From positions 496,001 through 560,000 of the forward strand of contig JAGYIV010000010.1 of assembly GCA_018402345.1 (NCBI GenBank): a stretch of DNA of 64,000 nucleotides, written 5' to 3'. A model generated the notes under the pieces. That model was given only the letters and a program-made list of their open reading frames with translations. It was not told the DNA's origin and did not search any database. The number at the start of each line of letters is the position of its first letter. Positions within the stretch are counted from its first letter, which is position 1. Positions 1-64,000 of the stretch are shown here, piece after piece. Both the position numbers and the translations under genes were made by a program. This DNA comes from Terrimicrobiaceae bacterium. GTDB lineage: Bacteria > Verrucomicrobiota > Verrucomicrobiia > Chthoniobacterales > Terrimicrobiaceae.

Positions 1-1
1 G

Positions 2-589
2 AAAACCTCCACACGATTCGCCGACCTCATTCAAGCCCCTGCGGACCTCGCCGCAGCCATCCAAAAACACACGCCCGACTTCGAGTTCCGGCTCGTGGAG
101 TTGTTTTCAATGCCCTACGAGAAAATCCTCGGCACGCCGATGGGCATCCTGACGCTGAGGGCGTTGAAAGCTGAAAAGATCAGCGATTTGCTCGACGATG
201 CTGTGTGGGACGAGATGCTGATGGTGCAACTCACGCCCGAGGCCTTCGAGCAATTGCTGCGCTACATCCTTGACCGAGACATTGACAAGCCCGCCTTTCG
301 CCAGAAAGTAAAAGCAATCACAAATCCCAAACTGAACCAAAACGCCATGTCACTTGCCGAACAACTCCGAGAAGAAGGTCGAGAAGAAGGCCGGGAAGAA
401 GGCCGGGAAGAAGGGGTGATCGTTTCAAAACAACAAGACATCGTGGAAGCGCTGGGAATCCGATTCGGATCAGTTCCCGAAGGACTCCGCGAAGAAGTCG
501 AAGCAATCAACGATCCGGCAAAACTCACAGGTCTCTTGCGCGCGGCGATCCGATGCGCGGACATCGAAGCCTTTGCCCGCGAACTGTAA
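2..589 (+). CDS. Rpn-family recombination-promoting nuclease/putative transposase, 5' end outside window
   Basis: The reading frame is open from the first bases of the window, so the gene starts upstream and only the C-terminal 195 or so residues are seen. The visible part has the layout of Rpn/PD-(D/E)XK transposase-like proteins: a helical middle, then a charged tail with tandem REEG repeats (about residues 95-106 counted from the first internal Met), then a short helical end. The catalytic PD-(D/E)XK core would lie before the window. Proteins of this family promote RecA-independent recombination and are often found in many genomic copies. The internal ATG at 95 should not be taken as the start, because coding continues in frame before it. 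Family assignment is by overall pattern. Confidence 0.6.
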   Translation, partial: KTSTRFADLIQAPADLAAAIQKHTPDFEFRLVELFSMPYEKILGTPMGILTLRALKAEKISDLLDDAVWDEMLMVQLTPEAFEQLLRYILDRDIDKPAFRQKVKAITNPKLNQNAMSLAEQLREEGREEGREEGREEGVIVSKQQDIVEALGIRFGSVPEGLREEVEAINDPAKLTGLLRAAIRCADIEAFAREL

Positions 590-649
590 AAAGTCCGCGC
601 CCGAAATCCTCCCTCCGAGAGGCACCGCCCCCGTCGCCACGCACCGTAG

Positions 650-668
650 GACAGGCGTCCCGCCTGTC
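650..668. repeat. Short palindrome in the 590-908 intergenic gap
   Basis: The arms GACAGGC and GCCTGTC flank a 5-base loop. The 319-base gap between the Rpn-like gene and the fucosidase holds no other gene that I can see. The palindrome could be a REP-like element or a terminator stem; there is no T-run after it, so a REP-like role is more likely. Confidence 0.4.
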
Positions 669-908
669 ATCGAAAAACCCCGGCGGCCTCTGGCCGGATT
701 TTTCCCATCGCCCCGCGAGGCTGGTGGCGTTGCGGCCGGCAGAGCCACATTTCCCCCCTGAACAGGTGTGATACATTTGTCCCACATGCGAATCCGAGGG
801 CGCGGTGATAGTTATCATTTTTGAATGCTCGTGAAATCGCGGGTATCCCCGCGATGCAGCAGTGCAGCCCCCGGCCCACATCGTGACGAAGCCGCCCTCC
901 GACAAGCC

Positions 909-2369
909 ATGAGAAAAATCCTCGCATCCCTGCTGCTCAGCGGACTCGCCTTTGCCGAGGCGGTGCCGAGAGCCGACAACCCCGAGCAGGCCTATGCCGA
1001 CTCGTTCAAGAAACGGTTTGCCGCCGACCTGCGCCACCCGCCGGAGTCCGAGGCGCGGCTGAACAAATGGTTCCGCGATGACAAATTCGGCGTCTTCATT
1101 CACTTCGGCGCGTATTCCCCTCTGGCCGGCCAATACAAGGGAAACCCCATGGGCGGGCCCTACGCCGAGTGGGCAATGATGGCCTTTCGGATTCCGCTCA
1201 AGGAATACCGCGAGGAGGTCGTTTCCAAATTCAACCCGCAGGAGTTCGATGCCGACGAGTGGGCGCGGGTTTTCAAGGAAACCGGCATGAAGTATGTCGT
1301 GATCACCTCGAAGCACCACGATGGCTTCGCGCTCTTCAAGTCGGGCGTCACGGATTACAATATTGTCGATGGCACGCCCTTCCAGCGCGACATCATCAAG
1401 GAACTCGAGCAGGCCTGCCACCGCCACGGGCTGAAATTCGGCGTCTACTACTCGCAGGCCTTCGATTGGAGCGAGCCGGGCGCGCCGTTTCCCGAACAGG
1501 AAGCCATCCGGCAAATCCACCCCGACCTTCCCGCCGACTTCGAGGCGAACGACAAAACCATGGCCGAATACCTCGCCAAAAAATCGTATCCGCAGCTCGA
1601 GGAGTTGATGAAAAACTACAAGATCGACCTGCTTTGGTTCGACACCCCGGCATCGATGAAGCCCGAGCAAGGCAGGCGGTTTCTGGAAATCGTCCGCAGA
1701 AACAACCCCGACTGCGTCGTCAACTCACGCCTCCTCTACTGGCCGAAGGAGGAATGGAAGCCTGAGCAACTCGAGTTTTTCGACTATGTCTCGCTCGAGG
1801 ATAAGGAGGTGCCACCCCACAAACTCTCCCTCACCACCGAGTCGCCCGACAGCGTGAGCACCTCGTATGGCTACAAGGTCCACGGCCCGGTGCGCTACCA
1901 CACGCTCCAGGAAATCATCCACCGCTTTGTCCACACCGTGTGCGGCGGCGGAAATTACCTCCTGAATTTCGGCCCGATGGGCAACGGCCAGGTCGATCCC
2001 AAGGCGCTCGGGCTTTTCCAAGGCGTCGGTGCGTGGATCCAAGACAACGGTGAATCAATCTACGGCACCCAACCGAATCCCCTTCCTGCCCGCCCGGCAT
2101 GGGGCGATGCGAACCTCTCGAAGGACGGAAAAACCCTCTACCTGCATGTGATGAAGTGGCCCGCCGACGGCAAACTCCTTGTCGAGGGAATGCCGGCCCA
2201 AGCCACCGAGGCCTCATTCCTCTCGCCCAAAGCCGCCAACGCGAAGATCGCCTTTGTGCAGAAAGGGCCGAATCTGCATCTCACCCTGCCAGGCGCCGCC
2301 CTCGATCCGAACGACACTGTCGTGAAGGTCTCCCTCGCCGAGCCACTCCAATCCGCTGCAAAAAACTGA
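909..2369 (+). CDS. Secreted alpha-L-fucosidase, GH29
   Basis: A 486-residue glycoside hydrolase expected to release alpha-L-fucose from glycans outside the cytoplasm. An N-terminal signal peptide (charged MRK, then a hydrophobic stretch to about residue 18) supports the ATG at 909 over an in-frame ATG 84 bases upstream that lacks this feature. GH29 hallmarks are visible: a GVFIHFG strand near 61-67, SKHHDGF near 134-140, and LLWFD near 241-245, whose Asp is the expected nucleophile. The protein lacks the extra C-terminal lectin modules of some members. The next gene begins 3 bases after the stop, so the two are probably co-transcribed and may act on the same fucosylated polysaccharide. Confidence 0.88.
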   Translation: MRKILASLLLSGLAFAEAVPRADNPEQAYADSFKKRFAADLRHPPESEARLNKWFRDDKFGVFIHFGAYSPLAGQYKGNPMGGPYAEWAMMAFRIPLKEYREEVVSKFNPQEFDADEWARVFKETGMKYVVITSKHHDGFALFKSGVTDYNIVDGTPFQRDIIKELEQACHRHGLKFGVYYSQAFDWSEPGAPFPEQEAIRQIHPDLPADFEANDKTMAEYLAKKSYPQLEELMKNYKIDLLWFDTPASMKPEQGRRFLEIVRRNNPDCVVNSRLLYWPKEEWKPEQLEFFDYVSLEDKEVPPHKLSLTTESPDSVSTSYGYKVHGPVRYHTLQEIIHRFVHTVCGGGNYLLNFGPMGNGQVDPKALGLFQGVGAWIQDNGESIYGTQPNPLPARPAWGDANLSKDGKTLYLHVMKWPADGKLLVEGMPAQATEASFLSPKAANAKIAFVQKGPNLHLTLPGAALDPNDTVVKVSLAEPLQSAAKN

Positions 2370-2372
2370 TCC

Positions 2373-5300
2373 ATGCACCACCCCCTCCTTATCGCCATCG
2401 GGCTTTGTCTCCTCTCCTTGCCCTGCAACGCATCCGCTGCACCGAGCATCACCGCCACCGACACCGGTGAGAGCGGAGCGGGGGCGCAGACGATCCAGGG
2501 CGGCAATGTGACCTTCTCGTTGTCGGAGGACGCCAAGCCGGTTTCCTACACGATTGGAAATGGCACGAACCTCCTCCTCGCGAACAATCCCGGTCCGGGG
2601 TTTTACCTCACCCTCGGCACGGGGGCTGAAGAGAAAACCATCCCGTTCGTTTCCTCCGAATCCAAGGACGGCAAGCTGATCCTCACCGCCGAGGACAATA
2701 CCCGCGTGACCCTCGCGGTGAACGCCGGCGACAGGTTCATCTCCTTCCGCCTCGAAGCCATCGAGGATGTGCCGAAGGACACCGAGCCCACCTTGAATTT
2801 CAAGGTGCACTTCCAACTCAAAATTTATCCGGAAACCGTTCCCTTCGATTACATGTGCCTTGTGGGGGGGCGATTCGAGACCGTGCGTTCCTACACCAAG
2901 GTCACATGGCCGTATTTCTGGCAACGCGGCGAGCACGACCCGCTCGGCGGCTTTGCCCATTTCGTTCCGCAGAACGACGAGGAGCACAACGAGGCGTTGC
3001 TCCGCATTTGGACCGAGGAGGATGTGCCTCACCCGAGCATCGAGGGCGAGTGGACCTACGAGCGCGCGAAGGAATGGGCCGAAGAGTGGCACAAGAACAT
3101 CGAGGACACGACGCACTTGATGATCAGCGCCGAGAAGCCCGAGGACCTCGATCCGCTCATCGACTACGCGAAAAAACTGAAGGTCAGCCGCGTCTACATG
3201 CACACCGACACATGGCGCGGGCGGTATTGGCCCCAGGACCAGGATGCCCTGTGGGTGAACACCAAGGTCTTCCCGCGCGGCGAAGAGGACCTGAAGGCAT
3301 TCATCGAAACGCTCAAGGAGCACGGCATCGGCACCATGATGCACACGCTCTGCTACGGCATTCCGCCGGAGGGCTCGAAGTATATGGGCAAGGGGAAAAC
3401 GACCGACCGCCGCCTGGCCCACTGGGTCACGGGCACGCTGGAGGAATCCATTTCCCCCGATGACACCACCATCCTGTTCCGTCCGGACCGCGTCGTGAAA
3501 CCGAGTCATCCCGCCAAATGGACCACCGATGTGTTGATAGGCAACGAAATCATCAAATGCTCTTTCACGGACACCGACCAACCCGTCTGGACCCTCGAGG
3601 ACTGCAAGCGCGGAGCGGATCCGGAGGTGCACGAGGCCGGCACCGAGGTCGTCGGACTCCTCAAGGCCTACGGCCAAAACTACTACCCGGACAGCAGGAC
3701 CGACCTGCCCGAAATCACGGCCAAGGCCTACGCGGAATTTTTCAACCGCCTCGGCGTCGTCCACCACGAATTCGACGGCGCGGAGAGCCATAACGATGTG
3801 CCGTGGGGGTTCTCCAAGTGGGCGATGTTTGTTTACCAAAACACCACGATGCCCACCACTTCGAACACCTCGAGCGGCACCGCGAACCCGTGGGATTTGA
3901 TGTATCGGTTCAAAAAGAATGGAGAGGAAAAATACCGCAACAAGGGCAGCAACCACGGGTGCGGCAGCGGCACCGCCGCATTGGCCCTCGAACGCGACAG
4001 CCGACTCGCCACGAGCCCGATCGAGAACCATTTCGCCATGGGCCACGCGGCGGCGTTCAACACGCCGGGGTTCGTTTTTGGAAAGCCCGAACCGATGTTT
4101 GGCGTCTTCCCGAATGTCATCGAAGAGCACGGCCTCGAGGAATTGATCGCCGAGCAGTTCGCGGTCTGGCGCGAGCTGACCCCCAAGCTCACGCCGGAAT
4201 GGCGGAAGAAAATTCTCGAGACCTACACCAGGAACCCCGCATCCCACCACTACAACGCCAAGATCGTGTATGAGGCCCGGCGTGCCGGGGGTGGCTACGA
4301 AGTCCAACCCTTCACCATCATGACCCGAGGCGGGGTGGATGCGAATTGGACGACGGTGCAGGAATTTTGCAGCATCATGCCCCGCCAGTATGTGGCTCCC
4401 GGCATGCGCGTGGCGTTGGACAATCCCTTCGAGCGCCAGGCGCCCCAATTCATCATTCGCGTGATGAATGGCTACACCGATGCGGCGGCGGCCGGCATCC
4501 AGCACTCCGAGTCCATCGAGGAGATGAGTCAGGACATGAAAGACTACCTCGCCTCCTCGGGCGTGCAGGTGGAGAGCGCCGCACCGCCCCCCGCCGCAGC
4601 CCCCTCCTCACCGATCGCGGATCCCTACCGCTTGCAGCCCAACGCCGGGCAAATGGAAAACCCCGGCAAGCATGTCTTCGCCGATGTCGGCGAGGCTCTC
4701 GAAGTGTCGTTGGACAACACCATGGGCGAACCGCTTCTCCAACAGGACGCCTTTCCCGGTCGCAAGTTCAGAGGCAACGCGCAAAACGCCCGTGGCCTCG
4801 CCCTCACGGCCACCGGTGACGGCAGCGGATCGCTCCTTGTGATCCAAGTCGGCCCTTGGAAGGATTATGTCGTCCCGATCGACTTCACCGGGCGGAAGGA
4901 AATCTTCATCCCCATCAGCGAAACCTCCCGCACAGCTGAAGGCTGGGGGATGCGCTACGCCACGAAGGGGGCGCCCTACATGGGCTTCGGAGCGGTCTTC
5001 ATCGGCTTCGGCCGTGTTCCCGCCGACACCCACGCAACAGTGCTCATCGAGAACCTCCGCATGGTCGGCGAGAAACCCTCATCGATCACCAACCCCGTCA
5101 TCCACGCGGGAGAAGGAACCCTCGCCATTCAAGGCGAAGTGAAAAGCGACCACTACCTCTGGTATCAAGGCGGCGACAGCGTCGGCGTCTACGACAAAAA
5201 CTGGAACCTCCGAGACAAACTCCCCGTCGTGGCGACCAACTACGAGGTGGACGAGGGCATCTCCGATTATTGGATCGACGGCGAATCCGCCACCCCGCCG

Positions 5301-5375
5301 CCATGGTTCGATGTACAATTCATCACCAAGGGCGAAACGGTGACGCTCGAAAACGTTGACATCGCCGCCCAATGA
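2373..5375 (+). CDS. Large secreted protein, putative carbohydrate-active enzyme, family not recognised
   Basis: A 1000-residue protein with a clear signal peptide (hydrophobic residues 5-20, cleavage likely near the ASA motif). I do not recognise the family. The first 200 residues look like a beta-sandwich that begins with a conserved TATDTGESG segment. The middle contains TIM-barrel-like alternation with acidic motifs such as VHHEFDGAESH and MHTDTW, which resemble glycosidase active-site strands. The region after about residue 730 begins with a proline/alanine linker and looks like another beta-sandwich. It follows the GH29 gene by 3 bases, which suggests a joint role in polysaccharide breakdown. 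A truncated paralogue of its N-terminus lies at 8644. The hydrolase role is an inference from fold impression and context only. Confidence 0.6.
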   Translation: MHHPLLIAIGLCLLSLPCNASAAPSITATDTGESGAGAQTIQGGNVTFSLSEDAKPVSYTIGNGTNLLLANNPGPGFYLTLGTGAEEKTIPFVSSESKDGKLILTAEDNTRVTLAVNAGDRFISFRLEAIEDVPKDTEPTLNFKVHFQLKIYPETVPFDYMCLVGGRFETVRSYTKVTWPYFWQRGEHDPLGGFAHFVPQNDEEHNEALLRIWTEEDVPHPSIEGEWTYERAKEWAEEWHKNIEDTTHLMISAEKPEDLDPLIDYAKKLKVSRVYMHTDTWRGRYWPQDQDALWVNTKVFPRGEEDLKAFIETLKEHGIGTMMHTLCYGIPPEGSKYMGKGKTTDRRLAHWVTGTLEESISPDDTTILFRPDRVVKPSHPAKWTTDVLIGNEIIKCSFTDTDQPVWTLEDCKRGADPEVHEAGTEVVGLLKAYGQNYYPDSRTDLPEITAKAYAEFFNRLGVVHHEFDGAESHNDVPWGFSKWAMFVYQNTTMPTTSNTSSGTANPWDLMYRFKKNGEEKYRNKGSNHGCGSGTAALALERDSRLATSPIENHFAMGHAAAFNTPGFVFGKPEPMFGVFPNVIEEHGLEELIAEQFAVWRELTPKLTPEWRKKILETYTRNPASHHYNAKIVYEARRAGGGYEVQPFTIMTRGGVDANWTTVQEFCSIMPRQYVAPGMRVALDNPFERQAPQFIIRVMNGYTDAAAAGIQHSESIEEMSQDMKDYLASSGVQVESAAPPPAAAPSSPIADPYRLQPNAGQMENPGKHVFADVGEALEVSLDNTMGEPLLQQDAFPGRKFRGNAQNARGLALTATGDGSGSLLVIQVGPWKDYVVPIDFTGRKEIFIPISETSRTAEGWGMRYATKGAPYMGFGAVFIGFGRVPADTHATVLIENLRMVGEKPSSITNPVIHAGEGTLAIQGEVKSDHYLWYQGGDSVGVYDKNWNLRDKLPVVATNYEVDEGISDYWIDGESATPPPWFDVQFITKGETVTLENVDIAAQ

Positions 5376-5385
5376 AGAAAGACAC

Positions 5386-5394
5386 AACTGGAAC
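5386..5394. repeat. Target-site duplication, left copy
   Basis: The 9-base sequence aactggaac directly precedes the left inverted repeat of the IS4-family element and is repeated exactly at 6699-6707. Confidence 0.8.
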
Positions 5395-6698
5395 CACTGG
5401 TGTCCGGTTAACGGAGTTTTGAATTTGTCAATCATGTTGCTTTTCATAGACAAGAGCGGAAAATCGAGTGTGACGGATATGATTTTTTTGGAACAGCAGA
5501 TGCTATACTGCACGGATGATATCCGGTCGCTTTATTCTCTCCCAAATCCTCGATTTGATTCATCGGGAAACACTGTCTCGCTTGGCCTCCCGCTTTCAGG
5601 CCGATTCGCGTGTGCGGCATTTTGGAGTGCGCCAGCAGTTGATTTGCATGGTCTTCGCGCAACTGACTTGGCGCGATGGCCTGCGCGACATCGTCGAATG
5701 CCTCAACGCCAAGCCCGAGGCACTTTATCATCTGGGTTTTCGGGAACCCGTGGCCAAATCCACCCTGGCCGATGCCAACGAAAGACGGGACTGGAGGCTC
5801 TGGGAGGCGTTGGCTTTGAGCCTGATTCCAAAAGCCAGAAGTCTTTACGCGAGCGAGGACTTGGGGCTGGATTTGGAAAACACCGTTTACGCGCTGGACT
5901 CGACGACGATCGATTTGTCGCTGACGATGTTTCCTTGGGCGACATTCCGCACGACCAAGAGCGGGATCAAGGTTCATACCCAGATCGATTTGAGAGGACC
6001 GATTCCGGTATGCGTGTTCGTGTCTCCAGCCAGCATGCACGATGTGAAGTGGCTCGACATGTTGGCTTTCGAGGTCGGCGCGATCTATATTTTCGACAAG
6101 GGCTATATCGACTTTGCCAGACTTCACTGTATCGCGGCCTCGGGAGCGTTTTTCGTAACACGCGCCAAAGAAAACCTGCGCTTTGCTCGGCAAGAATCTC
6201 GTCCTGTGGACAAAACGACGGGCCTGCGAAGCGATCAGGTTGGGTATTTGGCGCTTCCCAAGGCGAGAGAAAACTTCCCCTCGCCCTTGCGGCGGATCCG
6301 GTTTTTCGATGCAGAGCAGAAACGCTTTCTGGTGTTCTTGACCAACCACATGGGGCTTCCTGCTTTGACGGTTGCCAAACTCTACAAGAAGCGTTGGGAC
6401 ATCGAGTTGTTTTTCAAATGGATCAAGGGAAATCTGCGGATCAAGCATTACTATGGCACGAGCCTCAATGCGGTGAAAACGCAGATTTGGATCGCCGTAA
6501 CGACCTATCTGCTGGTAGCCATCCTGCACAAGGAGTTGAAACTGCCCGGAAGCCTCCACAGAACTCTGCAGATTTTGAGCGTTCATCCGTTCGAGAAGAT
6601 TGCTTTGCATGAACTACTTATGAAAAACGAATTCAGAAAATCGGGAACAGGGAATTTTAACCAAATGAAGTTGTTTGACTTATAACCGGACAGTAGTG
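5395..6698 (+). mobile_element. Complete IS4-family insertion sequence, 1304 bp
   Basis: The left end CACTGGTGTCCGGTTA (5395-5410) and the reverse complement of the right end, CACTACTGTCCGGTTA (6683-6698), match at 14 of 16 positions. Both are bounded by the same 9-base target duplication. A single intact transposase gene fills the element. The identical duplication and intact gene suggest a fairly recent insertion. It landed 11 bases after the stop of the large secreted protein and upstream of the kinase gene, so it may have separated that kinase from its original promoter. Confidence 0.88.
5516..6685 (+). CDS. IS4-family DDE transposase
   Basis: A 389-residue cut-and-paste transposase with an N-terminal DUF4372-like DNA-binding region (about 1-80) and an RNase H-fold catalytic domain. 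The catalytic triad is visible as D128 (ALDSTT), D194 (IFDKGY) and E297 (WDIELFF). The IS4 signature Y-2-R-3-E-6-K is exact: Y290, R293, E297, K304. The gene is full length for this subgroup and uninterrupted. It lies between the inverted repeats of the surrounding element. Confidence 0.92.
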   Translation: MISGRFILSQILDLIHRETLSRLASRFQADSRVRHFGVRQQLICMVFAQLTWRDGLRDIVECLNAKPEALYHLGFREPVAKSTLADANERRDWRLWEALALSLIPKARSLYASEDLGLDLENTVYALDSTTIDLSLTMFPWATFRTTKSGIKVHTQIDLRGPIPVCVFVSPASMHDVKWLDMLAFEVGAIYIFDKGYIDFARLHCIAASGAFFVTRAKENLRFARQESRPVDKTTGLRSDQVGYLALPKARENFPSPLRRIRFFDAEQKRFLVFLTNHMGLPALTVAKLYKKRWDIELFFKWIKGNLRIKHYYGTSLNAVKTQIWIAVTTYLLVAILHKELKLPGSLHRTLQILSVHPFEKIALHELLMKNEFRKSGTGNFNQMKLFDL

Positions 6699-6707
6699 AA
6701 CTGGAAC
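6699..6707. repeat. Target-site duplication, right copy
   Basis: Exact copy of the 9-base aactggaac found at the left end of the IS4-family element. Confidence 0.8.
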
Positions 6708-6777
6708 ATGAAAAAATCCCCCCCAAAGTCCTGTGACTCCTCCCCGGAATCCCGTGCCACCAGAGCCGGATCGTCGC

Positions 6778-8454
6778 ATGAGCAACGAGCCTGAACGCGA
6801 ATTCGTCGGCAACGGCCGGTATGCCTTGGACCAGGTGCTGGGCAAGGGCGGCGCGGGCGAGGTCGTGCTCGCCTACGACCTCTCGCTGACCCGTTGGGTT
6901 GCCATCAAGCGGATCCCGGTCACCGATGACGGGATTGTGCGGGAGGCCTGCATGCAGGCGAATTTCCACCACCCCAACATCGTTACGGTCCACGATGTCT
7001 TCCAGGAGGACGGGCGGATTTTGATCGTCATGGAATTCGTGCAGGGGCAGACGGTCGAGGAAATCGCCGAGGCGATGGGCGAGGAGACGTTCCGGAACTT
7101 CGCGGAGCAATGCCTCGAGGGCCTCGGCGCGGCCCACGCCCAATACATCGTCCACCGCGACATCAAGCCGGGGAACATCATGCTGGTCCCGTTGCCCGAG
7201 GGCGGCTGCCAAGTGAAGCTGCTCGACTTCGGGCAGTCGCGTGTGATGGAGGCTCCCTCGCTGCAAACGATGGACCACAGCGGCGCGGTGGTTGGCTCGG
7301 TTGACATGATGTCGCCCGAGCAATTGAACCACGAGGAACTCGACTCGCGTTCAGATCTCTATTCGCTCGGTTGTGTTTTTTACCAAGCCCTCACGCGGCA
7401 GCGTCCCTTCACCGGAGAAAATGCGGCGCAGATTCTCTCGGCCCATCTGAATCACAAGTTCCACCCGCTGGCCTCGATCCGACCGGACCTGCCGCAGCCG
7501 CTGACAGCATGGGTGGAGCGGTTGTTTTCGCTGGATCGAAACGACCGGCCCGCCAGCGCACAGGAGGCGTTGCAGACTCTCCGGGCGACCCCGGCCGCGC
7601 CGCTGGCAACAGCGAAAGCTGCGGTGGCTGTGGCTGCTCCAGTGCCTGTCGCTGTTGCCAAGCCCGTCGCCGTGGCGTCAGCCAAAGTCGTGAAAACGAC
7701 GCCCGTGGCCACTGTGGCGAAACCGGCCCACACCAACGCACCCCGAACTATTTCCACACCACCAAGCCCGCACACTCCAGAGCCTGCCAAAAAATTTCCC
7801 GTCCCGCTGTGGATTCCGCTGGCTGCGGCGGCGGTGCTTCTGATCGCCGGCGGAGTTTTTCTCGCCTTTTGGGCGATGCCACCGCAAGAGGAATTGCTCT
7901 TCGGTGCGGACCTTTCAAACGCCGATTTCCCTCCGGGCACATGGACCATCAGCAATGGGATCATGAAGGGAAATGGCAAGAGCGGCGCGATTTGGACCAA
8001 GAAGGAATACGAAAATTTCGACCTGCATTTTGAAGTCCGCGTCGCCCGGAAGGCCAACAGCGGGATTTTTCTGCGAAGCCCGAATCTGGAGGAGTTGAAA
8101 CAAAAACGAATCAATTTCCGACATGCCACAATGGAGTTGGAGATCATCGAGGGGAAGGGTGCCCCCGGATCGATTCTGACTGTCTGCAAGCCTCCCAAAC
8201 CCATCGCCTTGGAGGCGGGCAAGTGGCACACCTTCGACATCAAGGCTGTCGGCCCCATGATCACGGTGTCCTTCGACGGAGAGAAACTCTACGACATCGA
8301 CCTTTCAAAAGGAACCAAACCGGGACAGAACCCCGACGGCTCGAGGAACATTTTAAATGTGGCGTTGAAAGACCTCCCGAAGAAAGGCCGCATCGGCATT
8401 CAGGACTGGCTCGGGCCTGTCGAATTCCGGAATTTCCGCATCAAAGAACTATGA
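6778..8454 (+). CDS. Membrane Ser/Thr protein kinase with C-terminal DUF1080 domain
   Basis: A 558-residue Hanks-type kinase. The glycine loop is GKGGAGEVV (22-30), the ATP-binding lysine is K44 (VAIK), the catalytic loop is HRDIKPGN (126-133) and the metal-binding motif is DFG (150-152). After an Ala/Pro/Val-rich linker there is one membrane segment (about 340-365). The outer C-terminal part, about 375 to the end, matches the DUF1080/3-keto-disaccharide hydrolase fold (W-x-I-x-NG-x-M, SGIF-L-RSP). This combination suggests that an extracytoplasmic carbohydrate-binding or hydrolase-like domain signals to an internal kinase. A GTG at 6733 is an alternative start; the ATG at 6778 is nearer the kinase core. 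The IS4 element lies just upstream. Confidence 0.82.
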   Translation: MSNEPEREFVGNGRYALDQVLGKGGAGEVVLAYDLSLTRWVAIKRIPVTDDGIVREACMQANFHHPNIVTVHDVFQEDGRILIVMEFVQGQTVEEIAEAMGEETFRNFAEQCLEGLGAAHAQYIVHRDIKPGNIMLVPLPEGGCQVKLLDFGQSRVMEAPSLQTMDHSGAVVGSVDMMSPEQLNHEELDSRSDLYSLGCVFYQALTRQRPFTGENAAQILSAHLNHKFHPLASIRPDLPQPLTAWVERLFSLDRNDRPASAQEALQTLRATPAAPLATAKAAVAVAAPVPVAVAKPVAVASAKVVKTTPVATVAKPAHTNAPRTISTPPSPHTPEPAKKFPVPLWIPLAAAAVLLIAGGVFLAFWAMPPQEELLFGADLSNADFPPGTWTISNGIMKGNGKSGAIWTKKEYENFDLHFEVRVARKANSGIFLRSPNLEELKQKRINFRHATMELEIIEGKGAPGSILTVCKPPKPIALEAGKWHTFDIKAVGPMITVSFDGEKLYDIDLSKGTKPGQNPDGSRNILNVALKDLPKKGRIGIQDWLGPVEFRNFRIKEL

Positions 8455-8643
8455 GCGATTGCCGCCTCGTTAAGACAGATGACTGGGCGCAAGCCAACCA
8501 AAGGTCAAAGGAGCCCATGCTTCGCCGCGTTCCGGTTGCCCGCCCGTCCCAACCAGTCGTTTTCCCCATCCCGCCGATTCGGCTCTGACAAGCAGAACTT
8601 TCACCCACAGCACCACCCACCTTTCCATCCGAAAAACCAACCC

Positions 8644-8871
8644 ATGAAACGATCACTTATCCTGCTCACGGCCGCAGTTGGCCTCCTCTCTTCGGCCTGC
8701 AAAGCCTCCGTTGCACCGAAAATCACCGCGACCGACACCGGCGAGAGCGGCCATGGCGCGCAGACGATCAAGGGCGGCGATGTGACATTGTTGCTGTCGG
8801 CGGACGCCAAGCCGCTTTCCTACACGATCGGCGACGGCGAGAATCTTCTCCGCCCTGATGCCAACACATGA
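8644..8871 (+). pseudogene. Truncated N-terminal paralogue of the 1000-residue secreted protein
   Basis: The 75-residue frame has a signal peptide ending near SSACKA, which might be lipoprotein-like. It then repeats the N-terminus of the protein encoded at 2373: the TATDTGESG segment, AQTIKGGDVT and SYTIGDG are all shared, with about three quarters of the positions identical. Similarity stops near residue 70, and the frame ends in a TGA that overlaps the ATG of the TraG-like gene. This looks like a paralogue cut by insertion or deletion, leaving only the first fourteenth or so of the gene. Confidence 0.75.
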
Positions 8872-9746
8872 GTGGTGCGGCCGGATCGGGCTGGATCGAG
8901 GTTTCCGAGGCCGATTCGTGCCGCTCGTATTTTCGATCCGAACTCCAATATCTCGCCCGATCGACCTGGTCAGTCATCTGCAATTACGCGCAGACCTATC
9001 TGGATTCGATCCTAACCAATTCGCTCGCGCCGATCCTCGACGGGACAAACCAGGAAGTCTTCACGCCCGATCTGGTCATTGATCAGGGACGAGTCGCGCT
9101 GGTTTCCTTGAGCCGCGTGCATTTCGGGCCCGAGGCCGAAATCTTTCGCACCATGATCAAGTCGGCATTCCAAGCCTGCGCGCTCCAGCGCTTCTGTCGC
9201 GTGCACTTTGATGGAGAAACTATTCGGCCCGTCAACCCCACGCGTCCCGCGTTTCTGGTGGCCGATGAATTTCCCGCGATCCTCTCGCCGGGCCATGCCG
9301 ACCTCGGCGACGCCTTCTTTTTGGACAAAAGCCGCGAGGTCCGGGTCGGCTGCATCTTGAGCGCCCAAGGCGTGTCGGCTCTTGACGCGCGCATGGGCGA
9401 CCGCGCCCGCACCATTCACCTCCTCAACAACACCTGCACAAAAATTTTCATGGCGAGTGATTGCCTTGGAACCCTCGAGCTTTTCGAGCGCTCGATGCCC
9501 GAGGTCTCGCGCGACGAGGTCGATTTCCACCACCGTGGGGCTCCGCCGGTCTTTCGGTTGCCCAACTATCAGTTCGCCGCTCACGATTCCTGGGCGCCCT
9601 CGCGGCTCTCCCACGGATTGAAGCGCAGGATTTTCGAGGGCTCCGATCTGCGGACCCTCAAGACCGGCGAGGCAATCATTGTGCGCCCCGGCGGGCATGT
9701 TGAGAGGATCAGCCTTCCGGCTTTTTCCCTGTGCGCGCGGGCTTAG
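8868..9746 (+). CDS. TraG/TraD/VirD4-like coupling ATPase, C-terminal fragment
   Basis: A 292-residue protein resembling the C-terminal half of conjugative coupling proteins (TraM-recognition domain of TraD/TraG). The Walker B-like strand FLVADEF is at 129-135, followed by the expected R-x-x-x-V-x-x-I-L-S-A-Q-G-V segment (157-169) and NNTCTKIFMASD (187-198). The N-terminal Walker A region and membrane anchor of full VirD4 proteins are absent, so it is probably a truncated or non-functional remnant. An in-frame stop lies just before the ATG, so the lost part is not simply upstream. The start overlaps the stop of the broken paralogue (ATGA). It should normally move DNA relaxase complexes to a secretion channel. 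Confidence 0.6.
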   Translation: MSGAAGSGWIEVSEADSCRSYFRSELQYLARSTWSVICNYAQTYLDSILTNSLAPILDGTNQEVFTPDLVIDQGRVALVSLSRVHFGPEAEIFRTMIKSAFQACALQRFCRVHFDGETIRPVNPTRPAFLVADEFPAILSPGHADLGDAFFLDKSREVRVGCILSAQGVSALDARMGDRARTIHLLNNTCTKIFMASDCLGTLELFERSMPEVSRDEVDFHHRGAPPVFRLPNYQFAAHDSWAPSRLSHGLKRRIFEGSDLRTLKTGEAIIVRPGGHVERISLPAFSLCARA

Positions 9747-10018
9747 GAATTCTTACGGTTCTTCCGGAAAACGGCCGGGTGGTCTCGATCCACACCCGCT
9801 GCCGGGGGAAAATTCTTTTCCGGCTTGGGTGGGCGAGAGGCTTCATTGTCGGTCGCGGGGAGATTTACCTCATCGGGGGATTTCGCCAGTCCCCGTCTCC
9901 CAATCCCCGGGACCCGCACGCCATCGATTGGAGTCCCGAGGACAAAATCTCTTTTGCCTCCCATGACATCGAAATCGTTCGGGCTCCGGATTGGATGGAG
10001 GGTGGTGCAATTGCGTAG
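9731..10018 (+). CDS. Small hypothetical protein after the TraG-like gene
   Basis: A 95-residue frame that overlaps the end of the TraG-like gene by 16 bases and runs into the 3' end of the opposing Rep gene over 149 bases. The middle has a plausible beta-rich pattern (RGFIVGRGEIYLIGGF), but no family is recognised. Since the two opposite frames cannot both be well conserved over the shared stretch, either this gene or the tail of Rep is probably a chance frame. Confidence 0.25.
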   Translation: MRAGLGILTVLPENGRVVSIHTRCRGKILFRLGWARGFIVGRGEIYLIGGFRQSPSPNPRDPHAIDWSPEDKISFASHDIEIVRAPDWMEGGAIA

Positions 10019-11297
10019 AAATGTCCTTCCTTCGCTTCGACCACCCGCAGGGAAAGTCTGGCAGCCAGATGTCAATCCAACAGGCGTGCAGGCCCGTTGT
10101 GGGATCAAGGGCGGGGTTTTCGTTGAGCGATCCCGGGAGAATTTCCCTCATCCCGAGTTCCTCGAGTGCCTGCTCGGTCAAAATGAACGCCCGCTCCCTC
10201 GAGGGGCATCCAAGCAGGTAAACTTCCTCGCCTGCCGCATCGAGATCGTAGGCTGTGACAGAGTAGGTGAAGCCGTCCATGCCGGTCACCGAGGGTGGAA
10301 TCCATGGCTCGCCCCCGATGCCCTCGCGGATCCGTCGCCTCTGCCTCCAAATCCATCCCCAGTTCCCGTCTTCTGGGCATCCATGATCGCTTGCAAACCG
10401 AGCCACCGCCGCCCGGAAGGCCGCGTGCGCAGGACAGTGAAATGAAAACTTTCTCGCTTTCGACCAACTCCTGCACTGGGTCAGATTTCTTGGAACACTC
10501 AAGACCCTTGCCCCCTTGGGAACTTGGTTGTGCGGACCTTTGGAGAGTTTGATCGTGCGATCGAAATTCCATGCCATATAGCCCGCCGCAGAGGGGAGGG
10601 AATTCGTTCTTTTCAGATCAGAAAAGCCCACTCCATAGGCATTGTCCGCGAGTGCCCGCTTCACAGATTCGATGGATCTTTTTTCAGCCTGTGCTGAGCG
10701 ATCCGACCCGCTCCAAAGAAGTAGGTGTGCGTGGAGTCGTCCCGGATTTCCCTCTGAGGGATGGATCGCAATCAAATCAAGGGTCTCGAATCCCGCACGG
10801 TAGAGAAGGTTTCGTGTCACGCCCCGAACCCTGTCGCGGGCCTGGCGATAGTCCGGGGTTCCGGGAAAAGTCAGCGTCGCAAAATAGACCCGGTCGATTT
10901 TCCCCAGATTGAGCTCGATTTCCGTCATCAACTGATAGGCCCGCTTGCTCCATGACTTCTGATTCGGTCTGCAGAGAACCGATCCAAGTTTCATCCGCAC
11001 CGCTTGAAGCAAAACCCAGATTTCCCCGCGCCTTGCCTTCAAGACCTCGTTTCTCCTCGAGAGAAGGAAAAACCCTTTCAAATTCTCCCGAAGCAAGCGG
11101 AGTTCGTTCTTTCCCGAGGGAAGGTCTCCATGAAGTGCCTCGGCCAGTTTTGAGGGATATTTTGAGTCAGTTGTTTTCTCTATATCAGACAAGAGGGAAA
11201 GAAGTGGCTCGACCCGGGGCCAGTCCCAAGGATTGCCATGGGAAACATCCGGGGCGATTCCGCCGGAGGTCCATTCGGGAAGGTTGCGATGAGGCAT
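9870..11297 (-). CDS. HUH-endonuclease replication initiator (Rep-like)
   Basis: A 475-residue protein with rolling-circle Rep features. Motif 1 is YFATLTF (138-144). Motif 2, the metal-binding HUH, is RLHAHLLLW with H189 and H191. Candidate catalytic tyrosines are Y221 and Y240 (AAGYMAWNF) at a suitable distance. Such proteins nick one strand at a plasmid or phage origin and stay covalently bound to the 5' end. The residues after about 420 overlap an opposing frame and may not be native. It lies opposite to the TraG-like gene in the same element remnant. The source could equally be a plasmid or a filamentous-phage-like element; no phage structural gene is seen. Confidence 0.62.
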   Translation of the reverse strand: MPHRNLPEWTSGGIAPDVSHGNPWDWPRVEPLLSLLSDIEKTTDSKYPSKLAEALHGDLPSGKNELRLLRENLKGFFLLSRRNEVLKARRGEIWVLLQAVRMKLGSVLCRPNQKSWSKRAYQLMTEIELNLGKIDRVYFATLTFPGTPDYRQARDRVRGVTRNLLYRAGFETLDLIAIHPSEGNPGRLHAHLLLWSGSDRSAQAEKRSIESVKRALADNAYGVGFSDLKRTNSLPSAAGYMAWNFDRTIKLSKGPHNQVPKGARVLSVPRNLTQCRSWSKARKFSFHCPAHAAFRAAVARFASDHGCPEDGNWGWIWRQRRRIREGIGGEPWIPPSVTGMDGFTYSVTAYDLDAAGEEVYLLGCPSRERAFILTEQALEELGMREILPGSLNENPALDPTTGLHACWIDIWLPDFPCGWSKRRKDISTQLHHPPSNPEPERFRCHGRQKRFCPRDSNRWRAGPGDWETGTGEIPR

Positions 11298-11525
11298 CCC
11301 GAGGTTTTCCTGTCATTGGAAAAATCGACAAGGGGAAAAAAACAGGGGAAAAGATGCGGGGGACTCATGAAAAAAAAACATTCGGACTGCGCTACCCCAG
11401 GGGACTTCGATTCCGCCAAAACAATCCGTGATTTCACGCCGGTTCCGGCGGCGGACAGTTGGCGGACACTTTTGGACCGGATTGAATGGGTTGTATAGGG
11501 TCTGAAAGGAAAACTCTTGGTTTCA

Positions 11526-11553
11526 TAAAAAAACCCGAAGATCGAGGTTTTAT
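11526..11553 (-). terminator. Probable Rho-independent terminator of tRNA-Phe
   Basis: On the minus strand, about 27 bases after the tRNA end, AAACC and GGGTTT form a short stem followed by a run of seven T. Confidence 0.5.
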
Positions 11554-11579
11554 GGACTTCTGCGGTTAAAAAAGGGGAG

Positions 11580-11652
<73 letters not shown>

Positions 11653-11805
11653 GTAAAAAAACGGGCTGCCAGATGTAGGCGTGTTCGGACCGCGAGGCAA
11701 GCGTGAATAGGGAATTTTTTTCGCGGGCGGTGCCAGCGGGAGTTGCGTTGTTATGGCAAATCGAGAAACATTGGATTGGCTGATTTCCCCCGCCTTTTCC
11801 TCTCT

Positions 11806-13292
11806 ATGCAAACTCCCTCTCAAACCAAACCTGTCGGGTTCATTGTCTACTTCATCGGATTCACCGCGGCGCTGGCCGGGTTGTTATTCGGGTTGGATGT
11901 CGGGGTAATCTCCGGAGCGCAGATTTATATTCAGCGGGACCTTGGGGTGGACGACCGGATGATCGAGTGGATCGTGAGTGCGTTGCTTTGGGGGGCTGTG
12001 ATCGGCGCGCTGGGGAGCGGGATTCTTTGCAACAAGCTCGGACGCCGCCGCACGATTCTTGCGAGCGGGATTCTTTTTGCGGCGGGGCGCTCTTTTGCGC
12101 GGCGTCGCCCACGGCGCACGTTCTCATTGTTGCCCGGTTTGTGCTGGGCCTGGCGGTGGGCATGGCGTCCTTCACGGCGCCACTGTATCTGGCGGAGATC
12201 GCTCCGCAATCGGTGCGCGGGGGAATGATTTCGATGTATCAGCTCATGATCACGATCGGCATCCTCGCGGCGTTTTTGAGTGACACGGTGTTCGCGGGGA
12301 TTGCCGACGGACAAATCGTGCTGCCGGAACTGAAGGCACAATCGGGGGATTTCGATGCGATGTATCTGGCGTCGTGGGTGCTGACAGCCGCGCACGGAAA
12401 CGAGACGTGGCGATTGATGCTTGGCATGATTTCGATTCCTGCGCTGATCATGTTTGTGGGCGTTTTATTTCTTCCGGAAAGCCCGCGCTGGCTGGTTCTC
12501 AACGGCATGAAGGAGAAGGCGACGGAGGTATTCCGCCGTCTGCACCTGGACGACGCGGAGATCGCCGCCGAGGTGCGGGAGATTGAGGAAAGCGTGAAAC
12601 TTCCACAAAAGGGGTGGAGCCTGTTTTTGGAGAATGCGAATTTCCGACGGGCTGTGTTTCTGGGGATCGGACTGCAGGTCGTGCAGCAACTCACCGGCAT
12701 CAATGTGATCATGTATTACGCGCCGCGCATTTTCGGCATGGCGGGGTTCGAATCCACCTCGGAACAACTGTGGGGCACGGTCATCGTGGGCATCACGAAT
12801 GTGCTGGCCACATTCATCGCAATCGCTTTTGTCGACCGCTTGGGCCGGAAGCCGATCATGTTCGCAGGCTTTGTTGTGATGGGCCTGTCGCTACTCGCGG
12901 TGGGCGTGATTTTCCATTCCGGCATCGAGCAAAACATCTCGCTCGGCTATGCCGCGGCGGGCGCCCTTCTTCTCTTCATCGTGGGATTCGCGATGAGCGC
13001 GGGGCCGATCATTTGGGTGATTTGCTCGGAGATTTATCCGCTGTCTGGGCGCGACTTCGGAATCACCTGCAGCACCGGCACGAACTGGATCGCAAATGCC
13101 ATTGTCGGCATGACATTCCTGTCGATGGTTCAAGGCATCGGACCCGGGAACACGTTTTTGCTCTACGGGGCGATGAATGTTTTCTTCATCGTCTTTTTCA
13201 TTCTCTTTGTGCCTGAGACGAAGGGAGTCTCGCTCGAGCAGATCGAGCGCAATTTGATGTCCGGAAAATCCCTCCGCCAGATCGGCAGGTAG
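11806..13292 (+). pseudogene. MFS sugar:proton symporter (sugar porter family), frame split by a 1-base deletion
   Basis: Together the two frames give a typical 12-helix sugar porter of about 495 residues (XylE/GalP/GLUT relatives) for uptake of a hexose or pentose. Family motifs are present in order: GLLFGLDVGVISGA, NKLGRRRT, RFVLGLAVGM, PLYLAEIAP, PESPRWL, GRKPIM and PETKGVSLEQIE. The N-terminal frame ends wrongly after LFAAG; the correct continuation (ALFCAASPTAHVL) is in the next frame. One extra G in the G4 run at 12084-12087 would restore the whole protein. The defect may be a sequencing error. It is preceded by tRNA-Phe on the other strand. Confidence 0.85.
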
Positions 13293-13313
13293 GCGGTCAA
13301 CCGGTTTGCCTGC

Positions 13314-13730
13314 TCAGGAGAGCAATTTCCAGAGTGTGAGCCGGTTGACGCCTCCCTCCCGGCTGTAGTCCGCACCGCTGGTCATTCCGCGGACCATCCG
13401 CAATCCGAGGCCGCCGATCGCGCGTTCCTCGACAGGTCCGCTGAGGTCAGGTTCCGGAGCCGTGAGGGGATTGAACTCCCGACCGTCGTCGCGGATTTCC
13501 ACAAGCACCCTGTCGGCATCGATCTCCACCACGAGGCTGATCACATGTTCCAACCGGTCGGCGTAGCCGTATTTCACGCAATTCGACACGATCTCCTCGA
13601 CGCACAGGTTCGCGAAAAGAACCGCATTCGAAGGAGCGCTCTGGTGTTGAAGCCAAGTAGAGATACGCTCATTTGCAGGAGGAATTTCCTCCAGCGCATT
13701 CCGTATTCCCATCTCGAGTCTGGCTGCCAT
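13314..13730 (-). CDS. RsbW-like anti-sigma factor/serine kinase, HATPase fold
   Basis: A 138-residue single-domain GHKL ATPase of the RsbW/SpoIIAB type. The N-box is EEIVSNCVKYGY (45-56) with N50, the G1 box is DDGREFNP, and the G2 region is GGLGLRMVRGM. Such proteins bind a sigma factor or partner protein and phosphorylate an antagonist, giving a partner switch. It is encoded 5 bases after the PP2C phosphatase gene, which would reverse that phosphorylation. No anti-anti-sigma (STAS) gene is visible nearby, so the partner lies elsewhere. Confidence 0.82.
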   Translation of the reverse strand: MAARLEMGIRNALEEIPPANERISTWLQHQSAPSNAVLFANLCVEEIVSNCVKYGYADRLEHVISLVVEIDADRVLVEIRDDGREFNPLTAPEPDLSGPVEERAIGGLGLRMVRGMTSGADYSREGGVNRLTLWKLLS

Positions 13731-13735
13731 ACCGC

Positions 13736-15190
13736 TCAGAACCCGACCCGCAAAATCGAAAAATCGTCATCCAACGGCCCGTCGCCGTGGCGCGTGCGCA
13801 CCCACTCCTGCAGGCGTTCGAGCCCGCCCTCTCCAGGAGCATGCCTTGTCATGAAATCCTCGAATCCGTCGAATGTCGGCATCTCGCCCGAGGCGTCGCG
13901 CACTTCATAGCATCCGTCGGAAAACAACGCCAAGACGGCTCCCGAGGGAAGTTCGACCTGCCCCGAGGAATATTCGCTGTCGGGCATGACACCCACGATA
14001 AGGCCCGGCGTCTGCAAGCGCTTCGACACATGGCCGCCCGCTTCCGAGGGAAGGAAGAGAAGCGCCGGCGGATGCCCTCCAGAGGCGTAGCGCAGCGTGC
14101 GTGTCGGGGAGTGGTAAACGCCATACCAGATGGTGAAATACATGTTGTTCTGGCGCTCCATGGGGAATGCCTTGTTGAGGCCCGCAAGCACGGCTGCTGG
14201 ATCGCGGAAATCGGTGTTCGGGAGGGAGGCCGAGCGGAGGACATTCATTGCGGCCACCGAAAGCAATGCGGGACCGACGCCGTGTCCGCACACATCGAGG
14301 AGGTAGATGGCAAAATGCCCGCTGTCGATCCAGTGGTAGCCGAAGGCATCGCCGCCCAATTCGGTCGAGGGCGTGTATTTCCAATCCGTCTTGGGTGGGC
14401 CCTGCTGGGGGGCGGGAATGATCGAACGCACATACCTCGCCGCCTCGTCCAACTCGCCCTGCAAGCGCCGTTGGGCGATCTCTATCTCCTGCAAATACCG
14501 TTGCTCGGCATCGCGCAGGCGCTTTTTTTCGAGACACGCGCTGAGTCTGGCGCGAAGCAATGTGGGATCGAACGGCTTGGGCAGGTAATCCTCGGCGCCC
14601 GCTTCGATACAGCGGATCACGCTGGCAATCTCGTCCAGCGCCGAAATCATAATGACCGGCACATCACGCGTGGCGGGATTTTCCTTCGCCTGGCGCAACA
14701 CCTCGTAGCCGTCGAGTAGCGGCATCATCACATCCAGCAACACCACATCGAACTCCTTGGATCCGAGAGCAGCCAACGCCTCGAAGCCATCGGGAACCAT
14801 CTCCACGGAGAGTCCCTCGCGGACCAACCGCTTTGCCAGCATCTCGCGGTTCCCCTCATCGTCATCCACGACCAGCACACGCCCGGAAAGAGGCTCGGAA
14901 TTTTGGTGCGGCGATCCCCCCGCGATCGGGGCATTGAACGGCGGCGAGGGAGTGAAGTTTCCCATGGCAGGAGGCCCGCCTGCACCACAATCCCCTTGGA
15001 TTCGTGAATCAATAAGGGCCGAGAGGGTTTTTGCGGCTGTTTGGATTTTGCGGAGATCGGAGACGCTGGCGGCATTTCCCTCCGCTTCGGCATCTTCCAG
15101 AAGCATCTCGCTGTAGCCGAGGATATGGTTCACCGGCGTGCGGAGGTCGTGCCGCAACTGGGCCACGAGATTGGCGGAATCCGCACTCAC
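13736..15190 (-). CDS. Response regulator with C-terminal SpoIIE-type PP2C phosphatase
   Basis: A 484-residue signalling protein. Residues 5-65 look like a HisKA dimerisation helix with H14 in QLRHDLRTP, but no kinase ATPase domain follows. Residues 102-220 form a receiver domain with acidic residues D109-D111, phospho-acceptor D153 (LLDVMMP) and K205. A coiled linker (220-250) leads to an RsbU/SpoIIE phosphatase domain (255-484) with the LGGDAFGYHWID and DVCGHGVGPAL metal sites. Phosphorylation of the receiver probably controls dephosphorylation of an anti-anti-sigma factor. The GTG start overlaps the stop of the upstream response regulator (GTGA), so translation is coupled. Confidence 0.85.
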   Translation of the reverse strand: MSADSANLVAQLRHDLRTPVNHILGYSEMLLEDAEAEGNAASVSDLRKIQTAAKTLSALIDSRIQGDCGAGGPPAMGNFTPSPPFNAPIAGGSPHQNSEPLSGRVLVVDDDEGNREMLAKRLVREGLSVEMVPDGFEALAALGSKEFDVVLLDVMMPLLDGYEVLRQAKENPATRDVPVIMISALDEIASVIRCIEAGAEDYLPKPFDPTLLRARLSACLEKKRLRDAEQRYLQEIEIAQRRLQGELDEAARYVRSIIPAPQQGPPKTDWKYTPSTELGGDAFGYHWIDSGHFAIYLLDVCGHGVGPALLSVAAMNVLRSASLPNTDFRDPAAVLAGLNKAFPMERQNNMYFTIWYGVYHSPTRTLRYASGGHPPALLFLPSEAGGHVSKRLQTPGLIVGVMPDSEYSSGQVELPSGAVLALFSDGCYEVRDASGEMPTFDGFEDFMTRHAPGEGGLERLQEWVRTRHGDGPLDDDFSILRVGF

Positions 15191-15557
15191 GAGCGCTTGC
15201 CCAAGTGGAGTTCGATTTTTTCCATGAGTCGGGAAAACTCCACCGGCTTGGTGTCGTAGTCGTCACAGCCCGCCTCAAGGCACTTCTCGCGGTCGCCCGC
15301 CATGGCGTGGGCGGTGAGGCCGATCACGGGGATCGAAGCCGTGGAGGGATCATCCTTGAGCAGGCGCGTGGCAGTCCACCCGTCCATCACAGGCAGGCTC
15401 ATATCCATGAGAATGAGGTCGGGCCGTTTTTCGCGGGCCTTCTCGACTCCCTCTTGCCCGTCCACCGCCATGAGAATCTCAAACCCCGGCGGATGAGTCG
15501 GCGGGAGAGCATGTCCCGGTTCATCTCGTTGTCCTCGACCAAAAGAAGCGTCGCCAT
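15187..15557 (-). pseudogene. Single-domain response regulator, frame split by a 1-base deletion
   Basis: The combined product is a CheY-like receiver of about 124 residues. The first frame gives MATLLLVEDNEMNRDML (acidic pocket ED) and the second gives LILMDMSLPVMDGW (phospho-acceptor Asp), GLTAHAM and the conserved KP. The change of frame falls at the C4 run 15484-15487; one more C would restore RRGFEIL. The gene overlaps the next one by GTGA. Its sequence resembles the receivers that end phosphorelays from hybrid kinases. A sequencing indel is as likely as a real mutation. Confidence 0.8.
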
Positions 15558-15614
15558 GGTGGTGGAAATAGAACAGCGGCAACCCCGCATGCCAAGCCAT
15601 TCGCGAATGCCGGG

Positions 15615-17414
15615 CTACTTCGCGGAGAAGGGCCAGAAATACGGAATGAGTATGATGGCCACCAGAAAGAGAAGGGCATTCAAGGGCAGGCCAATCTTAG
15701 GAAAATCGGCAAACCGGTAGCCGCCGGCGCCGAAGACGTAGGTGTTGGTTTGATATCCGATCGGCGTGCAAAAGCTCGCGCTGGCGGCGAACATGACCGC
15801 CACGACAAACGGGCGGGGCGAGATATCCATTGATAAGGCAATCGTGACAACGATCGGGGTGAGAATGATCGCGACGGCATTGTTCGTGACAATCTCAGTA
15901 AGCAAAGTCGCCAACAAATACACCACCGCCAGCAGGACAAACGGCCCCATGCCACCGAAGATGGCGACGAGATTCCCTGCAATCCACTGCATCGCCCCGG
16001 AGAGTTCGAGCGCCTTGCCCAGCCCGAGCATGCCCACAATCAAAAACAAAATCGACCAGTCGATGCTCTCATAGGCCTCGCCGGGATCGAGGCAACCGGT
16101 GAGCACCACCACGACAGCGGCCAGCAGCGCGGCGGAGACTATGGGAAGGATGCCGGTGGAGGAGAGGACGACGACAGCAGCCAACGCCCCGAGGGCGACA
16201 ACCGCCCGCGAGCGGCGGAACGGCTTATGGACCGATTCGTTCAGGCTCAAAAAGTCGTCCTCCTCTCGGAGCCTGACCAAGTTCGCCTCTGGGCCCTCGA
16301 ACAGGACGGTGTCGCCGAATTCCAGAGGAATGTCAGCGAAGCGCTCGAGCAGGTTTTGGCCTTGGCGGTGGATCGCGACGGCCATGACACCGTAGCGGCG
16401 GCGCAGGCCGAGGTTCCGCACGGTTTTTCCGAGCATGGGAGAATCGGGACCAATGATCGCCTCGACGATCCGCACCTCGCGGCGGACGGGTGCCTCGCCA
16501 GATCCACCGGAGGAATCCATGCTCATCCCCTCCTCCATGCGGAGAGCCGCGACATCCTTTGCGAGGCCCTTCATAACAAGCGTGTCGCCTTGCTTTAGAA
16601 GCAGCATGTCGAGGGGCACATCGGAGACGCGCAATCCGTCGCGAATGATTTCAAACACCCGCGCGGTCCGGCTTCTTCCGATTTCAGTGTCGGGCAGGCA
16701 TTTTCCGATGAGCGGGGAGTGTTCACCCACCACGACTTGGCTGCAAAAGCTGCGCGTGTCCTCGCTCGAAAGCAACGACGAGAGAGTGGGCCTGTCGGGC
16801 AGCAACTTTCGACCGAAGAGCATCAGGTAAACAACACCCACGAGCGCGTAAATGACGCCGAGCTTCGTGATCTCAAACACGCCGAACGGCTCCAGCCCCA
16901 TGCCAGAGGCGACACCCGAGACCAAGATGTTTGTCGAGGTGCCGAGGAGCGTTGTGGTGCCGCCGAGGATTGCGAAAAACGAGAGCGGGATGAGCAATTT
17001 CGAGGCGCTCACGCCGGAATGCCGCGCATAGGCCATGAGCACCGGCAGGAAAACCACCACGACAGGGGTGTTATTCGCGAATGCCGACAGCGGCACCACC
17101 ACGAGCGCCAAAAGGCCCATCGCCCGGAACAGGCTTTTACCGGCGAGTCTTGTGAATTGGGACGCCAGCCAATCCATGACCCCCGTCCGCTCCAGCGCAC
17201 CGCTGAGCACAAACATGGCCCCGATCGTGATCGGTGCGCTATTGCTGAACAACGCGACCAATTCGCCGCCCGGCAGCAATCCCGCGGCAACAACGAGCCC
17301 GAGCGCCGTCAACGCCACGACATCCGGCGAGGCCCATTCGCGCACGAACGCGACAAACACCGCCACTGCCAGCAGCAGAGTGAAGACCATTGGGAGATCG
17401 ATGCTTGGGTTCAT
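15615..17414 (-). CDS. SLC13/DASS-family anion permease with two RCK_C (TrkA-C) domains
   Basis: A 599-residue inner-membrane protein. About six helices come first (FTLLLAVAVF, then the NNTPVVVVFLPVLM motif), then a large cytoplasmic loop (about 205-385) with two TrkA_C-like domains (VVGEHSPLIGKCLPD and AIIGPDSPMLGKTV segments), then five or six more helices ending with the second NNA-type motif (TNNAVAIILTPI) and TPIGYQTN. This architecture is usual for bacterial permeases of sulfate, dicarboxylates or related anions. The substrate cannot be told from sequence. An ATG 18 bases upstream is possible, but MNPSIDLP is the better start. Confidence 0.85.
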   Translation of the reverse strand: MNPSIDLPMVFTLLLAVAVFVAFVREWASPDVVALTALGLVVAAGLLPGGELVALFSNSAPITIGAMFVLSGALERTGVMDWLASQFTRLAGKSLFRAMGLLALVVVPLSAFANNTPVVVVFLPVLMAYARHSGVSASKLLIPLSFFAILGGTTTLLGTSTNILVSGVASGMGLEPFGVFEITKLGVIYALVGVVYLMLFGRKLLPDRPTLSSLLSSEDTRSFCSQVVVGEHSPLIGKCLPDTEIGRSRTARVFEIIRDGLRVSDVPLDMLLLKQGDTLVMKGLAKDVAALRMEEGMSMDSSGGSGEAPVRREVRIVEAIIGPDSPMLGKTVRNLGLRRRYGVMAVAIHRQGQNLLERFADIPLEFGDTVLFEGPEANLVRLREEDDFLSLNESVHKPFRRSRAVVALGALAAVVVLSSTGILPIVSAALLAAVVVVLTGCLDPGEAYESIDWSILFLIVGMLGLGKALELSGAMQWIAGNLVAIFGGMGPFVLLAVVYLLATLLTEIVTNNAVAIILTPIVVTIALSMDISPRPFVVAVMFAASASFCTPIGYQTNTYVFGAGGYRFADFPKIGLPLNALLFLVAIILIPYFWPFSAK

Positions 17415-17498
17415 AAAAATGCCGTGCCCCACTTGGAAAACGGGGCGGTGAGCCGATCATAAAACCCCGCCCGTTGCATGGAAAAAATGAGGGCTCCC

Positions 17499-18275
17499 CT
17501 ACGCAAGGAAGCGTTGCAAGAAGAAGACAATCGACAAGCCGATACCGATCGCCACGACGATGGCGCGCACCCATTTGGCGGGAATGCGCGTGCTGAACGC
17601 CGCACCACCGAAGTAGCCGAGTCCCGCTCCGACGGTCATCACCGCTGCTTGCGGCCACACAACAAGGCCAGCCCAGACGAAATACGCAGCGGCAACCAGA
17701 TTGATCAGCGCGCCGAGGGCGGTTTTGACGGCATTCATCTCGTGAATGTTTTTGAGGCCGATCAAGCCCAGCGCCGCCAGCATGAGAATCCCGATCCCTG
17801 CGCCAAAGTAGCCTCCGTAGATGGCGACTCCGAACTGCACGACCACTGCGGCGAAGCGGTGGGCGGGGTGGGCGGCGGATACACCATCGAATCCCGCAAG
17901 GCGGCTCACCACGTTGCTGAGCAGAAACAGCACGGTGGCGAACAGCAGGAGAAACGGCACGAGGTCGGAAAAGAATTTCTCGCTGGTCACCGTGAGCAGC
18001 CAAGCACCCAGCAGACCGCCGACGAGGCTCACCGGCGCGAAGAGCCTGAGCAGCGGCGTGGCGCCTGAAAATTGCGACCGGTAGCCGTAGAGACCGCCCC
18101 CGATCCCGATCAGCAGTGCCAGCGTGCTCGTGGCATTTGCCTGGATCGCTGGCATGCCGAAAAAGATCAGCAACGGAAACGTGATAATCGTCCCCCCGCC
18201 CGCCACCGCATTCATCGCACCAGCGAGGAAGGCCCCGAGAGCGAGGATCAGGAATTCAGCGACGTGGGGTTCCAC
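17499..18275 (-). CDS. TauE/SafE-family anion exporter
   Basis: A 258-residue membrane protein with about eight hydrophobic helices and the duplicated family pattern: AGAMNAVAGGGTIITFP in the first half and GGYFGAGIGILMLAALGL in the second. Members move sulfite, sulfoacetate or other small anions across the inner membrane. It precedes the SLC13 permease gene on the same strand, 84 bases away, and both could handle sulfur-containing anions, but this is only suggested by proximity. Confidence 0.87.
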   Translation of the reverse strand: MEPHVAEFLILALGAFLAGAMNAVAGGGTIITFPLLIFFGMPAIQANATSTLALLIGIGGGLYGYRSQFSGATPLLRLFAPVSLVGGLLGAWLLTVTSEKFFSDLVPFLLLFATVLFLLSNVVSRLAGFDGVSAAHPAHRFAAVVVQFGVAIYGGYFGAGIGILMLAALGLIGLKNIHEMNAVKTALGALINLVAAAYFVWAGLVVWPQAAVMTVGAGLGYFGGAAFSTRIPAKWVRAIVVAIGIGLSIVFFLQRFLA

Positions 18276-18314
18276 TAAAGAGTGTGTGTGAATGAACCCC
18301 GGAACGCGGCGGCG

Positions 18315-18722
18315 TTACGATCCGTAGCTCTTGGTGAAGCGCTTGCGGCTGCCGGAGTCGTCCTCATTGCCCTGCACGGTGGTCTGCACGGCAGGCTCGG
18401 GAGCCGCTTCTGGAGCGGGAACTGGCGTTGCCTGATGCGGTGCGCCGGAGGAGGCTTTGACAAAGGCAAGGCGCAGGTCGGAGAGCACACCCCCCAGGAC
18501 TTGCGATTCCTCATTACTGAGGTTGCCGCGTGTCTTTTCCTGGAGCATCTCGAGTTGGTCGATGAACAGGCGGGCGTATTCGAGATTCGGCTCGGGGTGC
18601 GAACCGTCCGGCGCCGGCAATTGGCCAAGGAACATGGCGGCCTGCTGGGCTTGCATCATGACCAGTTCGACAAAGCGCTGGGCCATCTCACCGGAATTTG
18701 TGGAGTGTTGAACTTCGGACAT
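18315..18722 (-). CDS. DUF1844-family protein
   Basis: A 135-residue soluble protein. The core (about 1-80) fits DUF1844: FVELVMMQAQQAAMFLGQLP, then ARLFIDQLEMLQEKTRGNLS. The tail is low-complexity Ala/Pro followed by a basic end (SRKRFTKSYGS). The function of the family is unknown. The ATG at 18722, 7 bases after the M16 peptidase stop, is preferred over a longer frame that would overlap the peptidase gene. It is probably co-transcribed with that gene. Confidence 0.75.
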   Translation of the reverse strand: MSEVQHSTNSGEMAQRFVELVMMQAQQAAMFLGQLPAPDGSHPEPNLEYARLFIDQLEMLQEKTRGNLSNEESQVLGGVLSDLRLAFVKASSGAPHQATPVPAPEAAPEPAVQTTVQGNEDDSGSRKRFTKSYGS

Positions 18723-18729
18723 GGGATTT

Positions 18730-21357
18730 TCAGTTGGGTTGGACGGGTTCGGTTTTGGCGTGCGGAAGGACTGTCGCCTCCACACGGGCTTCTGGCTTGA
18801 AGTAGTCTGCGGCGGCGCGGCGGATGTCGTCGAGCGTGATTTTCTCGATCTGCTCGCGCCGGCGGAAGGTTTCGTCGTAGCCGAGGCCCATGAGTTCGTC
18901 GACCGCGCAGGCGGCGGCGAGGGCGCTGTTGCTCTGGTTCCGAATGGCCTCCGCGCCGAGAACCTTCGCTCGGGCGCGGGTCAACTCCTCCTCGGTGAGT
19001 CCATTGGCGGCCAGGTCGGCGATCTCATGCCGCATCTCGGCGGTGACCTGCTCGATCTTCGCTGGATCGGTGCCGAGGTAGAACACAAACGCGCCAGGCG
19101 CGAGGCCTGTGAACTGGTTCGCGCCGACAAAGTAGGCGAGTCCCATTTGCTCGCGGATGCGGTTGAAAAAGCGCGACCCGAGATCGCTCGAGGCCGAGCC
19201 GATCAACTCGAGCGCGATGCGGTTGGGGTCATCCACGGACGCGCCCTGGTAGCCGATCATCAGCACGGCTTGCTGCTTGTCCATGGTTGCCATGGCCGGA
19301 GTGAAGCCCTCCTTCGGCTTCGGCGCGGGGACACTCTGGAAGGCGAGTTGGCCCGAGGGCATGGAGACGAAGAATTTCTCAAAAAGCTTCACGACCTCTT
19401 CGGCCTTCACATCACCAAAGACGGACACGACACCGTTTTTGGCCACGGCGAAGGTTTTGTGGAACTCCGCGAGTTTTGCAGAGTCGAGGCTCTCGACAGC
19501 CTCGGGGTGCCCGAGGTTGCGCAGGGCGTAGGGATGCTCGCCGAAGAGGTTTTCACGAACGAGATTCCGTGCCACTGAAGTGATCTGCTCGGCATCGGCC
19601 TTGATACCGGCGAGTTGGGTGCGTTTTTCCAACTCCACCTCGCGCTCGGGGAAGGTGGGGTTCAGCAACACATCGGCCATCAACTCGACTCCCAGCGCCA
19701 GATCCGGGCTCATGACCTCGACGCCGACATTGAAGGAATTGTTGCCGCTGTCGGAGTCGATTGATCCGCCGACATTCTCGATGGTCTCGGCGATCTGCTC
19801 GGCAGTGCGGGACTTCGTGCCCTTGAGGAGCGTGCTGGCGTAAAGTCGATTGATGCCGTTCGTGTCTTTGGACTCGGCGAGCAACCCTCCGCGGAAGACG
19901 GCCGCCATGGAAACGAGCGGCAGGCGCGGGTCCTCCTTCACGAGGAGGCGCAGGCCGTTGGAGAGGGTGAATTTCTTGATCTCGCCCGGCTTGATTTCGG
20001 CGACATCCGCGGACTCCAAGGCCAGCGACCCCACGGGATTCAGCGAGGTGACGTTGATTCCCTCCGGCTTCAAATACCGACGCGCCACACGCTGGACATC
20101 CTCCGGAGTGACCTTGCCAAGCTCGTCGATATAGTGGCGGGTGAAATCGAGGTTCCGCGCGACCAGCCAGTTCGAGCCGAGATCGGAGGCCTTGCCGCGG
20201 GCGGTGGTGAGGGCGTGGATCTGGGAGGAGAGGATGCCGCGCTTGACACGCTCGACCTCGGTTTTTGTGACTCCCTTTTCCTTGATTTTTTGAAGCTCGG
20301 CGAGCGACTCGCGCTCGACCTCGCCGCGCTTGTCGGGATCGGTCACGGCCTGCATGACAAAGATGCCTTCGTTTTGGAGATTGAACATGCCGGCGCTCGC
20401 ACTGTGGGCGATCTGCTTGCGCTCGCGAATCTCGCGGTTCAGGCGCGAACTGCTCCCAGAACCGAGGATACCTCCGAGAATCTCCATGGCGGGCGTGTCG
20501 GGATCGGTCACCCCTGGAACGCGCCATGCCATCGTCAGGCGCGACAGCTCTGTCGGAAACTCCTTGTGGATTTCGCGGCGCCCCAGTTGCGGAGGTTCGG
20601 AGACGATAGTGACCGGCTCCAGAGCGCGCCGACTGGCCGAGGAGAAATGCCGCGCCAGATCCTCGCGGACCTTCTCGGCATCGACATCCCCCGTGACAAC
20701 GAACGTGATGTTGTTCGGCACGTAGCGGGTTTTGTAATAGCTCATGACGTCATCGCGTGTGAGCTGGTTGTAGACGTCGAGGTAGCCGATGACCGGATGC
20801 CGCAGCGGGCTCTCAGAAAAGACTGTGGAGAGCATGAGCTGGGAACTCTGGCGGTTCGGGTCGTCGAATCCCATGGCGAACTCGCGGCGAATGACCTCTT
20901 GTTCCTTCGCGTATTCCTCCTCAGGCAGCGTGGCGTTTTGCATGACGTCGGCGAGGATTTCAACTGCATGGAGCGCTCCCGGTGCGGGCAGATCAATCCA
21001 ATACACGGTGCGGTCGAGGGAGGTGTAGGCATTGATGTAGCCGCCGAGGTCCTGAACCTCCTTGGCAATGGCTCCCGGCGGCCTGCCCTCGGTGCCTTTG
21101 AAGAGCATGTGTTCGAGGATATGGGATATGCCCGCGCCGAGTTTCGGCCCCTCGTGCACGCTCCCAGTGCCGCACCAGGCCTGAACGCTTGCCACCGGCG
21201 CGCTGTGGTCCTCCTCCACGATGAGGGTGAGGCCGTTGTCGTAGGTGAACACCTTGGCACGGGATTCGGGAAGCGATGGCGGGGCGGATTGGGTGGCGGC
21301 GGATTGCATGGACATAGAGGCTAGGAAAAGTGCGGCGATGAAAAGTGGTCTGGTCAT
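18730..21357 (-). CDS. Secreted M16-family zinc metallopeptidase, two-domain
   Basis: An 875-residue pitrilysin/processing-peptidase-like enzyme with an N-terminal signal peptide (about 1-21). The inverted zinc motif HxxEH is H79-I-L-E82-H83, followed by the downstream glutamate region AKEVQDLGGYINAY. The C-terminal half (from about 440) is a second M16 pair that lacks HxxEH and begins with FTLSNGLRLLVKEDPRLPLVS, as in family members with an active and an inactive half in one chain. It probably degrades peptides in the periplasm. It starts 2 bases after the Minf_1886-family gene. Confidence 0.9.
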   Translation of the reverse strand: MTRPLFIAALFLASMSMQSAATQSAPPSLPESRAKVFTYDNGLTLIVEEDHSAPVASVQAWCGTGSVHEGPKLGAGISHILEHMLFKGTEGRPPGAIAKEVQDLGGYINAYTSLDRTVYWIDLPAPGALHAVEILADVMQNATLPEEEYAKEQEVIRREFAMGFDDPNRQSSQLMLSTVFSESPLRHPVIGYLDVYNQLTRDDVMSYYKTRYVPNNITFVVTGDVDAEKVREDLARHFSSASRRALEPVTIVSEPPQLGRREIHKEFPTELSRLTMAWRVPGVTDPDTPAMEILGGILGSGSSSRLNREIRERKQIAHSASAGMFNLQNEGIFVMQAVTDPDKRGEVERESLAELQKIKEKGVTKTEVERVKRGILSSQIHALTTARGKASDLGSNWLVARNLDFTRHYIDELGKVTPEDVQRVARRYLKPEGINVTSLNPVGSLALESADVAEIKPGEIKKFTLSNGLRLLVKEDPRLPLVSMAAVFRGGLLAESKDTNGINRLYASTLLKGTKSRTAEQIAETIENVGGSIDSDSGNNSFNVGVEVMSPDLALGVELMADVLLNPTFPEREVELEKRTQLAGIKADAEQITSVARNLVRENLFGEHPYALRNLGHPEAVESLDSAKLAEFHKTFAVAKNGVVSVFGDVKAEEVVKLFEKFFVSMPSGQLAFQSVPAPKPKEGFTPAMATMDKQQAVLMIGYQGASVDDPNRIALELIGSASSDLGSRFFNRIREQMGLAYFVGANQFTGLAPGAFVFYLGTDPAKIEQVTAEMRHEIADLAANGLTEEELTRARAKVLGAEAIRNQSNSALAAACAVDELMGLGYDETFRRREQIEKITLDDIRRAAADYFKPEARVEATVLPHAKTEPVQPN

Positions 21358-21359
21358 GG

Positions 21360-21785
21360 TCAGGCTCCGATCTGGAGTGGCGTGGATCCGCCACTGGAGG
21401 GTTCGGCGGGACGGAAGGGATCGACAAAAGCCTCGTGGAAATCAAACACGTCGGCGAAACTTTCCACGGTGTCCTCGTCGGTTTTCCCGAAGACGCTGGC
21501 GTCCACAAGATTGAACACCAGATTGCCGACATCCGCGGTGGTGTGGACCCCCCAGTAGCCGAGCACCATGAGCGCCATGGGGCCGAACTCGTCGAGTGCG
21601 TGAAGGCGAAAGCCCTCGAGCAATTCCGCGGCTCCGACATGCGGACCGGTTTCCTTGCGTGTTTTTTTCCGGCGCTTGATCGTGGCCTCGAGCGAGTCGC
21701 GGAGGAAGACATAGGCCTCGGCCTGATATCGGGTGTCTTTTTCGGAGAGTGTTTCGACGGTTTCTTGAAATCCGTTGGTTGGCAT
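21360..21785 (-). CDS. Minf_1886-family conserved protein
   Basis: A 141-residue protein that matches the Minf_1886 family, found mainly in Verrucomicrobiota and Planctomycetota. Recognisable parts are RYQAEAYVFLRDSLEAT near the start, HVGAAELLEGFRLHAL in the middle, and FGPMALMVLGYWGVHTTADVGNLVF, followed by an acidic FDFHEAF tail. Its function is unknown. The ATG overlaps the stop of a 43-codon upstream frame (TGATG), and the M16 peptidase gene follows 2 bases later, so all three are probably one transcription unit. Confidence 0.8.
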   Translation of the reverse strand: MPTNGFQETVETLSEKDTRYQAEAYVFLRDSLEATIKRRKKTRKETGPHVGAAELLEGFRLHALDEFGPMALMVLGYWGVHTTADVGNLVFNLVDASVFGKTDEDTVESFADVFDFHEAFVDPFRPAEPSSGGSTPLQIGA

Positions 21786-21916
21786 CAGTTCTGTATCGTT
21801 GATTGGTCCGGGGCGGGTTCGGCGGAGTTCCGCCAATGCTGGACTCCCAAGCCCATGAGAAAAAGGAAAAGCACGGCGGCAACAAGCGCCTGTTCCCGGC
21901 GCGTCAGCTCGAACAT
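21785..21916 (-). CDS. Small single-pass membrane protein, 43 residues
   Basis: The frame reads MFELTRREQ, then a strongly hydrophobic helix (ALVAAVLFLFLMGLG), then a short polar tail. Its TGA overlaps the ATG of the Minf_1886-family gene, the usual sign of translational coupling. The start resembles the membrane anchor of ComEA/DNA-uptake-type proteins (TRREQ-hydrophobic), but no helix-hairpin-helix domain follows. It is too short for most gene finders. Confidence 0.5.
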   Translation of the reverse strand: MFELTRREQALVAAVLFLFLMGLGVQHWRNSAEPAPDQSTIQN

Positions 21917-22059
21917 GGCTTGTAGAATAATCCATATCGACAGCCCTGCAAGACCCCCACGGCGAAATTTTCACCCCGTGAGATCCGTTGAAACAACCTG
22001 CAAGGGCGGATCTTTTTTCGGAGTGGCTTGCGGCATGGAAATCCCCCACCCTTGCGGAT

Positions 22060-22746
22060 ATGGAATCGATCGTTCTCACAGGATGCACCCGCGGACTCGG
22101 GCGGGCCATGACTCGATACTTTGCGGAACGGGGATTTGCAGTGCACGGCTGCGGCACAAGCGAGGGTGCCTTGGAGGAACTGCGCGCGGCGTTTCCGGAG
22201 CCGCACACGTTTTCGAGAGTCGACTTGGCGGATGATGTCGCAGTGCGAACTTGGGCCGCCGGGGTCTTGAAGCACGGGGGACCGCGATTGCTCATCAACA
22301 ATGCTGCCCGCATCGCAAGAAACGCCCCGCTTTGGGAACTGACCTCCGAGGAAATCGACGCGGTGGTGCGGGTGAATATCAACGGCACGATCAACACAAT
22401 CCGCCATTTTCTGCCGGCGATGATCCAACGTGGCTCAGGGGTGGTCGTAAATTTCAGCTCGGGCTGGGGACGCTCTACCTCCCCTAAGGTGGCGATCTAT
22501 TGCGCGAGCAAATTTGCGATCGAGGGGCTCACCGCCTCGCTCGCGCAAGAACTCCCGAAGGGGCTCGCCGCCGTGGCGTTGAATCCGGGAGTCATCAACA
22601 CAGACATGCTCGCCTCGTGCTTTGGCAGCGCGGCGGACGACTATCCGAATCCCGACGAGTGGGTGGAATCGGCAGGCCCGTTTTTGCTGGGTCTTGGTGC
22701 ACGCGACAACGGCAGCTCGCTGAGCGTGCCGGGGGCTGGTGAATAA
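22060..22746 (+). CDS. Short-chain dehydrogenase/reductase (SDR)
   Basis: A 228-residue classical SDR. The NAD(P) motif is TGCTRGLG (7-14), the structural motif is NNAA, and the catalytic residues lie in NFSSGWGRS...YCASK (S, then Y-x-x-x-K). An internal PG motif (ALNPGVINTDM) is also typical. The substrate is unknown. The ATG at 22060 places the nucleotide-binding strand directly at the N-terminus. A Gfo/Idh/MocA oxidoreductase gene starts 58 bases after the stop. Confidence 0.86.
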   Translation: MESIVLTGCTRGLGRAMTRYFAERGFAVHGCGTSEGALEELRAAFPEPHTFSRVDLADDVAVRTWAAGVLKHGGPRLLINNAARIARNAPLWELTSEEIDAVVRVNINGTINTIRHFLPAMIQRGSGVVVNFSSGWGRSTSPKVAIYCASKFAIEGLTASLAQELPKGLAAVALNPGVINTDMLASCFGSAADDYPNPDEWVESAGPFLLGLGARDNGSSLSVPGAGE

Positions 22747-22804
22747 AGCGGCACATTGCCGCTCCGAAATGTTGCCAAGACGCCCGGTGATTTTTTTCAA
22801 CGAT

Positions 22805-23815
22805 ATGGAAAGCATCGAACCACTGCGGTGGGGCATCATCGGCCCAGGTGCCATCGCACGGAAATTCGCGCAGGATGCACAGGCCGTGCCTGGTTGTGTG
22901 CTTGAGTCGGTGGCAGGACGCGATGCGGCAAGGGCTGAGGCGTTTGCGCGCGAGGGTGGAATTCGGCGCTTCCATGCCTCCCCGTTGGCGATGGCGGAGG
23001 ATGCGGCGATCGATGCCGTGTATGTGGCAACCCCGCACCACAACCACTTTGACACCGCCATGCTCATGCTGTCGCACGGAAAAGCGGTGCTGGTGGAAAA
23101 GCCGATCACTGTTTCCGCTGCGGAGGCGTCACGACTCATCGAAACAGCACGAATCAACAGTGTGTTCCTCATGGAAGCACTATGGACGCGGTTTCTTCCC
23201 GTGTTCGATGAAGTCCGCCGTTGGTTGGACGATCGGGCCATCGGGCGCCTTCGCATGGTATCCTCTGGGTTCTGCGTGCGTGGAAATCAGGATCCCACAC
23301 TGCGTTGGCTTGATCCCGCGAAAGCGGGCGGGTCCCTCCTGGATCTGGGCGTGTATTGCCTCTCGATGCAGCAATTCGCCACCGGCGCAGCGCCGCTCTC
23401 CACAAGCCCTCAAGCCGTCGTTGCCTCAACCGGCGTGGACGAACTTCTGACCGTGGCGATGCGATATCCCGACGGGGTGCTTGGGCAGTTCACCTGCGGC
23501 CTCGCGGCACATGGCGACACCTCGCTCACAATCGCCGGGGAAGCCGGCAGAATTCATGTGCCGCATTCTTTTTTCTCCGCCCAGCGGGCCACCCTGCTCT
23601 GCGGGAACCACCCTCGCGAGATCGAGCGCCCCTTTATTGCGGGCGGTTTCGAATACCAGATCGCTGAGGTCTGCCGCTGCATCCGCCGAGGGGCCATCGA
23701 GAGCGACAAAATGCCGCTTAGGGAAACGCTCGAGACAATGCGGACGATGGACTTGATCCGATCACAGATCGGGCTGGTCTATCCATGGGAGCGCGCGAGG
23801 CACGTCGCGGGGTAA
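22805..23815 (+). CDS. Gfo/Idh/MocA-family oxidoreductase
   Basis: A 336-residue NAD(P)-dependent dehydrogenase with an N-terminal Rossmann fold (WGIIGPGAIARKFA near 9-22), the EKPITVSAAEA motif that carries the conserved lysine, and an LDLGVYCLS segment in the C-terminal substrate domain. The EALWTRFLP stretch is typical of the dimeric dihydrodiol dehydrogenase/glucose-fructose oxidoreductase branch. It probably oxidises a sugar, an inositol or a related polyol. An earlier in-frame start would overlap the SDR stop and adds a non-conserved leader. Confidence 0.83.
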   Translation: MESIEPLRWGIIGPGAIARKFAQDAQAVPGCVLESVAGRDAARAEAFAREGGIRRFHASPLAMAEDAAIDAVYVATPHHNHFDTAMLMLSHGKAVLVEKPITVSAAEASRLIETARINSVFLMEALWTRFLPVFDEVRRWLDDRAIGRLRMVSSGFCVRGNQDPTLRWLDPAKAGGSLLDLGVYCLSMQQFATGAAPLSTSPQAVVASTGVDELLTVAMRYPDGVLGQFTCGLAAHGDTSLTIAGEAGRIHVPHSFFSAQRATLLCGNHPREIERPFIAGGFEYQIAEVCRCIRRGAIESDKMPLRETLETMRTMDLIRSQIGLVYPWERARHVAG

Positions 23816-23975
23816 ACGGATGCCGATTAGATAGTCGAAAGATTCCGCGAGTTCGGATTCATGGAAGGAATCTCAAGCATGGACCTTTGGTTGACTCCTT
23901 GGAGTGATTGACGGAGGCGAACAAAACCGAAGGGGGCGAACCGTCCCATGACTTCGCCGAAGGTGATGCTGGGTT

Positions 23976-24629
23976 TCATTGGTTGCGGAGGGATTTGATC
24001 GTTTGGACTGCGGTGGCAGCGAGGGTCGTGATGTGACCCCAGCGGCCTTCGCTGATCGCATCTCTCGGGGCGAGCCACGAGCCGCCGATCGCCGCGACGA
24101 GGGGATCGGCGAGGTAGGATGCCATGTTTTTTTCATTCAGCCCGCCAAGGGGGAGAAATTTGACACCGAGATGCTGGTAGGGCGCCGCGATGGCCTTCAA
24201 GTAGGCAAGACCGCCCGAGGGTTCCGCGGGAAAAAACTTCAGGACCTTGCAGTCGAACTCCAGCGCCTGCTCGATATCGGTGGGCGTGGCGATGCCAGGC
24301 GCGAATGGGAGACCGGCTTCCTTCGCTGCTTGAAGGACACGCGGATTCACTCCCGGCGAGACAGCGAATTCGGCTCCGGCGTTTTTCACTTCAACCACCT
24401 GCGTGGGGGTGAGCACTGTGCCGGCACCGGCGAGCATCTCCGGCACCTCGGAGCGGATACGGCGCAGGGCGCCGAGGGCCGCAGGAGTGCGGAGCGTCAA
24501 CTCCATCACATCGACCCCGCCGGCAAGAAGCGCCTTGGCAAGGGGCGGCCCGTCCTCTTCACGATCGATGACAAGGACGGCGACGATGCCGGTGGTGTGG
24601 ACGCGGCTGGCGATGGGCTCGGGTAGCAT
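23976..24629 (-). CDS. eda: KDPG/KHG aldolase
   Basis: A 217-residue class I aldolase that splits 2-keto-3-deoxy-6-phosphogluconate into pyruvate and glyceraldehyde 3-phosphate. The active-site glutamate is E43 (VMELTLRTP) and the Schiff-base lysine is K131 (VLKFFPAE); AGAGTVLT and LPLGGL are also conserved. It is the last gene of a five-gene operon with a GH88 enzyme, so it probably finishes the breakdown of unsaturated uronic acids. The required KDG kinase is not in this window. Confidence 0.92.
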   Translation of the reverse strand: MLPEPIASRVHTTGIVAVLVIDREEDGPPLAKALLAGGVDVMELTLRTPAALGALRRIRSEVPEMLAGAGTVLTPTQVVEVKNAGAEFAVSPGVNPRVLQAAKEAGLPFAPGIATPTDIEQALEFDCKVLKFFPAEPSGGLAYLKAIAAPYQHLGVKFLPLGGLNEKNMASYLADPLVAAIGGSWLAPRDAISEGRWGHITTLAATAVQTIKSLRNQ

Positions 24630-24638
24630 GGAAGAGAG

Positions 24639-25787
24639 TCAAGCAAGTTTCTCGACCGGAAGCCAGCGGCGTTCGGCCCAGCTTTTGAGGCCGAGTTCGG
24701 CGAGTTGCACGCCCTTGGCGCCTTGGAGGAGAGTCCATGGGAACGCCTCGCCGAGGACGACATGGCGTAGAAAAAGCTCCCACTGGATCTTGAAGGCATT
24801 GTCGTGGGTTTCCTGCTCAGGCACCTTCGACCATCCGCCCAAAAAGTCGATCGGCTGAGGGATATCGGGGTTCCAAGTGGGCTTGGGGGTGTTGCCGTAG
24901 TGCTGAGTCCAGCATTCTCGCAGACCCGCGACGGCGGAGCCGTGCGTGCCATCGACTTGGAGCGTGAGGAGGTCGTCGCGGCGCACACGGACGGTCCAAC
25001 TGGAGTTGAAATGGGCGATGACGCCGCCTTCGAGTTCGAAGGTCGCGTAGGCGGAGTCGTCGGCGGTGCATTTGTATTTGCGGCCTTGTTCATCCACGCG
25101 CTCGGGGATGTGCGTGGCGCCGAGGCAGGAGACGGATTTCACTTCGCCGAAGAGGTTGTCGAGCACATAGCGCCAGTGGCAGAGCATGTCGACGATGATG
25201 CCGCCGTCGTCCTCCTTGCGGTAGTTCCAACTGGGGCGCTGGGCGGTGATGTTGTCACCCTCGAAAACCCAGTAGCCGAACTCGCCGCGGACGCTCAGGA
25301 TTTTTCCAAAGAAGCCCTGTTCTTTCAGGCGTTGGATTTTCCGCATGCCGCCGAGCCAGAGCTTGTCTTGCACCACGCCGTTTTTCACGCCGGCCTTAGT
25401 GGCGACATTGTAAAGCTCAAGCGCGTCGGCGGAACTGACGGCTGTGGGCTTCTCGCAATAGACATGCTTGCCGACGGCGATGGCCTTTTTGACCGCATCG
25501 GCGCGACGACCGGTGGTCTGCGAGTCGAAGTAGATGGTATTTTCAGGCTTGGCGAGTTCGGCATCGAGGTCGGTGGTCCAACGCACGCCTTCATCCATGG
25601 CGGCGAGTTGGGCGAGCTTGGCTTCGCTGCGTCCGACGAGGACGGGTTCGGGCCAGATGACCTCGCCGTCGTTGATTTTCACACCGCCTTGCTTCCGGAT
25701 CGCGAGGATCGAGCGGATGTAGTGCTGGTTGGTGCCCATGCGTCCGGTGACGCCGTTCATGATGATGCCGACCTTGTGTTTTTTCAT
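24639..25787 (-). CDS. Gfo/Idh/MocA-family oxidoreductase of the uronate operon
   Basis: A 382-residue protein with an unusual nucleotide-binding start ([14 protein letters not shown]), the [15 protein letters not shown] lysine motif and a large C-terminal domain with [16 protein letters not shown]. The branch is often linked to polysaccharide-degradation clusters. It may interconvert sugar acids. The start at 25787 gives the Rossmann fold at the N-terminus; longer frames add an unrelated leader that overlaps the cupin gene. It lies 9 bases before the aldolase gene and 19 bases after the cupin gene. Confidence 0.83.
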
Positions 25788-25806
25788 AAGTGGAATGATA
25801 GAGGGT

Positions 25807-26253
25807 TTATTCGGGTTTGAGGGTGCACTGCGGTTGAGCGCCGGGAGGGAGCGGGGGGACATCGATGCCGGCCTTGGGAAGTGTGCCTTCGAGTTCCTGC
25901 CGCCAGTGGGCGACATCTCCGGCGGGGCCGTAGCAATAGAGCATGCGGAGCGGGGTTTTACCGATGTTCGTGAGCTGGTGAAAGACGCCTGACGGGATGT
26001 AAACCATCTGCCCGGAGGTCAATGTCTGCCGCTCCTCGCCAAGGCACATCTCGCCGGTGCCTTCGATGACGAAGTAGACCTCCTCCTGCTCTTGGTTGTG
26101 CCAAGGCACCTGGCCGCCTTCGGGGTCGAGCGTGACATTGCCGATGCTGAAGTTCTTGGCCTGGATGGGGGCAACGCCTCCGGCGAGGTTTTGCGTGCGG
26201 CGGCGCGCCGGGTAGCGGCGGCCTTCGATCTGTGAGAGGTCGGAGATGGTCAT
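25807..26253 (-). CDS. Cupin-domain protein
   Basis: A 148-residue single-domain cupin. Motif 1 is [20 protein letters not shown] and motif 2 is [14 protein letters not shown], giving the usual His/Glu/His metal set. Its place between GH88 and Gfo/Idh genes suggests that it isomerises or senses a sugar acid. By position it could take the role of KduI, but the sequence is only a generic cupin, so the role is inferred. Confidence 0.78.
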
Positions 26254-26264
26254 GGGATGGTGGC

Positions 26265-27629
26265 TTATCGGCTGACGCAGCCGAAGAACGAGTAATCGCG
26301 GCTTTCAGCGAGGCGTTGGATGGTGAGGGCGAGTTCGCGGGCGTGGTAGTCGCCCCACATGGAGGATTCACCACGAGGAATTTTGGAACCCTCGGGGATG
26401 TGGTCCCAACCGTTCGGGCGATGGTAGATGGAGTGCAGGATGAGGCCCTGGTGGTTTTCCGAGGTCGAAAGATAGGGCTCGGAAAGAACTGTGCGGGCCG
26501 TGGTGAGACCGGCTTGGAGGTAGCGGGAATCCTTCAGATAGCGGCCGAGTCGGATAAGGCCCTGCGCGGCGATCGCGGCGGAGGAACTGTCCACCGGTTC
26601 CCAGTCGTTTTCGATTTGGGCAGGGCGGTCGAGATAGTCGCCAAGGTGATGCAGATTCGGCGCGCCGGTGTCCCAATAAGGAATACCATCGGTGGGCGTG
26701 TGCTCGATGTAGAAATCACAGGCGGCGCGGGCGGCCTTGAGAAACATCGACTCGACGGCCTGGCGACCGCCGAACGCCTCCAACTCTCCATCGGGAAGGG
26801 TCGCGAGCCACTCCAACTGCTCGGGATAGCCAGCCACGATCCAAGCGAGGCCGCGCGTCCAGGTGGTGAACGGCGAGTAGCCCTGCTGGGAATTCGGGCA
26901 GCGGTAGTTGCCGTCGTTTGTGTTGAAGATGCTTTCATGCGCGACACGTCCGCGGATGTCGTAGGCATCGCGTCCCTCGCCGTAGAAGACCGCGAAGTCG
27001 GCCGTTGTTTTGGCGTGCTGGATCAGACGCTCGAGAAGCGAGATGCGGAGGTCTTTTTCCCCCATAAGCACATGGCCGAGGGAGTGCGACACCGCGAGCG
27101 CGCGGAGGCTGCGGATCGTGTCGGCGAAGAGCGAGTGTGGGCCGTTGAAGGAATAAATGTAGCCACCGCCACCGGCGACGGGAGTCCAACGCGCGGCTTG
27201 GACGGCACCCGTGCATTTGAGGGCGAGTTCGTAGAAATCCCTTTCGGCGGCATTGTGCGATATCTTCCCCTCCACCATGAGCCGGAGGAGATTTCCGTAG
27301 GTGCTGACATTGTTGAACCCGTGGTCGTGGACACCGATGTGGGTGATGTGGTGCGCCATGCGCTCGCGCGTTCGCTCGCGGCCGAGCTCGAGGAATTTTT
27401 CATCTCCGGTGGCGTCAAATTGCAGAATGGCGGAGCCGTAAACAAATCCCTGCGTCCACTCGGTCCAGCCGCGCGCGGTGTATTTGCCTTCGACGGTGAA
27501 AACCGGTGTGGCCTTGCCGGGAACCTCGTCCTTGTCGATGGAGAGGATTTTCGGAGCCGAGGCGGCCCAGAGTTTTTTAATGGCCGGCAGGAGGTCCGCC
27601 GGGGCGAGTGTGGGGTCGGATTGGATCAT
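26265..27629 (-). CDS. GH88 unsaturated glucuronyl hydrolase
   Basis: A 454-residue (alpha/alpha)6-barrel enzyme that removes 4,5-unsaturated uronic acid from the ends of oligosaccharides produced by polysaccharide lyases. Family features include GVHDHGFNNVSTYGNLLRL, YIYSFNGPHSLFADTIRSLRAL with its catalytic-site Asp, DSSSAAIAAQGL, and the C-terminal WGDYHARELAL. No signal peptide is seen, so it is cytoplasmic, as usual. The start overlaps the stop of the upstream SDR gene by 4 bases. The parent polysaccharide is not identified and no lyase gene is present in the window. Confidence 0.88.
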   Translation of the reverse strand: MIQSDPTLAPADLLPAIKKLWAASAPKILSIDKDEVPGKATPVFTVEGKYTARGWTEWTQGFVYGSAILQFDATGDEKFLELGRERTRERMAHHITHIGVHDHGFNNVSTYGNLLRLMVEGKISHNAAERDFYELALKCTGAVQAARWTPVAGGGGYIYSFNGPHSLFADTIRSLRALAVSHSLGHVLMGEKDLRISLLERLIQHAKTTADFAVFYGEGRDAYDIRGRVAHESIFNTNDGNYRCPNSQQGYSPFTTWTRGLAWIVAGYPEQLEWLATLPDGELEAFGGRQAVESMFLKAARAACDFYIEHTPTDGIPYWDTGAPNLHHLGDYLDRPAQIENDWEPVDSSSAAIAAQGLIRLGRYLKDSRYLQAGLTTARTVLSEPYLSTSENHQGLILHSIYHRPNGWDHIPEGSKIPRGESSMWGDYHARELALTIQRLAESRDYSFFGCVSR

Positions 27630-28417
27630 AGTCGTTTGAGGTGGAAGCCGCCGTCGATGTTGATGATGTCGCCGGTGGAAAACGGGAATGCGCCGCCGAG
27701 GATCGATTCAACGGCCAGGCCGACATCCTCGGGGTTGCCCCAGCGTTTCTGGGGAACGAGGCCCTCGGCGAGGAGCTTGTCGTATTTTTCCTTCACGCCG
27801 GAGGTCATGTCGGTGGCCATGATACCGGGGCGGAGTTCGAGGACTTGGATGCCCGCCTCGGCGAGGCGGACGGCCCAGAGTTTGTTGGCCATGGCGAGGC
27901 CGGCTTTTGAGATGCAGTATTCGCCGCGATTGATCGAGGCGGTGTCGGCCGAGAGCGAGGAGACGAAAATCAATTTGTATCCACCGGTGAGCGTGGATTG
28001 GCCGGGATTCGCGAGCCAGTGTCGCGCAGCGAGCTGGGAGAGGAAATAGGGCCCCTTGAGATTCACGGCGAGAACCTCGTCGAAGATGTCCTCCGTGGCC
28101 TCGGTGATGTCGGCGCGCACGCGCGGAGCGATCCCGGCGTTGTTGACCAACGCATCGAGGCGCCCAAAGGCATTGATTGTCTCATCCATGAGGCGGGCGC
28201 GATCGGCGGCATCGGCGACATTTCCCCCGACCAGCGGGAAGATTTGCTCCGGCGATTTCGCCGCCTTGGAGCAGGCGGCGGCGGTTTCCTCCCCAGCGGT
28301 GCGGTTATTTGCGTAGTGGATGGCGACACTGTGGCCTGAAGCGGCCAGGCGAAGGGCGACTCCGCGTCCGAGGCCGCGACTTGAACCGGTGACAAGGATG
28401 TTTGATCGGGAACTCAC
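27626..28417 (-). CDS. SDR oxidoreductase (3-ketoacyl-ACP-reductase-like) of the uronate operon
   Basis: A 263-residue classical SDR with TGSSRGLGRG (10-19), NNAG, and the catalytic S...Y-x-x-x-K in FVSSLSADTASINRGEYCISKAG. It ends with GDIINIDGGFHL, as FabG/KduD relatives do. As the first gene of the operon with GH88 and KDPG aldolase, it may act as a KduD-type dehydrogenase on a ketodeoxyuronate. This is an inference from context; many SDRs look alike. Confidence 0.82.
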   Translation of the reverse strand: MSSRSNILVTGSSRGLGRGVALRLAASGHSVAIHYANNRTAGEETAAACSKAAKSPEQIFPLVGGNVADAADRARLMDETINAFGRLDALVNNAGIAPRVRADITEATEDIFDEVLAVNLKGPYFLSQLAARHWLANPGQSTLTGGYKLIFVSSLSADTASINRGEYCISKAGLAMANKLWAVRLAEAGIQVLELRPGIMATDMTSGVKEKYDKLLAEGLVPQKRWGNPEDVGLAVESILGGAFPFSTGDIINIDGGFHLKRL

Positions 28418-28550
28418 GGCTTGAACGCTGCCACAGTCGACCAGCGGGCGTTATGACAACGAGCCCGATTGGTAGCACAAAACCGACTTTTGTTTCGTGG
28501 TGTCCGATCAGGGATTGCCATCACCCGAAGCATGCCCGATGCCTTCTTGC

Positions 28551-29471
28551 ATGAAACCAAAACGGGCTGCGGTCATCGGCGCGGGCATGGCAGGGGTTTC
28601 CGCCGCGAAACTCCTTTCTGCGGCGGGGTGGGATGTTGTGGTCTTCGAAAAATCGCGCGGTTGGGGCGGGCGCTGCGCCACGAAGCGGATCGAGGGGTGT
28701 ATCGTGGATCACGGGGCGCAATATTTCACGATGAGGGATCCGGAGTTCGATGCGGCCGTTCGCAGTGCATGCGGCGATGCGCTCTGCACCATCGGCGCGT
28801 CGGTGGTTGATGCCGCCGGGGAAAAACTCGAAGCCAGGACGATGTTTTACCATGCCGACGGGAACAGCCGCCTGGCTCGGGCGTTGGGAGCGGACCTCGA
28901 TGTCAGGACAGCAGTCGAAGTGGCTGAGGTCGTCGGACTCGAAATTGGAGGCGAGCATTTCGACACGATCGTTTCCACCGCCCCCTGGCCACAGACCTGC
29001 AAGCTCGCCGGGATTCCCATTGTCTCCAATCCCTACGCCCCATGCCTGGCCGCGATTTTTGCCTACGACTTGCCATGGGAGGGAACGGCAACGCAGCGCT
29101 ACGGCGTGCGGGACGATTCCTCGCAAGATCTGGCATGGTCGGCATGCGAGAACCACAAATGCGGCCGGATCGCGGATGGGTTGACGGTCATTGTCGCCCA
29201 TGCCTCCGAGACATTCAGCAGGGCGCGCCTGGAACAAGCCCCAGTGGAGTGGAGCGCGATTCTTCGCCGCCGGGTGGAGGAACTCTGGGAGATTCCGCCC
29301 GGGGCCCTCCGGCACTCCTATCCCCACCGCTGGCGCTATGCGCGCGTGACCCAAAAAATCCCACCCGCCGGGCTCCCTGCGCATTGGATTTTTGCTGGCG
29401 ACCTCCTCGGCGCCTCGCGCGTCGAGTCCGCGTGGATCGCTGGAAGAGACGCGGTCGCGCATCTCCTCTGA
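28551..29471 (+). CDS. FAD-dependent amine oxidase/renalase-like NAD(P)-binding protein
   Basis: A 306-residue flavoprotein. The dinucleotide fold is VIGAGMAG (8-15) followed by FEKSRGWGGRCATKR, with DHGAQYFTMRDPEF in the substrate region and a C-terminal FAGDLLG...VESAWIAGRDA FAD motif. These are marks of the renalase-like family of monooxygenases or amine oxidases. The family length is about 310-340, so it is near complete. The start is uncertain: ATG 28539 or 28551 are both possible, with no clear ribosome-binding site. It converges with the AraC-family gene. Confidence 0.8.
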   Translation: MKPKRAAVIGAGMAGVSAAKLLSAAGWDVVVFEKSRGWGGRCATKRIEGCIVDHGAQYFTMRDPEFDAAVRSACGDALCTIGASVVDAAGEKLEARTMFYHADGNSRLARALGADLDVRTAVEVAEVVGLEIGGEHFDTIVSTAPWPQTCKLAGIPIVSNPYAPCLAAIFAYDLPWEGTATQRYGVRDDSSQDLAWSACENHKCGRIADGLTVIVAHASETFSRARLEQAPVEWSAILRRRVEELWEIPPGALRHSYPHRWRYARVTQKIPPAGLPAHWIFAGDLLGASRVESAWIAGRDAVAHLL

Positions 29472-29487
29472 GAACCTCGCCGCCCCC

Positions 29488-30393
29488 TCACCCCGCTTTC
29501 GGAGGGCGGATGGATGATCTAACGAAGGCCGTGGGCGACTGGCTTGTTTGTTGGCGGAACCAGCGGGAAAAATAATTCGGATCGTCGAACCCACATCGCC
29601 CTGCGGCCTCGCTGACAGGTCCTCCTTTGAGCAATTCCTTCTTGCACTGCGCAAGGCGCGAGGCATCGCGAAAGTGTTGGAGCGTGTTTCCCGTGTGGCG
29701 TTTGAAAAGACGGTTCAGATGGTCCGGATTCCCTCCGACCTTTTGACAGAGTTGGCCGATCTCCAACCCGTAAAATGACGGATCGGACGCGAGCGTTGAA
29801 AGTTGGCGAATCACCCCGGGCACCGGCGCGGCAGCCCTTGGCAGCAATCCAAGCGCACGAAACACAATGTCGAGAATCGCCAATGACGAGGAGGCGGCCA
29901 GAAAACGCGACTCCATCGAGTCGGGATCATTCAGGCGACCGATCCTCGACAGTTCGCCGCGGAGTTTTGTGGCCTCCGACTGATTCAGGAGGGAGACCAG
30001 GGGTTTCTTCGGTTGCGGCAGGGAAAGATCGATCGCCAGACACACAGGGCGGCGGTGTGGATGCTCAAGGAAGGAATGCCGGCAACCTGCGGGAATCCAT
30101 GCGAGAAGCCCGGTTTTGACCTCATGGGTCGCTCCCCCCAAAACAAGCTCCCCGCCGTTGGAAAGATAACACAACACCTGTCCGAACCGGTGGCTGTGCG
30201 GCTCCACGGAATCCACCTCCGACAGATGCTTGTGAAGCCTCAACCGAAGGACCGTCAGCCCGGGAAGGCGAATGTCGATTTTTTTGAGGAAAAGAGACCG
30301 GAAGTTTCTCACTGGAGCAGGGTGCGGGTCATTCAAGGCCCAAACCACGCGGATTGCAATGCGCCCGCGCCAACGACCAAGCAGCGGTTTCAC
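29488..30393 (-). CDS. AraC-family transcriptional regulator with cupin sensor domain
   Basis: A 301-residue frame. The N-terminal half is a cupin-type sensor (EPHSHRFGQVLCYLSNGGELVLGG, then LLAWIPAGCRHSF). The C-terminal 100 residues form the two AraC helix-turn-helix motifs, ending with GFDDPNYFSRWFRQQTSQSPTAFR-like residues. It probably controls carbon-source genes, but its targets are unknown. The start is uncertain, since the first 35 residues look non-native. It is transcribed away from arsR, with an 87-base shared promoter region. Confidence 0.82.
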   Translation of the reverse strand: MKPLLGRWRGRIAIRVVWALNDPHPAPVRNFRSLFLKKIDIRLPGLTVLRLRLHKHLSEVDSVEPHSHRFGQVLCYLSNGGELVLGGATHEVKTGLLAWIPAGCRHSFLEHPHRRPVCLAIDLSLPQPKKPLVSLLNQSEATKLRGELSRIGRLNDPDSMESRFLAASSSLAILDIVFRALGLLPRAAAPVPGVIRQLSTLASDPSFYGLEIGQLCQKVGGNPDHLNRLFKRHTGNTLQHFRDASRLAQCKKELLKGGPVSEAAGRCGFDDPNYFSRWFRQQTSQSPTAFVRSSIRPPKAG

Positions 30394-30480
30394 ACGGGCA
30401 CCACAGAAATGAATGCACTCTCACGAACAATGAATATTTTGATTCCCGCATATTTGTTTTTGCGAGTATACGATCCCGGC

Positions 30481-30858
30481 ATGGAACTCGTTCAAATCCA
30501 CGAATGCCTTTGCGACCGGACGCGGCTGCGCATTCTGCATCTGCTTCTCCGAGTCCCCCTATGCGTCTGCCACATTCAATCGGCGCTTCGCGAACCCCAA
30601 GTGAAAATCTCGCGCCATCTGGCCTACATGCGCCGCCGCGGCATGATCGAGTGCCGCCGCAACGCGCAGTGGATGGTTTACAGCCTTCCCGAAAAACGCT
30701 CCCCGCTCTTGGACAAAAACCTCGCCTGCCTTCAGGACTGTTTCGCCGGAGAAGCGGTCTTCCGTCAGGACCTAGCGCGATTGGAGAAACTCAAATCCGC
30801 CGGTGATTGTCTACCCTCCGCCCCGGCCCGAAGCACCGTTCTTCATCAAACCCCATGA
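30481..30858 (+). CDS. arsR: ArsR-family arsenite-responsive repressor
   Basis: A 125-residue winged-helix repressor. The metal-sensing cysteines are C28 and C30 in PLCVCHI, matching the ELCVCDL arsenic site. The DNA-recognition helix follows in VKISRHLAYMRRRGMIECRR. Arsenite binding should release it from the operon promoter. The ATG at 30481 is at the family's usual position; longer upstream frames are not conserved. Its TGA overlaps the ATG of acr3. Confidence 0.9.
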   Translation: MELVQIHECLCDRTRLRILHLLLRVPLCVCHIQSALREPQVKISRHLAYMRRRGMIECRRNAQWMVYSLPEKRSPLLDKNLACLQDCFAGEAVFRQDLARLEKLKSAGDCLPSAPARSTVLHQTP

Positions 30859-31935
30859 GCACTCCGACACCCGTCAAGCGACTCGACCTCTTTGAGCGCC
30901 ACCTCAGCCTCTGGGTGATTCTTTGCATGGGCCTGGGGATCGGCCTGGGCTCATTGTTTCCCGCATTCACACGCCATATCGGCCAACTCGAGTTCGGCAC
31001 CGGATCGCACGTGAATATCCCGATCGCCGTGCTGATCTGGCTCATGATTTTTCCAATGATGCTGAAGATCGACTTCGGCGGGCTTCGCTGCGTTTTTTCA
31101 AAACCACGCGGATTGGCCGTGACGCTGTTTGTCAACTGGCTCGTCAAACCCTTCAGCATGGCCCTGCTCGGGTGGCTGCTGGTGACCGAACTCTTTGCAA
31201 ACACGCTCGGGTGGATCGACCCGGAAATCGCAAAAAACCAGGTTGCTGGACTCATCATCCTCGCCGCCGCGCCATGCACCGCGATGGTGTTCGTGTGGAG
31301 CTACCTGACGGATGGCGATGGTCCCTACACCCTCGCGCAAGTTGCGATCAACGACCTCATCATGGTTTTCGCCTTCGCGCCCATCGTCATGCTCCTTGCC
31401 GGAGTGACGGGAGTCCACATTCCCGGGGATGTCCTTCTCACCTCGGTGCTGGTGTTCATCGTCGTGCCGCTTGCCGCCGGATTCACGGCACGCACACTGA
31501 TCCTCAAGGCCAAAGGAGACGCATGGCTTGAGGCGAAAACTCCTTCCTGCATTTCGGCCGGTGGCGATCACCGCCCTCCTCGCCACACTCACACTCATCT
31601 TCGCCTTCCAGGCAGAGAACATCCTCGGAAACAGCCTCATGGTTGTCCTGCTTGCCGTGCCGATTCTGATCCAAGTCTATTTCAACTCAGGACTCGCCTA
31701 CCTTCTGATGAGGCTCTTCAAGGTTCGCCACAACGTCGCCACGCCCGGCGCACTGATCGGGGCCAGCAACTTTTTCGAACTCGCCGTGGCGGTGGCCATC
31801 ACACTGTTCGGCCCATCCTCTCCCGCAGCCCTCGCCACCGTGGTCGGCGTGCTGGTCGAGGTCCCGGTCATGCTGTCGGTCTGCCGCCTCTGCGTGCGCT
31901 CGAAGGACTGGTATCAACGCTCCATCGATCAATGA
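30855..31935 (+). pseudogene. acr3: Acr3-type arsenite efflux permease, frame split by a 1-base insertion
   Basis: The two frames together give a 10-helix Acr3 permease of about 359 residues, which exports arsenite. Family features include VLIWLMIFPMMLKIDF, the APCTAMVFVWSYL segment with the conserved cysteine, GLAYLLMR and GASNFFELAVAVAI. The frame changes at the A4 run 31536-31539: with three A the sequence would read on smoothly through LLPAFRPVAITALLATL. The position in an intact arsR-arsC operon suggests a sequencing indel. The gene overlaps arsR and arsC by ATGA on both sides. Confidence 0.88.
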
Positions 31936-32402
31936 ACCCACCCACTCCGAAACCCCGCATCCTCATTCTCTGCACAGGTAATTCCTGCCGCAGCCACATC
32001 GCAGAGGGCATCCTGCGCGCCGCCGCCGGAGACATCCTCGAGGTCCTCAGCGCAGGCTCCAACCCGACTGGGCATGTCCACCCCATGGCCATCGCGGTCA
32101 TGTCTGAAATCGGCATCGATCTTTCCGCCCACACCTCGAAACACATGGTCGAATTCCTCGACCGCGACATCGAGACAGTCATCACCGTATGCGGAAACGC
32201 CGACCAAGCGTGCCCGGTCTTTCCGGGACAAGTCCACCGACTCCACTGGCCCTTCGACGACCCCGCAAAAGCCACCGGCTCCGAGGAACAAATCCTCGGA
32301 GAATTCCGGCGCGTCCGCGACGAAATCCAGCGCGCCTTCCTGGACTACGCCAACCGCCGGAGAACCACTCTCAAGCCAGTGGCAGAAGGACCAGCCTGTT
32401 GA
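31932..32402 (+). CDS. arsC: Arsenate reductase, thioredoxin-coupled low-molecular-weight-phosphatase type
   Basis: A 156-residue enzyme that reduces arsenate to arsenite for export by Acr3. The phosphatase loop is C14-TGNSC-R20 (CX5R), and the redox pair is C87 and C94 in VCGNADQACP, as in thioredoxin-linked ArsC. It overlaps acr3 by 4 bases, as the last gene of the arsenic operon. The 254 bases that follow contain no recognisable gene. Confidence 0.92.
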   Translation: MNPPTPKPRILILCTGNSCRSHIAEGILRAAAGDILEVLSAGSNPTGHVHPMAIAVMSEIGIDLSAHTSKHMVEFLDRDIETVITVCGNADQACPVFPGQVHRLHWPFDDPAKATGSEEQILGEFRRVRDEIQRAFLDYANRRRTTLKPVAEGPAC

Positions 32403-32656
32403 AAATGAGTCTACCTGTGCTTCTGGAAGCGGTGTCGTGCCTTTTCAATTGGTCTGGAAACTGGCGGATTTTCGGCAACCGCCACTCGGCCGGAGTTTTT
32501 TGCGAGGCTCACTCATAAGATCTGTCAGCGAAGTCCGATCACCCTGCTCTGTCCGATCTCCTCTTGCGAGCTTGGCGCGCGGGGAGTTTGTGAAACGCCG
32601 GGAACATTGAATTGCCACACGGCGCACTTTGGCCGATCCTTTGCCCTCTTTGCACA

Positions 32657-33721
32657 ATGACTGATACGGAATCACGCCCAGCGGCCACAACCAGCGTTCC
32701 CGTGGACAACCTCCGCGTCGCGGGACTGACGCGCCTCATCACCCCCGCCCAAATCAAGGAGCAATATCCAGCATCTCCAGCCCAACTCCGGCTCGTGGCG
32801 AATGCCCGCGCCGCGGCCCGAGCGATCCTTTCGGGCGAAGACGACCGCATGCTTGTTGTCGTCGGCCCGTGCTCGATCCACGACACCGTCTCCGCCCTGG
32901 AATACGCCAAGCGCCTAGCCGCGCTGGCCCGCGACCTCGAGGACCGTTACCTCATCGTCATGCGCGTCTATTTTGAAAAACCCCGCACCACCATCGGCTG
33001 GAAGGGCTTTATCAACGATCCAACCCTCGACGAGTCCTGCGATGTCGCCAAGGGCCTCACCCTAGCTCGATCGCTCCTCCTGCAAATCCTCGACTTTGGC
33101 CTCCCCGCAGCCACCGAGTTCCTGGATCCGATCATCCCGCAATACATCGCTGAACTCGTTAGCTGGGCGGCGATCGGGGCGCGCACCACGGAATCCCAAA
33201 CCCACCGCGAGATGGCCAGTGGGCTCTCGATGCCCGTGGGATTCAAAAACGCAACCGACGGCAGCTTCCAGACGGCGATCGACGCCATGGGGTCGGCTCG
33301 CTCAAGCCATAGTTTCCTCGGTATCGACCAAGACGGCGCCACAAGCATCGTGAAAACATCCGGCAATCCAGACAGCCACGTCGTTCTCCGCGGCGGTCGC
33401 AACGGCCCGAACTACCATCCGCACGACGTCACGGCAGCCCACGACGCCCTCCGCAAGGCGGGTCTCCATCCGGCGCTCATGATCGATTGCAGCCACTCGA
33501 ACTCCGGTAAGGACCCAAAGAAACAGCCTGATGTCTGGCGCAGCATCCTCGCCCAGCGTCAAGCGGGTCAGAGCGGCATCATGGGAGCGATGCTTGAGAG
33601 CCACATCCATTTTGGCAACCAAAGCCTCGCGGCCGACCCCTCGACACTGGCCTACGGCGTCTCGATCACCGACGCGTGCATGGACTGGGACACCACCGTC
33701 GCATTGCTTCGCGAGCACTGA
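32657..33721 (+). CDS. 3-deoxy-7-phosphoheptulonate (DAHP) synthase, type I
   Basis: A 354-residue enzyme that condenses phosphoenolpyruvate and erythrose 4-phosphate in the first step of the shikimate pathway. Hallmarks are VVGPCSIHD near 74-82, KPRTTIGWKG, the GARTTESQTHREMASGLSMPVGFKN region and HSNSGKDPKKQ. It is the AroF/G/H type with a short N-terminal extension that may take part in feedback control by an aromatic amino acid. Which amino acid cannot be told here. Confidence 0.92.
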   Translation: MTDTESRPAATTSVPVDNLRVAGLTRLITPAQIKEQYPASPAQLRLVANARAAARAILSGEDDRMLVVVGPCSIHDTVSALEYAKRLAALARDLEDRYLIVMRVYFEKPRTTIGWKGFINDPTLDESCDVAKGLTLARSLLLQILDFGLPAATEFLDPIIPQYIAELVSWAAIGARTTESQTHREMASGLSMPVGFKNATDGSFQTAIDAMGSARSSHSFLGIDQDGATSIVKTSGNPDSHVVLRGGRNGPNYHPHDVTAAHDALRKAGLHPALMIDCSHSNSGKDPKKQPDVWRSILAQRQAGQSGIMGAMLESHIHFGNQSLAADPSTLAYGVSITDACMDWDTTVALLREH

Positions 33722-33751
33722 AAAACAACCTCGCCGGCGCCCGCCCGCCCC

Positions 33752-34363
33752 ATGAATGTCTCGGAAGCCCCCTTCGCCGCGATCGACTTCGAAAGCGCGG
33801 GCACGGCGCCTGGACTGACCGATGAGCCGATCCAGATCGCCGTGGCGCATTGGACGGATGGCGCACCTGGCATCGTCCTCAACTCCTACCTCCGCCCGTC
33901 ACGCCCCGTGACATGGTCTGCCCGCGAGGTGCATGGAATCGACGACGCGAAACTTCAAGCCGCACCACGCCTGCTCGACATCTGGCCCGAGGTGCGAACC
34001 GCCCTCGGCGGCCGCTGGATTGTCGCCCATGGAGCGGCGACCGAGAAACGCTTCCTCCGCGTCTTCCCGCTTCACGGATTCGGCCCATGGATCGATACCT
34101 TGACGCTCGTGCGTGCGGTGTATCCCGATCTCGATTCCCACGCCCTCGGCGAAGCTTGCACAGCTCTTGGACTTGCCGCAGGACTGGAATCCACCCCCGG
34201 TTTCCGCTGGCACGATGCGGCAAGCGACGCCATGGCCTCGCTTGCACTCCTCCGCCACATCGTCGAGGCCTCTGGCATTGCCTCCGAACCCGCCCAAATC
34301 CTTCTCTCTCCCCGCTTGCGCGGCTATTTCAAGTCCCGCAGGCCCGCAAGCCCGCAGGGGTAA
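33752..34363 (+). CDS. DEDDh 3'-5' exonuclease, DNA polymerase III epsilon-like
   Basis: A 203-residue exonuclease domain protein. Motif I is AIDFESAG (D12, E14), motif II includes WIVAHGAATEKRF, and motif III is the HDAASDA segment (catalytic His and Asp). It resembles stand-alone DnaQ-like exonucleases rather than the replicative epsilon subunit, because no polymerase-binding tail is seen. Its 3' end overlaps the convergent 5-FTHF cyclo-ligase gene by 35 bases. Confidence 0.82.
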   Translation: MNVSEAPFAAIDFESAGTAPGLTDEPIQIAVAHWTDGAPGIVLNSYLRPSRPVTWSAREVHGIDDAKLQAAPRLLDIWPEVRTALGGRWIVAHGAATEKRFLRVFPLHGFGPWIDTLTLVRAVYPDLDSHALGEACTALGLAAGLESTPGFRWHDAASDAMASLALLRHIVEASGIASEPAQILLSPRLRGYFKSRRPASPQG

Positions 34364-34880
34364 GCAAAAACTCCATCCGCTTGTCGTGTGGTTCGCGGGG
34401 CACCGACTCCACCACCTGCTCATCGAAACACACCCCCACACGCACGCCCTCGAAAGACTCCAGCAGCCGGTCGTAATATCCCTTCCCCCGCCCCAAGCGC
34501 GCCCCTGAGCGATCAAATGCCATGCCGGGCACCAAGATCACATCGGCCTTCGGGTCGCACTCGGGACATTCCTCCCTAGGCTCGAGCACGCCAAACGCCC
34601 CGCGATGCAACATTGCCAGCCCCGCGATCACGTGCAGCACCAAGCACCGGCCGACCATCCGCGGTAAAAGCACCGCCTTACCCTCCGGCCAGGGCATCAG
34701 CACATCGGGCTCTGAGGCCAGTGCGGCATACGCGCAAAGCGTGCGAATCCCCTCCCAGCGCTCCCAAGACTCGAGCGCCGCCCGGATTTTTTGTGATCCG
34801 CAGGCCCGCTCCCCCGCGCCAAGGCGGCTCAGGATTTTTCCCGCTTCGACGCGGAGACGTTGCTTTTCGGCGGTGATCAT
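34329..34880 (-). CDS. 5-formyltetrahydrofolate cyclo-ligase
   Basis: A 183-residue enzyme that converts 5-formyl-THF to methenyl-THF using ATP. The recognisable parts are CAYAALASEPDV, the LVPGMAFDRSGARLGRGKGYYDR signature and VGVCFDEQVV near the C-terminus. In many bacteria it sits near 6S RNA, but I saw no clear 6S structure here. The last residues overlap the neighbouring exonuclease gene on the other strand. Confidence 0.92.
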   Translation of the reverse strand: MITAEKQRLRVEAGKILSRLGAGERACGSQKIRAALESWERWEGIRTLCAYAALASEPDVLMPWPEGKAVLLPRMVGRCLVLHVIAGLAMLHRGAFGVLEPREECPECDPKADVILVPGMAFDRSGARLGRGKGYYDRLLESFEGVRVGVCFDEQVVESVPREPHDKRMEFLLTPAGLRACGT

Positions 34881-34901
34881 TCAAGATTGCAGGTGTCCCA
34901 C

Positions 34902-35822
34902 ATGGTCCGGAGATTCCTTCAGCAACGCACCAGCAGAAAGCCGGACCACCATGTGGACATGAAGCTTGGCTCGGGCTGGCACAAGCGAAATTTTCTCGCC
35001 GAGGTCATCATCCCCTCTCTCTTCACCAAACGCCATGGCCGCCTGATCAAACCGGTCTTCCCGGAACTCGAGCCGGGCCGCATTTGCATCACATGGATCG
35101 GCCACGCCTCGTTCCTCGTTCAAACCCCGGAGCACAGCCTCCTCATCGACCCGAACTGGGCGAAATGGCTGAAAGTCGTCAAACGCATCAAACAGCCGGG
35201 CATGGAAATCCACGACCTCCCGGCCATCGACCTCGTCCTCGTCACCCACGCCCACTTCGACCACCTCGACCGCAAAACCCTCCGCACCATCGCCTCGAAG
35301 CAGGCCATCGTCGTCCCCAAACATGTCGGCAGCCTTGTTCACGGACTCGGCTTCGAGGACATCCACGAACTCTCCCACTGGCAGAGCTTCTCCCTCGGCG
35401 ATCTCAAGGTCACCCTCACCCCCGCGCGGCATTGGGGAGCCCGAGTCCTCCACGACACCCACCGCGGGTTCGGCGGCTTCCATATCGAATACGCCGGCCG
35501 CTCGGTGTTCCACTGCGGCGACAGCGCCTACTTCGAGGGATTTCGCGAAATTGGCGAACGTCTCCCCGTGGAAATCGCCCTTCTCCCAATCGGCGCCTAC
35601 GACGCCCCGACCAAGCGCGACGTGCACATGAACCCCGAGGAGGCGATCGACGCGTTCCTGCAACTCAAAGCGAAAACACTCGTCCCCATGCATTTCGGCA
35701 CTTTCCGCCTGAGCTACGAACCCCTCCACGAACCCCCGGAACGCCTCATCAAGCATGGAGCCGCCCACAACCTGATGGATAAAATCTGCATCCTCGAGGA
35801 AGGCGAGCCGAGGGTTTTTTGA
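34902..35822 (+). CDS. MBL-fold metal-dependent hydrolase (UlaG/NAPE-PLD-like)
   Basis: A 306-residue metallo-beta-lactamase-fold protein. The metal motif is THAHFDHLD (H116, H118, D120, H121), with further ligands in ARHWGAR, FHCGDSAYF and MHFGTF. The WIGHASFLVQ and LIDPNWAKW segments place it in the UlaG/NAPE-hydrolysing-phospholipase-D-like branch. The physiological substrate is unknown. It is transcribed away from the cyclo-ligase gene with a 21-base gap, so the two promoters must overlap the ends of the genes. Confidence 0.85.
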   Translation: MVRRFLQQRTSRKPDHHVDMKLGSGWHKRNFLAEVIIPSLFTKRHGRLIKPVFPELEPGRICITWIGHASFLVQTPEHSLLIDPNWAKWLKVVKRIKQPGMEIHDLPAIDLVLVTHAHFDHLDRKTLRTIASKQAIVVPKHVGSLVHGLGFEDIHELSHWQSFSLGDLKVTLTPARHWGARVLHDTHRGFGGFHIEYAGRSVFHCGDSAYFEGFREIGERLPVEIALLPIGAYDAPTKRDVHMNPEEAIDAFLQLKAKTLVPMHFGTFRLSYEPLHEPPERLIKHGAAHNLMDKICILEEGEPRVF

Positions 35823-35858
35823 GACTCCACGCCGCGCGGCAAGCGTAACAACTGAAAA

Positions 35859-36488
35859 ATGTCAGCCCAAACCGACGGCTCATCACACGATCATATCGGC
35901 CTCATGGTTCTCCCATGGGTCTCGCTGTTTCCGGGATCCATGCTCCCCCTCTACATCTTCGAGCCCCGCTACCGAGACATGCTCGCCGACAGCCTCCGCG
36001 AGAACCGCATGATCGGCATCGCCCACAGCACCGACGACACCACCTGCGACCCCTTGGCAAGCCTCGGCGTCATCCGCGCCTGCGTCGCAAACCCCGACGG
36101 CACCTCGAACCTCGTCCTCCAAGGCCTCGCCCGCATCCGACTCTCGAACATCACCACCACCCCCTACCCGCAGGCCGATTATCACATCCTCCCCGAACCC
36201 GAGGACTCGACCGAGGACCACGAAGATCTCCACCTCCGCATCCTCTCGATCAGCATCCGCAAACTCGTCAAAGGCCAACTCGCCCCCGAATCCTTCGAAG
36301 ACTACCTCGTCGCCCTCAGGGACGCCTCGGCATTCACCGACGCCGTCTCGGCCGCATTCGTCGGGGATCCCATCCGCCGCCGCGAGATTTTGCTCGAGCG
36401 CGACATCCACCGCCGGCTCAAACTCCTCCTCAACTTCCTTGAAAACGAGCCCACGCCGGAAATCGAAGGGCCCGGCATGGAAGCCTGA
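35859..36488 (+). CDS. LON substrate-binding-domain protein
   Basis: A 209-residue protein with the N-terminal domain of Lon protease but without ATPase or peptidase parts. MVLPWVSLFPGSMLPLYIFEPRYRDML is the typical first strand-helix unit, and RMIGIAH and VLQGLARIRL follow. Stand-alone forms are widespread and their role is unclear. It lies 36 bases after the MBL-fold gene on the same strand, so the two may be co-transcribed. Confidence 0.83.
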   Translation: MSAQTDGSSHDHIGLMVLPWVSLFPGSMLPLYIFEPRYRDMLADSLRENRMIGIAHSTDDTTCDPLASLGVIRACVANPDGTSNLVLQGLARIRLSNITTTPYPQADYHILPEPEDSTEDHEDLHLRILSISIRKLVKGQLAPESFEDYLVALRDASAFTDAVSAAFVGDPIRRREILLERDIHRRLKLLLNFLENEPTPEIEGPGMEA

Positions 36489-36564
36489 CCCCCCGCCCAG
36501 CGGATGGTCATGTTAGAGAATGCGGCGCGACCTATACCGCCGACTCGAGTTACTCTTCCCTTGC

Positions 36565-38385
36565 TCAGTGGTGCGATGCCTCGCCGGCACCGCTCGGGAT
36601 GTGGATTTGCTCGACCATTTCCTGCACCTCCTTGGGCGGTTCGCCGCCAAACGGTCTCACCAGAAACGCCACAGCGAAGTTGATCAGCATGCCGACAAAT
36701 CCGATTCCTTCGGAGGAAATCCCGAAGAGCATTTGCTCCTTCGTGCCGCCGAGAAATTGGAAATAGACGATATACGAACTCGTGAAAACCATCCCCGCGA
36801 GCATTCCCGAGATCGCTCCGAGTTTGTTCATGCGCTTGGAGAAAATCCCGATCAACAGCGTCGGGAAAAATGACGAGGCGGCCAACCCGAAGGCAAATGC
36901 AACCGTCTGCGCGATGAAGGCGGAGGGCGGATTGATGCCGAAATACGCCGCCACCGCCAGCGCCACAAAGGACGCACCGCGCGCGTAGTTCACCTCCTCA
37001 CGGTCGCTCAACTCCGGCTTCACGATCTTTTTCATCAGGTCATGGGAGATCGATGTGGAGAGCACCAGCAGCAACCCCGCCGCAGTCGAGAGCGCGGCCG
37101 CGATGCAGCCTGCCATGAGCAACGACACCACCCACATTGGCAGCCCGGCCATGGAGGGATTCGCCATGACCATGATATCGTTGCCGAACCACAATTCGTT
37201 TGGGTTGGTAAGATCGGCCTTGTTGGCCAGCAATCGCTCGCCATGCTCCCCCTGCCGCTGGCCCTCGGGCGCGTCGTAGTCAGGATACACCGGCTGTGGC
37301 CCCAAGAAGACGGTGTTCACGCCGAACTCGGATTTCGCGGGACCGAAATACTGGATTTTCCCGTCGCCGTTTTTGTCCACCCATGCCATCTGCCCGGTCG
37401 CCTCGAATTCCTGCAACCACGCAGGAGCCTCGACATACGGCGTGTCATGAAGTTCCTCGATCAAGTTCAGTCGCGCAAACGCCCCAATCGCCGGGGCCGT
37501 CAAGTAGATCACCGCGATAAATACCAGCGTCCAACAGGCCGAGTTGCGCACCGCCTGCACGCTCTTCACCGTGAAAAACCGCACGATCACATGCGGCAAT
37601 CCCGCCGTGCCGCACATCAGCGCCGCCGTGATGCAAAACATGTTCACCATCGACAATTTCCCCGTCGTGTATTCTTGGAACCCCAACTCCGCATTGATCC
37701 TGTCGAGCTTCTCAAAAAACGGCACCGACTCACCGTTCAACGAGTAATTCCCGATCAACCCCAACTGCGGCACAGGCTGGTTAGTGATCATGATCGCGAT
37801 AAACACCGCCGGAATCGTGTAGGCGAACGCCATCACACAATACTGCGCCACCTGCGTGTAGGTGATCCCCTTCATTCCCCCGATGCCCGCGTAGAAAAAC
37901 ACAATCGCCGCACCCACGACCACCCCTGCAGGAATCCCGATCCCGAACAACTGCGAAAACACCACACCCACCCCGCGCATCTGACCCATGATGTAGGTCA
38001 TGCAAATGAAGATCGCACAAATCACCGCCACCCCGCGCGCCCACTTCGAGTAGTAGCGGTCGCCGATGAAGTCCGGCACCGTCGCTTTCCCGAACTTCCG
38101 CAAAAACGGAACCATCAAAATCGTCAGCAACACGAATCCGCCGGTCCACCCCATCAAAAACCGCGAGGCATCATATCCGCTCATCGCCACCGCCCCCGCC
38201 ATCGAGATGAATGTCGCCGCGGACATCCAGTCCGCCGCTGTGGCCATGCCGTTAGCAAACGACGACACCCCACCGCCGGCCGTGTAGTATTCCTTCGTCG
38301 AGCCGGCCCGCGACCGCACCGCGATCACGATGTAAACCGCGAACGTGACCCCGATGAACACAAAGTTCAGCATGCTCTGGCTCAT
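36565..38385 (-). CDS. Sodium:solute symporter, acetate-permease-like large subunit
   Basis: A 606-residue SSS-family transporter with about 13 membrane helices. SKEYYTAGG-like and [14 protein letters not shown] segments, [10 protein letters not shown] and [13 protein letters not shown] match the ActP-like branch. An insert near 360-440 with a calcium-site-like [10 protein letters not shown] motif lies in a loop, which is found in some members. Together with the DUF4212 small subunit it should import a monocarboxylate with sodium. Its start overlaps the small-subunit stop by 4 bases. Confidence 0.9.
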
Positions 38386-38660
38386 TTCCCCTCCTCCCCT
38401 TCGGCATAGCCGAATTTCGCATCCAGCCGCTTCATGAGCACCGCATACGCAACCAGGATCAAAATGAAACAAATAATCGACCCCTGCTGCGCCATCCAAA
38501 ACCCGAATGGCGCCGTCCCCACCGGCGGCAGACGCTCATCCATCCACTCACGGAATAAAATCCCGCACCCGAAACTCACAAAAAACCAAATCCCCAGCAG
38601 CACAAAGAGAATCCTCAGACACGCCCGCGAATACGCCTTGGAATCCAGTGAGCGACTCAT
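38382..38660 (-). CDS. DUF4212 small subunit of sodium:solute symporter
   Basis: A 92-residue protein with two membrane helices ([18 protein letters not shown] and [21 protein letters not shown]) and the FGFWMAQQG motif typical of DUF4212. It is normally encoded next to VC_2705-type SSS permeases and forms a complex with them. It is coupled to the large-subunit gene by an ATGA overlap. Confidence 0.92.
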
Positions 38661-38806
38661 GGCACGAGTCCTTGCTGTTGAACTCTGCTGGGGGAAACAG
38701 GGGAAGCTATAAACGGCATAGGGAGGTAATCAGACCATACAGATACCCGCCCCGCCGTTGAACCATCAACAACAAACCGACCCCACCACCAAACTTTGGC
38801 GGCCTT

Positions 38807-39178
38807 TTATTGTTGGGACGGAGGTTCGCCGTTGTCCGCAACCGGGTTCACACGCACATCGATGTGGTTTCTTCCCTCGTCGATCACCGACTTGTCCCAT
38901 AGAGGAATCCTGCGGGCATAGGCGGCACGACCGAGCAGACTGGCGGCGACCGGTGCGGTCAGGAAAATAAAAACGATGGTCACCACCGCTTTGGTCACCA
39001 CACCCGTCTCGCCGAAATACAACGCGGCAGCCATGAGTAACAGGGCCACACCCAAGGAAGCCCCCTTCGTGGCGGCATGCATGCGAGCGAAGACATCGGG
39101 CATGCGAACGAGGCCCACCCCAGTGAGAAAAAAAAGAAACGTGCCAACCAACACAAGCAGGGCAATCGCGAAGATCAT
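38807..39178 (-). CDS. mrpG: Mrp Na+/H+ antiporter subunit G
   Basis: A 123-residue membrane protein with three helices. GLVRMPDVFARMHAATKGASLG is the family signature. It is the last gene of the mrpABCDEFG operon and overlaps mrpF by 4 bases. The soluble C-terminal tail, about 30 residues, is longer than in most homologues. Confidence 0.93.
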   Translation of the reverse strand: MIFAIALLVLVGTFLFFLTGVGLVRMPDVFARMHAATKGASLGVALLLMAAALYFGETGVVTKAVVTIVFIFLTAPVAASLLGRAAYARRIPLWDKSVIDEGRNHIDVRVNPVADNGEPPSQQ

Positions 39179-39459
39179 TTGAAATACCCCCGTTCTATGG
39201 CGATCGCCAACGCGATCGTGCCCAGAAACACCACAAGAGCGATCGCCAGCGCGATATCCAGCAGAAACGCCTCAGCCGTCGTCAACGCGGCAAGCACAAG
39301 CACCCCGATCATCATCGTCGCCATGACATCCGCCGCCACCACACGGTCGGGAAGACTCGGACCAAGAAGGAGACGCACAAAAGCCAAAATCAGGCCGATG
39401 CCAAGCATCAGACCGCCGACCATGACGCACACCGTAAGAATCGATGAACTTTCAATCAT
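39175..39459 (-). CDS. mrpF: Mrp Na+/H+ antiporter subunit F
   Basis: A 94-residue protein with three helices; the RLLLGPSLPDRVVAADVMATM loop is the family signature. Position between mrpE and mrpG agrees. Translation is coupled to mrpG by an ATGA overlap. Confidence 0.93.
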   Translation of the reverse strand: MIESSSILTVCVMVGGLMLGIGLILAFVRLLLGPSLPDRVVAADVMATMMIGVLVLAALTTAEAFLLDIALAIALVVFLGTIALAIAIERGYFK

Positions 39460-39462
39460 AGG

Positions 39463-39936
39463 TCACCTCAGGAGTTCCAACACGCGTCGCTCAAGATTGT
39501 TTTTGATATCGGCCCGGAGCGCCTCGGGGTCGCGGATATACATGGCATGCACATAGAGGGTTTTCCTGTCGGGCGAAATATCCAGGCTCAACGTGCCCGG
39601 CGTCATCGTGATCAGGTTGGCCAGCACAGTGATCTCCAGATCGGTGCGTGCATCGAGCGGAATCCCGATCACCCCCGGTGTCATGCTGAAATTCGGCGTG
39701 AGGATGTCGTAGGCGATCATCGCGTTCGAGAAGAGAAGCTCCTTCAAGTAGTAGAGCAGGAAGGAAAGGAACTTCCTGACCTTGCCGAAATATCCGTCAT
39801 GCCCTGGTTGGTCGCGGGTGACGAACGCCAACACGAAATAGCTCACCACAAGCCCGGAAACCAAATTGGCGAGAGACAACCCACCTAACAACCCGGCCCA
39901 TACCAGCGCGAGAACGATATTCCAAAACGGATACAT
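39463..39936 (-). CDS. mrpE: Mrp Na+/H+ antiporter subunit E
   Basis: A 157-residue protein with one or two N-terminal helices and the conserved cytoplasmic part: [42 protein letters not shown] and LYVHAMYI. It stands in the normal operon place. The upstream mrpD frame runs 52 bases into this gene, which may reflect an indel near the end of mrpD. Confidence 0.92.
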
Positions 39937-41456
39937 GGCTTAGTTCCCCCCATCACGGCTTCAATATAGCGACTCGGAGTCAGCAACTGCGCGGCGGCAC
40001 GCTCCGCGAAATCGAAATAAAACTGCGGAAAAAACCCAATCGACAATGTCAACAGGGCGAGCGCCGCCACAGGACCATACAGAAGCGCCTTGTCTCGCGG
40101 AGTCAGCGCAGCGAGATCCACTTTCGGAACTCCCTCAGGCACGGCTTTCCAAAACACCTCTGCCCAGATTTTTGTCATTGAAAAGAGGGTCAGCAACCCC
40201 ACAGCCAGCGCCACCACTCCCAACACCGCCGCCCACGGACCGAACATCGTGTCCCCGGCAAGCGAGGCCTTGACGACGGCGAACTTGGCGAAAAAGCCCG
40301 AGAGCGGGGGGATGCCTCCGAGCGACATCGCGGGAATGAAAAACAACACCGCCAACCACGGCGTGGCCGCATAAAAGCCACCCAGTTTTTTCAATTGAAA
40401 GGACCCACCATAGCGGCGAGTGATGCCACTGATCAGGAACAAGTTGGATTTCACCACGATGTGGTGGAAAAGATAAAACACACACCCCGCCAGCGCCAAG
40501 GGGGTGAACAATGCAAGCCCCAGAACCATGTAGCCGATCTGGCTGACAATGTGGAACGAAAGAAGCCTCCGGAAGTCGAACTGCACCACCGCCCCGAGCA
40601 CCCCAGTGACCATCGTCAATCCAGCGATCGCCAGCAACAATCCGTGTGTGAACATCAGATCGCCTGTGAACACCAGCGTGAACACGCGGATCAACGCATA
40701 CACACCCACCTTGGTCAGCAATCCGGCAAACACCGCCGACACAGCCACCGGCGGCGTGTGGTAGGACGCCGGGAGCCAGAAAAACAACGGAAACACAGCG
40801 GCCTTGAGCCCAAACGCCACCAAAAACAACATGGCGGTCATGGTCAGCAGACCGGGATGCATCAACTCCCGCGATTTCACCGCCAAGTCGGCGAGATTCA
40901 ACGTGCCTGTCTGGCCATAAAGGATGCCGCAAGCGGCCAGAAACAAACTCGAGGAGACCAGATTCAGCACCACATACTTCACCGCGCCTTCCATCTGCGG
41001 CTTCTCGCCTCCGAGGCACATCAGCACAAAAGAACTGATCAGCATGACCTCGAACCAAACAAACATGTTGAAAATATCCCCAGTCAAAAACGCCCCGCAG
41101 ACACCCATCATCATGAAATGCAGGAACGCAAAATAGCCGTGGCGAATCCTGCCCTCATCGATGTCCGCGACCGAATACACCGCCACGGCAAGCCCGGTGA
41201 TTGCCGAGACAAGCACCATGATCGCCGACAGCATGTCAGCCACCGCGATAATGCCAAACGGCGCGGGCCAGTTGCCGAACTCGACAACATGGATCGTTCC
41301 ATCCGCTACCTCGGCCATCAACCAGAGGGACACCCCGAGCAACACTGCCATGCCGGAAACACCAAGAACCTTCTGCGCGCGAAGGGATCGGCCGGTCAGT
41401 AGACAGGAAATCGCCGTGGCAAGCGGCACAAGCAGGCACAAAGTCACGGGATTCAT
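39885..41456 (-). CDS. mrpD: Mrp Na+/H+ antiporter subunit D
   Basis: A NuoN/NuoM-like proton-channel subunit of about 500 residues, with some 14 helices and the conserved lysines and glutamate of this family ([41 protein letters not shown]). As read, the last 20 or so residues have no family character and overlap mrpE. If the G6 run (minus strand, 39946-39951) had one more G, the protein would end right after YIEAVMGG, just before the mrpE start codon. So the true stop is probably near 39942. Confidence 0.9.
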
Positions 41457-41800
41457 TGCGCGTCGGTGCTCCTCAGGTCGTCGACATCATCCGTGCCGGT
41501 GCTCTTGTCGGCGCGGTAGGCCATGGCGAGCGTAAAGGCGAGCACGCCAAAACTGATGACGATTGCGGTCAGGATCAACGCTTGCGGCAACGGATCGGCG
41601 GCGTTCGCAAGCGATGTCGAGGCGCCTGCAACAAACGGCGAGCCCCCCTCCTTGATTCCCCCAGCGGTGAAAATCAACAGGTTTACCGCTTGGCTCAACA
41701 GAGAAACCCCCATGACCACCCTCACCACACCCCGCCGCAACAACAAATAAACGGCTGCTGCGTAGAGAACCCCGATTGTGATGGCGAGCACGATTTGCAT
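41453..41800 (-). CDS. mrpC: Mrp Na+/H+ antiporter subunit C
   Basis: A 115-residue NuoK-like subunit with three helices. The [21 protein letters not shown] segment and [20 protein letters not shown] are typical. It overlaps mrpD by 4 bases and follows mrpB by 1 base. Confidence 0.94.
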
Positions 41801-41801
41801 A

Positions 41802-42221
41802 TCAGTCCTCCGCGTCCTCCCCGCCCAGTGAAAACACGATCATGCACACCACTCCAAGCACCACGATATAAACTCCGGTATCGAACACCAGCGGGGTGCC
41901 CACCTTGCCAAGCACTGGCCACACCGTCTTGTCCCACATGCCGGTCAAAAACGGCTTGCCGATGAACAGCGCCGGGAACCCGCTCGCCATGGCCACCAAC
42001 AAGCCGATGCCAAGCAGTTTCGCAGGATCGACCCCAAGCAAGCGGCGCGCCGTCGGCACTCCTTCGGAAAGCATGACGAGCACAAACGCCCCTGCGGCCA
42101 CAAGCCCGCCAGCAAAGCCCCCGCCGGGCAGGTTGTGCCCGCGCAGCAAAAGGAAGAACGAAAAGATCAACAGAAGCGCGGCGACGAGGCGCCCCACGGT
42201 TGTCAGGATCACGCTGTTCAC
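41802..42221 (-). CDS. mrpB: Mrp Na+/H+ antiporter subunit B
   Basis: A 139-residue four-helix membrane protein; [26 protein letters not shown] is the MnhB signature. It overlaps the end of mrpA by 4 bases and belongs to the hetero-oligomeric antiporter that exchanges sodium for protons. Confidence 0.94.
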
Positions 42222-44551
42222 TTGTCGCCTCCCTTTTCAGTATTTTTCGGACGCAGGCGCATGATGGCCCACACCCCGAGCGCGGCGATGGCGAGCACAG
42301 TAATTTCACCAAGCGTGTCGAGCGCACGGAAGTCGACAAGAATCACGTTCACCACATTGCGCCCGTTGGCGAGCGGCAGGCTGGACTCTCCCATGAATTT
42401 GGAGACCGACATGTCCGCCCCGCCGGCACCCATTTCCGCCAGCACCACCAGCGTCATCACAACACCGAACCCCGCCGCGATGATTCCATCCCGAATCTTC
42501 GTGCCAAGCTTCGAGTAGTGGCTGAAAAGCGGTAACCTATAGAAGGCAAGCACGAAGAGCACCAGCGCGAGCGTTTCGACAAGGATTTGGGTCATCGCGA
42601 GGTCGGGCCCGCTGAACAGGAAAAACAACATGCCCACCCCAAGCCCAACCACGCCGAGCGCAAGAATCGCGTAAAATCGCGACAGGGCGAGGCAGGCGGC
42701 CACAGCTCCGGCGATGATCAAGAGGCAAACCACCACCGGCAGGAACTGCAACGGGATCAATGCGGAGGAGTCCGGCAGCGATAATTCGGAAGGCAGCGTC
42801 CAAAGCACCAGTGCCGCGGTGAAGAGGAAAATCGTAAGCAGGTAGTTTCTCAGGTAGCCGTTTTGAGTGGTCCTCGTGAGCCAATCGGCAAACCCCAGCG
42901 TGCCTGAAAGCAGAAGCTCGTAGCATCGCTCGGGACCAAGGCGCCCGAGCACGGCGAAGCGGGCGGATGCCGCCCTGATGCGTGGAGCCGCGAGATACAA
43001 CACGATCCCGAGCGCTACTGTGACCCCGCTCAAGCCGAGCGCGAGCGTCCATCCATGCCAGAGCTTGTAGGCGATCTCATGGTCGGCGGACCCCAGCACC
43101 GCGTGGACCGAGGGAGCGATCAGCATGCCGCCGGAAATTCCAGGAAACAGGCCGGCCTTGAGCCCGGCGACCCCAAGCAGAATCGGGCCGATCCACATCG
43201 TCCAAGGTGCCTCGTGGGGGTGTTTCGGCGTCGGCAGCAACGGTCCGAAAAATGGCTTCCAAGCCGCCGTCGCGGCCAGCGCAAACATCGCGACACTGGC
43301 CGACACGCCCAGAATCTCCCAAAGTGCCCCCTGACCGTCCGTGGCGATCAGCGCCTTGTAGAAATATTCCTTGCCGACAAACCCCAACAGCGCAGGGAAC
43401 CCCGCCATCGACAATCCCGCGAGAAGGGCTGCGGCAGCGGTAAAAGGCATCGCCCTGCGCAATCCGCCGACCGCGTCCGGATCGCGCGTGCCCGTCTCAT
43501 GGTCGATCGAACCGGCGCACATGAACAAGGCGGCCTTGTAGAGAGCATGGGCGAGCAAATACACCATCGCCGCCTTCACCGCAGCCTCGGTGCCGATCCC
43601 AAGCAACATCGTCAGGGTCCCGAGAACCGACAACGTTGTATAGGCGAGGATTTTTTTCAGGTCCCTCTGGCCAAGCCCCATCGCCACCCCCAACAGCATT
43701 GTCACAGCGCCGACTGGAGCCACGATCGGCATCCATAGCGGACTTGCGGAGAGGAGCGGATGCAACCGCGCGAGCAAAAACACCCCGGCCTTCACCATTG
43801 TCGCCGAGTGCAGGTAGGAACTCACCGGCGCGGGAGCCTCCATGGCATTGGGCAACCAGAAGTGGAAGGGAAATTGAGCGGATTTGGTAAAGGCACCAAG
43901 CAGGATCAACACCAACACCGCCGCAAACCCAGGCTGCGCGACCAATGCCGCCGCATCCAGCGCATTGAGCTCCGACACCCGATACGTGCCAGCCATGCGC
44001 CCGAGCAAAAGAATCCCAGCCAGCATCGCCAATCCCCCCGTGCCTGTCACCAGCAACGCCTGCAAGGCGGAGGCCCGCGACCGCGCGGCCGTGTGGTAAT
44101 ATCCGATCAGCAAATAGGAGGAAATGCTGGTCAATTCCCAGAACACAAAAAGCGCCACCAGATGATCCGAGCTGACCACCCCGAGCATCGATCCCATGAA
44201 TCCGAACAAGTAGAGATAAAACCTACCGAGATCTTTTTTTCCGTGCAGGTATCCCGCCGCATACCAGGTCACGAACACCCCGATGCCGCTGATGAGGAGG
44301 AGAAATAATAGGGACAGACCGTCGATGCGAAGATCGAAGGCAAGACCAAGCGACGGCACCCATTCGCTGCGGAATGCCACAGCACCTCCGGCCGCGATTG
44401 TCGGCACCATCGAGGCGTAGAGCACCGCCGCCGCCAGAGGAACAAGCCCCAGCACAATGCCGCATTTGTCCCCCAACCGACGATGCAGCCACGGAGCGAT
44501 GAAGGCCGCGCCGAAGACGATTGCGATTGCGATGACGGAAAGTTGACCCAT
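42218..44551 (-). CDS. mrpA: Mrp Na+/H+ antiporter subunit A
   Basis: A 777-residue NuoL-like subunit with about 20 helices. FVFWELTSISSYLLIGYYH, KSAQFPFHFWLPNAMEAPAPVSSYLHSATMVKAG-type and HALYKAALFMCAGSIDHETGTRD regions carry the conserved charged residues. The C-terminal part (from about 590) contains the MrpA_C/DUF4040 segment (GPDLAMTQILVETLALVLFV). It is the first gene of the operon A-B-C-D-E-F-G. The operon supports sodium and pH balance and lies beside a sodium-coupled symporter, which would profit from the gradient. Confidence 0.95.
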   Translation of the reverse strand: MGQLSVIAIAIVFGAAFIAPWLHRRLGDKCGIVLGLVPLAAAVLYASMVPTIAAGGAVAFRSEWVPSLGLAFDLRIDGLSLLFLLLISGIGVFVTWYAAGYLHGKKDLGRFYLYLFGFMGSMLGVVSSDHLVALFVFWELTSISSYLLIGYYHTAARSRASALQALLVTGTGGLAMLAGILLLGRMAGTYRVSELNALDAAALVAQPGFAAVLVLILLGAFTKSAQFPFHFWLPNAMEAPAPVSSYLHSATMVKAGVFLLARLHPLLSASPLWMPIVAPVGAVTMLLGVAMGLGQRDLKKILAYTTLSVLGTLTMLLGIGTEAAVKAAMVYLLAHALYKAALFMCAGSIDHETGTRDPDAVGGLRRAMPFTAAAALLAGLSMAGFPALLGFVGKEYFYKALIATDGQGALWEILGVSASVAMFALAATAAWKPFFGPLLPTPKHPHEAPWTMWIGPILLGVAGLKAGLFPGISGGMLIAPSVHAVLGSADHEIAYKLWHGWTLALGLSGVTVALGIVLYLAAPRIRAASARFAVLGRLGPERCYELLLSGTLGFADWLTRTTQNGYLRNYLLTIFLFTAALVLWTLPSELSLPDSSALIPLQFLPVVVCLLIIAGAVAACLALSRFYAILALGVVGLGVGMLFFLFSGPDLAMTQILVETLALVLFVLAFYRLPLFSHYSKLGTKIRDGIIAAGFGVVMTLVVLAEMGAGGADMSVSKFMGESSLPLANGRNVVNVILVDFRALDTLGEITVLAIAALGVWAIMRLRPKNTEKGGDK

Positions 44552-44711
44552 GAAAATTCAAGACGCCCGTAAGGACGGAAATTTAAAGGCCGCGAAAAAG
44601 CATGATCACCGAAGCCAAGTCAAGAGCAACCGGACTGCTCCGGTGCAGGAATTGAGATCGCTGGGTTTTCAAACTCGCCACCGCCGGATTCGCCCGATAG
44701 ATACCACATCC

Positions 44712-45071
44712 ATGGCCCGCAACGTCCTCGGTGGTGAACTCGAACCCTGCTGCTACGAACCCCTCACCGGTTTTTACCGCGACGGATTTTGCCACACAGG
44801 CACAGGCGACTTCGGTGTTCATACCGTCTGCGCGGTCATGACCGCCGAGTTCTTGGAGTTTTCCCTCGCCCAAGGAAACGACCTTACCACTCCTCGCCCC
44901 CAATACGAATTCCCCGGCCTCAACCCCGGTGACCGCTGGTGCCTCTGCGCCTCGCGTTGGAAGGAGGCCTACGACGCCGGAAAGGCCCCGCAGGTCCTGC
45001 TGAACTCCACCCACGCCTCGAGCCTGGAGTTCATCTCCCTCGAGGAACTCCAATCCCACGCCGCTGACTGA
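44712..45071 (+). CDS. DUF2237-family protein
   Basis: A 119-residue protein matching DUF2237: MARNVLGGELEPCC near the start, TGFYRDGFCHTGTGDFGVHTVCAVMT and GDRWCLCASRWKEA. Several conserved cysteines suggest metal binding, but the function is unknown. The ATG at 44712 is the family start; the longer frame upstream has no similarity to anything recognised. Confidence 0.85.
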   Translation: MARNVLGGELEPCCYEPLTGFYRDGFCHTGTGDFGVHTVCAVMTAEFLEFSLAQGNDLTTPRPQYEFPGLNPGDRWCLCASRWKEAYDAGKAPQVLLNSTHASSLEFISLEELQSHAAD

Positions 45072-45121
45072 TAAAATCGCGGCCCCACCCCGAAGAGCGG
45101 AGCAGGACAGGAGAAAAAAAC

Positions 45122-45937
45122 CTACCGGAAACTGCGGGCATTGTTGCGGTCGGCGACATCAAGATCCGCCCCGCGCCGTTTCATTACAAACGTGTTGTTG
45201 TCCCCATGCCGAGTCCAAGGCCCATTGGGCACCTCAGTCGCATCGACAAACTTCCAATCACACACATCCTTGCCCGTCATTCCGAGATAATCCCGCACCG
45301 CCGGCGACACATCCAACCCGGCCCCTTGGTTGAGGTTCGGGCGCGGGCGCTCGTTGCCGAACACATACTGCCAATGGTCGGTTCGGAACGGCCCGCAATC
45401 CTCCCACTGCGCATACGCGATACGATTCTTGTGCCGGATCGCCAACCAGCGCCCTTTGCAAACCGACCTGCCGGGCTTTTGAAACGCCTCGCGAAACCAC
45501 GGAATCACCTTGGGAGCCTCGGGCTTTGTCTTGCCTTTGGTGACATCATTATAAGGAAGCGCGACATAGAAGGGGTTTTGCCGGGGAATAAAGTTCTTCG
45601 GGATAAAATCCCGCCGCGCCGCAGGATCGGGATTGTCGTATCCACCGAAATTATAGACCCACCGCGTGTCCCATGAACTCTTGTGGTTCGGCACCGGATT
45701 GTTCTTCGTGGGCTTTTCGCCGACCCAGAACACTGTGGTGACGATGTTTTTCTTCCATGGAAACCTACTCGCCATGCGCGTCGGTGTCGTCGCCACGGGC
45801 GGTTCGACCTTCGAGATCGCCGTCTCGCGAAGCGAACGGGCCAACTTCTCGAAGTCGGCCGAGAGATCAGCCGCTGCCCGGTGTGGCACCAATGCCAGCA
45901 CCGACAACAGGATCAAAATGTGTCTGGGTTTGATCAC
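45122..45937 (-). CDS. Secreted protein with a probable double-psi beta-barrel domain
   Basis: A 271-residue protein starting with GTG (VIKPRHILILLSVLALV), which gives a clean signal peptide; an ATG 87 bases upstream would place 29 non-conserved residues before it. The C-terminal half contains YAQWEDCGPFRTDHW and GAGLDVSPAVRDYLGM, the Asp-Cys and LDLSP patterns seen in RlpA/expansin-like barrels. The middle has FGGYDNPDPAARRDFIPKNFIP. It might bind or cut cell-wall glycans, but this is inferred only from those motifs. Confidence 0.62.
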   Translation of the reverse strand: MIKPRHILILLSVLALVPHRAAADLSADFEKLARSLRETAISKVEPPVATTPTRMASRFPWKKNIVTTVFWVGEKPTKNNPVPNHKSSWDTRWVYNFGGYDNPDPAARRDFIPKNFIPRQNPFYVALPYNDVTKGKTKPEAPKVIPWFREAFQKPGRSVCKGRWLAIRHKNRIAYAQWEDCGPFRTDHWQYVFGNERPRPNLNQGAGLDVSPAVRDYLGMTGKDVCDWKFVDATEVPNGPWTRHGDNNTFVMKRRGADLDVADRNNARSFR

Positions 45938-46093
45938 GGAACCCCGAAATCTGCACCACCCCGCCGGATGCCGCAAACCAAAAATGCCTTCACCCTCAGG
46001 TTGGTGAATCAAGCAGGCGAACACCTCAACAGGGCGATCGCCCCGTGGAAAATGTGCGTGTCATTTCCAGACCGGCTGGTTTCATCTCCCGCC

Positions 46094-47706
46094 ATGTCTC
46101 GTGTCTTGCCTTGGGCCCTCGCGCTGACAAGCGGTGCCCTCCTTGGTCTCTGCTACCCGCCGTGGGGATTCGGCGACCTCTGCTGGCTGGCCCTCACCCC
46201 GCTGGCGTGGGCGGTCTGGTTCACCAAACCGCCGGAGCGCCGCCCGTGGCTCCACCGCGCGGGGCTGGGCTATGTCTGCGGCGTGGTTTTTTTCACCATC
46301 TCGGCCTCTTGGCTGACCACACTCACCTGGCCGGGGTTTGTTCTGCTGGTGCTCTACTTCGCAGCGTATTTCAGCGCCTGGACGCTGCTGGCATGGCTGC
46401 TTGCGGGGCATCATCCGCCAACCGCCTGGCTCTCCTCTCTCCACAACCTGCGCATCTGCCTCCTCGCCTCGGCGGGCTGGGTGGCGCTCGAGTGGCTCCG
46501 CGGCGTCATCTTCCCGGCATTCGGGTGGAACGGCCTCGCCATCGCACTCTATAAAAATATCCCGCTCATCCAAATCGCCGATATCACCGGCACCGGGGGC
46601 GTGTCGTTTCTAGTGATCATGGCGAATCTCACGCTGGCTGTGACCGTGAGACGTCTCGCCATGGAAATCGGTCAAAACCGACTCAAACCGCATCTGGACT
46701 TTGCATTTGCCGTCGCGCTTATCGCCTCGGCCTGGGGCTACGGCGTGCGCCAACTGCTCGCCCCAGCGCCGGAAAGTTCGGAACTCACCTTCGCCGCCGT
46801 GCAAGCAAACATCCCGCAAGATATCCGCAACGACCCTGCTTTTCCCTCGACGTCCTCGAGACCTACCGCCGCCAAACCACCGCAGCCATCGCCATGCAGC
46901 CGGACCTCATCCTCTGGCCCGAGTCGTCCACCCCTGCCCCGCTCCTCGGCGACCAACTCACCTGGGATCTCGTCAGAGGGCTCGCCGAACAACACACAGG
47001 CGACTTCCTGCTGGGCACCGTGCACTGGGCGCGGGAAGGCGATTTCAATTCCATCGCCCTCCTCACCTCTCGCGGCACCGAGGCCCAGCTCTACCACAAA
47101 ATCCACCTCGTCCCCTTCGGCGAATACGTGCCGCTCCGCGAGGAATTCCCACTCCTGGCGGCCATCGTGGGCGATCTCGTGCCGGATGACTTCGATGCCG
47201 GAACGCAATTCGAAATTCTCGAAATGGCCTCCCGCCCCGTGAAACTCGCCCCGCTCGTCTGCTTCGAGGACACCCTCGGCGACCTCGCCCGCCGCTTTGC
47301 CCAACGCGGCGCGCAGGCGTTTGTCGTGGTGACGAACGACGGCTGGTTCCTCAAAAGCGCGGGGTCGATGCAACACCTCCACAATGCCGTCTTCCGCTGC
47401 GTGGAGACCAAGCTCCCCATGATCCGCGCAGCAAACACCGGCGTCACCTGTGCCATCGACCGCCTTGGAACTGTCCGCGAAGTCCTCCGCGACAACACCG
47501 GCAGCACCTTCACCCAAGGCGTGCTCTTCAGCCGCATCGACGTGCCCTCGCATCCCGAACACACCTTCTACACCCGCCACGGCGAGGTGTTTTCGATCTC
47601 GTGCCTCGCAGCCACCGCACTCGCGATCGCCACATGCCTCGCCCGCCGAAAATTACAAAATTCCTCTTGTCCGAATCCCCCCGACACGAAACCCTCCGCC
47701 GCATGA
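46094..47706 (+). pseudogene. lnt: Apolipoprotein N-acyltransferase, frame split by a 1-base deletion
   Basis: The two frames combine to about 537 residues. Several membrane helices with GLCYPPWGFGDLCWLAL, EWLRGVIFPAFGWNGLA and DITGTGGVSFLV come first, then a nitrilase-like domain with the Glu-Lys-Cys set in LILWPESSTP, LYHKIHLVPFGEYVP and PLVCFED. It adds the third acyl chain to lipoproteins at the inner membrane. The frame breaks at the T4 run 46840-46843; one more T would restore SLDVLETYRRQTTAAIA. Since lnt is normally important, a sequencing indel is likely. The stop overlaps purS (ATGA). Confidence 0.88.
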
Positions 47707-47933
47707 AAGTCCACGTCACCGTCCTGCCGAAACCCTCCGTCCTCGATCCCCAAGGCGCCGCCGCCGCCGAAGCCATCCGCCACCTCGGCCTCGAGGGCGT
47801 AGGCCGCGTCCGCATCGGCAAAATGATCGAACTCGAACTCCCCGACACCACTCCCGAAGACGAAATCCACCGCATCTCTCGCGACCTCCTCTCGAACCCC
47901 GTCATCGAAGACTACTCGATCAGCAAACAATGA
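47703..47933 (+). CDS. purS: Phosphoribosylformylglycinamidine synthase subunit PurS
   Basis: A 76-residue alpha/beta protein. [20 protein letters not shown] and [11 protein letters not shown] are the family signature. PurS bridges PurQ and PurL in the multi-protein FGAM synthase of purine biosynthesis. It overlaps lnt upstream and purQ downstream by 4 bases each. purL is not in the window. Confidence 0.93.
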
Positions 47934-48631
47934 AATTTGCCGTCATCCGCTTCCCGGGCTCGAACTGCGACCAAGACTGCGTTCTTGCCCTGAACGCCCT
48001 CCAAGGAGCCACCGCCGATTATGTCTGGCACAAGGATACCTCGCTCGGCGATGCCGATGCCGTGGTCGTGCCGGGCGGTTTTTCCTACGGCGACTACCTC
48101 CGCTGCGGCGCCATCGCCCGATTCTCCCCGATCATGCAGGCCGTCCAGGAATTCGCCTCCGCAGGCGGCACTGTTCTCGGCATCTGCAACGGCTTCCAGA
48201 TTCTCTGCGAAACAGGCCTCCTCCCCGGCGCTCTCGTTCGCAACAAAGGCCTCCACTTCGTGTGCAAACACCAACACCTCCGCGTGGAATCCACCGACTC
48301 GCGCTTCACCTCGGCCGCTCAAGATGGCCAAGTCCTGAACATCCCGATCGCCCACGGCGAGGGCTGCTATTTTGCGGATGACGCCACCCTCGCGGACCTC
48401 CGCGCCTCCGACCGCATTCTCCTCCGCTACTGCGATAGCCAAGGCGACACCACCGCTGCCGCAAACCCAAACGGCTCCCGCGACCACATCGCGGGCATCT
48501 GCAACGAAGGCCGCAACGTCTTCGGGCTCATGCCCCACCCGGAGCGCGCCTGCGACCCCCAACTCGGCCCCACCGACGGACTCGTCATCTTCAAAAGCCT
48601 CCTCAACTCCCACATTCTCCAACCCGCATGA
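47930..48631 (+). CDS. purQ: Phosphoribosylformylglycinamidine synthase subunit PurQ (glutaminase)
   Basis: A 233-residue class I glutamine amidotransferase that supplies ammonia to PurL. The nucleophile is C86 in [18 protein letters not shown] is at the N-terminus, and the catalytic His-Glu pair is in GLMPHPERA. Starting at 47930 keeps the ATGA overlap with purS. The gene overlaps pgi by 4 bases. Confidence 0.94.
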
Positions 48632-50243
48632 ACATCACCGAACAACCCGCCTGGCAATCCCTCCAATCCCAACGCGAATCCCTCCCGCACCTCCGCGACC
48701 TCTTCGCCTCCGATCCCGACCGCGCCTCGAAATTCCAACTCGAAGCCGCCGGCCTCTTTTTCGACTACTCGAAAAACCTCGTCACCGGGCAAACCATCGC
48801 CGACCTCGTCTCGCTGGCCAACGCCGCCGGCCTCCGCGAGCGCATCGATGCCATGTTCCGCGGTGACAAGATCAACACCACCGAGAACCGCGCTGTCCTC
48901 CACACCGCCCTCCGCGCCCCACGCTCGGCCTCGATCAAGGTCGATGGCACCGATGTCGTGCCCGAGGTCCACGCCGTCCTCGATAAAATGGCCGCCTTCG
49001 CCAACCGCATCCGCTCGGGGGAATGGAAAGGCCACACCGGCAAACGCATCAAAAACATCCTCAACATCGGCATCGGCGGCTCAGACCTCGGCCCCGTCAT
49101 GGCCTACGAGGCCCTCCGCCACTACACCGACCGCTCGCTGACATTCCGCTTCATCTCAAATGTCGACGGCACCGATTTCGCCGAGGCCACCCACGACCTC
49201 GACCCCGCCGAGACCCTCTTCATCATTTCGTCGAAAACATTCACCACCCTCGAGACCATGACCAACGCCGGCACCGCGCGCGATTGGTCCCTCGCGGGCC
49301 TCGGCGGCGACAAAGCCGCGGTCGCGAAACATTTCGTCGCCGTCTCCACAAACGCAGAAAAAGTCTCCGAATTCGGCATCGACACCGCCAACATGTTCGG
49401 ATTCTGGGACTGGGTCGGCGGACGCTACTCGATGGACTCCGCCATCGGCCTCTCGAACATGATCGCCCTCGGCCCCGACAACTTCCGCGACATGCTCGCC
49501 GGGTTCCACGAGATGGATGAGCACTTCCGCACCACGCCGTTCGAGCAAAACATCCCCGTCATCCACGGCCTGCTCGCCGTGTGGTATAACGACTTCTTCG
49601 GCGCCCAGACCGTCGCCGTCCTCCCCTACGAACAATACCTCAAGCGCTTCCCCGCCTACCTCCAGCAACTCACCATGGAGAGCAACGGCAAGCACGTGAA
49701 ACTCGACGGCACCCACGTCGACACCGACACAGGCCCAGTCTACTGGGGCGAACCCGGCACCAACGGCCAGCACAGCTTCTACCAACTCATCCACCAAGGC
49801 ACCCGCCTTATCCCCTGCGACTTCATCGCCTTCGCAAAATCCCTCAACCCCCTCGGCCGCCATCAGGACCTCCTCATGTCGAACGTCTTCGCCCAGACCG
49901 AGGCCCTCGCCTTCGGCAAAACCCTCGCTCAAGTCGAAGCCGAAGGCACCGCGCCCGCCATCGCCCCCACCGCGTCTTCGAAGGCAACCGCCCCTCAAAC
50001 GTCATCATGGCCGACAAACTCACCCCCGCCGCCCTCGGCCGCCTCGTCTCCCTCTACGAAATGAGCGTCTTCACCCAAGGCACCATCTGGAACATCAACT
50101 CCTTCGACCAATGGGGCGTCGAACTCGGCAAAGCCCTAGCCCAAAAAATCATCCCCGAACTTGAATCCAGCGGAGAGCCCGACCTTAAACACGACAGCAG
50201 CACAAACTCGCTCATCCGCAGGTATCGGAAGATGAAGGCTTGA
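48628..50243 (+). pseudogene. pgi: Glucose-6-phosphate isomerase, frame split by a 1-base deletion
   Basis: Both frames together encode about 538 residues of the glycolytic isomerase. Recognised parts are [80 protein letters not shown] and, in the second frame, [18 protein letters not shown]. The frame change falls at the C5 run 49964-49968; one more C would give a continuous [14 protein letters not shown]. Nothing else is damaged, so an indel in the data is more likely than decay. It ends the lnt-purS-purQ-pgi run. Confidence 0.92.
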
Positions 50244-50361
50244 AATTGAATTCAGTGTCCATTTCTTTGTTGCTTTGACAGATAAGGGATCCTTTTGTGT
50301 GACCAGAAAACGTTCGGAAATAAAAAATTGAGTCCCTCACGCTCTCTGGTAAATTTACGCC

Positions 50362-50577
50362 ATGTCTACCACGATTGATCTTCAAGAGATGACCACACCG
50401 GACAAGCTGCGCCTCATGGAAGCATTGTGGCAGAATCTATCAACGAAAGCTTCAGAAGTAGCTTCACCTGAGTGGCATGCAGAAATTCTTGCGGAGCGTG
50501 ATCGACTGATTGACTCCGGAGAAGAGACATTTATTGACTGGGAGACTGCCAAGAAGCAACTCCGAGAAGAGCTTTAG
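50362..50577 (+). CDS. Addiction-module component family antitoxin (PF09720-like)
   Basis: A 71-residue acidic protein: MTTPDKLRLMEALWQNLS followed by SPEWHAEILAERDRLIDSGEETFIDWETAKKQLREEL. This matches the small antitoxin family TIGR02574/PF09720, which neutralises RelE-type toxins. It is the first gene of the TA island and ends one base into the GTG of the toxin gene. The 118 bases upstream look like a promoter region with no gene. Confidence 0.85.
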   Translation: MSTTIDLQEMTTPDKLRLMEALWQNLSTKASEVASPEWHAEILAERDRLIDSGEETFIDWETAKKQLREEL

Positions 50578-50876
50578 TGAAGATTTCGATTCAGCCGTCA
50601 GCATTGGCTGACTTGAGGGTTGGGTTTCGTTTTTACGAGAATCAGCAGACGAGACTCGGAGGCTACTTTCTTGATTCACTGTATTCCGATATTAATTCCC
50701 TTCTACTTTACGCGGGGATTCATTCCCAGCATTTTGGCAAGCATCGACTTCTTTCAGACAGATTCCCGTATGCAGTCTATTATGAACACCGGGACGATCT
50801 GATTATGGTTCGAGCGGTTTTGGACCTTCGCAGGGATCCAGCGTGGACATCTCGAAAACTGAACAAACTAAAATAA
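50577..50876 (+). CDS. RelE/ParE-family toxin
   Basis: A 99-residue protein with a GTG start that overlaps the antitoxin stop. KISIQPSALADLRVGFRFYENQQTRLGGYFLDSL is the typical helical N-terminus, and FPYAVYYEHRDDLIMVRAVLDLRRDP is the usual C-terminal sheet. It probably acts as a ribosome-dependent mRNA interferase or gyrase inhibitor; the subfamily is not clear. An attC-like hairpin begins right after its stop. Confidence 0.85.
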   Translation: MKISIQPSALADLRVGFRFYENQQTRLGGYFLDSLYSDINSLLLYAGIHSQHFGKHRLLSDRFPYAVYYEHRDDLIMVRAVLDLRRDPAWTSRKLNKLK

Positions 50877-50991
50877 TTCCAACAATGAGATCCACCGAAC
50901 ACCTACCCGCTGTCATGCCACCTGCTGGCTCGCCTCGCTCGCTGGCATGGATCGCGCCACGGGCAGCCATCGGTGATCGCGGACGTTCGAC
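50877..50991. other. attC-like imperfect hairpin after the first TA pair
   Basis: TTCCAAC at 50877 and GTTCGAC at 50985 bracket a nested palindrome. The outer arms GATCcACCGA (50889-50898) and TCGGTGATC (50970-50978) pair except for one bulged C; the spacers to AAC and GTT are 5 and 6 bases. The inner arms CATGCCA (50914-50920) and TGGCATG (50943-50949) pair exactly. The layout, the bulged base and the 115-base length follow integron attC sites, although the outer boxes do not fully match RYYYAAC/GTTRRRY. Confidence 0.4.
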
Positions 50992-51012
50992 AAAAAAGCT
51001 AATCTAAACTAA

Positions 51013-51447
51013 ATGAATACTATGGGACAATGCTACAATTCAGTAACAGTTAACGCTTCGAGCGACAAAGTGTGGGAGACGATCCGGAATTTCCACGATC
51101 TGTCTTGGGCCTCCAATGTAATTACAAAGGTGGATAAGATCGGCATAGTGGAAGGAGTCATTCCCGGCGCAAAGCGGATTTTGAACGAGGCATTTCATGA
51201 GACGTTGTTGACATTCGACGACGATAAGAAGCTTTTTTCTTATTCAATCGACGATGGCCCTGCACCTGTGGCAAGGGATACGGTAAAGAGTTATATCGGC
51301 ACCGTTAGAGTTTTGCCTGTGACGAATGATAACACCGCATTTGTCGAATGGAGATCAACTTATGAATCTCCAGACGATCATGCTGTCAGCGACTTTTGCA
51401 ATCCTATTTACCACGCCTTGCTTTCGGCGCTAAAAGAATATTTTTAG
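51013..51447 (+). CDS. SRPBCC (START/polyketide-cyclase-like) family protein
   Basis: A 144-residue protein with the SRPBCC ligand-binding pattern: VTVNASSDKVWETIRNFHDLSWASNV at the start, then an antiparallel sheet, and VEWRSTYESPDD before a C-terminal helix. The ligand and role are unknown. The ATG at 51019 is another possible start. It starts 22 bases after the attC-like hairpin, so it would be the second cassette if the array were integron-like. Codon use is more AT-rich than in genes before 50 kb. Confidence 0.75.
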   Translation: MNTMGQCYNSVTVNASSDKVWETIRNFHDLSWASNVITKVDKIGIVEGVIPGAKRILNEAFHETLLTFDDDKKLFSYSIDDGPAPVARDTVKSYIGTVRVLPVTNDNTAFVEWRSTYESPDDHAVSDFCNPIYHALLSALKEYF

Positions 51448-51515
51448 CCGAACAAGACGAGACACAGCAGCCCCTATTAGCCGTTCTGCTTGCATCCTTT
51501 CCCGAATGGCTGCGC

Positions 51516-51540
51516 GAGGGGTCAGGCATGAATTCTTGAT
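51516..51540 (+). repeat. Palindromic TA-island repeat, copy 1 (plus orientation)
   Basis: GAGGGGTCAGGCATGAATTC continues as TTGAT. It is the only clear copy in this orientation, and it lies 3' of a plus-strand gene, matching the orientation rule seen for minus-strand genes. The 1011 bases 51448-52458 hold only repeats and no convincing gene. Confidence 0.65.
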
Positions 51541-51858
51541 ATTCATCACTGATTTGTAACCAAGAAACTGGGTTAAAATGGGATAGAAACTCAATGAAGT
51601 CTATCTTACTCCCCTGAGATTCTGAACCCCCTTCACGACTTCAACGCGGTCATCCAGCAGGATTCTAAATGATATTGTCGCGCGGCGTAAATCCATCGAA
51701 GCGAGGCTGCATGCCAGCGAGCGCAACCTCATTGGCACCCTCGGCAGCAGCTCGAAATCAAGTTGAAGCCCTGAATCTCACTTATGGTAGGGCGCGGACC
51801 TCCCGCCCCACCGGATTGGCGTTCTTTCCTCTCAAACCCCAGATAGGATCAGACTCCT

Positions 51859-51898
51859 CAAACGCGCAGATATGTCAAAAATTAATCCTACCCCCTTA
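51859..51898 (-). repeat. Palindromic TA-island repeat, copy 2
   Basis: CAAACGCGCAGATATGTCAA leads into AAATTAATCCTACCCCC. The preceding agataggatca stretch also occurs at 56449, beside a different repeat. Confidence 0.6.
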
Positions 51899-51989
51899 TA
51901 ACGTTTCCAAGAAAGCGCGGCGGACTGGTTCAGGCTCCCAATAACTCTACCACCCATGTTATTTGCATCCATAACTTTGTCGGGTTATT

Positions 51990-52095
51990 ACACAAAAACA
52001 CGACCCTTTTCGAGGCTTCGAACTCGAAAGAAAAATGTTACGAAACGCAGAACTGACTCTTCACCCGTGCGGATATGTCAATAATTAATTTCTGT
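51990..52095 (-). repeat. Long form of the TA-island repeat, copy 3
   Basis: About 105 bases: an ACAAAAACACGA left part, the shared AACGCAGAACTGACTCTTCA block, and a palindromic TGTCAATAATTAATTT end. The same order is found at 63811-63918. Confidence 0.65.
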
Positions 52096-52131
52096 AACAT
52101 CTAACATAATACACTTTGCGAGCATTTAAAT

Positions 52132-52319
52132 GCGTCTATCGAAACCAAGTGGTAGGGATGGCTCGCCGAGCCGTCCGACTCTCGCAGCGGCTCGCCATGC
52201 CGGAGTCGCACCGCGCATAGGCTGGTTGCCGCCAAGCGCGAAGGGCCATTCTTCCAAAGCGCGGCCCTTCAGGTTTCAGAGATCAGAAATTCCTTATGAG
52301 CTCCGTAGGAGTTAAAAAT
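52132..52319. repeat. 188-bp direct repeat, left copy
   Basis: From GCGTCTATCGAAACCAAG to TAGGAGTTAAAAAT, nearly identical to 54696-54880. It contains the inverted repeat GGCTCGCCGAGCC and no gene. The right junction differs between copies: here it continues as tcaagctttcatgtcgg, in the other copy as the palindromic repeat. Confidence 0.8.
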
Positions 52320-52320
52320 A

Positions 52321-52350
52321 TCAAGCTTTCATGTCGGCTGACCCCTCAAG
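52321..52350 (-). repeat. Variant TA-island repeat (AAGCTTTCATGTCGG type), copy A
   Basis: The segment TCAAGCTTTCATGTCGGCTG followed by ACCCCTCAA recurs exactly at 56457-56485. The ACCCCTCAA end is shared with the palindromic family. Confidence 0.65.
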
Positions 52351-52423
52351 CGATACAATACCGCACCACATCCCGCGAGTCGTCGGATTCATCTGCCATC
52401 ATGATCGTTACGGAATCGCCAGT

Positions 52424-52463
52424 CAACATGCGAATGTGAGGGCTTCTTTTACGCCGCGCTACA
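52424..52463. repeat. Short dispersed repeat shared with the window end
   Basis: ACATGCGAATGTGAGGGCTT, then CTTTTACGCCGCGCTACA; the last 38 bases of the window carry the same sequence with four or five differences. It overlaps the stop of the vapC-like gene. Confidence 0.6.
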
Positions 52464-52857
52464 AGCTTTCGGTCTTAAGCAACGACTTAGGAATGGATTC
52501 AAAATGCTGATCCCGATGGAGCAGTGTTGCTTTTTTCAGGCAAGCCACTGCAGCAATGAGCGAGTCCACCAGGGGAATTCGCTTGGCAGCTTGCTGAGTC
52601 AAAGAAAGAGCTTTCATTGCAATTTCCTCATCGATTGATACGACGCCATTAAGTAGATGCTTGTAATCCGCCAATATTCTTTGGATTTCTTCTGGACTCG
52701 CTCCGAGTTCGAGCATGCGCCTTCCGAACTCCGTCAGTGTAACACTAGCTATAAGCAACTCTAGATTGGCATCCTCAAATAGAGATTGCACGCCATCTGC
52801 GCCCTCCTCATCGCGGTGGTGTGCCAACAGTGCGGAAGTGTCCAATACAACTGTCAT
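52459..52857 (-). CDS. vapC: PIN-domain toxin, VapC-like
   Basis: A 132-residue PIN ribonuclease. The acidic residues are visible in VVLDTSALLAHH (D6), TLTEFGRRM (E43 region) and PLVDSLIAAVA, with the final LHRDQHFESI motif. It should cut tRNA or rRNA when free of its antitoxin. Its start overlaps the stop of the AbrB-type antitoxin gene by 4 bases. Confidence 0.88.
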   Translation of the reverse strand: MTVVLDTSALLAHHRDEEGADGVQSLFEDANLELLIASVTLTEFGRRMLELGASPEEIQRILADYKHLLNGVVSIDEEIAMKALSLTQQAAKRIPLVDSLIAAVACLKKATLLHRDQHFESIPKSLLKTESL

Positions 52858-53099
52858 ACCGTTTCCTCGGAGCGTTCTTGGAGCAGCTCATGCACCGAAT
52901 CCCTCAACGGCGAATAGGATTTGCCAGCTCCTTTCAGACGGCGCGATAGTTCTTTACGGTCTGGAATGACGCGAATCGCAATTTCATCAGGCCTTCCCGT
53001 ATCAAACCAGTCAAAAGAAAAACCTGGCTTTACTCCAAATTTCCTTGCAATTTCCATTGGTATGGTGATCATGTTTTTCGAGGTAACGGTGGTTGTCAT
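52854..53099 (-). CDS. vapB: AbrB/SpoVT-type antitoxin, VapB-like
   Basis: An 81-residue protein with a swapped-hairpin AbrB DNA-binding domain (VTSKNMITIPMEIARKFGVKPG) and a C-terminal toxin-binding tail. It would bind its own promoter and the PIN toxin encoded next. Its order before the toxin is the common one. Confidence 0.85.
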   Translation of the reverse strand: MTTTVTSKNMITIPMEIARKFGVKPGFSFDWFDTGRPDEIAIRVIPDRKELSRRLKGAGKSYSPLRDSVHELLQERSEETV

Positions 53100-53239
53100 G
53101 GAAAAAAAATAATAGAATGAATTTCTAAAACAAGCTAAATTTTTTCGACAGCCGCGTAGACGCCTTCCGCCAGTTTGCCCGTGGAGGCTTTTTTGGCTAC
53201 TCCACAGGGCTCAGCCCTCGGCTCCGAAAGAGCCTATTA

Positions 53240-53266
53240 TGTCAAGAATTAATTCCCGACCCCTTC
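53240..53266 (-). repeat. Palindromic TA-island repeat, copy 4
   Basis: TGTCAAGAATTAATTCCCGA then CCCCTTC, 22 bases beyond the hicA stop and reading in the hicA direction as GGGG..GAATTAATTC..TGACA. Confidence 0.75.
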
Positions 53267-53287
53267 AAATTCGATGAATCTCTAAAA

Positions 53288-53467
53288 CTACTCAGCTTCA
53301 AGTCTTTTTAGGATTTTTTCGGCAAGAGGTTCTTTGATCTCATTGTGGCGTGGAACCGCTTCGGTAACTCCTTTTTTTGGGTTCAACCAGAGGGAATGAC
53401 TTCCCCCTTCACGCTTGAGGTAGCAACCCGCCACGCGAAGTTTTCGCTCCAAATCCCTTCGCTTCAT
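53288..53467 (-). CDS. hicA: HicA toxin
   Basis: A 59-residue mRNA interferase. MKRRDLERKLRVAGCYLKRE is followed by GGSHSLWLNP, whose His is the catalytic residue, then VPRHNEIKEPLAEKILKRL. The length and pattern fit HicA exactly. It is encoded after the antitoxin, the reverse of the more common hicA-hicB order, and the two genes overlap by 4 bases. Confidence 0.85.
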   Translation of the reverse strand: MKRRDLERKLRVAGCYLKREGGSHSLWLNPKKGVTEAVPRHNEIKEPLAEKILKRLEAE

Positions 53468-53709
53468 CCCACCAAGATTTTCTCTCGGATGGCATCTTCG
53501 GGCAAACCACGAAGGAAGTCCTCACGCCGGTCATCCAATATCAACTCAATCGCCTCAATCAGGTTGCGTTTTGTTTCTTCCATTGTCTCACCCTGCCCAT
53601 TGGCACCAGGAACCTCCGGGCAAACAGCCCAAAAACCACCTTCTGGAGCGGATTCAATAATGGCAGTAAATTCCGATTTCACAATAAAAAATTTAAACCC
53701 CACTCGCAA
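53464..53709 (-). CDS. hicB: HicB antitoxin
   Basis: An 81-residue partial RNase H-fold protein: FTAIIESAPEGGFWAVCPEVPGANGQGETMEETKRNLIEAIELIL is the HicB core. A GTG at 53679 (VKSEFTA) is an equally good start. It has no obvious separate DNA-binding domain, so it represents the short HicB form. Confidence 0.87.
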   Translation of the reverse strand: MRVGFKFFIVKSEFTAIIESAPEGGFWAVCPEVPGANGQGETMEETKRNLIEAIELILDDRREDFLRGLPEDAIREKILVG

Positions 53710-53880
53710 TTTGGCAAGGAAAGTTTTTGGCGAAAACTCGCCATAGCTAAAAAGCGGTCTCCCATGGCTGTCCCCTTAAACTCGCACAGATCCAATCCAC
53801 AAAATCTATTCAGCTATGTCGAGTTCCAATTCAAGCCGGGATTGGAATTTGTAGCGCCATAACCCACTACCCGCCTCTAA

Positions 53881-53908
53881 TGTCAAGAATTAATGCCTGA
53901 TCCCTCAA
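53881..53908 (-). repeat. Palindromic TA-island repeat, copy 5
   Basis: TGTCAAGAATTAATGCCTGA then TCCCTCAA; it ends two bases before the stop codon of the PIN gene at 53910. Confidence 0.75.
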
Positions 53909-53909
53909 A

Positions 53910-54308
53910 CTATTCTGTCACATTTCTAAACCATTTTTGAGGAAAGCCTGTGAAGTTTTTTAAAACCTTGTCTGTGTGAATGAGCGTGAGTCCTTTTTCT
54001 TTGGCAATCGCTGCCAATGTGCGATCCACCAAATCGCCATGGTCCCAATCCCACAACCCGGCAGTCATTGCAACCGCGGAATCAGGCATTTCAATCACAA
54101 AGTTTTGCAGTGAATGGGCAACCCATTTTTGAGGATCAGGTATTCCAGGCAATCGCCCCCTCTGCCACTTGAAACAAATTTCCGAGACACTCAAAGGGCA
54201 GATATAAAATTCGTCCACTTCGTCATTCAGAAAATCCCGCAAGGGTTGGCTCATCGGAAGACCGTGGTATCGGCGAAACCAAATGCCGGTATCAAGCAAC
54301 GCTTTCAT
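53910..54308 (-). CDS. PIN-domain toxin
   Basis: A 132-residue PIN nuclease of the type II TA class. KALLDTGIWFRRYHG gives the first Asp, YICPLSVSEICFKW the acidic Glu, and DLVDRTLAAIAKEKGLTLIHTDKVL the last acidic residues. Start chosen at MKALLDTG; the longer frame overlaps the antitoxin more. It overlaps that gene by 17 bases. Confidence 0.85.
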   Translation of the reverse strand: MKALLDTGIWFRRYHGLPMSQPLRDFLNDEVDEFYICPLSVSEICFKWQRGRLPGIPDPQKWVAHSLQNFVIEMPDSAVAMTAGLWDWDHGDLVDRTLAAIAKEKGLTLIHTDKVLKNFTGFPQKWFRNVTE

Positions 54309-54522
54309 TCGAGAGGGCATTAAATTCCGATTCATCGAGATCCACACCAGTCAACAAGTCCCAGGAAACAGGATTTGGAGAAACTGGCGGAACACCCTTC
54401 AGAACAGGCTTTAACAAGTGAAGGACAATCACATCACCAGTGGACATGACTTCCAAGGCATCTCCGGGCTTCACGGATTTTGGCAACACGACCCGACGCT
54501 TTTGATCGACAATGAGCTTCAT
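54292..54522 (-). CDS. AbrB-type antitoxin
   Basis: A 76-residue protein. KLIVDQKRRVVLPKSVKPGDALEVMSTGD is an AbrB/MazE-like DNA-binding hairpin, and the tail (DLLTGVDLDESEFNALSNE) is acidic, as expected for toxin binding. It is paired with the PIN toxin downstream. Confidence 0.8.
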   Translation of the reverse strand: MKLIVDQKRRVVLPKSVKPGDALEVMSTGDVIVLHLLKPVLKGVPPVSPNPVSWDLLTGVDLDESEFNALSNESVA

Positions 54523-54695
54523 GCGTGGGATCATCCCACATCCTGCCGGCCTGTCAATCATTTTTCGCGCAATGTGTCAAAATTTTTTCAAAATGCCGCC
54601 GGGCGCACCCCGTGCCCCCAGGCTTTCGTGTTTATTCATGTCTTTTGATTCGTTCGCTCCGCCTCATCTTACCCTTCAGGCCGCCTTCGGCAGCG

Positions 54696-54880
54696 GCGTC
54701 TATCGAAACCAAGTGGTAGGGATGGCTCGCCGAGCCGTCCGACTCTCGCAGCGGCTTGCCAAGCCGGAGTCGTGCAGCGCATAGGCTGGTGCCGCCAGCG
54801 CGAAGGGCCATTCTTCCAAAGCGCGGCCCTTCAGGTTTCAGAGATCAGAAATTCCTTCTGAGCTCCGTAGGAGTTAAAAA
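54696..54880. repeat. 188-bp direct repeat, right copy
   Basis: Near-identical to 52132-52319, with a few substitutions and small deletions. It occupies much of the 679-base gap 54523-55201, which otherwise contains one palindromic repeat and noncoding sequence of the IS110 element. Confidence 0.8.
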
Positions 54881-54900
54881 TGTCAAGAATTAATACCTTC
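54881..54900 (-). repeat. Palindromic TA-island repeat, copy 6 (half)
   Basis: TGTCAAGAATTAATACC follows the direct repeat without a gap; the GACCCC side is missing or altered. Confidence 0.55.
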
Positions 54901-54979
54901 TCTTCTCTGAAAAAGCAGTGTCAAGAGGGTATTTTGTTAGTCGCTTGTAGTCATTATACTGCGAAAGACGCACGAGATT

Positions 54980-56450
54980 TCTGAAGGTGTTTCGCGGGGG
55001 AGTTTCAGGCATGGATCGAGGGTATCCGCGTTGGCTGAAAAATTGCCGCCAGAGCGGATTTGCATGCATCGCTCCCTCGTCAGCTTTGGAGATTCGAGAT
55101 CAAACTTCTCTGCGGGGCGGGCCTATTTCATCCCCCTTCCAAATCGACAATCAGATCCCCGGCCCTCCAGTCTGACCCAAGGTGCGCCGTCCGGGGCCTT
55201 TTCAGACCTCGGCGACCATCCAGTCCTTAATGGGAGCGGCCGGGGAAAGTGGTGTGCTGATTGCCGCAGTCTCCAAACCTTTGACCGAAACCGGCGAACC
55301 CTTGCGGGCTCCGCCGGTTTGGTCTTTGGGTTTTTGGGACGGCGGAAGGGTTTCAAAAGTGCGTTGCTCGGTCAAGAGTTGCCAGGTGATGCGGGCCATG
55401 CGCCGGGCGGTGGAAAGGATGGCGGTGTTGGCTTTTTTGCCCAGTGCGCGTTTGCGTTTGTAGTGGTCGCCGAAGTAGGGGGAGCATCCGACGGACACCC
55501 AAGCGGCTTCGACAAAGGCCCAGCGCAGCCATTTGTTGCAGCGGCTCATCAGGCGGCCTTGGTGGGTCTTGCCTCCGCTACTGGAAGTCGAGGGGCAAAG
55601 GCCGGCGTAGCCGCAGAGTTTTTGCGCGCTTCCAAAACGCTTGATGGAGTCGATTTCACTCACCACCACAGCGGCAAGAATCGGGCCCATGCCCGGGATG
55701 CTTTGCACGAAGGTGAGTTCAGGCGAGTCTTCGTGCATCGTTTTAAGGGCGGCTTCGTCTTCGGCGATGCGGGTTTGGAGGTTGCGCAACATGTCGAGTT
55801 GCTGCTTGAGCAGGAGACCGGCGGGTGCGGGAAGATCGAGCTTGTCGAGGAAGCCCAGACCGCGCTTGCCGAAGAGGTCGCTGCATTGAGGGAGTTGCAG
55901 GTTGTGCTGGGCACCGAGGAGGCGGTGGATGCGGTTGCGGACTCTGGTGCGTTGCCGCACGAAGAAGGAGCGCTGGCGCAAGACCTCTTTGCGCTGCCTG
56001 GCGGCTTTGGAGGGGATGTGAACTTCGCAGATCATTCCAGCGCGCAAAAGCCGGGCGAGGATGTGGGCATCGACTTTATCGTTTTTGACTTGGGACTCGG
56101 CGATGATGCGCGTCTTGAAGGCATCGGCTAAGATGATGTCTTTATGCGCAAGATGAGGCTCAAGGAGTTCGTAGAGCCAAGCCCAGTTCATGGTGGTCTC
56201 GAAAACCACACGGCAGCCGGGATGTCGCTTGATCAGGTGAATGAAGAGCTCTGGTGTGCTGTGGTCGATGCGCCCTTTTTCAAGGACGCAGTCGGTGGAA
56301 TCAATCGCGCAAAAAACGCTGTATCGCTTATGGAAGTCGATTCCGATAGAGATTGCGTTGTTGTGGGATGGAGTTGCTGGTTTCATAGGCCAACCATCCT
56401 ACAACATCCATTTTATCTACTTCCAGAGCACGATCCGCCCGCCGAGCCAG
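54980..56450 (-). mobile_element. IS110-family insertion sequence (ends approximate)
   Basis: An intact IS110 transposase gene with noncoding flanks, within the TA island. IS110 elements have no long inverted repeats or target duplication, so the ends cannot be fixed by eye; I placed them in the flanking noncoding sequence on either side. Confidence 0.6.
55202..56386 (-). CDS. IS110-family DEDD transposase
   Basis: A 394-residue site-specific recombinase. The N-terminal RuvC-like domain begins with ISIGIDFHKRYSVFC and includes FKTRIIAESQVKNDKVDAHILARLL, carrying the acidic DEDD residues. The C-terminal Transposase_20 domain has IPGMGPILAAVVVSEI and FGSAQKLCGYAGLCPSTSSSGGK with the catalytic serine region. 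The gene is complete and uninterrupted. The noncoding ends of such elements may carry a bridge RNA; I did not identify it. Confidence 0.93.
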   Translation of the reverse strand: MKPATPSHNNAISIGIDFHKRYSVFCAIDSTDCVLEKGRIDHSTPELFIHLIKRHPGCRVVFETTMNWAWLYELLEPHLAHKDIILADAFKTRIIAESQVKNDKVDAHILARLLRAGMICEVHIPSKAARQRKEVLRQRSFFVRQRTRVRNRIHRLLGAQHNLQLPQCSDLFGKRGLGFLDKLDLPAPAGLLLKQQLDMLRNLQTRIAEDEAALKTMHEDSPELTFVQSIPGMGPILAAVVVSEIDSIKRFGSAQKLCGYAGLCPSTSSSGGKTHQGRLMSRCNKWLRWAFVEAAWVSVGCSPYFGDHYKRKRALGKKANTAILSTARRMARITWQLLTEQRTFETLPPSQKPKDQTGGARKGSPVSVKGLETAAISTPLSPAAPIKDWMVAEV

Positions 56451-56456
56451 ATAGGA

Positions 56457-56485
56457 TCAAGCTTTCATGTCGGCTGACCCCTCAA
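56457..56485 (-). repeat. Variant TA-island repeat (AAGCTTTCATGTCGG type), copy B
   Basis: Exact match to 52321-52349. It lies 37 bases beyond the stop of the PIN gene at 56522, the same relative position as the palindromic repeats. Confidence 0.65.
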
Positions 56486-56521
56486 ACCCTCACTTATAAA
56501 GAATGACTCACCAATTTTCCG

Positions 56522-56932
56522 TCAAGGTTCAACGACACTCAGTTTGGGAAATAGCTTTTGAAAATCTTTCGCATTCCGTGTAAGTAAACCCTCGAAGCGC
56601 AAAGCAAAAGAGCCAATCAAAACATCTGCGACAGGTCTCTTTAGTCCACCGCCTGTTCTTCGCTTGAGAATGTGTGTAGCCCATGCATCCGCCGCATTTT
56701 CAGTATCCACCACATCCCAAATCTCCTCAAAATCTATCCCCAAGCCTGTCAGGAAATTTTTCAGCGCAGCCATATCACCACCAAAGGCCGGAGCCAGTTC
56801 CACAAAAGTAACAGGGCTTATGACCACTCCCGAGGAAGACATTTGCAGAACCAGATTCTCGGACCTCTCCGCAAACTCAGGATCATCCAACCCGATGTCC
56901 AGCAATAGGCAGGTATCAACAACCCAAGCCAT
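56522..56932 (-). CDS. vapC: PIN-domain toxin, VapC-like
   Basis: A 136-residue PIN nuclease: AWVVDTCLLLDIGL (first Asp), SPVTFVELAPAFGG (Glu), RPVADVLIGSFALRFEGLLTRNAKDF (Asp and the terminal NAKDF motif). It directly abuts the upstream AbrB-type antitoxin gene with no spacer. Confidence 0.87.
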   Translation of the reverse strand: MAWVVDTCLLLDIGLDDPEFAERSENLVLQMSSSGVVISPVTFVELAPAFGGDMAALKNFLTGLGIDFEEIWDVVDTENAADAWATHILKRRTGGGLKRPVADVLIGSFALRFEGLLTRNAKDFQKLFPKLSVVEP

Positions 56933-57190
56933 TTAGGATCCTTCCCCCTCGCGCAGAACTCGCATCCAATCTGCCGTCGTGCCAAGTTCTCCAGATAAGT
57001 AATTTTTCATTGCCCCCCTCATCGCCCCCTTTTGCTTGGGCTTACGCTCCCCTACAAGTAATCTTATCTCGCTTTCCGAAATGTATTTCCATATAATTTT
57101 ACGACCAGGCAGCAGGCCCATTTTTTTCCGAATAAAAGAGGGCATGGAAACCTGCCCTCTCTCCGTTAATTTTGTAACCGCTTCTTTCAT
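56933..57190 (-). CDS. vapB: AbrB-type antitoxin
   Basis: An 85-residue protein with AbrB-like VTKLTERGQVSMPSFIRKKMGLLPGRKI and a C-terminal part rich in Lys and Gly. It is paired with the adjoining PIN toxin. A spacer of 266 bases with one long repeat separates it from the next TA pair. Confidence 0.8.
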   Translation of the reverse strand: MKEAVTKLTERGQVSMPSFIRKKMGLLPGRKIIWKYISESEIRLLVGERKPKQKGAMRGAMKNYLSGELGTTADWMRVLREGEGS

Positions 57191-57378
57191 TTTTTTAGAA
57201 TATCATGCCGTTCCATCATGTCAACGGTATTTTTTAAATCGATCCGGAGCAGGCCTGTGGACAACTGGCAAGGTTAAAAATCGAAAATTGTTATGAAACG
57301 CGGGGCATTCCCTTTTTATTGAGTTTGTAACTTCAAAAGGTTGAAATACCTTCAAAATTCCAGATTCAGGCAGAACCA

Positions 57379-57459
57379 AAATATGTCGATATGTGGGACC
57401 GGTATCTGACCCCTTTGACACCGCCGCCTCCCGTGTCACGATTTATGCCTAACCCTTCA
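57379..57459 (-). repeat. TA-island repeat: GTGGGACC-type block plus diverged palindrome
   Basis: AATATGTCGATATGTGGGAC at 57380, then TGACCCCTTTGACA, then a diverged palindrome TGTCACGATTTATGCC with ACCCTTCA. The final TCA (57457-57459) is the TGA stop codon of the RelE-like gene, so the repeat supplies the end of the gene. Confidence 0.65.
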
Positions 57460-57807
57460 GCGCCTTTTCAGAGCTCTGCGGATATCGTCATGAATGCCGA
57501 CTTCAAAGAATACCAGTTCGTGTTGAGGCTTTTCGACACGGAAGAGCAACCTGAGGCGAAGCCCGGCCCGGCACTCAAAGAGATCGGCCCCAAGTTTCCG
57601 GATTCCCGATCCTCGATGTGCGTGCGGTTTGCCCCATGCTTCTATCACAGACACCAAGGCCTCGTTCACATCCGCACGATCCTCTGCGGGAAGCATGCGA
57701 AGCTCGCCGAGAAAACGCTCAGTGAGCTGAATCCGCCAAGAGGTCTTCGAGGTTTCCGGTGAAGGTTTTGAGCGATCCGGCGCGGCGGTTTTGTTGGATT
57801 TCCTCAT
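57457..57807 (-). CDS. RelE/ParE-like toxin
   Basis: A 116-residue protein whose conserved part begins at WRIQLTERFLGELRML and includes RGSGIRKLGADLFECRAGLRLRLLFRVE, the RelE core with positive residues. The N-terminal 25 residues are low-complexity and overlap the antitoxin gene; no later start is available in frame. It probably forms a pair with the Phd-like gene upstream. Confidence 0.72.
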   Translation of the reverse strand: MRKSNKTAAPDRSKPSPETSKTSWRIQLTERFLGELRMLPAEDRADVNEALVSVIEAWGKPHAHRGSGIRKLGADLFECRAGLRLRLLFRVEKPQHELVFFEVGIHDDIRRALKRR

Positions 57808-58006
57808 GGGCTTGGACTGAAAGACGACCCACCTCGGCCTCGGTGGCTCCATACTCCCGCAAAGCGTAATCGGTGGATTCCACAGTGACGGGACGCAAGG
57901 CGATAATCTGATCCCCGTAAAGAATGCCAACATCCTCGCCGCACGCTGCAGCTTTGAGCCAAAATGTCAGATTTGTTCGGGCTTTGGTGGGACTGAGAGT
58001 TTGCAT
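57719..58006 (-). CDS. Phd/YefM-like antitoxin
   Basis: A 95-residue protein. QTLSPTKARTNLTFWLKAAACGEDVGILYGDQIIALRPV is the Phd/YefM N-terminal DNA-binding pattern; the tail is acidic and helical. It overlaps the toxin gene by 89 bases. The 171 bases before it show no gene. Confidence 0.75.
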   Translation of the reverse strand: MQTLSPTKARTNLTFWLKAAACGEDVGILYGDQIIALRPVTVESTDYALREYGATEAEVGRLSVQAHEEIQQNRRAGSLKTFTGNLEDLLADSAH

Positions 58007-58177
58007 CAGCGAAAAATGCGACTTTACCGCGTCGCTGTCAAGCCGCCATAGTGTTTTTATTTGAAATCACCAGCCTCACCTGTGCCCAGCATCCCCTCGC
58101 CCCCTTCTCGGCAAAATCATTTTGTTCTGGAAATGTGTAGCGGCGGTCTATGACCGCCGGGTCGGTTCGTCATCAGC

Positions 58178-58441
58178 CTATCCAAACAAATTGTCGAAAT
58201 CATTATGCGAACCAACCCAAAACCAATGAATCTCTTCACCATTCCTTCGACCGACGGCCCGATATTTTGCTGAAATCCTTACAGACCAGATATCTTTTGT
58301 TCCGGCTAACTTCTTAAAACGCAAAGAAGGATGATCTGGAGAAGACTCAAAGAGTTTGTATGCCTGTTTGGCATCTTTGCGCACTACGGAGTCTAAATCA
58401 TTATAGGCGCGCCAAAAGCTTGGTCTCGCAAAAGACTTCAC
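58178..58441 (-). CDS. RelE/ParE-family toxin
   Basis: An 87-residue protein: FARPSFWRAYNDLDSVVRKDAKQAYKLFESSPDHPSLRFKKL, then WSVRISAKYRAVGRR and WFWVGSHNDFDNLF, the typical HigB/RelE-like C-terminus. It overlaps the upstream antitoxin gene by 4 bases. Confidence 0.87.
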   Translation of the reverse strand: MKSFARPSFWRAYNDLDSVVRKDAKQAYKLFESSPDHPSLRFKKLAGTKDIWSVRISAKYRAVGRRNGEEIHWFWVGSHNDFDNLFG

Positions 58442-58656
58442 AATTTTTCAAAATCGAACTGCTCCGAACCCTCTTCTTCACATGCCCGAGCGAATGCCTC
58501 GAGCTTGATTCGAGGTTTGTCGGTATTAACTATTTTTTCCCATCGGTCATCCTCCGACCTCTCGAAGAGAAATCGCGCAAAATCAGCAACCTCAATTTGT
58601 TTCTCAACAGGCAATGCCTCAAAGATTTGAATGAATTCCAGAGTCTTTACACTCAT
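58438..58656 (-). CDS. DUF2281-like antitoxin
   Basis: A 72-residue acidic helical protein: EFIQIFEALPVEKQIEVADFARFLFERSE is typical of DUF2281/SMc-type antitoxins encoded with RelE-like toxins. The ATGA overlap with the toxin gene supports the pair. Confidence 0.78.
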   Translation of the reverse strand: MSVKTLEFIQIFEALPVEKQIEVADFARFLFERSEDDRWEKIVNTDKPRIKLEAFARACEEEGSEQFDFEKL

Positions 58657-58714
58657 AAACCAAACATATGACCCTTGATAAATTTTACAAACTTTATTTT
58701 TTCAGACCCTTTGC

Positions 58715-58747
58715 AAAATATGTCAATGTGTGAGACCGACCCCCACC
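58715..58747 (-). repeat. TA-island repeat, GTGAGACC-type block
   Basis: AAAATATGTCAATGTGTGAG, then ACCGACCCCC; related to the blocks at 57379 and 61441. Confidence 0.6.
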
Positions 58748-58805
58748 CACCCGCTACTCGCCACCAGTTACTCGCTACCCGCCACAGCTGCTCAGCCGCC
58801 TACTA

Positions 58806-58832
58806 TGTCAAGAATTAATTCCTGACCCCTTC
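58806..58832 (-). repeat. Palindromic TA-island repeat, copy 7
   Basis: TGTCAAGAATTAATTCCTGA then CCCCTTC, 20 bases beyond the BrnA stop. This is one of the best-preserved copies. CCACAGCTGCTCAG lies just before it, as at 61370 and 62750. Confidence 0.78.
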
Positions 58833-58852
58833 AACTCAAACATTTCCAGATT

Positions 58853-59128
58853 TTAACGGAACGAGCCCGTTAGAGATTTATGATTTTGATGCTCTTGCTG
58901 AATGCGCTCCGAAACCCAAAGTTTGATAAGCGACTGCCTGCTTAAGCCAACCAATTTGGACTGCAAGTCCAGCTTTTGAATGATCCACTCGGGAAAATCC
59001 ACATTCACGCGGCGCGACTCCAAGCCAGGACGATGTATGGAAGTCTCGTCGATGTAATGGGTGATATCCTCCCCATCGTCAAAGCGTTGTTCAAATTCCT
59101 GTGCTGTTATTGTAGATGGATTCTTCAT
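58853..59128 (-). CDS. brnA: BrnA antitoxin
   Basis: A 91-residue protein. The C-terminal ribbon-helix-helix (SRRVNVDFPEWIIQKLDLQSKLVGLSRQSLIKLWVSERI) follows a flexible toxin-binding N-terminus (MKNPSTITAQEFEQRFDDGEDI). This is the BrnA pattern. Its start overlaps the end of brnT by 38 bases. Confidence 0.88.
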   Translation of the reverse strand: MKNPSTITAQEFEQRFDDGEDITHYIDETSIHRPGLESRRVNVDFPEWIIQKLDLQSKLVGLSRQSLIKLWVSERIQQEHQNHKSLTGSFR

Positions 59129-59363
59129 TTTGTCTTGTTCGTCTTACAGAGATGATTAGCGTTCGGTCCTCTCTTTTCGTGAAAATGGCCGTCCAAAGCT
59201 TCCCGCCGAACTCCGCCACGAGACCGCTTCGGGGTTCATCCGAAAAGCGTGCCACAAACTCGACTCGCTTAGGGTCGATCCATAGGGCTTTCGCCTGCTC
59301 GAAATCCATCCCATGCTTCGCTTGATTGGAATCGCTTTTGGCTTTGTCATATTCAAACCCCAC
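59091..59363 (-). CDS. brnT: BrnT toxin
   Basis: A 90-residue RelE-fold ribonuclease: FEYDKAKSDSNQAKHGMDFEQAKALWID is diagnostic for BrnT, and RTLIISVRRTRQNE the C-terminal part. The order brnT then brnA is the usual one. Confidence 0.9.
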   Translation of the reverse strand: MGFEYDKAKSDSNQAKHGMDFEQAKALWIDPKRVEFVARFSDEPRSGLVAEFGGKLWTAIFTKREDRTLIISVRRTRQNEESIYNNSTGI

Positions 59364-59471
59364 TATGGTATATTACCTATACCTCTCAGGGCGTCAATGA
59401 GAATTTCTTGACGAACTAAGGCCTGCTTTTCAAAATTCAATATCGCGATGCTCGGGACTGAGGACTCTAGA

Positions 59472-59580
59472 AAATGCGACAAAACGCAGATCTGACTCTT
59501 CACACGCGCAGATATGTTAAGAATTAATTCCTGACCCCTCTGACGCAGATATGGCAAGAATTCAGTTGCTGACTCATCAG
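59472..59580 (-). repeat. Long TA-island repeat, copies 8 and 9 in tandem
   Basis: GCGACAAAACGCAGATCTGA begins a 70-base unit that ends in GAATTAATTCCTGACCCC; a second, shortened unit (GACGCAGATATGGCAAGAATTC) follows at once. Read on the minus strand the unit translates to ISARVKSQICVLSHF, as do the copies at 60355 and 62811. Confidence 0.7.
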
Positions 59581-59617
59581 AGACCTGCCCCCTCAGACTC
59601 AGACTTTGCCTGCTTTT

Positions 59618-59857
59618 TTAGGTTAACCGGTCTGTTTCTGCCGGCGTTTCATCCCCTGCGGCATCGAGAAATTTCAGATAGTCTTTGCGGCGACCTCTTG
59701 CAGCCTCACGGCGAAGGTGCTCCAGAGTTTGCCATGCAGCCATTTTCTCGCCCGCCGCGCTACTCACGAATTGGTTCACACTCATCCCCTCCGCTTTCGC
59801 AAGGCGGCGGATCGTTTTTAGGAGCGAATCAGGAAGCTTTATAGTCAGTGTGCTCAT
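59618..59857 (-). CDS. Ribbon-helix-helix antitoxin paired with a PIN toxin
   Basis: A 79-residue protein starting with STLTIKLPDSLLKTIRRLAKAEGMSVNQFVSSAAGEKMAAWQ, a typical RHH sequence, followed by an acidic tail. It follows the PIN gene with a 4-base overlap. It is a paralogue of the protein at 60618. Confidence 0.8.
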   Translation of the reverse strand: MSTLTIKLPDSLLKTIRRLAKAEGMSVNQFVSSAAGEKMAAWQTLEHLRREAARGRRKDYLKFLDAAGDETPAETDRLT

Positions 59858-60276
59858 GGTTTGTGAAAAATAAGCCGATAGAAATCGCCGGGAGTCATGG
59901 CCTGAATGCCAAGTTGGTCGCTGCCCGCGAAATCTCTCGTGTTGTGAGTGACAATGTAGCGCGCCCCGGCCGCAAAAGCCAACTCCAAAATAAAATCATC
60001 ATCGGGATCTTTTAAAAAGGGACGCCAGAGAAAATGCACATCCTGATGATGACAAATCGAGGCAAGGTAGCGCAAGAATGCCTGCGCATCCTCCAGAGTC
60101 TGTCTGGCCTGCAAATTCTCGGGGCGACAGAGCACTTCCTGCCATTCCGCATAAAGAGCCACAGACAAACAAGGCTCAATTCCATCGATCGGCAAAGAGC
60201 GCAAAATCCTGTTGCTGGCTCCCTCCAGAGAACGGGCTGCAGCCACCAAAACGCATGTGTCTAAAACAATCCGCAC
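59854..60276 (-). CDS. PIN-domain toxin (COG1569/PIN_3 type)
   Basis: A 140-residue nuclease: RIVLDTCVLVAAARS (Asp), LSVALYAEWQEVL (Glu), FLKDPDDDFILELAFAAGARYIVTHNTRDF (Asp cluster and end motif). The toxin gene comes before the RHH gene. Sequence and layout are closely repeated at 60826, which suggests a tandem duplication. Confidence 0.86.
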   Translation of the reverse strand: MRIVLDTCVLVAAARSLEGASNRILRSLPIDGIEPCLSVALYAEWQEVLCRPENLQARQTLEDAQAFLRYLASICHHQDVHFLWRPFLKDPDDDFILELAFAAGARYIVTHNTRDFAGSDQLGIQAMTPGDFYRLIFHKP

Positions 60277-60354
60277 AAGAGTTCTTTAAAAAGACCATCT
60301 CCTTTTTTACAAGCAAAAAAAAACGATTCCACATTGGGAAATGTATTGAGTCGG

Positions 60355-60428
60355 CCAAATATGTGAATGTGTAAAACTGACTCTTGACACGGGCAAATAT
60401 GTCAAGAATTAATTCCTGACCCCTCAAG
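60355..60428 (-). repeat. Long TA-island repeat, copy 10
   Basis: CAAATATGTGAATGTGTAAA, CTGACTCTTGACACGGGCAA and the palindrome TGTCAAGAATTAATTCCTGA are joined in one 74-base block. The 341-base gap 60277-60617 holds this and copy 11 but no gene. Confidence 0.7.
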
Positions 60429-60593
60429 CACCCCAAAGTTGCTTTCATGCTTACTTGTTTACCATCTTGCTGGCCAATGTCAACCCATCTTTCGAATCAT
60501 AAAAATTGGCACCGCCTCTCGCGCCCTTTTCACTACTCACAAAATTTCCTGTTGATTTGCTCTGATACTACTGACGCATCACAACGCCTCCCA

Positions 60594-60620
60594 TGTCAAG
60601 AATTCATGCCTGCCCCCTCA
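60594..60620 (-). repeat. Palindromic TA-island repeat, copy 11
   Basis: TGTCAAGAATTCATGCCTGC then CCCCTCA. The final TCA (60618-60620) is the TGA stop codon of the RHH antitoxin, so repeat and gene share bases. Confidence 0.75.
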
Positions 60621-60854
60621 AATCTCGTCTCCGGGAAGGGCCGGCACATCAGGCACATTAGCCAAGTAGTTGTCCCAATCCTGGCGACTGCCTTGGGATG
60701 CTTCTTTGCGTAAGTAGTCAAGCGACGACATGACCGCAAGCTTTTCTCCGGCCGCGATCGACAAAAACTGCTCAACCGAAAATCCATTTTGTTTGCCTAA
60801 AGTCTCGATCCCCTGTTTCACGCCGTCAGGGAGTTGAATGCTGATTGTGCTCAT
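60618..60854 (-). CDS. Ribbon-helix-helix antitoxin, paralogue of the one at 59618
   Basis: A 78-residue protein: STISIQLPDGVKQGIETLGKQNGFSVEQFLSIAAGEKLAVM, an RHH domain, and an acidic C-terminus. Its stop codon lies inside the adjoining palindromic repeat. It overlaps the PIN gene by 29 bases. Confidence 0.8.
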   Translation of the reverse strand: MSTISIQLPDGVKQGIETLGKQNGFSVEQFLSIAAGEKLAVMSSLDYLRKEASQGSRQDWDNYLANVPDVPALPGDEI

Positions 60855-61272
60855 GTATGGTTTCGAAGGATTTTAAGAAATTCCAGAGCGTAATTGCGGG
60901 AATACCAAGCTGCAGAGATCCCCTAAAATCGCCAATGTTGTGTGTGACAATGAAATCACAGTTCGCAGCGAACGCAAGTTCCAAAACCATGTCATCATCA
61001 GGATCAGGCAAAAAAGGTCGCCAGAGATAGTGAATGTCCTGCAGTCGCGCACAGGAAGCAAGCTGCCGCAAAAAGCCCAGCGTCGTGTCAATGCTGGTTT
61101 CTGGCGGAAGGTTCTGTGCCCTTGTCAGCACGGCCACCCATTCCATGTAAAGGGAAATGGAGAGGCAAACTTCAAAGCGCCGCAAGGGAATCATTTCAAT
61201 CAGGGCAAAGCTGGCGCCTCTTCGCGAACGAGCGGCTGCCACCATGACACTTGTATCCAAAACAACTCGCAC
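60826..61272 (-). CDS. PIN-domain toxin, paralogue of the one at 59854
   Basis: A 148-residue nuclease with RVVLDTSVMVAAARS, LSISLYMEWVAVL and FLPDPDDDMVLELAFAANCDFIVTHN, matching its neighbour segment by segment. The GTG at 61272 gives the same N-terminus as the paralogue; an ATG 15 bases earlier is possible. Confidence 0.85.
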   Translation of the reverse strand: MRVVLDTSVMVAAARSRRGASFALIEMIPLRRFEVCLSISLYMEWVAVLTRAQNLPPETSIDTTLGFLRQLASCARLQDIHYLWRPFLPDPDDDMVLELAFAANCDFIVTHNIGDFRGSLQLGIPAITLWNFLKSFETIHEHNQHSTP

Positions 61273-61397
61273 AAATTCAATACACAAAATTTATAGAGCT
61301 TTGTCGAGCTCAAATTCAAGCCAGAATTGGAATTTGTAGCGTCTGTGCGTAAACGCCCACTGTCAGCCACTCGCTACAGCTGCGTAGCAGCCTCAAA

Positions 61398-61426
61398 TGT
61401 CAATAATTAATTCCTGACCCCTTAAG
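61398..61426 (-). repeat. Palindromic TA-island repeat, copy 12
   Basis: TGTCAATAATTAATTCCTGA then CCCCTTAA, preceded by CTACAGCTGCGTAGCAGCCT. Confidence 0.72.
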
Positions 61427-61436
61427 CACAAAGAAG

Positions 61437-61940
61437 TTGCAAAATATGTCGATATGTGGGACCGACCCCTTTTACTACTTTCAGCGTTGGGGCATCGAGT
61501 TACACTTCCGCGAACTCAAAACCCTCCTCGGCATGGAGATCCTGCGTTGCCGTTCGCCACACATGACCACACGCGAACTTCTTATGCACTTCATCGCCTA
61601 CAATGTCATCCGCTACGTCATGCAATCAGCCTCCATCCGCCATAACAAACCACTGGCACGCATCAGCTTCAAAGGATCTCTTGACACCCTCCGCCACTGG
61701 GCGCCCCTTCTTGACGCCGCCCGTAAATCCCAACGCAAACAACGTGAACTCCTTCTTGAAATGCTTCGCATCATCGCTTCAGACCCGCTCCCGGAACGCC
61801 CCAATCGCTCCGAACCTCGAGCCAAAAAACGCAGATCTAAAAACTACCAACTCCTGACTAAACCCCGCAAATCCATAGGTCACCTCCCGAGAAGAAATCG
61901 CCCATCAAAAAAAACAAAAAACGTCCAAAACCGAGCTTAA
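61437..61940 (+). pseudogene. IS4-type transposase, C-terminal fragment
   Basis: After a few repeat-derived residues, the frame reads YYFQRWGIELHFRELKTLLGMEILR, the last catalytic block (Glu) of an IS4/IS1634-like transposase. It continues to a basic C-terminal tail. The first two thirds, with both catalytic Asp, are absent. The left break falls exactly at the GACCCC end of the repeat at 61441-61470. Confidence 0.75.
61441..61470 (-). repeat. TA-island repeat, GTGGGACC-type block
   Basis: AAAATATGTCGATATGTGGG then ACCGACCCCT; the transposase fragment begins at its end. Confidence 0.65.
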
Positions 61941-61945
61941 GTTAG

Positions 61946-61970
61946 CGCCATTCATGCCTGTCCCCTTACT
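61946..61970 (-). repeat. Palindromic TA-island repeat, copy 13 (partial)
   Basis: CGCCATTCATGCCTGTCCCC with TTACT keeps only the right half of the palindrome; it lies 5 bases after the transposase fragment stop. Confidence 0.5.
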
Positions 61971-62028
61971 AAGCCTTTATCATTTTTCAAGCTTGACAAT
62001 CATAAGTCGTAAAACATAATGTCTAATT

Positions 62029-62256
62029 ATGCGAATCACACTCTCCATACCTGACGCAGTGGCCCATCGGTTCCAAGCAGCCGTTCCACCTCGACAGCGC
62101 TCACGACATATTAGCCGACTCATTGAGACCAGTTTGGCAAGCCATGAGGCGGCTCTGGTCGCAGCCTGCCAGGCAGCCAATCAAGATAGCGATCTGGAGC
62201 GCGAGATTGATGAATGGCAGGCATTCCATGATGAAATCGCGGAGGAGGCACCGTGA
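62029..62256 (+). CDS. Antitoxin of a MazF-type module
   Basis: A 75-residue protein. RITLSIPDAVAHRFQAAVPPRQRSRHISRLIETSLASHEAAL resembles a ribbon-helix-helix domain, and the acidic tail (DLEREIDEWQAFHDEIAEEA) is the expected MazF-binding part. It overlaps the toxin gene by 4 bases. This is one of two TA pairs of the island on the plus strand. Confidence 0.82.
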   Translation: MRITLSIPDAVAHRFQAAVPPRQRSRHISRLIETSLASHEAALVAACQAANQDSDLEREIDEWQAFHDEIAEEAP

Positions 62257-62576
62257 ACCGAGGCGATATCTGGTGGGTGGCACTCGACCCTAGCCAAGGC
62301 GCGGAGATCAAGAAAACCCGGCCCTGCGTCGTTCTTACAAATCACATACTAAACCGTTTGCGTAAAACCGTTGTTGTTGTGCCCCTTTCCACAGCAGCCA
62401 AGCCACATCCCCCAATCACCATTCCCGTTAATTGCCAAGGGAGACCAGCTGTAGCCGTGATCGATCAGGTTCGAGCCGTCGCAAAACATCGGCTACAATC
62501 AAGAATAGAATCTCTGGATTCGAAGGATTTGAGTGCAATTGCACGAGCCCTGTCAACGATTCTCGAAATCCGATAA
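62253..62576 (+). CDS. mazF: MazF/PemK-family mRNA interferase toxin
   Basis: A 107-residue endoribonuclease: NRGDIWWVALDPSQGAEIKKTRPCVVLTNHILN gives the conserved loop with the catalytic Arg, and VVVPLSTA and AVIDQVRAVAKHRL follow. Length and motifs are complete. Confidence 0.92.
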   Translation: MNRGDIWWVALDPSQGAEIKKTRPCVVLTNHILNRLRKTVVVVPLSTAAKPHPPITIPVNCQGRPAVAVIDQVRAVAKHRLQSRIESLDSKDLSAIARALSTILEIR

Positions 62577-62774
62577 ATTCTATCTCCTAACTCCTGCGCG
62601 AAGCGCCTCCGACATCCGCTATCAGCCCTCGGCTGCGCATCATCCCAGTCCTCGGCAGCCATAGTCAGCCGCTGCAGCGCCAATGTCGCTTGGGCACACT
62701 TTCTCCGCAGCTATCTTCTATCTCCGATCTTCTATCTTCTGCGCCACCCGCCACAGCTGCGCAGTAGCCTATTA

Positions 62775-62801
62775 TGTCAAGACAGTTGCTGACCCCTTCA
62801 A
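62775..62801 (-). repeat. Palindromic TA-island repeat, copy 14 (variant core)
   Basis: TGTCAAGACAGTTGCTGACC then CCTTCAA: the outer arms are kept, but the GAATTAATTC core is replaced. CCACAGCTGCGCAG lies just before it. Confidence 0.62.
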
Positions 62802-62810
62802 CGAAAGAAA

Positions 62811-62877
62811 AATGGGACAAAACGCAGACCTGACTCTTCATACGCGCAGATATGTCAAGAATTTGCTGACCCCTCAA
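62811..62877 (-). repeat. Long TA-island repeat, copy 15
   Basis: GGGACAAAACGCAGACCTGA through TGTCAAGAATTTGCTGAC to CCCCTCAA. Its right edge is the exact break point of the IS3 orfA fragment. Confidence 0.7.
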
Positions 62878-63067
62878 ACTCTTGTGAATCGTTTTCTCTT
62901 CTTTCATGGCCTCAAGGGCCACCCGCGCCTTGAAGGCGCCATCGTGTCTTCTGCGTTTGGCTTTCATTTCTGTGGTTGGTTGTAGGTTTATTGACCTCTT
63001 CCAACCACCGCTTTTTATCTCTTAACCGCTGGTCCGATTTTCGGGTCCACCTCAGACTTTCCGGACA
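62875..63067 (-). mobile_element. IS3-family left-end remnant with truncated orfA
   Basis: The minus strand reads TGTCCGGAAAGTCTGAGGTG at 63067, a typical IS3-group terminal sequence, then about 100 bases of leader, then an ATG at 62967 that begins MKAKRRRHDGAFKARVALEA, the helix-turn-helix start of OrfA. After about 30 codons the frame runs into the island repeat. Everything downstream of the element (rest of orfA, orfB, right end) is gone. Confidence 0.72.
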
Positions 63068-63075
63068 GACTTTAA

Positions 63076-63345
63076 CTAATAGTGGTATCTTGCTTGAGCA
63101 AAAAGCACATGATTTCCTGCCACTCTGTAAACCAACCGATGCTCTTGGGTGATTCTCCGGGACCACACACCTTCACCCAAGTTCCGTAGCGGCTCCGGTT
63201 TTCCCAATCCATCAAAAGGATCGCGCCTAATGGCTTCGACCAGCTCAAGGACTTTGATAGCGGTCTTGCGGTTCGTAGAAACCCAAAAATGCAAATCCTC
63301 TAGGAAATCGCGATCGAAGACCAGTATGCGATCGGTAGAATTCAT
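63076..63345 (-). CDS. yoeB: Txe/YoeB-family toxin
   Basis: An 89-residue RelE-fold mRNA interferase. RILVFDRDFLEDLHFWVSTNRKTAIKVLELVEAIRRDPFDGLGKPEPLR and WSRRITQEHRLVYRV contain the catalytic Glu, Arg and His-Arg pattern, and the C-terminus ends in ARYHY, as in YoeB. It overlaps the antitoxin gene by 4 bases. The IS3 remnant ends 9 bases after the stop. Confidence 0.93.
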   Translation of the reverse strand: MNSTDRILVFDRDFLEDLHFWVSTNRKTAIKVLELVEAIRRDPFDGLGKPEPLRNLGEGVWSRRITQEHRLVYRVAGNHVLFAQARYHY

Positions 63346-63617
63346 CGCAACCCCGACCTCGCCGCCAACGCGTCGACCGATAAAAGCTCCCCCTCCCCGT
63401 TATCCAAACGCTTGAGTGCGGCGAGAAGACGCTCTGCATTTGCTGGGGATCTCAGAAGGTGCGCGGTTTCCTGGAGTCCCTCCCATTCATCCAAGGGAAG
63501 CATCACGATCGATTCTGTGCCACGCCGCGACACGACCACCGGCTCGCGCGTCGATACCGTTTTATCCCAGACTTCCGCCAAATGATCCCGCGCTGTAGAA
63601 TAGGTGATATTGCTCAT
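63342..63617 (-). CDS. yefM: YefM/Phd-family antitoxin
   Basis: A 91-residue protein: SNITYSTARDHLAEVWDKTVSTREPVVVSRRGTESIVMLPLDEWEGLQETAHLL is the YefM core, followed by an acidic toxin-binding helix. The ATG at 63617 gives the family's N-terminus. It represses its own operon in related systems. Confidence 0.92.
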   Translation of the reverse strand: MSNITYSTARDHLAEVWDKTVSTREPVVVSRRGTESIVMLPLDEWEGLQETAHLLRSPANAERLLAALKRLDNGEGELLSVDALAARSGLR

Positions 63618-63810
63618 AGGTCCACTCTTAAACCTGTTCAATGTTTCTGTCCAACTTAATTTTTAAGTTTTTTGTGAGAGTCAAATTGCCGAAAAAGCTG
63701 AAAAGTAGCGGGAGGCCAGGACCGCTGTGAGGGGTAGCTTCTCGCCTAAAATGAGAGAAAATCCACGCAGACCCCAGTTTTCCGACTCGAGCACCCCTCC
63801 CATAGGCACT

Positions 63811-63918
63811 TTACAAAAACACGATGATTTGTGAGGCTTCATACTCAAAAAATGTTACAAAACGCAGAACTGACTCTTCAAACACGCAGATATGTCAATA
63901 ATTAATTCCGACCCGTTT
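63811..63918 (-). repeat. Long TA-island repeat, copy 16
   Basis: Same order as 51990-52095: TTACAAAAACACGA, CGCAGAACTGACTCTTCA, TGTCAATAATTAATTCC, GACCCG. The 383 bases 63618-64000 contain this and the next repeat but no gene. Confidence 0.68.
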
Positions 63919-63961
63919 GATTTCAGCGGCGGATCCGCTTTAGCGGACCCTGGGCCCGGTC

Positions 63962-64000
63962 AAGATGCGAATGTGCGGGCTCCTTTTACGCCGTGCTACA
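63962..64000. repeat. Short dispersed repeat, cut by the window end
   Basis: AGATGCGAATGTGCGGGCTC then CTTTTACGCCGTGCTACA, matching 52424-52463. The full unit probably extends beyond the window. Confidence 0.58.

Follow-up and report, generated by a model that had tools for sequence, protein, structure and literature searches.

Two truncated transposase genes lie close together in a toxin-antitoxin region of a Terrimicrobiaceae genome, each broken beside a copy of the same short repeat. This arrangement raises the question of whether the repeat end is a place where foreign DNA is joined or deleted, as a reading of the sequence alone had proposed, or a passive spacer between genes. The window, here the whole stretch of 64,000 nucleotides that was analyzed (C4:496001-560000), lies on the 659-kb contig C4 of a 3.1-Mb genome in 17 contigs. 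Genomes that carry the repeat belong to the Verrucomicrobiota, the majority being named Spartobacteria.

The Toxin-Antitoxin Island

At about 51.5 kb of the window the GC content drops and a series of toxin-antitoxin pairs begins (Table 1), and the island so formed has repeats that continue to about C4:592 kb. Its content includes PIN/MazE, PIN, ParE-like, BrnT/BrnA-like, RHH/PIN_3, MazF, and YoeB/YefM genes, with an IS110 transposase among them. Gene orientation in the island is mixed, and 21 of the 22 repeats in the 124 kb of C4 examined (C4:496-620 kb) share a single orientation. The mazEF pair of the window has an 88% identical copy at C2:158972-159592.

Table 1. Features of the island and of the region around the two truncated transposase genes; coordinates are window positions unless a contig is named.
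Feature	Position	Strand	Evidence or remark
Lower-GC toxin-antitoxin island	C4:547-592 kb, ~45 kb; left part 51500..64000	.	Direct-orientation repeats; extends beyond the window
Solitary TIRYT-type terminal repeat TGTCAATAATTAATTCCTGACCCC, then TTAAGC	61398..61421	+	Right end of PIN toxin cassette; duplicated block 60585-61429 ends here
Second-type repeat TGTCGATATGTGGGACCGACCCC and hexamer TTTTAC	Repeat 61447-61469, hexamer 61470-61475	+	Outer edge coincides with IS4 break
3' third of IS4-family transposase gene with intact IS4 right end (ttaagttagcgccattc)	61476..61949	+	Pfam DDE_Tnp_1, NCBIfam IS4, relatives
Right half of the repeat apparently entered by IS4 (ATGCCTGTCCCC), left half lost	61950..61961	+	IS4 right ends in relatives; uninterrupted C2 counterpart
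mazE-like/mazF (PemK) toxin-antitoxin pair	62029..62576	+	PF02452, E=5.5e-27; weak MazE match, NF050104
Repeat variant TGTCAAGACAGTTGCTGACCCC	62775..62796	+	
Repeat variant TGTCAAGAATTTGCTGACCCC and hexamer TCAAAC	Repeat 62853-62873, hexamer 62874-62879	+	Outer edge coincides with IS3 break
5' end of IS3-family element (left IS end and orfA start), remainder missing	62880..63056	-	Relatives and genome copies
YoeB/YefM toxin-antitoxin pair	63076..63641	-	PF06769 and PF02604

Identity of the Repeats

The repeat consists of TGTCAAGAATTAATTCCTGACCCC followed by six degenerate bases, TYWRAC, and has a length of 30 nt when these outer bases are counted. In an alignment of 53 copies from the genus, information extends to +6 after the CCCC, with almost none from +7. 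Both in this genome and across the genus, inverted copies with the CCCC outward bound genes for Y1 (IS200-like, PF01797) transposases, examples being C2:408810-409916, C8:18168-19204, and L109. These repeats comprise several subfamilies, the inner sequence being particular to each, and the inverted pair at C8:18168-19204 is of the second repeat type (TGTCAATATGTGGGACTGACCCC). The first type folds into a hairpin on the GGGG strand (z -3.6), and the second gave no strong hairpin in the folding test.

The Y1 proteins are 317-352 aa long, with about 200 aa beyond the Y1 domain, where TnpA-Y1 subclass 2.1 has a long extension with an HTH-like domain; a Pfam search gave no HTH match in them. Their HUH and Y motifs are NHYH and YIHLNP in L043, L109, and L123, and NHFH and YVHLNP in L044 and L046; these forms, NH[YF]H and Y[IV]HLNP, agree with TnpA-Y1 subclass 2.1 (Table 1 of PMC6006769). 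This subclass contains most transposases of TIRYT (TIR-associated tyrosine transposase, or TIRtron) elements, has been suggested to be the TIRYT group, and is represented in roughly 15% of species sampled (PMC6006769). TIRYT elements carry GGGGWSAS terminal repeats (Di Nocera et al., 2013, PMC3733652). Here GGGGTCAG is found at both ends of L043, L044, L046, and L111, and L109 has GGGGTCGG, one base off. On these sequence features the window repeats are identified as solitary ends of TIRYT-type, IS200-like HUH/Y1 elements, with an outer edge, CCCC plus 6 nt, that is the boundary of the Y1 element. Since the repeat is a terminal repeat of such an element, an active part in rearrangement is reasonable.

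Two Transposase Genes Broken at the Outer Edge

The IS4 fragment covers positions 156-199 of the DDE_Tnp_1 profile and 284-332 of the 332 positions of the NCBIfam IS4 profile. Compared with ten full-length-type relatives, its homology begins at 61476, to within a codon, at the Y of the motif LYxxRW; the preceding residue is Leu in all ten and Tyr in the window, and the Pfam match begins one residue earlier, at 61473. The CCCC of the adjoining repeat ends at 61469 and is followed by TTTTAC, which places the IS4 start at about +7. The sequence-only reading had put this break directly after a repeat end at 61441. Adjacency to a repeat holds, and the position is corrected, 61441 lying just upstream of the repeat concerned. 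The IS3 fragment is 76-79% identical to four copies in the same genome and 92% and 90% identical to L086 and L096 of sister species. Its similarity to all of these starts at 62880, exact to the base, and most other relatives start likewise. Here the CCCC ends at 62873, followed by TCAAAC, and the start is at +7; orfA is broken beside the repeat as claimed, 6 nt past the CCCC rather than at 62877. Alignment to full-length relatives, expected to fix both breaks to the base, thus did so for IS3 and placed that of IS4 to within a codon, and both breaks do lie on the CCCC side, as had been noted. Since the IS3 start, the IS4 start, and the end of repeat conservation coincide, three measures agree on one edge.

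The remaining parts of both elements are missing: a genome-wide search found the 5' part of the IS4 nowhere in the assembly, and the 3' part of the IS3 is absent from C4:496-620 kb and the other stretches compared. The right end of the IS4 preserves an earlier step. In relatives, IS4 ends read ...GCCATTC, with nnnnCTGACCC(C) after them in nearly every case; where the left end is visible, similar sequence precedes it, a pattern that fits an approximately 11-nt target duplication inside a repeat. In the window, GCCATTC is followed by ATGCCTGTCCCC, the right half of TGTCAAGAATTCATGCCTGACCCC, which is intact beside the mazEF copy at C2:158964. Because the right end at 61949 lies inside that repeat and an intact counterpart exists, the IS4 most likely entered the mazEF repeat first; its 5' two-thirds would have gone later, leaving a new junction at another repeat. 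Insertion of IS4-type elements appears to be specific to TIRYT-type terminal repeats in several families of the order (61943-61961; L053-L070).

The hexamer beyond the CCCC is unlike in cassettes that are otherwise 98% identical (581260 vs. 591103), and it is therefore not simply part of a transferred unit. An origin as acceptor (target) DNA was considered, and the ISs seem not to supply it: the bases at its place in relatives differ, being TCGCAA or TTGCGA in IS3 relatives vs. TCAAAC in the window, and NNNCTY in IS4 relatives vs. TTTTAC. In eight of the 53 aligned copies the hexamer recurs exactly within the next 17 nt, vs. 0.7 expected (TTTTACGTTTTACCTTTTACC, TTAAACTTAAACTTAAAC). Some repeats are split internally, as CCT|GACCCC, and continue into unrelated DNA (C4:550898, 561153, 578753, and 581928), which may mark a second junction point.

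Recurrence at the Same Edge

With 24 edges in about 45 kb, roughly 0.5% of positions lie no more than 10 nt downstream of one, and two independent breaks would both fall there by chance with a probability of about 3e-5 (arithmetic). Two of the 24 (547889 and 548351) lack the terminal CCCC and are near-repeats, which changes the counts little. Further IS4 fragments are bounded alike in G011 (L070, where TCTGAC is followed by IS4 within 3 nt) and G090 (L066, at +6 to +8), and L068 is a degenerate version of such a fragment. The IS4 fragments L061, L063, L067, and L069 are not bounded by a repeat edge, and L064 is an IS4 with an internal deletion.

The sequence-only reading had proposed a search for other genes that end at the same edge, and one such case is a truncated nuclease-like gene at C4:257.7 kb. 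This gene, which is not part of an IS, is represented by its first 49 residues and stops 6-11 nt from the repeat at C4:257779. A homologue on a Pseudomonas plasmid runs past the break; this was the one relative found in plasmids, and searches of 197 related genomes, of phages, and of viral contigs gave none. The remainder of the gene was not found near its break, and there is no visible continuation across the element at C4:257779-257917. That short paired element, beside the truncated gene, consists of two inverted repeats without a gene.

The island also contains duplicated, self-similar blocks, and of their 32 right ends 14 fall at -6 to +10 of a CCCC, vs. 0.29 expected from rotation of the repeat positions (p 2e-4), and only two of 29 left ends fall in this interval; block ends come in pairs and are not independent, so that about half as many independent events are represented. 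The repeat edge as a recurrent break point is supported. The proposed involvement of the repeat in rearrangement is upheld to this extent, for IS fragments, a non-IS gene, and duplicated blocks alike, and the stronger proposal, that the element rather than RecA or ordinary deletion makes the junctions, goes beyond these results.

Proposed Mechanism and Alternatives

Cutting and joining at the element edge, or deletion anchored there, by a Y1 enzyme acting at solitary TIRYT-type ends is judged somewhat probable, the identity of the enzyme and the sequence of steps both being presumed. DNA beside a solitary end would repeatedly be cut off or replaced at the outer edge; the repeat would be retained together with all DNA on its TGTCAA side, and the CCCC side would receive a new, often truncated, neighbor. 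At this locus, a mazEF cassette carried by a repeat would have received a repeat-targeting IS4 in that repeat. The 5' two-thirds of the IS4 would then have gone in a join or deletion with its anchor at the outer edge of a different repeat (61469 plus 6), and an event of the same type anchored at 62873 plus 6 would have spared only the 5' end of the IS3. The likeliest agent would be a Y1 transposase that nicks the outer edge, the freed end being joined elsewhere on single-stranded DNA. The related TnpA-REP of E. coli nicks DNA, forms a covalent 5' linkage, and transfers the freed end to another 3'-OH (PMC8266576), and by analogy such nicking and transfer would yield flush junctions of this kind. 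Counting against a Y1 enzyme are the lack of a strong hairpin in the second repeat type, the variable hexamer, and the few junctions inside the repeat. Neither a donor/acceptor pair nor an empty site was recovered, and in an empty-site search at five repeat sites outside the island the relatives shared neighbor genes and not the intergenic stretch, so that no edge was resolved there.

Simple insertion without loss is unlikely: the other part of the IS4 is nowhere in the assembly, the remainders of the IS3 and the nuclease-like gene are not near their breaks, and insertion alone is therefore insufficient, loss or replacement of DNA having occurred with the repeat edge as one fixed end. A related possibility is ordinary transposition, in which whole elements were inserted into the IS4 and the IS3, whose other halves later disappeared through unrelated deletions. 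Complete TIR-Y1-TIR elements do exist, and their insertion would leave target DNA flush with the outer edge. This account is nevertheless quite unlikely, as it requires the same second event every time, the 5' part of the IS4 is absent from the whole assembly and the 3' part of the IS3 from C4:496-620 kb and the other stretches compared, the island has solitary ends, and the paired element at C4:257779-257917 is likewise flanked by a truncated gene, with no visible continuation of it across the element. RecA or short-homology recombination between dispersed repeats, which would shuffle cassettes with no role for an enzyme of the element and make the edges mere ends of homology, is a serious competitor as an explanation of the duplicated blocks. 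The repeats offer 24-67 bp of homology in direct orientation, and some blocks bear a repeat at both ends, as crossovers predict (60585-61429 and C4:589183-590027, 98% identical). It fails, however, for the truncated genes, because the partner site lies inside genes that, judging from relatives, have no repeat, and the start of the IS4, IS3, and nuclease-like fragments just past the edge is left unexplained. The bias of block ends toward the CCCC side also argues against it, with the reservation that these ends are not independent events, and recombination is on the whole an unlikely explanation.

The abundance of toxin-antitoxin cassettes with direct-orientation boundary repeats resembles a chromosomal integron array, with attC-type sites and an integron integrase. 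This resemblance is largely refuted as an explanation and has next to no likelihood: GTTRRRY is absent from the junction in the 53-copy consensus, flanks included, the integrase search gave no match above the curated cut-off and only sub-threshold pieces, the repeats are ends of Y1 elements, and gene orientation is mixed. An assembly chimera at a repeat is very improbable. Contigs of other draft genomes do tend to end near such repeats, but the window lies in a long contig, and like junctions arise independently in the assemblies of L070 and L066. A broader possibility, doubtful at present, is that the toxin-antitoxin array is built and reshuffled in an integron-like manner at solitary TIRYT ends, each of them a one-ended, strand-specific site of joining, with the Y1 enzyme replacing a tyrosine recombinase.

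Relation to Known Systems

The elements resemble TIRYT/TIRtrons in having a Y1 HUH gene between inverted repeats that start with GGGGWSAS (here GGGGTCAG) and further TIR copies, both solitary and dimeric, at other places in the genome. Toxin-antitoxin arrays, truncation of genes at the outer edge, and a degenerate outside hexamer do not figure in the portion of the description in PMC3733652 used here. REP/REPIN sequences with their RAYT (TnpA-REP) proteins are similar in that dispersed repeats accompany a Y1 transposase and in the hairpin of the first repeat type on the GGGG strand. They differ in their GTAG/GTGG (GT[AG]G) tag, which is absent from the 53-copy alignment, the tag here being GGGG; here, moreover, copies are few and in direct orientation in the island, and the second type is without a strong hairpin. 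The IS4, entering dispersed terminal repeats with an approximately 11-nt target duplication, recalls REP-targeting ISs (PMC1525189; ISPpu9, PMC8450116), but its target is a TIRYT end, and the IS was subsequently truncated from the edge of a different repeat. Chromosomal integron arrays likewise have boundary repeats in direct orientation and numerous toxin-antitoxin genes; they differ from the island, which has no GTTRRRY attC-type site in the consensus, no integrase above cut-off, and mixed gene orientation.

If flanking DNA is joined at a fixed offset from the terminal repeats, the TIRYT-type family would gain a testable role, and a non-integron route would exist by which toxin-antitoxin pairs and other small selfish genes are gathered into islands. 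Even with recombination as the agent, the exact edge would provide a simple marker for such junctions elsewhere. At C2:864796-865592, pieces resembling an integron-type integrase lie in different frames and score under the curated cut-off. Read on the island's minus strand, the inner end of the repeats is TTGACA, a -35-like, inward-pointing sequence that could drive neighboring operons.
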